Origin: a virus
Strand: one strand, 5' to 3'
DNA length: 28,123 bases
IMG/VR virus record: IMGVR_UViG_3300034105_000267
Coordinates: 1-28,123 of that record
The translations under genes and the position numbers were made by a program. This document shows, piece by piece, positions 1 through 28,123 of the stretch. The notes below the pieces were generated by a model that was not told the DNA's origin, ran no database searches, and worked only from the letters and a program-made list of their open reading frames with translations. Position 1 is the stretch's first letter. Each line of letters starts with the position of its first letter.

Positions 1-224
1 CTTCTAAGATAAAGATTCCACTTACACAGAATCAGTTCGATTCCCTCGTAAGCCATACGTACAATACTGGAGGATCAGACACACTGTTTAAGTTAATAAA
101 CAGAAGAGCTCCAGAGGAGCAGATAAAGAAGTGGTTCGAGACAAAGTACATAACAGCAAACGGAGTTAGACTGAATGGGTTGGTGAGAAGGAGAAAGGCA
201 GAGTCGGACTTATTTTTTAAATAA
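1..224 (+). CDS. Phage endolysin, GH24/T4-lysozyme type (C-terminal part, 5' end cut by window)
   Basis: The frame open from the window edge (codons from position 3) to the TAA at 222-224 encodes about 73 residues resembling the C-terminal half of phage GH24 muramidases. It has a helix with LTQNQFDSLVSHTYNTGG, a W-containing helix, and the closing GVRLNGLVRRRKAE segment, where the G-L-V-x-R-R-x-x-E pattern is typical of the family. GH24 enzymes cut the MurNAc-GlcNAc bond of peptidoglycan and cause lysis once a holin releases them. The catalytic Glu lies in the missing N-terminal part, so activity cannot be judged. The stop overlaps the next start (TAATG), so translation of the spanin-like gene is probably coupled to it. 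Family assignment is from motif recognition, without a search. Confidence 0.85.
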   Translation, partial: SKIKIPLTQNQFDSLVSHTYNTGGSDTLFKLINRRAPEEQIKKWFETKYITANGVRLNGLVRRRKAESDLFFK

Positions 225-793
225 TGAACAAGATACCATACATAGTAATAGTCGCGTTAGTAGTTGTTATAATCTTAATGCGTAGTTGCGGTAATGTTGA
301 CAGCAAGGAGACTACGTACGTAAAGACTGATACTATTTATAAAGTTTTTAATGATACGGTCACAAAGAATGTAAAGGTTATCAGTGTTAAGTATGTTCCA
401 GTTAAGGAGTATATATTTAAAAATATAGACACGTGTAACAATGAGTACAACAAGCAGACCGTTTACAGAGACACTATAAAGCTTGATAGCATTGGAGGTA
501 TAACCATTATAGACACCGTGTTTCAGAATAGGTTAGGTAAAAGAACTATATTCAAGGACTACAAAATACCTCTTGTTACCAAGACAAGTACGATTATTAA
601 AGCACAACAACCAAACAGACAGCTTTACATAGGAGGTAACTTGTTTGGTGACAGGAGATCCCTACAGATGATAACCCCTGGGTTATTGTACAAGGACAAG
701 AAGGATAGAATTTATATGGCTAATGTTGGAGTTAACTTTGACGGAAATATAACGTACGGAGTTGGAGCATACTTTAAAATAAAACTTAAATGA
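224..793 (+). CDS. Spanin-like inner-membrane-anchored envelope protein (189 aa)
   Basis: Residues 5-20 form one hydrophobic segment (YIVIVALVVVIILMRS) suited to an N-in signal anchor. About 130 predicted periplasmic, Thr/Lys/Val-rich residues follow, then a C-terminal stretch from about residue 134 (YIGGNLFGDR to YGVGAYFKIKLK) with alternating aromatic and small residues, like an outer-membrane beta strand or hairpin. It sits directly behind the endolysin and shares its TAATG junction, so a role in the last step of lysis, disrupting or joining the outer membrane, is likely. Bacteroidetes phages often carry such a protein at this place. A Cys at residue 22 follows the hydrophobic segment, but the preceding M-R-S is a poor lipobox, so I favour a membrane anchor over a lipoprotein. 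The spanin role is inferred; the gene itself is firm. The stop overlaps the next start (ATGA). Confidence 0.7.
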   Translation: MNKIPYIVIVALVVVIILMRSCGNVDSKETTYVKTDTIYKVFNDTVTKNVKVISVKYVPVKEYIFKNIDTCNNEYNKQTVYRDTIKLDSIGGITIIDTVFQNRLGKRTIFKDYKIPLVTKTSTIIKAQQPNRQLYIGGNLFGDRRSLQMITPGLLYKDKKDRIYMANVGVNFDGNITYGVGAYFKIKLK

Positions 794-3513
794 CAAAGAT
801 AAGTCAATACAGTATCGATGTAAACATAACTGGCAACGATAAGTGGATAGGATCAGATGCTCAGAATTTTCTGATAACAAAGAACTTTACACCTAACAAC
901 CTAGCCAGCTTCTTTAACGGAAACAACGTTATAGATATTGGAACGTCTATACGTTACAGGTACCAGACATTAGATCCAGGAGAGGCTAGAGAGCAGGGCA
1001 CGATATCGTTCGAGACAGAGATAGGACCGCAGGTTAACTTCTCTTCAATAACAACATTCCTGATAGCTAAGAACACGCTGAAAGGTAACACGGTAAGTCA
1101 GTACTTGGACTTCTTGGTAGACGGTAATGTGTTACTGTCTAAGGCTAGCAACATAAACATATTTGGATACTACAAGATAACAAGCCTAGAGCCTTGGATC
1201 CCTAATCCAAACTTCTTTGTAGTTGAGGTTGATTTCATATCTGGTAACGGATTTATATTCGAGGACCTTGACTATCTTGTTAGCTTGGTTGATAAGGTAT
1301 CAGGATCTGGTGATGCAGTTTGGGGAAGTATAACAGGGGATATAGAGGATCAGACAGACCTTATAAATTATATATCCTCTCAAATAACTCCATATACTGT
1401 TAATAATGGACTTACTGAATCTCCTGCTAATAACTTTCAGTTAGGAGGTACGCTTATTAATAATACTACAATAGATAATGCTTCTTTATATAATTTATCA
1501 ATAACTGGTTCATTAAGTGGTAATAGTTTATTTAAGGTAGATAATAGTGTTATAACATTTGCTGAAGATGCATCAACTAAAGCAATTACAGGACAAGCCA
1601 TATCTGGCATAGGAGTATTTGGAAATTCTTCTGATAATTATGGTGTTTATGGTAATTCTAAAAATAGCATAGGTGTAAAAGGTATATCAACCAATAATTA
1701 TTCAATAAGTGGAACAGGTAATCATACCACAGCAGGTTATTTTCAAGTTGACAATAATACTGCAGGTGTACTTGATGTTATTAAAATTGCAAGAGTCTCA
1801 AGTGGATTCCAAGGAGTTGGATTTTCATTAGAAACAAATGTTGCTGGTGGTACAACACAAGTTTCAAATCGATTTAGATCAATTTTTACTGATACAAATT
1901 TTGCAACAAGAACATCTCAATTACAAATAACTAGTTTAAACAATGCAGTTGAATCTACAACATTTACACTAAAAGGAACAGGACAATTACAATTAGATAA
2001 ATACACAGGAACTACATTTGATGCTTCTCCAACTAAATCATTAGGTGTTGATGCAAGTGGTAATGTAATAACATTTACAGGTGGTGGTGGTGGTGGAACA
2101 GTAACGTCTATTGGTTTGACTGTGCCTTCTGCATTTAATGTTAATCCAACTACTCCTATAACTACATCAGGTACATTTGCTATAACAGGAGCAGGATTAG
2201 TATCTCAATATGTTAGAGGCGATGGTACATTAGCTAATTTTCCAAATTCAACAAGTGGTGGTTCATCTTTATCATTTTATTTAAATGGAAGTGTATCTCA
2301 AGGAACAATAGGCGGTGTTGCATTTAGAGAAATGGACAGAACACCAATATTAGGTGCTGGTACTGATTTTACAATAAATGCAAATGGATATATTCAATCA
2401 TTTATTACAGATGCAAATGTTCCTAATTTATTAGAGATACCAGCGGGAAATTGGAATTTTGAAACTTATTTTAGTGCTTCGAGTGGTGGTGGTTCACCAT
2501 CATTTTATGTTGAATTATATAAGTGGAATGGAACAACTTTATCTTTAATAGCAAGTAATTCAGCTACTCCAAGATTAATTACAGACGGCACAAACATAGA
2601 GGCTTATTTTAGTGCTTTAGCAGTTCCACAAACAACATTATTAGCAACTGATAGATTAGCAATTAGAATTTATGTTACTCATAGCGGTAGAACTATTACA
2701 CTTCATACAGAAAATAGTCATCTTTGCCAAGTTATAACAACATTTTCAACTGGTTTAACTGCATTAAACGGACTGACTGCACAAGTACAAAATTTAGAAG
2801 TTGGAACAACTGGAACTGATTTTGCAATTAGTTCATCAACAGCAACACATACTTTTAATTTACCTACTGCAAGTGCATCAAATAGAGGTGCATTAAGTTC
2901 AACAGATTGGAGTACTTTTAATAATAAACAAAATGCTTTAGGATTTACTGCTGAAGATGTTGCTAACAAACAAACTGATTTAACAGCAAGTGCAACTAAA
3001 TACCCAACTGTAAATGCTGTTAATACAGGATTAGCATTGAAGCAAAATATTTTAAGCTACACTCCTTATAAGTTTATACAAACATCACAAACTGTTCACA
3101 CTGGAACAACTTCTGAAACAAATATATTTACTGCAACAATTCCAGCTAATTCATTTAATAGTCAAGATGTTATAAAAGTTTTGTTTGGTATAAATAAGCC
3201 AACCTCTTTAGGAGGATATACTTTAAGATTAAGGTTAAGCACAACAAACAATCCTACTGGTGGAACATTAATAGCTCTTTATACTGGTGGAATAGGTCTT
3301 CAATCAGTTATAATTACGAGAAATTACAATTTGAATGGTGGTAATTTATATGGAGTTTCATTTCCGACAACTATACTAACTGATCAGGTTGCTACTAATG
3401 TTTTAAGTTCAACGCCTTTAAATCCTGCAAATCAATTTTTTATTCACGCTAATATTTCATTAGCAAATGCTGGAGATAGTATAAATATAAGTATGTTATC
3501 AATCAAAAATTAA
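790..3513 (+). CDS. Large receptor-binding fibre protein, copy 1 (907 aa)
   Basis: Residues 1-42 match the N-terminus of the 718-aa fibre at 4566 (23 of 42 identical, ungapped), so this is probably the virion anchor. The match also fixes both starts at MTKISQY. A WGSITGDIEDQTDL segment (about 177-191), common in tail fibres, ends the anchor. A shaft follows with GxxG-type repeats (IGVFGNSSDNYGVYGNSKNS, about 275-300), then a Gly run plus TVTSIGLTVPSAF (about 431-446) typical of Bacteroidetes phage fibres. Two beta-rich, probably jelly-roll receptor domains (about 494-655 and 758-907) are linked by an STDWSTFNNKQ segment (about 703). DNA beyond about position 1390 is markedly more AT-rich than before it, suggesting that shaft and tip were exchanged. 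The start overlaps the preceding stop by 4 nt. Head or tail attachment cannot be told from sequence. Confidence 0.85.
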   Translation: MTKISQYSIDVNITGNDKWIGSDAQNFLITKNFTPNNLASFFNGNNVIDIGTSIRYRYQTLDPGEAREQGTISFETEIGPQVNFSSITTFLIAKNTLKGNTVSQYLDFLVDGNVLLSKASNINIFGYYKITSLEPWIPNPNFFVVEVDFISGNGFIFEDLDYLVSLVDKVSGSGDAVWGSITGDIEDQTDLINYISSQITPYTVNNGLTESPANNFQLGGTLINNTTIDNASLYNLSITGSLSGNSLFKVDNSVITFAEDASTKAITGQAISGIGVFGNSSDNYGVYGNSKNSIGVKGISTNNYSISGTGNHTTAGYFQVDNNTAGVLDVIKIARVSSGFQGVGFSLETNVAGGTTQVSNRFRSIFTDTNFATRTSQLQITSLNNAVESTTFTLKGTGQLQLDKYTGTTFDASPTKSLGVDASGNVITFTGGGGGGTVTSIGLTVPSAFNVNPTTPITTSGTFAITGAGLVSQYVRGDGTLANFPNSTSGGSSLSFYLNGSVSQGTIGGVAFREMDRTPILGAGTDFTINANGYIQSFITDANVPNLLEIPAGNWNFETYFSASSGGGSPSFYVELYKWNGTTLSLIASNSATPRLITDGTNIEAYFSALAVPQTTLLATDRLAIRIYVTHSGRTITLHTENSHLCQVITTFSTGLTALNGLTAQVQNLEVGTTGTDFAISSSTATHTFNLPTASASNRGALSSTDWSTFNNKQNALGFTAEDVANKQTDLTASATKYPTVNAVNTGLALKQNILSYTPYKFIQTSQTVHTGTTSETNIFTATIPANSFNSQDVIKVLFGINKPTSLGGYTLRLRLSTTNNPTGGTLIALYTGGIGLQSVIITRNYNLNGGNLYGVSFPTTILTDQVATNVLSSTPLNPANQFFIHANISLANAGDSINISMLSIKN

Positions 3514-3514
3514 T

Positions 3515-3952
3515 ATGAAAACAATAATAGAAATAGCAACCAATAGAGTTTTAGGTGCAACCTACTCAAATGAATGCTTAGAAACAGAAACTTTAATAGA
3601 TGAGCTTTTGCAAGTTCAAATGGTTAAACCTTACTTTAACTTTGACACAAGAGAGTTTTACGATGGTGCAACACCAGAAGAAATTGAACAAGCATTCAAA
3701 GATAAAACACCAAACGAAGTACAACTTTGGAGAGTACGAACTATTTTAAATTTAATGAATTTAGTGCCAACTATCGAAAGTGCGTTAGACCAATTAGATG
3801 AGCCAACTAAAACTGCTGCTAAAAATGTATGGAACTACGGCACAACAGTAGAGAGATATAGCCAAACAGTTTTATTCATTCAGTCAGTTACACAAATGAC
3901 AGATTACCAAGTAGATGAAATATTCCAACAAGCAGAAGCAATACAGATATGA
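3515..3952 (+). CDS. Small protein following the fibre, possible fibre assembly factor (145 aa)
   Basis: This soluble, acidic protein has no membrane segment. Its N-terminal third is beta-like (IIEIATNRVLGATYS) and ends in YFNFDTREFYDGATPEEIEQ, reminiscent of the start of caudovirus tail-fibre assembly chaperones. The rest is predicted helical (WRVRTILNLMNLVPTIESAL, then QMTDYQVDEIFQQAE). It starts one nucleotide after the fibre stop, shares the AT-rich composition of the fibre tip, and ends by overlapping the membrane-protein start (ATGA, 3949-3952). Position and composition suggest it travels with the fibre tip, as chaperone or accessory protein. I do not recognise the family with certainty; the assembly role is an inference from synteny. 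Confidence 0.6.
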   Translation: MKTIIEIATNRVLGATYSNECLETETLIDELLQVQMVKPYFNFDTREFYDGATPEEIEQAFKDKTPNEVQLWRVRTILNLMNLVPTIESALDQLDEPTKTAAKNVWNYGTTVERYSQTVLFIQSVTQMTDYQVDEIFQQAEAIQI

Positions 3953-4296
3953 AATTAAGAGACAGTTTTCACATTTTTATCGGGTTTGCAATTATGTATT
4001 TAATTGGCAGCATTACAGATTTTTCAGAGTTTACATTAGACGGAAAAATTATAGGAGTTCCTTTAGTATCCGCTGTTATAGGCATATCAATAGGATTTTT
4101 TTGGGAGTGGTGCCAATCAGTTATTATAAAATCTTACTTTGATTTTATGGATATTGCAAGAACTGCTATTGGTACACTTGCTGGAGGATTATTTAGCCTT
4201 TGGCTACCTGATATGTTTTGGTTAATGGTTAGCACATCTGTCGTATCAATTCTTTTAGTGTTGAACGATATGAAATACTTTCTGAATAAAAGATAA
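3949..4296 (+). CDS. Four-helix membrane protein, holin candidate (115 aa)
   Basis: Four hydrophobic segments are visible: residues 8-24, 34-52, 69-86 and 88-106. Between the second and third lie E53 (FFWEW), D65 and D68, followed by AIGTLAGG. This Glu/Asp/Gly pattern resembles VanZ-like and DUF2279-like small membrane proteins, which in phages are sometimes annotated as holin-like. Size, number of helices, basic C-terminus (FLNKR) and location about 3.7 kb from the endolysin and spanin-like genes make a holin the simplest reading, but it lies inside the fibre module rather than next to the endolysin. A role in altering the host envelope during infection is the alternative. The start overlaps the preceding stop (ATGA), implying coupled translation. 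Its AT-rich composition matches the surrounding fibre module. Confidence 0.55.
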   Translation: MKLRDSFHIFIGFAIMYLIGSITDFSEFTLDGKIIGVPLVSAVIGISIGFFWEWCQSVIIKSYFDFMDIARTAIGTLAGGLFSLWLPDMFWLMVSTSVVSILLVLNDMKYFLNKR

Positions 4297-4306
4297 TATA
4301 ATTTTA

Positions 4307-4314
4307 TATCTTTG
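4307..4314 (+). promoter_or_regulatory. Bacteroidetes-type -7 promoter box (TATCTTTG)
   Basis: TATCTTTG fits the TAnnTTTG element bound by the primary sigma factor of Bacteroidetes. It lies in the 34-nt gap before the gene at 4331, with 16 nt between box and ATG. The following bases (TAAAAAATTTAATAAA) are A-rich, the usual substitute for a Shine-Dalgarno site in this phylum. I do not see a TTG at the expected -33 spacing. It probably drives the genes from 4331 through the portal. Confidence 0.6.
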
Positions 4315-4330
4315 TAAAAAATTTAATAAA

Positions 4331-4579
4331 ATGAAAGCAATAGAAAAACAAGAGTTAGAAACATTAAGAGATTTAAACAAGAGCTTCGTAGAACTTAGAG
4401 CAAAGTTAGCAGATTTAGAGATTGCAAATCACAATATTCAATCTCAGAAAAACTTAGTATTTAATGATTTAGATAAATTATCGTCTGAATTTAAATCAAT
4501 AGAGGCTGACTTGTTAGAGAAATACGGTAACGTAAAGATAAACTTAGAAACAGGAGAAATAACAGATGACAAAAATTAG
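4331..4579 (+). CDS. Small coiled-coil protein, unknown function (82 aa)
   Basis: Almost all of residues 1-65 are predicted as one charged helix with hydrophobic residues at heptad spacing (ELRAKLADLEIANHNI, then DKLSSEFKSIEADLLEKYG). A short tail, VKINLETGEITDDKN, follows. Small coiled-coil proteins ending in a KYG-x-V-x-I-x-L-x-T-G motif are common in Bacteroidetes phages, but I know no function for them. The gene follows a promoter-like box at 4307 with a 16-nt A-rich leader. Its TAG stop (4577-4579) lies 14 nt inside the second fibre gene, so the two are probably translated together. That TAG appears to be a real terminator, which argues against TAG being read as glutamine here. A fibre-associated or regulatory role are both possible. 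Confidence 0.7.
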   Translation: MKAIEKQELETLRDLNKSFVELRAKLADLEIANHNIQSQKNLVFNDLDKLSSEFKSIEADLLEKYGNVKINLETGEITDDKN

Positions 4580-6722
4580 TCAATACCCTATAATTTCGAA
4601 TCCCACAGAGCAGGATATATTAATCGGCACAGATGCAAACAACTATTTAGTTACAAAAAACTTTGAGCTTGGAGATTTAAGAGAATTTATGATTTCTGGA
4701 TTATCTCCTGAATTAGGAGGTATTTTATTGATTACTGAAGTAATAAGAGATGAAAGTGAAGATTATTCAACACCTGCTGAAGTTCTTAACAGCTTAAATC
4801 CAGTATTAAATGTACTTAGATATAATTTAGTAATTGTGTCTATTCTTGGAGATAAGTATTTACTTAAACTTCAAAATGTTACTGTAGGAATTGGAGAAGA
4901 TCCAGTTCTTGATTCAGACTTTATAGTATTAAATAAAAAATATAGTGTAGGGGATGGGACTTCTACATACAAAGGTTTTAATGCAATAACTCAGTCAGAT
5001 GAGTTTAGAAGTGTTAAGTCTACAGGGTTAGATGTATCTACAGATGGAAATAATATATTAGTTAATAATAAACAAGGCGAGAATTTAGGTAACGGTGTAG
5101 ATGTTTACGATGGTTTAAATGGTACAACTAATGTTCATAAATTTAAAGGATTAACTTCTATAGGTCTTGATATAACTACAAATGCAACTGATGTTAATTT
5201 AGAGAGTAAAGCAGGAGTTAGTTTAGGCGATAGCACTGAAATTTACAAAGGATTAAATGCTGATTCTAAAGTACACGAATTTTATGATTTAAAATCATCA
5301 AACTTAGTTATTCGAAAAGAAACTGTTGATAGCGTAGAAACAGGCAATATATTAATAGAACTAAATGTAGATCCTAGTGATATTAAATTCTATGTTAATG
5401 CAAATTATACTGGAGGGGGTTCTAATGGCTCTCTGACAAAGCCTTTTGTTCATTTAAAAGATGCATTTACTGCTTTTGTGGGGACTGGTGCTTCAATTAT
5501 TACACCACAATATGCGGGTGTAGGAACAATTGAATTACTAAGTGATGTAACGGTTCCTGAAACAGGATCTAACTCGATGGATTATTTATCTGTAAATTTT
5601 TTAAAAATAAAAGGGAATGGATACACAATTACATATGAAGGTACTCAAGAATATTTTATTTCTACAGCATACTTAGTAGGCCTTTGCCCAAAAACAAGCG
5701 GCAGGTTAGATTTCCCTATATCTATGTCTTTTGAAAATGTAACAATAGAATCTGAAAAAGTACACGAAATTGTTTATAATTTAAACTATACATCTCCAAC
5801 TGTTGCAGGAAGTCAAAATGCAGTTGGTATGTCATTTAAAAATTGCCAAATAGTTGATAAAGCTTTTTTGTCAGAGGAAAGTTCTTATACATCTACAGGT
5901 ATTTCATTGTTTGGACAAATTGTAAAAGTTCAAAATGGAAGTGTATTATCTAAAACAAGATATACAGTAAAAAACGAAAATATAAATTGGTTCGGAGATG
6001 GTAATCTTCAAATGAGTGATTGTGCAATATTTGGAAGTTCTTCTACAATTTTGTATAATCTTAATTCAACTTTTTCAACAAGTAATTTAGAATTAAACTT
6101 TAATCCTTATTATGTTAATTATGGAACATTAACCAGTGGTATATATAGTCCAATGACAGGAATAAGTTTTATATACAATCACAATGATACTGGCGGTGTT
6201 GGAACAAATAATAAAAGAGCAGAAAATTATATGAGAATAGAGAATTTTAAAGAGCTTACTCAAGAAGCATCTTCAGGAACTCCATTAACTATAATAGGCG
6301 GTGCAGATTCTTTTTATAAATCAATTGGAAAAAATTATTTTGAAATAGCTAATGGCTCATTTTTTTCCGAAAGAGTAAATAATTTAATTCAATTAGATTT
6401 ATTAGATTCAACAGTAAATTTAAACAATTTTAATTGTAATAATTTACAAATTGCAGATGACACTAGGGGAGCGTTTAAATATATTGGTTTACCAACTCCT
6501 GCTAGTAGAATTTTTACAGGAGTTAATGGTTCTGTAATCAATAACGTAAAGTATGATGCTTCTTTATTATATATACTTCCTGTGGCTTCATCAGCAACAA
6601 TTAATGGGGCTGACTTTACTAGCGCACGAACTTACACAGGTAATGCACAAGCATTATCTTTAGGTCTTATACCAGGAAATATTTATTTTAATACTCTTAA
6701 TGAAGCATTTAGAGTTATCTAA
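4566..6722 (+). CDS. Fibre/tailspike-like protein, copy 2, with beta-helix body (718 aa)
   Basis: The first 42 residues repeat the anchor of the 907-aa fibre (MTKISQY start, then D17, I20-G21, D23-A24, T30-K-N-F33 shared). About residues 127-264 contain three tandem copies of a roughly 46-residue unit beginning GDGTSTYKG, GNGVDVYDG and GDSTEIYKG. From about 273 the segment FYVNANYTGGGSNGSLTKPF looks like the entry to a right-handed parallel beta-helix, as in pectate-lyase-fold tailspikes, and the next 370 residues have the matching N- and V/I-rich ladder pattern. No catalytic residues can be assigned, so glycan binding and glycan cleavage are both possible. It overlaps the coiled-coil gene by 14 nt and shares the AT-rich composition of its neighbours. 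Fibre class is firm; enzymatic activity is unknown. Confidence 0.85.
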   Translation: MTKISQYPIISNPTEQDILIGTDANNYLVTKNFELGDLREFMISGLSPELGGILLITEVIRDESEDYSTPAEVLNSLNPVLNVLRYNLVIVSILGDKYLLKLQNVTVGIGEDPVLDSDFIVLNKKYSVGDGTSTYKGFNAITQSDEFRSVKSTGLDVSTDGNNILVNNKQGENLGNGVDVYDGLNGTTNVHKFKGLTSIGLDITTNATDVNLESKAGVSLGDSTEIYKGLNADSKVHEFYDLKSSNLVIRKETVDSVETGNILIELNVDPSDIKFYVNANYTGGGSNGSLTKPFVHLKDAFTAFVGTGASIITPQYAGVGTIELLSDVTVPETGSNSMDYLSVNFLKIKGNGYTITYEGTQEYFISTAYLVGLCPKTSGRLDFPISMSFENVTIESEKVHEIVYNLNYTSPTVAGSQNAVGMSFKNCQIVDKAFLSEESSYTSTGISLFGQIVKVQNGSVLSKTRYTVKNENINWFGDGNLQMSDCAIFGSSSTILYNLNSTFSTSNLELNFNPYYVNYGTLTSGIYSPMTGISFIYNHNDTGGVGTNNKRAENYMRIENFKELTQEASSGTPLTIIGGADSFYKSIGKNYFEIANGSFFSERVNNLIQLDLLDSTVNLNNFNCNNLQIADDTRGAFKYIGLPTPASRIFTGVNGSVINNVKYDASLLYILPVASSATINGADFTSARTYTGNAQALSLGLIPGNIYFNTLNEAFRVI

Positions 6723-6764
6723 TATAATAAAAATAAATAATTAATTAAAACATAATTAAATCGA

Positions 6765-6992
6765 ATGGATATAATAAGAAAGATATCAGTTGGCGCTGAC
6801 TATAAAAATGGCGCTATGCACTACATAGTAGGTCAGGATGTTCTTAGTGGTAGCCATAGGATAAATCATATCGGAATAAATGAAAGCACTGGAGATTTTG
6901 AGATCTGGATCGAGAAGGATGACGAGATTAAGAAGTGGAAGAAGTTTAACGCTAATATGCCTATATCTACAGAGAATAATATTGACTTCTAA
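6765..6992 (+). CDS. Conserved-looking small phage protein, unknown function (75 aa)
   Basis: A compact protein without membrane segment, predicted as mostly beta strands. It begins MDIIRKISVGADYKNGAM, with W68 near the end of a charged stretch and a final NMPISTENNIDF. It begins the GC-richer block after the fibre module, about 40 nt downstream of the fibre stop, and its TAA overlaps the next ATG (TAATG), so it is probably co-translated with the GroES-like gene. I have the impression of similar small proteins upstream of terminase genes in crAss-like phages but cannot name a function. The AT-rich gap before it (6723-6764) shows no TAnnTTTG box or hairpin. Confidence 0.65.
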   Translation: MDIIRKISVGADYKNGAMHYIVGQDVLSGSHRINHIGINESTGDFEIWIEKDDEIKKWKKFNANMPISTENNIDF

Positions 6993-7558
6993 TGAAATCG
7001 CCATTTTACTTTGTCGTTAGACCTACAAACGGTAGGAGGTACGACAATATAAAGAAGATAGGCGGTATCGACTTTATAACCAGTGTATCCCAGGAGGACC
7101 ATACGGCAACTAACAGGTTTGCTGAGGTTGTGTCTGTTCCGAATAACTATGTTGGCGACATTTGTGTCGGTGACACGCTTCTAGTTCACCACAACACGTT
7201 TAAGATTTACTATGATATGAAAGGTCAGGAGAGGAGCGGAACAAGCTTCTTGAAGGATGACCTTTTTTTTGTCGATGAGGATCAGTACTTTATGTACAAC
7301 CATAACGGTGAGTGGAGGACACACTCCAAGTACTGCTTTATAAAGCCAGTGAAGACTCGTGAGTCATACATAAGCAAGGGCGGAGTATACGAGCCTCTTA
7401 TTGGAGTTGTTAGGTACTCAAACGATGAGCTTAGAGATTTAGGCGTAAACGAGGGGGACGAGGTTTCATTCGAGCCAGATAGCGAGTACGAGTTTAACAT
7501 TGACGGAGAAAAGATGTACAGGATGTTTACTAAAAATATTACAATCAAATGGAACTAA
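6992..7558 (+). CDS. GroES-like beta-barrel protein, candidate phage co-chaperonin (188 aa)
   Basis: The N-terminal half reads like a GroES subunit. IGGIDF (23-28, compare GroES AGGIVL) is followed by a polar 14-residue stretch where GroES has its mobile loop. Then come R42-F-A-E-V-V-S-V (compare RGEVLAV), V59-G-D-T-L-L-V (compare VGDIVIF), and a late hydrophobic strand YCFIKPV (114-120). The second half has a similar strand plan (GVVRYSNDEL, GVNEGDEVSFEPDSEYEF, YRMFTKNI), so two barrel-like units may be present. GroES proteins cap GroEL; T4 gp31 and related phage proteins do so to help fold capsid protein. Lying just upstream of terminase, portal and capsid genes fits such a role. It starts on a TAATG junction and overlaps the next gene by 10 nt. 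Fold reading is moderate; partner GroEL is inferred. Confidence 0.5.
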   Translation: MKSPFYFVVRPTNGRRYDNIKKIGGIDFITSVSQEDHTATNRFAEVVSVPNNYVGDICVGDTLLVHHNTFKIYYDMKGQERSGTSFLKDDLFFVDEDQYFMYNHNGEWRTHSKYCFIKPVKTRESYISKGGVYEPLIGVVRYSNDELRDLGVNEGDEVSFEPDSEYEFNIDGEKMYRMFTKNITIKWN

Positions 7559-7821
7559 CGGATATAAAGAATAGAATCATCGAGGCTGGATACAAGGCTG
7601 TAGAAGAACTTATAAAGGTCGCAGAGGATAAGATTATCACTGGTGACGAGACAGACCTTACGGCAGATAAGCTTAAGAACGCTGCCGCTACAAAACGCTT
7701 GGCAATCGAAGATGCCTTTCAGATACTTAATCGAATTGAATTAGAGAAGGAGTTAATCAATGGAGAGTCAAAAACAAAGGAGCCTACAATCAAAGGATTC
7801 GCAGAGGGAAGGTCTAAGTAA
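7549..7821 (+). CDS. Candidate small terminase subunit (90 aa)
   Basis: A small helical, charged protein: helix 1 is about residues 3-27 (DIKNRIIEAGYKAVEELIKV), helix 2 covers LTADKLKNAAATKRLAIEDA, helix 3 covers ILNRIELEKELI, and the tail is polar. It lies immediately before the large terminase and overlaps it by 62 nt, and overlaps the preceding gene by 10 nt. Position, size and helical content suit a DNA-recognition small terminase, which loads viral DNA onto TerL. It lacks an obvious helix-turn-helix signature, and crAss-like phages often have no recognisable TerS, so the call is mainly from synteny. A small terminase-associated or structural helper protein is the alternative. Confidence 0.45.
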   Translation: MELTDIKNRIIEAGYKAVEELIKVAEDKIITGDETDLTADKLKNAAATKRLAIEDAFQILNRIELEKELINGESKTKEPTIKGFAEGRSK

Positions 7822-10036
7822 CGTAGTCCATAATCTTATACCACCTGGTATTCTTACTGGAGGAAATAACAAAAGATCTTGGGAGTACGGGTACAATGAG
7901 AAGTACGACATAGTTGTAATCTCTAAGGACGGCACCATTGGAGAGATATACAACATAAACGGACTGAATATAGCCCTGCCTCTTGTCCCAAATATAGTAC
8001 ATAAAAGGGACGAAAAGAAGGAGAAGCAGTACTGGGAACCAGCAGAATATCCAAAAGAACTACATAATATAAAGTCTATATTTCAGTGGCACACGATGCA
8101 GAAGGACTTCAAAGCTAAGTGGGTTGACTACATAGAGAATGAGTTCGTAAGGCGTGAGGAGGGTATGTTCTTTATGAATAACGGAGTTCCAACTTACATA
8201 ACTGGAAGTCACTATATGTATCTTCAGTGGACTAAGATTGACGTAGGTCACCCTGACTTCCGTGAGGCTAATAGAATATTCTTTATTTTTTGGGAAGCCT
8301 GCCGAGCTGATGATAGGTGCTTTGGAATGACTTATCTTAAGATTAGACGTTCTGGATTCTCATTTATGGCTTCTGCTGAATCTGTAAATGTGGCAACACT
8401 TGCTAAGAATGCAAGGATTGGAATATGCTCCAAGAAGGGAGAGGATGCCAAGGCTATGTTTACCGATAAGGTTGTGCCTATATCGAGTAACTATCCTTTC
8501 TTCTTCAAGCCCATTATGGACGGTATGGATAAGCCTAAGACAGAGCTAGCTTATAGAGTTCCAGCGTCTAAGATTACTAAGAAGAATATGTATGAGAGTG
8601 ATAACTCTAACCTTGAGGGGTTGGACACGTCTATCGACTGGAGTAACACGTCTGACAACTCGTATGACGGTGAGAAGCTGAAGCTTCTAATTGAGGACGA
8701 GTCTGGAAAGTTAGAGAAACCAAACAATATACTAAACGGGTGGAGGGTTCGTAAGACCTGTCTAAGGTTAGGTAGCAAGATCATTGGAAAGTGCCTTATG
8801 GGATCTACGGTAAACGCCCTTGAGAAGGGTGGTGGAAACTTTAAGAAGCTGTACGAGGACTCTAAAATAACAACAAGAAATGCAAATGGGCAGACAAAGA
8901 CAGGACTATACGCTCTGTTTATTCCTATGGAGTGGAATTTTGAGGGTTATATTGATAGGTATGGTATGCCTGTTTTTAGACAGCCTAATTCACCAGTAGA
9001 GGGTGTGGATGGAAGACCTATAAGGATAGGAGCTATCGACTTTTGGGAGAATGAGGTTGACTCGCTTAAGAATGATCCTGACGCGCTGAACGAGTTTTAT
9101 CGTCAGTTCCCAAGGACAGAGAGTCACGCGTTTAGAGATGAGAGCAAGGCATCTATATTTAACCTTACAAAGATATACCAGCAGATTGACTACAACGACT
9201 CGCTTATAAAGGACAGGGTTCTTACAAGGGGTTCGTTTCACTGGAAGGATGGAAAGGAAGACTCTACTGTTGTCTGGACTCCAGACGTAAGGGGTAGATT
9301 TTTAGTATCCTGGATTCCATCGAATCAGCTTATGAATAATGTTATCACAAGGAACGGAAACAAGCATCCTGGTAACGAGCACATTGGGGCGTTTGGATGC
9401 GATCCATATGACATATCTGGAACTGTTGGTGGTGGAGGATCTAAGGGTGCTCTTCACGGACTTACCAAGTTTAATATGGATAACGCGCCAAGCAACGAGT
9501 TCTTCCTTGAGTATATATCGAGACCGCAGACGGCAGAGATATTCTTTGAGGACGTGCTTATGGCGTGCGTGTTCTATGGTATGCCAGTGCTTATAGAGAA
9601 TAACAAGCAGAGGCTACTGTATCACTTCAAGACAAGAGGCTACAGAGCGTTCTCTTTAAATAGACCTGACAAACCCTCTCACAAGCTCTCTAAGACAGAG
9701 AAAGAGCTTGGAGGTATACCTAACTCGTCTGAGGATGTTAAGCACGCTCACGCGTCTGGAATTGAGTCGTATATAGAGAAATACGTGGGGTTAGATTTAG
9801 AGGCAACGTACAGGGATCCAGACGAGATGGGTTCTATGTACTTTACAAAGACTCTAGAGGACTGGGCTAAGTTTGATATAAACGACAGGACAAAGTTTGA
9901 TGCCGCAATTAGCTCAGGATTAGCTATAATGGCAACGCAAAGATCCACATTTCAAGCAGTTAAAAAAGATTCGAAAATAAGTATTAAATTTGCAAGATAT
10001 AATAACAACGGAAGATATAGCGAAATAATAAAGTAA
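7760..10036 (+). CDS. terL: Terminase large subunit (758 aa)
   Basis: The packaging motor: an N-terminal ATPase and a C-terminal RNase H-fold nuclease. The adenine-binding and arginine region is at 144-180 (TYITGSHYMYLQWTKIDVG). A divergent Walker A is at 194-202 (KIRRSGFSF), Walker B is LLIEDES (309-315, D313-E314), and a coupling motif lies near GKCLMGS (343-349). The nuclease starts at GAFGCDPYD (543-551, D548 probably metal-binding), with VLIENN (610-615, E613) as second acidic site; D659 is a candidate third. Length and wording suit crAss-like terminases. The ATG at 7760 lies 62 nt inside the preceding gene, but no later ATG occurs until residue 113, and residues 18-45 (LSNVVHNLIPPG) look conserved, so I keep it. 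The portal gene follows without spacing. Confidence 0.95.
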   Translation: MESQKQRSLQSKDSQREGLSNVVHNLIPPGILTGGNNKRSWEYGYNEKYDIVVISKDGTIGEIYNINGLNIALPLVPNIVHKRDEKKEKQYWEPAEYPKELHNIKSIFQWHTMQKDFKAKWVDYIENEFVRREEGMFFMNNGVPTYITGSHYMYLQWTKIDVGHPDFREANRIFFIFWEACRADDRCFGMTYLKIRRSGFSFMASAESVNVATLAKNARIGICSKKGEDAKAMFTDKVVPISSNYPFFFKPIMDGMDKPKTELAYRVPASKITKKNMYESDNSNLEGLDTSIDWSNTSDNSYDGEKLKLLIEDESGKLEKPNNILNGWRVRKTCLRLGSKIIGKCLMGSTVNALEKGGGNFKKLYEDSKITTRNANGQTKTGLYALFIPMEWNFEGYIDRYGMPVFRQPNSPVEGVDGRPIRIGAIDFWENEVDSLKNDPDALNEFYRQFPRTESHAFRDESKASIFNLTKIYQQIDYNDSLIKDRVLTRGSFHWKDGKEDSTVVWTPDVRGRFLVSWIPSNQLMNNVITRNGNKHPGNEHIGAFGCDPYDISGTVGGGGSKGALHGLTKFNMDNAPSNEFFLEYISRPQTAEIFFEDVLMACVFYGMPVLIENNKQRLLYHFKTRGYRAFSLNRPDKPSHKLSKTEKELGGIPNSSEDVKHAHASGIESYIEKYVGLDLEATYRDPDEMGSMYFTKTLEDWAKFDINDRTKFDAAISSGLAIMATQRSTFQAVKKDSKISIKFARYNNNGRYSEIIK

Positions 10037-12472
10037 ATGAAGGATGTAACCATTAACATTAATCCCGCTGGCTTTCCTAATCAATTTGCTTCAGACAAAG
10101 AAAAGGCATCATACGAATACGGACTGCAGATTTCACAAGCTGTTCAGTATGAGTGGTTTAGGAGGGATAGTGGAACCTGTAAGTTTTATAATCAGTGGGG
10201 TGAGTTTCATCGTCTTAGGTTATACGCAAGGGGAGAACAATCAGTTGCTAAATATAAGAACGAGTTATCAGTAGATGGTGATCTTTCTCATTTGAATTTA
10301 GATTGGACACCGATTCCAATTATACCAAAGTTTGTCGATATCGTTGTTAACGGTATGTCTGACAGACTTTTTAGAGTTAAGGCTTACGCTCAGGACGCAG
10401 TATCTGCAGAGAGACGTAGCAAGTATCAGGATATGATAGAGACCGATATGGTGTCTAAGGATATTTTGAATCAGATAAAGGATAGCTTTGGGGTTGATGC
10501 GTTTGATACAAATGCCGATCAGCTTCCTCAGGATTCAGAGGAGCTTAACTTATTTATGCAGATCAACTACAAGCCAGCAATAGAGATTGCTGAGGAGACT
10601 GCAATTAATACGATACTAGAGGACAACAAGTACTCAGACACAAGGAGCAGAGTTGACTATGACCTAGCCGTTTTAGGTAAGGGAATAGTTAAGCACCAGT
10701 TCCTACCAGGAAGTGGCGTTCAGATTGATTATGTAGATCCTGCTAATGTAGTTCACAGCTACACAGAGGATCCACACTTTAGAGATTGCTTCTACTGGGG
10801 TGAGATTAAGACTGTAGCTATTACTGAACTACTTAAGATTGATCCTACACTTACAAACGAGCAGCTTGAAGAGATTTCAAAGTACAGCCAGTCCTGGTAC
10901 AACTACTACAACAACGCGCAGTTCTATCAGAACAGTCTGTTTAGTAGAGACTCTGCAACGCTTCTTTATGTTAATTATAAGACAACTAAGAAGTTTGTTT
11001 ACAAGAAAAAGGTATTAGATACAGGCGGTGTTAGAATGATCCAGAAGGACGACACGTTTAACCCTCCTAACGAGATGATGGAGGACGGTAAGTTCGAGAA
11101 GGTAGAGAAGACTATAGATGTGTGGTACGACGGTATTATGGTGATGGGTACTAACATTATGTTGAAGTGGGAGCTTTCCAAGAATATGGTTAGACCTAAG
11201 TCATCATCTCAGCACGCGCTTCCAAACTATATTGCAGTAGCTCCAAGAATGTATAAGGGCAACATAGAGTCTTTGGTTAGACGTATGATACCATTTGCTG
11301 ACTTGATTCAGGTTACTCACTTAAAGCTGCAGCAGGTTATATCTAAGGTTGTACCAGACGGTGTGTTCATCGATGCCGATGGACTTAACGAGGTTGACTT
11401 GGGTAACGGAGCTGCATATAATCCAGAGGATGCATTGAGACTATACTTCCAGACTGGTAGTGTTATCGGTAGAAGCTACACTCAGGATGGTGAGTTTAAT
11501 AACGCAAGGGTTCCTATACAGGAGCTTAACTCTAACAGTGGTCAGGGTAAGATAGCTTCATTAATCGGAAGTTACAACCACTACCTAAGTATGATTAGAG
11601 ATGTGACAGGATTGAACGAGGCTAGGGATGGTAGTATGCCAGATCCTAATTCTTTGGTTGGTCTACAGAAGCTTGCAGCGGCAAACTCAAATACAGCCAC
11701 AAGACACATACTAGATGGAAGTCTAAGCATAACTAAGGGATTAGCTGAGGCTATATCGTATAGGGTTGCTGATATATTAGAGTACTCTGACTTTGCAGAG
11801 ACATTCGCTATGCAGATCGGTAAGTACAATGTAAGTCTTCTTGAAGAGATTAAGGAGATATACATATACGACTTCGGCATATTTATAGAGATGTCTCCAG
11901 ACGAGGAGGAGAAGGCTCAGTTGGAACAGAACATTCAGATTGCACTTTCAAGAGACGCAATCACGCTAGAGGACGCAATAGACATTAGAGAGATAAACAA
12001 TATTAAGCTTGCAAATCAGTTGCTTAAGCTTAAGAGACGTAAGAAACAGGAGCAGGATCAACAGAACGCTATGCAGTCTCAGCAGATGCAGGCTCAGATT
12101 AATGCTCAGTCTCAGCAGATGGCTGCTCAGAATGCTATGCAACAAATTCAGGCAGAGACACAGTCTAAGATGATGATCAAGCAGGCAGAGATTGGATACG
12201 AGATAGAGAAGATGAAGTCTGAGGCTCAGCTTAAGATGGAGCTTATGAATATTGAGTATCAGATGAATATGCAGCTTAAGGGTGTTGAAGCTCAGGCTAT
12301 AACTATGAAGGATGAGATGAAGGAGAAGGCTAAAGATAACAGAATACTTAAGCAGGCAACAACACAATCTAAGTTGATTGAGCAGCGTAAGAATAACTTA
12401 CCACCTGTTGACTTCGAGAGTACAGAAGATTCTCTTGACGGTTTTGACTTGGCTGAGTTTGAGCCTAGATAA
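10037..12472 (+). CDS. Portal protein (811 aa)
   Basis: It forms the dodecameric ring through which DNA enters and leaves the head. The start directly follows the TerL stop (TAA then ATG). Typical crAss-like portal text is seen at about 90-115 (TPIPIIPKFVDIVVNGMSDR), in a wing/crown region with DYDLAVLGKGIVKHQF (about 208-223) and VDPANVVHSYTEDP, in a long stem/clip stretch ending SMIRDVTGLNEARDGS, and in SLVGLQKLAAAN. Residues about 664-785 form a Gln/Met/Ala-rich coiled coil (QQMQAQINAQSQQMAAQNAM), perhaps the barrel that projects into the head. The end is acidic (DSLDGFDLAEFEPR). The length matches the roughly 800-residue portals of crAss-like phages. Identification rests on position after TerL and sequence character; I am confident. 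Confidence 0.9.
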   Translation: MKDVTININPAGFPNQFASDKEKASYEYGLQISQAVQYEWFRRDSGTCKFYNQWGEFHRLRLYARGEQSVAKYKNELSVDGDLSHLNLDWTPIPIIPKFVDIVVNGMSDRLFRVKAYAQDAVSAERRSKYQDMIETDMVSKDILNQIKDSFGVDAFDTNADQLPQDSEELNLFMQINYKPAIEIAEETAINTILEDNKYSDTRSRVDYDLAVLGKGIVKHQFLPGSGVQIDYVDPANVVHSYTEDPHFRDCFYWGEIKTVAITELLKIDPTLTNEQLEEISKYSQSWYNYYNNAQFYQNSLFSRDSATLLYVNYKTTKKFVYKKKVLDTGGVRMIQKDDTFNPPNEMMEDGKFEKVEKTIDVWYDGIMVMGTNIMLKWELSKNMVRPKSSSQHALPNYIAVAPRMYKGNIESLVRRMIPFADLIQVTHLKLQQVISKVVPDGVFIDADGLNEVDLGNGAAYNPEDALRLYFQTGSVIGRSYTQDGEFNNARVPIQELNSNSGQGKIASLIGSYNHYLSMIRDVTGLNEARDGSMPDPNSLVGLQKLAAANSNTATRHILDGSLSITKGLAEAISYRVADILEYSDFAETFAMQIGKYNVSLLEEIKEIYIYDFGIFIEMSPDEEEKAQLEQNIQIALSRDAITLEDAIDIREINNIKLANQLLKLKRRKKQEQDQQNAMQSQQMQAQINAQSQQMAAQNAMQQIQAETQSKMMIKQAEIGYEIEKMKSEAQLKMELMNIEYQMNMQLKGVEAQAITMKDEMKEKAKDNRILKQATTQSKLIEQRKNNLPPVDFESTEDSLDGFDLAEFEPR
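12074..12121 (+). repeat. Short direct repeat in the portal coiled-coil coding region
   Basis: The 15-mer CAGTCTCAGCAGATG occurs at 12074-12088 and again at 12107-12121, 33 nt apart and in frame. It encodes repeated QSQQM in the Gln/Met-rich coiled coil. It probably reflects in-frame repeat growth of the coil rather than a separate element. Confidence 0.7.
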
Positions 12473-12489
12473 TATAAGAAAATAATTAC

Positions 12490-12497
12490 TAACTTTG
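12490..12497 (+). promoter_or_regulatory. Bacteroidetes-type -7 promoter box (TAACTTTG)
   Basis: TAACTTTG matches TAnnTTTG in the 40-nt gap between portal and the 174-aa fibre gene, with 15 nt from box to ATG. The leader CAAAAAAAATAAATA is A-rich. No clear -33 TTG is visible. It would start a unit reaching the capsid gene and its terminator at 15986-16020. Confidence 0.6.
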
Positions 12498-12512
12498 CAA
12501 AAAAAATAAATA

Positions 12513-13037
12513 ATGTCAACAATACCATCAGGAACAAGATTTATAGGAATATCTGAAAATGTAAATCTTACAGAAAGAAAGTCAGCTGTTTTAAACGCAG
12601 AGACTCAATCATATACTATTCAAGATATAGCAGACACAGTTAATGGAGGAAGTTCTGGTGTAGTTACATTAGATGGTGATCAAAATATAAGGGGAACAAA
12701 AACTTTTGATAGTATTGGAAAGTTTACAAATGTTGTTGTAAAAAATAGTAATACTGGTCCTACATCAACTGCTTTAACTTCAATAACTAGTAGTAATGGT
12801 ATAGGTATATCCTCTATTTCTAGTGGTAGTGCTGGATTAGGATTAATTTATGTTGGAATACATAATACTACAACTGTTTTCTCAGTAAATAGAGCAGGAG
12901 ATGTTACAGGTAATAGATTTATTATGACATCACCTTTAGCAAATGATTTTGCAAATGATCTTGCTGCTGCAGCAGGAGGAGTACCTGTTGGTGGAATGTA
13001 TCATACTGCTGGAGTAGCAAAAATTAGATTAACATAA
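12513..13037 (+). CDS. Small fibre or head-decoration protein (174 aa)
   Basis: The N-terminus (MSTIPSGTRFIGISENVNLT, then YTIQDIADTV at 34-43) is of a kind found on Bacteroidetes phage fibres and differs from the MTKISQY anchors. A fibre-like LDGDQNIRGTKTFDS follows (about 53-67), then a Thr/Ser/Gly-rich beta region. The last residues, GVPVGGMYHTAGVAKIRLT, are a C-terminal motif common in fibres of these phages. Being placed between portal and capsid genes, it may be a head fibre or decoration protein, as crAss-like virions are known to carry head fibres; that assignment is inferred. The gene is strongly AT-rich compared with the portal, and has its own promoter-like box, so it may be an exchangeable cassette. 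It contains no visible enzyme motif. Confidence 0.7.
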   Translation: MSTIPSGTRFIGISENVNLTERKSAVLNAETQSYTIQDIADTVNGGSSGVVTLDGDQNIRGTKTFDSIGKFTNVVVKNSNTGPTSTALTSITSSNGIGISSISSGSAGLGLIYVGIHNTTTVFSVNRAGDVTGNRFIMTSPLANDFANDLAAAAGGVPVGGMYHTAGVAKIRLT

Positions 13038-13047
13038 ATAAAACAAT

Positions 13048-13410
13048 ATGACAACAGAAGATATCGCAGGGAGGTTAGCTACATTTCACGAGCAGTTCCA
13101 TATGATTCACTGGGAGACAAGAAGTTTTGCAGAGCATAAGGCAACAGGAGGATTCTATGAGTTCTTGCAAGACTTCAAGGATGAGGTTGTTGAGAAATTA
13201 ATGGGGTATAGCGGAAAAAGAATCAAGGGTATGCGAATTGAGCCTATGAAGTCTGGTCAGGATGCTATAGAGCTTACAGACCAGGTGTTAATGTTTGCCA
13301 ACGAGCTTGAAGTTTATGGTGATATTAATAAATATCCAGATATCTGTAATATGGCTCAATCACTTTCGGGTGAGGCGGCAAAGCTTAAATATTTATTGAC
13401 TCTGTCATAA
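13048..13410 (+). CDS. Dps/ferritin-like helical protein, DUF5856-like (120 aa)
   Basis: Predicted all-helical, with the line FHEQFHMIHWETRSFAEHKA (13-32) followed by FYEFLQDFKDEVVEKLMG (36-53). Aligned by hand with E. coli Dps, H21-W22 falls on H51-W52, H30 on H63, D45 on D78 and E49 on E82 of the Dps ferroxidase site, after a three-residue gap. The position of D67 holds Gly34. The sequence also recalls DUF5856-type proteins of marine T4-like phages. Dps proteins bind iron and protect DNA. Here the context, between fibre/portal and scaffold/capsid genes in a late unit, suggests a virion or assembly role instead, and a metal role is open. It starts 10 nt after the fibre stop. Fold is moderately supported; function is unknown. 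Confidence 0.6.
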   Translation: MTTEDIAGRLATFHEQFHMIHWETRSFAEHKATGGFYEFLQDFKDEVVEKLMGYSGKRIKGMRIEPMKSGQDAIELTDQVLMFANELEVYGDINKYPDICNMAQSLSGEAAKLKYLLTLS

Positions 13411-13438
13411 ATAAAATAAATTTAATAAATCAAATCAA

Positions 13439-14539
13439 ATGGAAAATTTTACAGTGCGCGATATTGGCGCAGGGGAGGAACGTTCAATTCAAGAGATTGA
13501 ACAGGAGTTATTAGACAAGCACGAGGAGAAGTTTAATCAGGATGTTCAGAAAGACGAAGCGTTCATTGCAAATGAACATGTTGAAACCAATGAACAAGTT
13601 GAGACTACTCCAGAGCTAAAGGATGAGGACGTCTTGTCCTACATTAAAGGAAGATACAACAAGGACATCAACTCTGTTGATGAATTATTTAAGGAGAGAG
13701 AGGCTAACGAGGAATTACCTTCAGACGTTTCAGCATTCTTAAAGTATAAAAAAGAAACTGGAAGAGGTATTGATGACTTTATGAAGTTAAGTAAAGACTT
13801 CAGTAAGTTATCTCCAGAGAAGCTTTTAGCTGAGTATTATTCAGCTACCGAGTCAGACTTGGATGACGAGGATATCAACTATATGATCGAAGATAAATTT
13901 GGATACGATCCAGACTTTGATGAGGAGAAGGATATTAAGAAGAAAGAAATTGCCAAGAAGAAAGAGCTTGCTAAAGCTAAGAAGTTTTTTGAAGATCAGA
14001 AGGAGCAGTACAAGTCGCCACTTGAGTCAAGTGGTAGCTCAGTTCCAGATGAGGATAAGGAAGGCTACAGCGCTTACAAGAAATACGTTCAAGACGCACA
14101 GACCGTGCAGCAAGAGAGTTACAAAAAGTCTGAGTATTTTCAGAAGAAGACGGAAGAACTTTTCAACCAGGATTTCAAAGGTTTTGATTTCAACATTGGT
14201 GACAAGGATTTAAAGTTTTTACCTGGTGATCCAGCAGATTTAAAGAAGTCTCAATCTGATCTGACAAATTATATATCTAAGTATTTAGATAGTGATGGGT
14301 TAATTTCAGACGCTGTTGGTTATCACAGATCCTTATCTGTAGCTATGAATCCTGAAAAATTTGCCAAGTTCTTTTATGAGCAAGGTAAAGCTGAGGCGTT
14401 ATTAGATACCGCCAAACAAACAAAAAATATAGATATGGAGGTTAGAACATCTCCTCAATCTATCAGCTCATCAGGAGTTAAAGTGAAAAGTATAGACGAT
14501 GGTGGTGGTCGTGGACTTAAGTTTAAAAGTATAAAATAA
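13439..14539 (+). CDS. Scaffold-like protein upstream of capsid (366 aa)
   Basis: It is highly charged and acidic at the N-terminus (EIEQELLDKHEEKFNQDVQK), with a long Lys/Glu coiled-coil region at about 163-190 (KKKEIAKKKELAKAKKFFED). A disordered SSGSSVPDEDKEG linker (about 197-209), helices and a small basic, Gly-rich C-terminus (SIDDGGGRGLKFKSIK) follow. This composition, the absence of cysteines and hydrophobic segments, and the place 18 nt before the major capsid gene are classic for internal scaffolding proteins, whose basic end binds the capsid lattice during prohead assembly. No protease motif is visible, so it is not an obvious maturation protease fusion. The role is inferred from composition and synteny. 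It overlaps nothing and is translated from an A-rich leader (AATTTAATAAATCAAATCAA). Confidence 0.7.
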   Translation: MENFTVRDIGAGEERSIQEIEQELLDKHEEKFNQDVQKDEAFIANEHVETNEQVETTPELKDEDVLSYIKGRYNKDINSVDELFKEREANEELPSDVSAFLKYKKETGRGIDDFMKLSKDFSKLSPEKLLAEYYSATESDLDDEDINYMIEDKFGYDPDFDEEKDIKKKEIAKKKELAKAKKFFEDQKEQYKSPLESSGSSVPDEDKEGYSAYKKYVQDAQTVQQESYKKSEYFQKKTEELFNQDFKGFDFNIGDKDLKFLPGDPADLKKSQSDLTNYISKYLDSDGLISDAVGYHRSLSVAMNPEKFAKFFYEQGKAEALLDTAKQTKNIDMEVRTSPQSISSSGVKVKSIDDGGGRGLKFKSIK

Positions 14540-14557
14540 CATTAAAAAATTTAAAAA

Positions 14558-15973
14558 ATGTCAGTATTATCTACACCAGGCTTTGATTTGCAGCCTTCAG
14601 CAGAGAGAAAAACTCTTGCATCAAATTACATCACAAACTTTGACTTCTTGAATCAGTATCTTCCAGATACTTACGAGAAAGAGTTTGAAAGATATGGTAA
14701 CCGTTCTGTTGCGTCTTTCTTAAGATCAGTTGGAGCTGAGATGCCATCTATTTCTGACCTTATCAAATGGGCAGAGCAAGGTCGTTTACACACTAAATAT
14801 GTAAACTGTGTTGCAACAGGGTTTGCTGCTGGTTCAGATACAGCTACAATTATCGTTAATGATACATTAGTACCAGGTAACGGTGGAATTGCATTTAGAG
14901 TTGGTCAGACAGTTTTCTTATCAGATAACAACGAGGCTTCTAAATCTAACAAGGCTATCATCACTGCTGTTGACTATGCAGCTGGAGAATTTGACGTGGC
15001 TTACTACGAGGCTGGTGGTCAAACATTTTCAGCTACTGACGTTGTAACTGCATTTGTTTACGGTTCAGAGTTCAGAAAAGGAACTGAAGGAATGGTTGAT
15101 TCTTTAGAGGCTGATGACTTGATCTTAGAGAACAGCCCAATCATCATCAAAGATAAGTACGCGGTATCTGGTTCAGATATGGCACAAATCGGATGGGTTG
15201 AGGTTACTTCTGAGAACGGAGCTACAGGTTACTTATGGTACATCAAATCAGAGCACGAAACTCGTTTGAGATTTGAGGATTACTTAGAGTTAGCTATGAT
15301 CGAGGCTGTACCAGCTGAAGCTAATTCAGGAGCTGCTGCTACTACTGGAGCTGTTGGTAACAAAGGTTCTGAAGGTTTATTCTACTCAGTTTCTCAAAGA
15401 GGAAACGTATGGGGTGGTGGTAACCCAACTACATTGTCTGACTTCGATACTATTATCCAACGTCTTGACAAGCAAGGTGCTATCCAAGAGAATGTGTTAT
15501 TCGTTAACCGTCAGTTCTCTTTCGATATCGATGATATGTTAGCTGCTCAAAACTCTTATGGAGCTGGTGGTACATCTTACGGTTTATTCGATAACGATAA
15601 GGATATGGCTTTGAACTTAGGGTTTACAGGATTCAGAAGAGGTTACGACTTCTACAAAACTGACTGGAAATACTTAAACGATGCTGCTACACGTGGTGGA
15701 GTAGTTGGTGGTGCTGTCAATGGTGTGTTAGTTCCTGCTGGATCTACAACTGTTTATGACCAAGTATTAGGTAAAAACGCTAAGAGACCATTCTTACACG
15801 TACGTTACAGAGCTTCTGAAACTGAAGATCGTCGTTATAAAACTTGGATTACTGGTTCTGCTGGTGGTGCTTCTAACTCTAGCTTAGATGCTATGGAGGT
15901 ACACTTCTTATCAGAAAGAGCTTTATGTACTTTAGGTGCTAACAACTTCTTCTTATTCGAAGCTAATAGCTAA
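14558..15973 (+). CDS. Major capsid protein (471 aa)
   Basis: It follows the scaffold candidate and begins MSVLSTPGFDLQPSAERKTL. Residues 20-75 form the helical N-arm (FLNQYLPDTYEKEFERYGNR). Residues about 83-170 look like an inserted beta domain (RVGQTVFLSDNN, ITAVDYAAGEFDVAYYEAGG), and an HK97-type core with FLFEANS at the end follows. Length and order match crAss-like capsid proteins. Codon use is distinctive: many CGT, GCT, GGT and TTA codons compared with the AGA/AGG-rich genes around it, as expected for the most abundant virion protein. The leader TTAAAAAATTTAAAAA is very A-rich, suited to strong initiation in Bacteroidetes. An intrinsic terminator follows 12 nt after the stop. HK97 fold itself is inferred from the family. 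Confidence 0.9.
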   Translation: MSVLSTPGFDLQPSAERKTLASNYITNFDFLNQYLPDTYEKEFERYGNRSVASFLRSVGAEMPSISDLIKWAEQGRLHTKYVNCVATGFAAGSDTATIIVNDTLVPGNGGIAFRVGQTVFLSDNNEASKSNKAIITAVDYAAGEFDVAYYEAGGQTFSATDVVTAFVYGSEFRKGTEGMVDSLEADDLILENSPIIIKDKYAVSGSDMAQIGWVEVTSENGATGYLWYIKSEHETRLRFEDYLELAMIEAVPAEANSGAAATTGAVGNKGSEGLFYSVSQRGNVWGGGNPTTLSDFDTIIQRLDKQGAIQENVLFVNRQFSFDIDDMLAAQNSYGAGGTSYGLFDNDKDMALNLGFTGFRRGYDFYKTDWKYLNDAATRGGVVGGAVNGVLVPAGSTTVYDQVLGKNAKRPFLHVRYRASETEDRRYKTWITGSAGGASNSSLDAMEVHFLSERALCTLGANNFFLFEANS

Positions 15974-15985
15974 TAATAAATACCC

Positions 15986-16020
15986 AACAGGGAGATGAAA
16001 TACTCTCCCTGTTATTTTTT
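15986..16020 (+). terminator. Intrinsic terminator after the capsid gene
   Basis: A perfect 10-bp stem AACAGGGAGA (15986-15995) pairs with TCTCCCTGTT (16004-16013) around an 8-nt loop TGAAATAC, then A and six T (16015-16020). This is a textbook rho-independent terminator. No promoter-like box follows before the gene at 16041, so it is presumably leaky and lowers downstream expression relative to capsid. Confidence 0.85.
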
Positions 16021-16040
16021 AACAAATTAAATTATATCAA

Positions 16041-16781
16041 ATGAGTAAAGAAACTGCATTAGTAGATAGAATCTACGTATTAAAAAAAAGAAACACTCCG
16101 TTGTCATATATGTTGACATCGAAGAATACTTCAAGAAGTCCGTTATACTACTTTGACGGAAAATCAAACAGACCACTTAGATATGCAAGAAACCAGAAGT
16201 CACCTTTCGAGGATGAGCAGGATGGTTCTGCTATTTTAGAGCCTATTGTATTTGTTGATGGATCACTAACGGTACATAAAACAAATCCAGTACTACAAAA
16301 ATTCTTAGAGTATCACCCAGGAAACGGAATGATATTCGAGGAAGTAAATACAGAGAAAGACGCGTCTGAACAGTTTGACAAGTTAACTACAGAGTTGGAT
16401 GCACAGTTGGCAGCAAGAGACCTTACGGTTGATATGCTTGAGGCTGTTGCTAGAGTTGTGCTTGGAGGAAGGATTGACAAGATGTCAACCGCTGAGCTTA
16501 AGAGAGACGTTCTTGTTTATTCAAGAACATACCCTCAGAAGTTTATGGAGATGCTGAATGATCCAATGCTACAATTACAGAATACTTGCGCTAAGTTATT
16601 TGATCAGGACGTGTTGAGGCTTAAAAATAAAGGTAGGGATGTATACTTTAACCTAGAGACAAACAAGAAGAAACTGTTGACAGTTCCTTACGGTGAGAAT
16701 CACTTATTTATCTTGGCATCACACCTGAAGTCAGATGATGGAATTGAGACACTTAGACTGCTTGAGAGTCATTTAGATTAA
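16041..16781 (+). CDS. Conserved-looking head/connector-region protein, unknown function (246 aa)
   Basis: The N-terminal half is beta-like and basic (DRIYVLKKRNTPLSYMLTSK, LYYFDGKSNRPLRY), followed by ILEPIVFVDGSLTVHKTNPVLQKFLEYHP (split at about 65-93). A helical part follows (LDAQLAARDLTVDMLEAVAR; MSTAELKRDVLVYSRTYPQK), and the C-terminal third contains beta strands (VYFNLETNKKKLLTVPYG). I recall similar text in other large phages but cannot assign a name. Its place between capsid and ring-protein genes suggests a head-completion or auxiliary role, or a regulator of late expression. It sits 21 nt beyond the capsid terminator without its own promoter-like box, so it should be made in small amounts from read-through transcripts. 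The 49-nt gap after it holds the next promoter. Confidence 0.6.
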   Translation: MSKETALVDRIYVLKKRNTPLSYMLTSKNTSRSPLYYFDGKSNRPLRYARNQKSPFEDEQDGSAILEPIVFVDGSLTVHKTNPVLQKFLEYHPGNGMIFEEVNTEKDASEQFDKLTTELDAQLAARDLTVDMLEAVARVVLGGRIDKMSTAELKRDVLVYSRTYPQKFMEMLNDPMLQLQNTCAKLFDQDVLRLKNKGRDVYFNLETNKKKLLTVPYGENHLFILASHLKSDDGIETLRLLESHLD

Positions 16782-16792
16782 TATTTTTTTAG

Positions 16793-16800
16793 TATCTTTG
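16793..16800 (+). promoter_or_regulatory. Bacteroidetes-type -7 promoter box (TATCTTTG)
   Basis: TATCTTTG followed by CAAGG in the gap between 16781 and 16833. A seven-T run precedes it, and 32 nt separate it from the ATG, twice as long as at the other four boxes. The leader ends in AAACAAAAGATAAAA. With the terminator at 17139-17168 it frames a single-gene unit. No -33 TTG at the usual spacing. Confidence 0.6.
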
Positions 16801-16832
16801 CAAGGATTATTAATCATAAACAAAAGATAAAA

Positions 16833-17114
16833 ATGGAAAAATTTTTAAGTATTCCTGTAACTAACGAGCAATTTCAAATTGTTTCTGCTACAGACATTAA
16901 ACTTATCGAACAAGCAACTACTGCTACAGTTACAATCACCTATGGTGGAGGTAGAGTTGTTACTATCAGTCACGCTACCGCTGGGGCTGGTGTTGAAACA
17001 CAAAGAGACGCTATTGAAGCGGCTGTTGTTGCAGCCTTAGGTGAGGGATGGACAAAAGTAACTTATGATGTTACATTATTACCATTCGCTGTTTCTGGAA
17101 TAGCTATTGCGTAA
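16833..17114 (+). CDS. Small, separately transcribed virion-type protein; auxiliary capsid candidate (93 aa)
   Basis: The protein starts MEKFLSIPVTNEQFQIVSAT, continues with beta strands rich in Thr and Val (TATVTITYGGGRVVTISHAT), a helix (TQRDAIEAAVVAALGEGW) and closing strands (VTLLPFAVSGIAIA). It has no Cys and no membrane segment, although its C-terminus is hydrophobic. It is the only gene in the window with both its own promoter-like box and its own terminator, and its codons are capsid-like (GCT, GGT), so it is probably made in quantity. Abundance, size and location after capsid suggest a decoration or auxiliary capsid protein. Family not recognised with certainty; role is inferred. Confidence 0.6.
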   Translation: MEKFLSIPVTNEQFQIVSATDIKLIEQATTATVTITYGGGRVVTISHATAGAGVETQRDAIEAAVVAALGEGWTKVTYDVTLLPFAVSGIAIA

Positions 17115-17138
17115 TTGTTTTTGTTCTTAAGGAAAGCT

Positions 17139-17168
17139 AAAGGCACTCTAATCAGAGTGCTTTTTTTT
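17139..17168 (+). terminator. Intrinsic terminator before the tail/ring unit
   Basis: GCACTCT (17143-17149) pairs perfectly with AGAGTGC (17154-17160) around an AATC loop. A-A-A-G on the left can extend the stem against the first T residues. Eight T follow (17161-17168). It ends the unit of the 93-aa gene, and the next promoter-like box begins only 3 nt after the T tract. Confidence 0.88.
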
Positions 17169-17170
17169 AT

Positions 17171-17178
17171 TATCTTTG
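17171..17178 (+). promoter_or_regulatory. Bacteroidetes-type -7 promoter box (TATCTTTG)
   Basis: ATTATCTTTGTAAAA here (17169-17183) is identical over 15 nt to the box region before the gene at 24719. The box is 15 nt from the ATG at 17194, with the terminator T tract directly upstream in the place of a -33 region. It should drive ring, muzzle-type and following genes (17194-24688). Confidence 0.65.
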
Positions 17179-17193
17179 TAAAAAGTTTTTAAT

Positions 17194-17958
17194 ATGATAA
17201 ACTCAGTTAGAAATACAGTTCTATCTGTTATAAATAAGAATAACTACGGCTATATTACACCTGCTGATTTCAACTTATTTGCCAAGCAGGCACAGATGGA
17301 AATATACGAGGAGTACTACTCTTCATATAACAAGACCATCAATATGGAGAATGCTCGTATGTCAGGTACTGAATACGCTGATATTGAGCAGCCAATAGCC
17401 GAGACTCTTGAGTCTTTCTTGGTTACATCAAATTTAGATAATTATAGTGCAAATCAGTGGCTAGCTCCTTCAGAAGACACGACTGGAAGCGCAGCGTATA
17501 TGATACTTAGAATAGACTGTCTTAATAGTTCAGGCAGTAGAATTAGTACAGCTGAAAAGGTGTCTAACGCAAGGATAATGATGCTTTCAGACTCAAACCT
17601 TACTGGACCATCTTTGATGTACCCAGTATATACTTACGAGCAGAACACACTAGGAACATCAACTATTGTTTTATATCCTGACACAATCAGCGATACAAAT
17701 AATTATGACGTAAGATGTACCTACTTTACATATCCTAAAGATCCTAAGTGGACATACTTTACATTTCCAAATGGTGAGCCGATGTTTGATCAGTCTCAAC
17801 CAGATTACCAAGACTTTCAGCTTCCTGCAGAGGACGAGTACAAGCTGGTTATGAAGATACTACAGTACGCTGGAATATCTATAAGAGAGCAAGAGGTTGC
17901 TGCTTACGCATTAGGTCAAGAACAACACGAACAACCAACATTTAGTCAACAACAATAA
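17194..17958 (+). CDS. Ring/head-tail connector protein 1 (254 aa)
   Basis: The N-terminal helices (MINSVRNTVLSVINKNNYGY, then FNLFAKQAQMEIYEEYYSSY) are followed by a beta domain with TSTIVLYPDTISDTNNYDVR and CTYFTYPKDPKWTYF. The C-terminal helix (DEYKLVMKILQYAGISIREQ, about 218-237) closes with a Gln-rich tail. An N-terminal helical pair, a beta sandwich with a Y-P-D pattern and a C-terminal helix is the usual plan of gatekeeper/adaptor proteins that stack under the portal in podoviruses. In crAss-like phages, ring proteins are encoded in this place, upstream of the large stabilisation-type gene. It starts right after a promoter-like box and is separated from the next gene by 2 nt. Exact ring position cannot be decided from sequence. 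Confidence 0.7.
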   Translation: MINSVRNTVLSVINKNNYGYITPADFNLFAKQAQMEIYEEYYSSYNKTINMENARMSGTEYADIEQPIAETLESFLVTSNLDNYSANQWLAPSEDTTGSAAYMILRIDCLNSSGSRISTAEKVSNARIMMLSDSNLTGPSLMYPVYTYEQNTLGTSTIVLYPDTISDTNNYDVRCTYFTYPKDPKWTYFTFPNGEPMFDQSQPDYQDFQLPAEDEYKLVMKILQYAGISIREQEVAAYALGQEQHEQPTFSQQQ

Positions 17959-17960
17959 TT

Positions 17961-18878
17961 ATGGCATACTTAACTGGCTATCAATACTATGAGAACGCTG
18001 GAAACTCTCCAGAGAATGAAAACTGGGGAACATACCAGTATGTATCACTAAAGGATATAGTTAACAACTTTATGTTGATGTATGTAGGTAACAATAAGCT
18101 TGTTAATAACGTTGACAAGTACGAGATCTTGTTTCACGCAAAGAGAGGTATTCAGGAGCTTAACTACGATGCCTTGAAAGAGATTAAGATCGTGGAACTT
18201 AGTATATGTGATGACCTTAAGTTGGTTTTGCCACCAGACTACGTGAACTATGTTAGAATATCATTGTACAAGGATGGGGTGTTAAGACCACTGACTGAGA
18301 ACATTCAGACCAACTACAGTAACTCGTACCTACAAGATAACAGCTGTAGAGTATTGTTCGATCAGGACGGAAACGTGTTAGAGGGTACATCTATATTAGA
18401 CTACGACAGGATACACAAGTTAAACAAGAGCATCTACTTAGGTGACGGTGATTTTAACGGTATGGAAGGTTACAATCTTGACGGTAAGTGGTACTTCAAC
18501 CACACTATTGGGGCAAGATTTGGTCTGAATACAGAGACTGCAAACGTAAACCCTACGTACAGAATAGACAAGAAGTCAGGCGTTATAAACTTTGGATCAG
18601 GTATGGCTGGTCAGCTTTGCATACTTGAGTACGTTACTGACGGTATGGAGGGAGGAGATGACTCTGAAGTTACTATAAACAAGATGGCTGAGGAGTTCTT
18701 ATACGCATACATTAAGTATAACGTGCTTACAAACAAGTACGGAGTTCAGGAGTATGTTGTAAACAGAGCTAAGAAGGAGAAGACAGCTCTTCTAAGAAAC
18801 GCAAAAATAAGATTGAGTAACATACACCCTGGAAGATTATTGATGAATATGAGGGGTAAAGATAAGTGGATTAAATAA
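17961..18878 (+). CDS. Ring/tail-tube-like connector protein 2 (305 aa)
   Basis: It begins MAYLTGYQYYENAGNSPENE and continues with YVSLKDIVNNFMLMYVGNNK (about 27-46) and an adaptor-like helix, YEILFHAKRGIQELNYDALK (about 53-72), followed by LVLPPDYVNYVRISLYKDG (about 92-110). The rest is a beta domain with VINFGSGMAGQLCILEYVTD (about 209-228) and a C-terminal helical part (EFLYAYIKYNVL, VNRAKKEKTALLRNAKIR). The early helix and the P-P-D-Y-V-x-Y-V-R pattern are found in head-tail connector proteins near tail-stabilisation genes in T7-like and crAss-like phages. Two-nucleotide gaps on both sides show tight co-translation with ring protein 1 and the 1668-aa protein. I am confident of a connector role, not of the exact ring. 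Confidence 0.7.
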   Translation: MAYLTGYQYYENAGNSPENENWGTYQYVSLKDIVNNFMLMYVGNNKLVNNVDKYEILFHAKRGIQELNYDALKEIKIVELSICDDLKLVLPPDYVNYVRISLYKDGVLRPLTENIQTNYSNSYLQDNSCRVLFDQDGNVLEGTSILDYDRIHKLNKSIYLGDGDFNGMEGYNLDGKWYFNHTIGARFGLNTETANVNPTYRIDKKSGVINFGSGMAGQLCILEYVTDGMEGGDDSEVTINKMAEEFLYAYIKYNVLTNKYGVQEYVVNRAKKEKTALLRNAKIRLSNIHPGRLLMNMRGKDKWIK

Positions 18879-18880
18879 GT

Positions 18881-21800
18881 ATGGATTTAAATACTACGTT
18901 CCTTAAGGGAAGAATGAATAAGTCGCTTGACGAGAGAGTTCTTCCAGATGGAGAATATATTGACGCGTTAAATATAAGGATAGGATCTACTGAAAACAAT
19001 AGCGTTGGTGCTATTGAGAATTCATTAGGTAATACCAAGATTGTATCTATTCTTTACGAAGGTCAAGAACTTTCTACTGACGCAAGATGTATTGGTGCGT
19101 ATGAGGATAGCCAGCACGAGACGATATACTGGTTCGTAACAGATCCAGGGAATGTAGATATGGTTCTATCTTACAACGAAAGAACAAACACACTTATATA
19201 TCACGTAATATCCACTACAGTACTTAACTTTGATACTAAGTATTTAGTAAACGGAATAGATTTAATTGACGGTCTATTATTCTGGACAGATAATCTTAAT
19301 CCTCCAAGAAGAATAAATACAAGAGGATCGTACGCATACCCTACAATGGGAGTTGATAACATTACAGAGGATGATATATCCGTTATTGTTGCTCCACCGT
19401 TAGAGTCTCCGTCTATAACACCATTAGTTGTTTCTACTGAGGAGAACTATATGACTGATAAGTTCATATCGTTTTCTTATAGATATAAGTACAAGGACGG
19501 AGAATATAGTGCGCTATCTCAGTTTAGTGATATAGCATTTGAGCCTAACAATTTCTTTGTTGATTTTACCACATATACGAACGGATCTATGAGTAATGTA
19601 TTCAACTCGTATGACGTTTCATTTAATACAGGCAACGAGAACGTGATTCAAGTTGACTTATGCTTTAAGTTATCAGACTCTAGTATTGTTAATGTTATAG
19701 AAAGATACGTAAAGGATGAGCAGGGATGGATAGATAATCAGATTCAATCCATTCAGTTTAACAACAAGAAGATATACACAGCGCTTCCAAGTTCAGAGCT
19801 TACAAGACTATTTGATAACGTGCCTCTAACTGCTAAGTCTCAGACCACTATGGGGAACAGACTTATATATGGAAACTATGTGGATGGTTACGATATAGAT
19901 ACAAATATTGATTATGAGGTTGTTGGTTTTAGTGAGGAGATAGGAGGTAAAGATTTAGAGGTTACACTTCAAGATGGAGAATATGATATAAATCCTTCAG
20001 ATTCTAGAGAGATAAATAGTTCTATTATAATTATAGACTTTACAGATGTTGAAATTGTATCTGGATTATTATTAACAATAGATTTTAATTTATATCATAA
20101 TGCATTTGGTGGAGATCCTTCTTATGAGGAAGACGCTCCATTAAATGAGTTTAACTATACGTTTAATTTTAATATAACTAATGCCTTTGAAGATGCGTAT
20201 CAATTAGCTCAGAATCAATCGTTTATAGATGCTATATACTCACACGAAGATCCTATAACTGATTGCGGAGAAGGTTTCTCATTGACGGATATATTTAACT
20301 GTAGGATACAAACAATAGCAACTACACCTCCAGATTGGGATATTGCTGGAACAGGTATAAACGCAATTAATCAAGGGTTTACAATAATAGCATCTCCATT
20401 GGAGCCAAATATTATAAAAATACAGATACCAGCTATTAAATTTAATACTACTGATACAGATCCTATTTTAACTGCTTATGAGTACTTACAGGATACTGGA
20501 ACTACTGCTGCAATATCTAAACTAGAAAGTAAAAAAAGTCTTCACAGTAATAGAGATTATGAGGTTGGGATTGTATATCAGGACGAGTACTTAAGAAGTT
20601 CTACGGCTTTAGTATGTAATAATAATACAGTATTCTTTCCAGCATCAGCTTCAGATACTAGTAATAATATAGTCGCAACAATAAATAACTTGGCTCCATC
20701 TTGGGCTAAGAGATATAAGTTTGTTGTTAAGCCTTCTAAGTCAAAGTACGAGACTATTTACACCAATTTATTCTTTCAGGACTCTGATGGTTTTGTTTGG
20801 TTTAAGTTAGAGGGAGAGAATATAAGTAAGGCAACGATTGGTGAAAATTTAATAGTTAAGAGAGACTCTAATGGAGCCTTAAACAATCTTGTTACAGCAT
20901 CTGTTCTTGAGGTTAAGGCTCAGTCAAATAATTTTATAACAAATCCGCCATCTACTGATAAGGTAATATACGAGCCTGCTGGGACTTATATGAGAATGAG
21001 GGTTTCAAATTTTGAGGTAAACTACGATAGGAATTCATTTATAGAACTTAAGGCATTAGATAAAACAGGATGGAGTTATTCTACTCAAAGATGGGATTTC
21101 TCATATGCCAATCCAAATTATGATCCAGGTAGCCCAATTGCTCCAGAAAACCAACCTAGACTGCCTTACGCAATAACTGCTGGAAGTCTTGTAAGGTTTA
21201 ATATAAGTATGAACAGAGACGCAAGAGGAAATAGTTGCGGAAGTAGATACTATAAGTACACAAAGACTGTTGTAGCTAATGAAGACTACGATAACTTCTA
21301 CTTGTTTTGTCAGGGAGAGGGAGTAAACTTTGAGGATGGAGTTATATCTGGAGGTGATGATACAGTAAATACAAACGAATATAATCAAGCATTAGGGGTT
21401 TATGATCCTTTATGCATAACAGGTATAGGTCTAACAAGATGTTATTATTTTGATCCTGTAACAGATCCTGGAGTAAACAGGTTTCAATTTCAAGAAGTAG
21501 ATCCTTTAGATCCGTACAGAGACGATTTAGTTGGAGGTATATACCTTATAGCTCAAACAGGAACTCCTGCTTGTGCTAGCGCTCCTATTATAAATACTGG
21601 AAAGGGATCATATGTAGGAGGAACTATTACAATACAGCAGTCAACATCATTGATTGTTTTTGAGACAGAAGCTTTAGATGCTGACGGAGAGATATACTAC
21701 GAAGGTAGTGATAGTTTCCCTATAGACGATGATAGATTCCATATGAGTGGCAATTTGCCTGGAGATGAAGATCAAACATCTACTGATTCTGCTATTGTGA

Positions 21801-23887
21801 CGCTTAATTTCTTCGACTGCTTTACTTTCGGTAATGGAGTTGAGTCTTACAAAATAAACGACTCACTTACAGGTGATCCGTTCTACTTAGGTGAGCGTGT
21901 TACAGCCGTGGCTCAGGAACAGTATAGAAAGTCTGACAGGTACGCGTCTATGACGTACAGCGGTATATATAATGCTGAGACAAACATAAACAAGTTAAAC
22001 GAGTTCAACCTATCACTGGCAAACTTTAAGGACCTAGAGAAGTCTTTTGGACCTATCAATAGACTGTATGCAAGACGTACAGACGTTCTAGTTTTACAGG
22101 AAGACAAGGTGTCATATATTTTAGCTGGCAAGAACTTACTATCTGACTCCGCTGGAGGTGGACAGATTGCTTCTATACCAGAGGTACTAGGTACTCAGAT
22201 CGCAAGGATTGAGGACTACGGAATCAGTAACAACCCAGAGAGCTTTGCTGTGTTTGGTGGCGAGGTTTACTTTACAGATATTAAGCGTAATTCAGTATTA
22301 AACCTAAGAGGAGGTTCAGCCCAGAGTGATGCACTTAGTGTTATTTCTGATATGGGTATGAAGTACTGGTTCAGAGACGAGTTCAAGAATTCTCAAAATT
22401 ATTTTAAGATAGGTGGTTACGATCCTTATATGGACGAGTACGTGCTTCACCTTACCGAGACAGATATGCCTACTGAGTTAGACGTATACGGGTGTGGTGT
22501 TACTATATCTAAACAGAATGTGAACGGGGCGTATGAGTTTGATGTAGAGATAGGTGACGAGATAGGAGATGTTACTGTAAGCCTTACGTTGTTTGGCGGA
22601 GAGGTTGATCTTATGGTTGAGTACGCAGGTGATGTTATATTTGACGAGAATTTAACTGAACCTGATGTTTATGACTTTACATTTCAAAAGACAGAGGCTC
22701 TTCCTGACGTTCTTAGAGTTACTATAACATCTACTAACGCGTCTTACTCTACAAGCACATCGTGCGTAAATATAGTTGATTACATAACTGTATACAGGGT
22801 TGTTTATAACAACTCAGGGCTAGAGGATCAGACCATACACAACAGTTACAAGTGGAATTTAGGAAGCTACAGCAGTCCTTTAAGTACTGACTTTATAACT
22901 ATGGATGCGGACGGAGTATCTCTATATGAGAGCCAGTTTGGAGGACTGTCTAATGGTATGATACCAGCGGACGGAAGTAATATAACATTAATTTCAGATA
23001 AAAGAGCTGGTGATACATTTACATTTAACCCAGCCCTAAACACATTTAAGTACTTAATTTCTAATGACTTATATACTGCAAGCGAGCTACTTCCTTTATT
23101 GAGCACTATAACACCAATAACTGGAACGTATCAGGCTGTTATAAACGCTGCTAATTTAGCAAGTTTTGATTATTTATATTTGGTTTGGGACTACAGAAGT
23201 TTATCTTCAATAACACTATGCTATGACGAGACTAATATTTACGCTTTGTGTTGTAACTGTGATGTATCGGATTCTTATTTTATAGATTCAGACTCGTTAG
23301 ATACTGCTACAAGTGTTTGGACTGATGAAAATCAAACAGCTGTGGCTCCAGACGGGTATTATGCGATAGATGGAACCTACAGACAGCTTTTATTAGGAGT
23401 TCTTTTAGATCCTACCCCTTGTCCTGGATGCGAGCCACAGACATTGTGTTTTGTAGGGTTGTGGGAAGAAGGTGATCCTGAACACCCTGACGGAGGAAGT
23501 ATTACATATATAAATCCATTAGGAGAGCCAGTGACTCAGTCTAATATATATTTAGGTAATTTTGTTACCATAGAATACCTAGAGATAATATCTTTTGAAG
23601 GAGTTGTAGAGATTGAATGTACTCCATTATATGATTGGGAATATGTGTTATTATCAGATCCAGATATTGAAAGCTGTGTAACTGTTCCTACAAATGATTT
23701 TAAAATACGAAGTGTTGATTATAATACATTAGCAAATGGTAATTTTGCTTACGAATTAGATGGAGTAACTCCATTTACTGTTGACGGAATATATAATGTA
23801 GATGTTCCAGATGATGTTCCTTCTACTGGAATATACACTGTTGAAATTACATCTGGAGTTATATCAATAATAACACATTGCATATAA
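18881..23887 (+). CDS. Tail stabilisation/muzzle-type protein (1668 aa)
   Basis: The N-terminus contains NKSLDERVLPDGEYIDALNI (about 13-32) and an EN-N-S-V-G-A-I-E-N pattern, the hallmark of the large 'stabilisation' proteins of crAss-like and related podoviruses, which form the distal tail or muzzle closing the DNA channel. Beta-propeller-like repeats probably follow, with TTMGNRLIYGNYVDGYDI at about 325-342. VLVLQEDKVSYILAGKNL, GQIASIPEVLGTQIARIEDY and PESFAVFGGEVYFTDIKR at about 1070-1135 are conserved-looking core segments. A Cys-rich stretch near 1447-1523 (YALCCNCDVS; CPGCEPQTLC) and an acidic C-terminal region finish the protein. DNA for about residues 367-975 and the last 135 residues is much more AT-rich than the rest, suggesting mosaic exchange. 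P22 gp10 is a distant functional parallel. Confidence 0.8.
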   Translation: MDLNTTFLKGRMNKSLDERVLPDGEYIDALNIRIGSTENNSVGAIENSLGNTKIVSILYEGQELSTDARCIGAYEDSQHETIYWFVTDPGNVDMVLSYNERTNTLIYHVISTTVLNFDTKYLVNGIDLIDGLLFWTDNLNPPRRINTRGSYAYPTMGVDNITEDDISVIVAPPLESPSITPLVVSTEENYMTDKFISFSYRYKYKDGEYSALSQFSDIAFEPNNFFVDFTTYTNGSMSNVFNSYDVSFNTGNENVIQVDLCFKLSDSSIVNVIERYVKDEQGWIDNQIQSIQFNNKKIYTALPSSELTRLFDNVPLTAKSQTTMGNRLIYGNYVDGYDIDTNIDYEVVGFSEEIGGKDLEVTLQDGEYDINPSDSREINSSIIIIDFTDVEIVSGLLLTIDFNLYHNAFGGDPSYEEDAPLNEFNYTFNFNITNAFEDAYQLAQNQSFIDAIYSHEDPITDCGEGFSLTDIFNCRIQTIATTPPDWDIAGTGINAINQGFTIIASPLEPNIIKIQIPAIKFNTTDTDPILTAYEYLQDTGTTAAISKLESKKSLHSNRDYEVGIVYQDEYLRSSTALVCNNNTVFFPASASDTSNNIVATINNLAPSWAKRYKFVVKPSKSKYETIYTNLFFQDSDGFVWFKLEGENISKATIGENLIVKRDSNGALNNLVTASVLEVKAQSNNFITNPPSTDKVIYEPAGTYMRMRVSNFEVNYDRNSFIELKALDKTGWSYSTQRWDFSYANPNYDPGSPIAPENQPRLPYAITAGSLVRFNISMNRDARGNSCGSRYYKYTKTVVANEDYDNFYLFCQGEGVNFEDGVISGGDDTVNTNEYNQALGVYDPLCITGIGLTRCYYFDPVTDPGVNRFQFQEVDPLDPYRDDLVGGIYLIAQTGTPACASAPIINTGKGSYVGGTITIQQSTSLIVFETEALDADGEIYYEGSDSFPIDDDRFHMSGNLPGDEDQTSTDSAIVTLNFFDCFTFGNGVESYKINDSLTGDPFYLGERVTAVAQEQYRKSDRYASMTYSGIYNAETNINKLNEFNLSLANFKDLEKSFGPINRLYARRTDVLVLQEDKVSYILAGKNLLSDSAGGGQIASIPEVLGTQIARIEDYGISNNPESFAVFGGEVYFTDIKRNSVLNLRGGSAQSDALSVISDMGMKYWFRDEFKNSQNYFKIGGYDPYMDEYVLHLTETDMPTELDVYGCGVTISKQNVNGAYEFDVEIGDEIGDVTVSLTLFGGEVDLMVEYAGDVIFDENLTEPDVYDFTFQKTEALPDVLRVTITSTNASYSTSTSCVNIVDYITVYRVVYNNSGLEDQTIHNSYKWNLGSYSSPLSTDFITMDADGVSLYESQFGGLSNGMIPADGSNITLISDKRAGDTFTFNPALNTFKYLISNDLYTASELLPLLSTITPITGTYQAVINAANLASFDYLYLVWDYRSLSSITLCYDETNIYALCCNCDVSDSYFIDSDSLDTATSVWTDENQTAVAPDGYYAIDGTYRQLLLGVLLDPTPCPGCEPQTLCFVGLWEEGDPEHPDGGSITYINPLGEPVTQSNIYLGNFVTIEYLEIISFEGVVEIECTPLYDWEYVLLSDPDIESCVTVPTNDFKIRSVDYNTLANGNFAYELDGVTPFTVDGIYNVDVPDDVPSTGIYTVEITSGVISIITHCI

Positions 23888-23890
23888 ACT

Positions 23891-24688
23891 ATGAAGTATA
23901 CACTAACATACAACAAGAACGTAGAGGGATGGACATCATTCTTTTCATACCACCCAGAGATGATGCTCGGTATGAACGGAGCGTTCTATTCCTTTAAGGG
24001 AGGCGAGCTGTATAAGCACAACACCAATGTAAACAGGAACACATTCTACCAGGACTGGTGGAATAGGGTTGATGATGTAGATCCTCCAAACATTTCACCA
24101 AATGCGTTTGAACCATCAAAAATAACGTCTGTATTTAATAAGGAGCCTATGACTATCAAGAACTTCAAGACTATTGCCACCTATGGAAATAGCCCCTGGA
24201 GCTGCTCTGTTATAACAGACCTATCTACTGGAGAGATAGACTCTAGCTACTTTGTAGAGAAGGAGGGGAACTGGTTCGCGTATATCCGAAGCCTTTCTGG
24301 AGACGACAACTTAAAACTTCGCTCCGCTCAGGGCGTAGGTTCAGTAGACACTGTAGAGGATCCAGGCACTTCTGCTACCGTCTTAAACTTCACGTTTAAT
24401 ATCGGAACAATCGTAAGTATTGGGGACTTGGCATACAGAAATGATGCTGGAGCTATAGAGTTTATAGGTCCTGTTACAGGATTTACAAAGACATCTATAA
24501 CTATAAATAACACGCCTCCTTTAGCTAACGTAGTTAATGACGGAGACTACATACTGTACATAAAGAACAGCGTTGCTGAGTCTTACGGTGCACGTGGATA
24601 CTATATGCAGTACGAATTAGAGAATGAATCTAAAGACAGGGTGGAACTGTTCTCAGTTAAATCAAACGTATTTAAAAGTTATCCTTAA
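23891..24688 (+). CDS. Tail protein associated with the muzzle-type protein (265 aa)
   Basis: The protein starts YNKNVEGWTSFFSYHPEMML (about 5-24) and GAFYSFKGGELYKHNTNV (about 30-47). The middle has ITSVFNKEPMTIKNFKTIAT (about 78-97), the C-terminal half small beta units (VLNFTFNIGTIVSIGDLAYR; DGDYILYIKN) and ends GARGYYMQYELENESKDR. I recall this F-S-Y-x-P / F-Y-S-F-K-x-G / K-x-F-K-T pattern as a structural protein next to, or fused to, stabilisation proteins of Bacteroidetes phages. The 3-nt gap after the 1668-aa gene and the same GC level as its core support a joint tail structure. No enzyme motif is seen. The next gene has its own promoter-like box after a 30-nt gap. Confidence 0.65.
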   Translation: MKYTLTYNKNVEGWTSFFSYHPEMMLGMNGAFYSFKGGELYKHNTNVNRNTFYQDWWNRVDDVDPPNISPNAFEPSKITSVFNKEPMTIKNFKTIATYGNSPWSCSVITDLSTGEIDSSYFVEKEGNWFAYIRSLSGDDNLKLRSAQGVGSVDTVEDPGTSATVLNFTFNIGTIVSIGDLAYRNDAGAIEFIGPVTGFTKTSITINNTPPLANVVNDGDYILYIKNSVAESYGARGYYMQYELENESKDRVELFSVKSNVFKSYP

Positions 24689-24694
24689 AATTAT

Positions 24695-24702
24695 TATCTT
24701 TG
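24695..24702 (+). promoter_or_regulatory. Bacteroidetes-type -7 promoter box (TATCTTTG)
   Basis: ATTATCTTTGTAAAA (24693-24707) is identical to the sequence at 17169-17183. The box lies 16 nt before the ATG at 24719, in a 30-nt gap. It would start the internal-protein unit that runs past the window edge. No clear -33 TTG and no hairpin terminator in the gap. Confidence 0.65.
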
Positions 24703-24718
24703 TAAAATATATAGAATT

Positions 24719-25558
24719 ATGAGCATTTACGATATTCAAAGACCACCTGTTCAATCAGTAAATTCACTAACGCCTCAAGGAGTTGTTCCATTAATGCCTG
24801 AAATAACAGGTTCTTTACAAGGATTAAGTGGAGCTGCAAACGCTGTAACTTCATTAGCTGGACCTGCTTCAGGTTTAGCTGCCGCTATGCCGTATGTAGG
24901 TTTAGGGCTTACAGCTATTTCAACGATTATGGCTTTTGACGAGGCTGGAAAGGCTGCTGATAAACAGAGAGCTGCTGAGAGAGCTGCTGAACAAGCGTTA
25001 ATGGAGCAAAAGAGACTACAGGAACAAAACTTCTACGAGGCTCTTAGAGTTCCTACAGAAGCTTACGACAGAGCGTTTAGAGAGGGTACAGCTGCTAACG
25101 CACAGGCTGTAGAGGCTTTATCTCAGGATCAACGATCGTTAATTGGAGGTATTCAAGGAGTTCAAGAGGCAACTATTGAAGGACAAGCAAAAACAAGAGA
25201 GGCATTAGCTGATAGACTATATAATTTAGATGTTATGAAGGCAGGAGCTGCTACACAGCAGGCAGATGACTTGTCTAAGATCGCTGCAGATGAGGCTCAA
25301 GGTGCTCAGATTGCGGCTATGGCTGCAGAGAAGGCTAAGATATCACAACAACAGGCTGGACTTCAAGGAGTTGGAGGACTTGTTACTCAAGGGGCTGGAA
25401 TGGTTGGAACTTACGGAGGACTTGCTAATCAAGGAGATCAACTACAAGGATTATTAGGAGGGACTGCTTTTGGAAAGCCAGCAGGACAAAGCACACAGGG
25501 AATGGATCCTAAGATGATGCAAGCATTTGCACAGTTTTTAAAAACATATACAGTATAA
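24719..25558 (+). CDS. Ala-rich internal virion/ejection protein candidate (279 aa)
   Basis: A Pro-rich start (YDIQRPPVQSVNSLTPQGVV) is followed by a long hydrophobic, Gly/Ala-rich segment at about 41-73 (LAGPASGLAAAMPYVGLGLT), able to span or insert in a membrane. Next is a continuous Ala/Glu/Gln helix region (AADKQRAAERAAEQALMEQK), and the C-terminus is Gly/Gln-rich with low complexity. Short Ala-rich helical proteins with one membrane-active segment, placed after tail genes, are typical of T7 gp14-like internal proteins, which leave the head with DNA and form the channel across the outer membrane. In crAss-like virions, cargo proteins are known from the tail barrel. The function is inferred from composition and position; no sequence relation to T7 gp14 is claimed. 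Confidence 0.6.
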   Translation: MSIYDIQRPPVQSVNSLTPQGVVPLMPEITGSLQGLSGAANAVTSLAGPASGLAAAMPYVGLGLTAISTIMAFDEAGKAADKQRAAERAAEQALMEQKRLQEQNFYEALRVPTEAYDRAFREGTAANAQAVEALSQDQRSLIGGIQGVQEATIEGQAKTREALADRLYNLDVMKAGAATQQADDLSKIAADEAQGAQIAAMAAEKAKISQQQAGLQGVGGLVTQGAGMVGTYGGLANQGDQLQGLLGGTAFGKPAGQSTQGMDPKMMQAFAQFLKTYTV

Positions 25559-25561
25559 TCA

Positions 25562-27079
25562 ATGGCTACTTACTATAAGTATCAGAATCCATCAGAGATA
25601 GGTGCAGCTCCAACGCTTGATTGGGGTACTGTAATCAGCAGCGTAAACCAGAACCTACAGAATCAAGAACAGCAGCGTTATGAGAACAGAGAGTTTGATA
25701 AGAAGCTTACTAACGATATCCTTACAAAGGCTAACGAGGTAAGTCTAACAAGCGATCCTAATCTTAACGCACTTATAACCAATATGGGTTATGACACTAA
25801 AAGAAACGTATTTGAATTACAAAAGAAGTTAGAGTCTGGTGAGATATCAAGGTCTGACTTTGCTATAGCCAACCAAAATACATCAGCCAGTATAGGTCAA
25901 CTAAATCAGTTTACAAAGACCTACGGTGCTGACTATGATAAGTATCTAAAGGATGTTCAGGAAGGAAAGACATCTGCCTATGCAGACTTTATGCAGAAGT
26001 GGAAGGGTGGATTTCAAAATTTTAAAGATAAGAAGCTGATACACAATCCTAACGACGGAAGACTATACGTAGCTGAATTAGATGCTAAAGGAAATGTTAA
26101 GGAAGGTCCTCTTGGAATGGTTCCTATGTCTACACTTGTAGAGGTTAAGAACTTTAACGACCAAAAAATAGATGTATTAGCTGAGACGAATAAGTATGCT
26201 TCTCAATTTAAACCATTTATTGAGATGATTAGGCTTGGTAAGGTAGAGACGAGAGAGCAGATTGAGAACTATCCAGGATTTGAAGATCTTGTAAAAAACA
26301 TAACAGAGTCTATAGCTAAGAACGAGAAGGGATATGCAAGTATATTGACTGATACTGACGGTACTTATTCAATAAGTGGAGAAGGTATTTCTATCGGTAA
26401 TAAAATAGGTCTTAGAAATAATGGAGCTGGTGAGATGGTTCCTATCATAACTGATGAACAAAAAACTAGAGCTAGAGAGATAGTTAAGGAGTATATTATT
26501 GCTCAGACTGGAGTTAAGGAGACTGGTACTGCTGTTTTTTCACCTAGTAGAGGAACTGGAGGGGGTACAGGTAAAGGTACTAAACCAGAAGATAAAAAGG
26601 AAGCTCCTGGAGTTTTCCCATTAAAACAAAACGGAAAAGTAGTTGGGGCTACATTTCAACCTAAAAACATAAGACTTCAAGAAGCTAAGGGAATTACTGG
26701 GGTTCTAAATGCTGTAGGGTTGGACAGTAAAGGTAATCTAACAATGACTGGATACAATGCGACTGGTACTGAGACGGAAAGTTATGATGCTGAAGGAAGG
26801 GAAATTAGTACTTCAGGAGGATCTAAAGCTGTAAAAAAACAAAAATGGGGAGGTAAGTTAGGATATTTAGTTTCAACTTCAAATTCAGCACAGATGGATA
26901 AGTATATTCGTGAGGTTATAAATCCAGAGACTGGTAATTTTTTCTCAGGTGTTACAGAGGCTGAAAACTATCTTAGAAGAAGAACTCAAGAATTTCAAGC
27001 TGCAGGTGGTGTAAAATCTACTACTACTGGAGGATTTGACGCAGAAGCATATTATAATTCCCAAAAAAAGAAAAAATAA
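25562..27079 (+). CDS. Internal virion/cargo protein candidate (505 aa)
   Basis: Helical N-terminal two-thirds: WGTVISSVNQNLQNQEQQRY (about 20-39), then KKLTNDILTKANEVSL and FVLQ-type coil stretches up to about 300. Next is a disordered linker rich in Gly, Thr and Lys (RGTGGGTGKGTKPEDKKEAP, about 325-344), then a smaller beta-containing domain (VFPLKQNGKVVGATFQPKNI), and a final low-complexity tail ending YYNSQKKKK. No catalytic motif, signal peptide or membrane segment is visible. The architecture suits an elongated virion protein threaded through a tail or head channel. It is tightly joined to its neighbours by 3-nt gaps. The DNA of the last third is more AT-rich. Role inferred from neighbours. 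Confidence 0.6.
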   Translation: MATYYKYQNPSEIGAAPTLDWGTVISSVNQNLQNQEQQRYENREFDKKLTNDILTKANEVSLTSDPNLNALITNMGYDTKRNVFELQKKLESGEISRSDFAIANQNTSASIGQLNQFTKTYGADYDKYLKDVQEGKTSAYADFMQKWKGGFQNFKDKKLIHNPNDGRLYVAELDAKGNVKEGPLGMVPMSTLVEVKNFNDQKIDVLAETNKYASQFKPFIEMIRLGKVETREQIENYPGFEDLVKNITESIAKNEKGYASILTDTDGTYSISGEGISIGNKIGLRNNGAGEMVPIITDEQKTRAREIVKEYIIAQTGVKETGTAVFSPSRGTGGGTGKGTKPEDKKEAPGVFPLKQNGKVVGATFQPKNIRLQEAKGITGVLNAVGLDSKGNLTMTGYNATGTETESYDAEGREISTSGGSKAVKKQKWGGKLGYLVSTSNSAQMDKYIREVINPETGNFFSGVTEAENYLRRRTQEFQAAGGVKSTTTGGFDAEAYYNSQKKKK

Positions 27080-27082
27080 TAG

Positions 27083-28123
27083 ATGGACGAGCAGTTAAAA
27101 AATTTAATAGAGGGAGCTAAAAAACAAGGGGCTACAGATAACGATATCAAAAAAATTATTGATATGTATATCGCTGATCAAAAAAAAAAAGGATCTTCAG
27201 AGCCCACTTTACAAGAAGGTGCTGGGGTATCTCCTACGAGACCTACTCAGCAAGGTACTTCATCGGATACAGAGCCACCAACAAGAGCGCAGGCTTCGGT
27301 TGCTTTAGGTGGTCCAACTAAGCTATTTGGACAGGAGGAAGAGAAGCGTCCTACATCTATCATGTATGGAAACGAACCTAAAAAAGAAGGGTTTGTTCCT
27401 CCATCTACTCCTATTGATACAGAGCAATCCATAAAGTATCTTGAAAAGAAAACAAATATAAAGTTAGGGCAGAAGTTTAATGTAGAAGAGCAGGAAAGAA
27501 ACAGAAAGGAACTTGAACGTCTTAAAGCTCTTAAAAAGAAGACTCCTATAGAAGAACCTGTTGAAGATATTTATACGTATCAATTCAACAATATAAGGGA
27601 TCTAAATAATTACACGTCAAAAGCAAAAGAAGAAGTAGATGCAGAGGTTAATAACACTGGATTTTTAAATGTTATAAAATCTGGACTATCATCTGCATAT
27701 AATACCGTTGTATCTGGCATAGGTAAACTAGCGGACTTAACTCCTCAAGATATAAGTGCTGTTCAAATAGAAAAAAATCCAATAGCAAAGGAAATTTCAG
27801 AGGTTAAATCAGATCCTAAAAATTCAAAATTAACAGAGGAAGAGGTAAATTATAAGGCTTATCAGTTAGCTATAGATAATAAAGCCAAGAGTCTTAGAAA
27901 CTCTCAAACTGATGACTACTTAGGATCTATACCTGAGGATGTAAAAAATAATCTACAGTTTAATAAGGTAGACGAACTTAAAACTATTGATGATAACACT
28001 AGGAAGGTAGTAAAGGTTAGAGATTTTTATATAGCTTCCTTAGAGAATGACTACATAAGATTAAACCAGTTACAACAAACCAACCAAGATCCAAACGAAA
28101 TAGCTAACGTAGAGAATAGGATA
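27083..28123 (+). CDS. N-terminal part of a large low-complexity virion protein (347 codons, cut by window end)
   Basis: The frame opens at ATG 27083, 3 nt after the previous stop, and stays open to the window edge. It begins with a helix (MDEQLKNLIEGAKKQGATDN), KKIIDMYIADQKKKG (23-37), then a Pro/Ser/Thr/Glu-rich linker to about residue 115. Lys/Glu coils follow, then a possible amphipathic segment VIKSGLSSAYNTVVSGIGKL (about 194-213). The short helix, -D-D-I-K-K-I-I- turn and disordered linker are typical of the start of giant proteins at this place in crAss-like phages, some of which are virion RNA polymerases or cargo. With only the N-terminus present the function cannot be told. A run of 11 A (27180-27190) lies inside the frame. 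Confidence 0.75.
   Translation, partial: MDEQLKNLIEGAKKQGATDNDIKKIIDMYIADQKKKGSSEPTLQEGAGVSPTRPTQQGTSSDTEPPTRAQASVALGGPTKLFGQEEEKRPTSIMYGNEPKKEGFVPPSTPIDTEQSIKYLEKKTNIKLGQKFNVEEQERNRKELERLKALKKKTPIEEPVEDIYTYQFNNIRDLNNYTSKAKEEVDAEVNNTGFLNVIKSGLSSAYNTVVSGIGKLADLTPQDISAVQIEKNPIAKEISEVKSDPKNSKLTEEEVNYKAYQLAIDNKAKSLRNSQTDDYLGSIPEDVKNNLQFNKVDELKTIDDNTRKVVKVRDFYIASLENDYIRLNQLQQTNQDPNEIANVENRI

Follow-up and report, generated by a model that had tools for sequence, protein, structure and literature searches.

A short open reading frame between the head genes of a virus raises the question of what a Dps-like protein might be doing there. The stretch of DNA analysed (the window) comprises the 28,123 nt of IMG/VR record IMGVR_UViG_3300034105_000267. 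From the sequence alone, an earlier note had suggested that 13048-13410 encodes a Dps-like protein with four of the five ferroxidase ligand positions. We asked to which family the product belongs, how it is related to Dps and where it may act.

The open reading frame belongs to DUF5856

The reading frame opens with ATG at 13048, its stop codon ends at 13410 and its product has 120 aa. It matches Pfam PF19174 (DUF5856) with 51.9 bits at a cut-off of 34.6, and PHROG 858 with E=9e-14. Judged by these profile matches, it is a real gene of DUF5856, the family of phage T4 RI.-1. The features discussed are listed in Table 1.

Table 1. Coordinates of the DUF5856 gene, its key codons and its neighbours in the window.
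Feature	Position	Strand	Basis or remark
Terminase large subunit (TerL) gene	7760..10036	+	phrog_6681, E=2.8e-180
Portal protein gene	10037..12472	+	phrog_6547, E=1.7e-145
Variable fibre-like gene, 174 aa, between portal and DUF5856	12513..13037	+	slot comparison in relatives
DUF5856 gene (Dps-derived, T4 RI.-1 family)	13048..13410	+	PF19174, E=1.6e-13; AlphaFold2; 120 aa, pI 5.15
Codons H18 and H21, end of helix A	13099..13110	+	H21 = E. coli Dps H51 position; NapA/MrgA HxxH alignment
Codon H30, start of helix B	13135..13137	+	= Dps H63 position; invariant
Codon G34	13147..13149	+	= Dps D67 position; ligand lost in window clade
Codons D45 to E49, middle of helix B	13180..13194	+	= Dps D78 and E82 positions; invariant
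366-aa gene, scaffold position (portal to MCP)	13439..14539	+	phrog_16786, no assigned function
Major capsid protein (MCP) gene	14558..15973	+	phrog_13704 virion structural protein, E=1.6e-102; 68% identical to MW202828 structural protein

DUF5856 occurs in considerably more than a thousand sequenced tailed phages, T4 included. Sixty IMG/VR contigs match the window protein; in 59 of these the copy is complete or nearly so, with 63-100% identity, and one matches over a short segment only. Direct matches were obtained in ~970 GenBank phage records, mostly of T4-like phages in which the gene is rI.-1, while the relative from MW202828 matches 1,389 records. Among 18 records with the family no second copy per genome was found. 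A genome-contig scan with alignment A1, which relied on two peptide patterns only and is thus weak evidence, confirmed no cellular relatives, and a Bacillus subtilis control matched PF19174 below the cut-off. With T4 and T2 RI.-1 the window protein shares the profile family, the invariant residues described below and ~28-31% identity. It differs from T4 RI.-1 in its setting between portal and scaffold, whereas the T4 gene is located in the rI operon.

A literature search retrieved no paper on DUF5856. The current label of the family in PHROG 858 and INPHARED, "starvation-inducible transcriptional regulator", is a guess. It is attached to hundreds of T4-like rI.-1 genes, and no support for a transcription regulator was found. 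The name seems to reflect remote similarity to Dps, and a Dps-derived metal-site protein fits PHROG 858 better.

DUF5856 is related to Dps

Two profiles, one of 17 diverse DUF5856 members (A2) and one of 57 members, were searched against the PDB. For A2 the best 14 matches are all Dps proteins, including Helicobacter pylori NapA (4.7e-6), B. subtilis MrgA (1.2e-5) and Listeria Dps (3.4e-5). The larger profile found NapA, CAIP and Borrelia NapA. Both in PDB pairwise and in profile searches, H21, H30, D45 and E49 align unforced with the ligands of NapA, MrgA and Listeria Dps. The register is the same as that of the earlier hand alignment to H51, H63, D78 and E82 of E. coli Dps, and the alignments also contain the three-residue gap between the two His and the Gly at the D67 position (G34) reported there. 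H18 sits one helical turn before H21 and aligns with the leading His of the helix A HxxH, a motif also present in NapA and MrgA; the 2pyb protein carries Arg at the equivalent position. Moreover, an HKAT stretch is common to the window protein and NapA.

Conservation was evaluated in 186 distinct sequences from five groups. Only six columns are fully invariant, namely H18, H21, H30, D45, E49 and Y115, and hence the His, Asp and Glu residues picked out by hand are kept in all of the relatives. The spacing H..H-x8-H-x14-D-x3-E recurs in 185 of the 186. As the pattern H-x8-H-x14-D-x3-E is rare in shuffles of the window protein (87 of 200,000) and near-universal in relatives, the ligand spacing is more than chance. 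Trp22, next to H21, which the note had listed as conserved, holds as W within the window clade only and is Phe or Leu in the other clades.

Position 34 behaves differently from the four ligand positions. It is Gly in all 46 sequences of the window clade, Asn, Gly or Asp in the MW202828 clade and Gln in the Methylophilaceae-phage and far-type clades. T4-like phages have Asp, Glu or Asn, mostly one of the two acids (D/E in the T2, Klebsiella and KP27 relatives, as opposed to the window clade), the DUF5856 domain of Chryseobacterium phage MA9V-2 has Asp and NapA has Glu. Going by this alignment, the fifth ligand is lost or replaced repeatedly, with the other four and H18 unchanged throughout.

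A profile search for Dps itself was less favourable than that for DUF5856: the window protein gave no match to PF00210 (Dps/ferritin-like) at E<=1, and the GAP32 relative reaches 11.6 bits at a cut-off of 24.5. Of the classical ligand set H51, H63, D67, D78 and E82 four are present. The basic DNA-binding tail, a feature of some Dps only, is absent; the window protein starts at the core and contains 13 K/R against 19 D/E. Thus it resembles the Dps miniferritins of H. pylori, B. subtilis, Listeria and E. coli in its four-helix bundle with H/H/D/E in register, but is shorter and devoid of a predicted BC helix, an acidic residue at position 34, a basic tail and a significant PF00210 match. Taken together, the window protein is a compact phage-specific Dps derivative of the ferritin superfamily and not a classical Dps.

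A simplified metal site is predicted between subunits

The monomer was modelled with AlphaFold2 from 57 sequences (pLDDT 97, pTM 0.90). The model is a four-helix bundle of the ferritin superfamily, as anticipated for a Dps-like protein, with helices at 3-23, 27-55, 73-93 and 97-118. Using this model, Foldseek returned MrgA, Dpr and other Dps or ferritin chains at the top with a probability near 1 and E ~0.01. VIA-align gave Z scores of 12-13, up to 13.1, to Dps, bacterioferritin and related chains, mostly over 117-120 residues, a size of Z that unrelated helical bundles can also attain. The relationship to Dps is firm because of the sequence profile and not by Z alone. Segment 56-72, which takes the place of the Dps BC helix at the two-fold interface, is non-helical in the model.

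H30 and D45 are 15 residues apart on one helix, corresponding to ~22 Å by helix geometry. A site using both must therefore lie between subunits, as in Listeria Dps (1qgh), where the ligands are contributed across two subunits. The bundle is thus predicted to form a two-fold symmetric pair in which H21 and H30 of one subunit face D45' and E49' of its partner, with H18 alongside. The protein would accordingly be a Dps-like dimer or a larger oligomer. From the invariance of the residues we infer that the inter-subunit H/H/D/E cluster binds iron or zinc. The loss of the D67 equivalent weakens the claim of ferroxidase activity. Since this fifth classical ligand is missing (here Gly34), the site is most likely a simplified centre for iron (or zinc), possibly single-metal or peroxide-reactive, and not a full ferroxidase centre.

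Genomic setting of the gene

PHROG matches place the gene in a head-gene block on one strand, in the order TerL, portal, fibre-like gene, DUF5856, scaffold-position gene and MCP. The phage is of a Bacteroidota podovirus type with TerL 72% identical to that of MW202828 (Manatee Spring; see Table 1 for the MCP) and is related to Maribacter phage Panino as well as to Flavobacterium and Cellulophaga phages. In a Flavobacterium elemo phage the positional counterpart of the 366-aa gene is annotated as "structural protein".

The closest relatives show the order portal, variable slot, DUF5856, scaffold-position gene, MCP. The slot is empty in four of them (L004, L006, L017 and L018) and otherwise mostly holds genes of 174-513 aa, often for collagen-like fibres such as the tail fibre of L019 (phrog_5073, E=2e-28). 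The placement between fibre and scaffold genes given in the earlier note therefore stands with regard to the head-gene block, but the fibre neighbour is variable and missing in some close relatives. In addition, copies from the MW202828 clade and from the wider clade (63-75% identity) usually lie upstream of groES-terL, from which one to three genes separate them. An MW202828-type copy in L094 is located between portal and scaffold, the P22-like podovirus MW202483 carries DUF5856 directly after the portal gene, and L192 has the order DUF5856, HNH, TerS, TerL.

Some further observations concern this region. The slot fibre genes of the window and of L002, L003, L009, L011, L014, L019 and L023 have a conserved N-terminus, FIGISxNVNLxERKSAxxNAET, and often GPxGPxG repeats; the one in the window is a short version without collagen-like repeats. 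In L024 a 2603-codon ORF ends just before the DUF5856 copy, a setting absent from the other listed relatives. A Bacteroidota -7-like promoter element, TAACTTTGC, is found at 12490-12498, just upstream of the fibre, DUF5856, scaffold-position and MCP genes; across the window such promoter-like sites are not above chance.

Relatives with links to the phage head

In Chryseobacterium phage MA9V-2 a DUF5856 domain (residues 473-572, E=1.7e-12) is part of a 1207-aa protein with a prohead protease at its N-terminus (Peptidase_S77, E=3e-6; phrog_207, E=5.5e-26). The gene (L240:4597-8220) lies between portal and MCP, like that of the window, where DUF5856 is however a separate gene. The window protein is 30% identical to the domain over 116 residues (E=1e-13). 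In the tree the MA9V-2 domain is the nearest clade to the window protein with a support of 0.92, to be read with caution in view of the long branches. MA9V-1 encodes the same protease-DUF5856 fusion, 94% identical in the compared stretch of 578 residues (protease-to-DUF5856 part). Since IMG/VR yielded no further fusions with the MA9V-2 domain and the protease as queries, the evidence for the fusion comes from two phages that are close relatives.

The MA9V-2 polyprotein contains 18 NE[SAG] motifs, compared to a mean of 1.7 and a maximum of 7 in 5,000 shuffles. Its 59 neighbouring genes have 8 motifs of the type hydrophobic/Ala/Ser-NE[SAG] in 13,862 residues. Three of these lie at residues 9-10, as MKTFTYFINE↓A, MKNFFSFINE↓A and MQTFLQTINE↓S (arrows denote the presumed cleavage point), and the MCP contains such a motif at residue 62. 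The annotated internal proteins ipIV and ip7 of phage T2 start with MKTYQEFITE↓A and MKTFKEFINE↓A. The T4 gp21 protease has the specificity I/L-x-E. From these motifs we infer that the NE motifs are sites of a gp21-type protease and that cleavage would free the DUF5856 piece between residues 368 and 577. Besides DUF5856 and its ~18 putative self-processing sites, the polyprotein contains several unassigned internal segments.

A comparable pattern was obtained for far-type DUF5856 copies, which are mostly from jumbo-phage contigs. Five of seven large contigs tested encode a T4-like prohead protease. At residue 60 their MCPs show either YLINE↓A or FLINE↓A. Early peptides with the endings LSE↓Q, LTE↓Q or LINE↓Q are encoded by the scaffold gene and by others close by. 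An extension at the N-terminus that contains [LIVMFYH]xE↓Q within 45 residues is present in 25 of the 27 long far-type DUF5856 proteins (a count and not a probability, as the bearers are related sequences) and in 16 of 298 other ORFs of the same loci. In the AlphaFold2 model of the L205 copy an extension helix (9-25) and a disordered stretch (25-32) precede the four-helix core. Judged by its sequence, the far-type extension resembles a head-targeting propeptide. In the jumbo-phage contigs L254-L256, several proteins whose genes neighbour those of the MCP and the prohead protease have N-termini in common, for example RILxLHESATKxxYLxE↓Q, and probably represent a set of packaged internal proteins.

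A third link is provided by Yersinia phage phiR1-37, whose g280 is a DUF5856 protein (E=1.7e-22) deposited with the note "phage structural protein". The far-type and MA9V relatives share with the T-even internal head proteins ipIV and ip7 a peptide, N-terminal or internal, that ends at an xxE cleavage-type site. The window protein, in contrast, has no N-terminal targeting extension of the T4 internal-head propeptide type, and the 28-kb record yielded no Peptidase_S77 gene; its packaging would therefore depend on contacts with portal or scaffold. The N-terminus of T4 RI.-1, MKFSDFSQSG, is partly like a targeting peptide and lacks the Glu.

Where the protein may act

With a probability of about 0.5 we regard the window protein as a metal-binding, Dps-derived internal head protein that stays with the packaged DNA. 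According to its position it would be made along with the head genes and, by analogy to its relatives, enter the prohead interior. There it may remain with the packaged DNA, and iron binding would curb Fenton damage to the genome. Head inclusion is proposed because of the MA9V fusion, the far-type extensions, the phiR1-37 annotation and the adjacency of portal and DUF5856, the latter seen in MW202483, the window clade and L094. Head association was computed for several of these relatives and is carried over from them to the window protein. On the other hand, most copies of the wider clade lie upstream of groES-terL, and the window protein is acidic without a DNA-binding tail. DUF5856 is also absent from the related phages Panino and an Elemovirus, both of which were examined. 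T4 rI.-1 belongs to the rI operon and, according to PMC6832632, its overexpression slightly prolongs lysis inhibition by delaying its collapse. For the RaK2 copy gp015 the main text discusses only a possible role in host interaction (PMC3622015).

A different place of action is conceivable, if rather improbable in our view: as an unpackaged iron- or peroxide-handling protein in the cytoplasm of the infected cell, DUF5856 could protect host machinery and replicating DNA or sequester iron, and its position among head genes would only signify late expression. The fold and the ligand conservation agree with this, as do the locations of most relatives outside the portal-scaffold interval, including the rI operon of T4. 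True Dps genes of gut and Lactobacillus phages, and Dps or catalase genes of other phages, are likewise thought to act in the infected cell (PMC8008677). The fusion to a prohead protease with its protease-site motifs, the extensions resembling targeting signals, the structural annotation in phiR1-37 and the repeated adjacency to portal/scaffold or terminase genes all argue for the head instead. These same head links, in particular the portal-scaffold position and the prohead-core fusion, together with the loss of the D67 ligand in several clades, could also be explained by the reuse of a four-helix bundle for assembly or scaffolding only, without metal chemistry. We consider this unlikely, as a purely structural role would not require invariant His, Asp and Glu, and five of the six residues fully invariant in 186 sequences are of this kind at or beside Dps ligand positions.

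An accessory function in lysis timing, modulating holin/antiholin action like T4 RI.-1, was dropped as the main reading and appears very improbable. It draws on the DUF5856 member adjoining rI in T4, on the overexpression phenotype just mentioned and on the MW202828 copy, which comes after a peptidase M15 gene. However, the effects are small and stem from overexpression, and RaK2 has DUF5856 but no T holin or RI antiholin (PMC3622015). The window gene itself is located between head genes, many other contexts are head or packaging genes, and the strictly invariant metal site would be left unexplained. The neighbouring "holin" of Methylophilaceae phage P19250A (gene 54, L064:20306-20740) matches HNH endonuclease families (PHROG 144, E=2e-23), and the deposited name is, by this match, probably a misannotation.

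DUF5856 is a known family without assigned function and the role in the head interior is the new part; our literature search found no paper on a Dps-like internal head protein. Extending this role from the window protein to the family in general is tentative, and we hold it to be somewhat doubtful. DUF5856 would then be a bacterial, DNA-protecting miniferritin that was taken up and shortened by phages and has kept the inter-subunit metal site and is delivered into the prohead, by prohead-core fusion, a cleavable targeting peptide or association with portal/scaffold, in order to accompany and protect the packaged genome or to be ejected with it. The evidence supplies the family with a fold and an origin from Dps, with a candidate metal site that is invariant and with a place of action open to testing. 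If this is true, the DNA of phages is accompanied by a Dps-like protein that handles metal. This would be relevant to the survival of virion DNA under oxidative damage, and the long-unexplained T4 rI.-1 would gain a concrete hypothesis.

Elsewhere in the window, 3949-4296 encodes a hydrophobic, apparently multi-pass membrane protein of 115 aa without a PHROG match. It lies near lysozyme-like and fibre genes and is possibly a holin.
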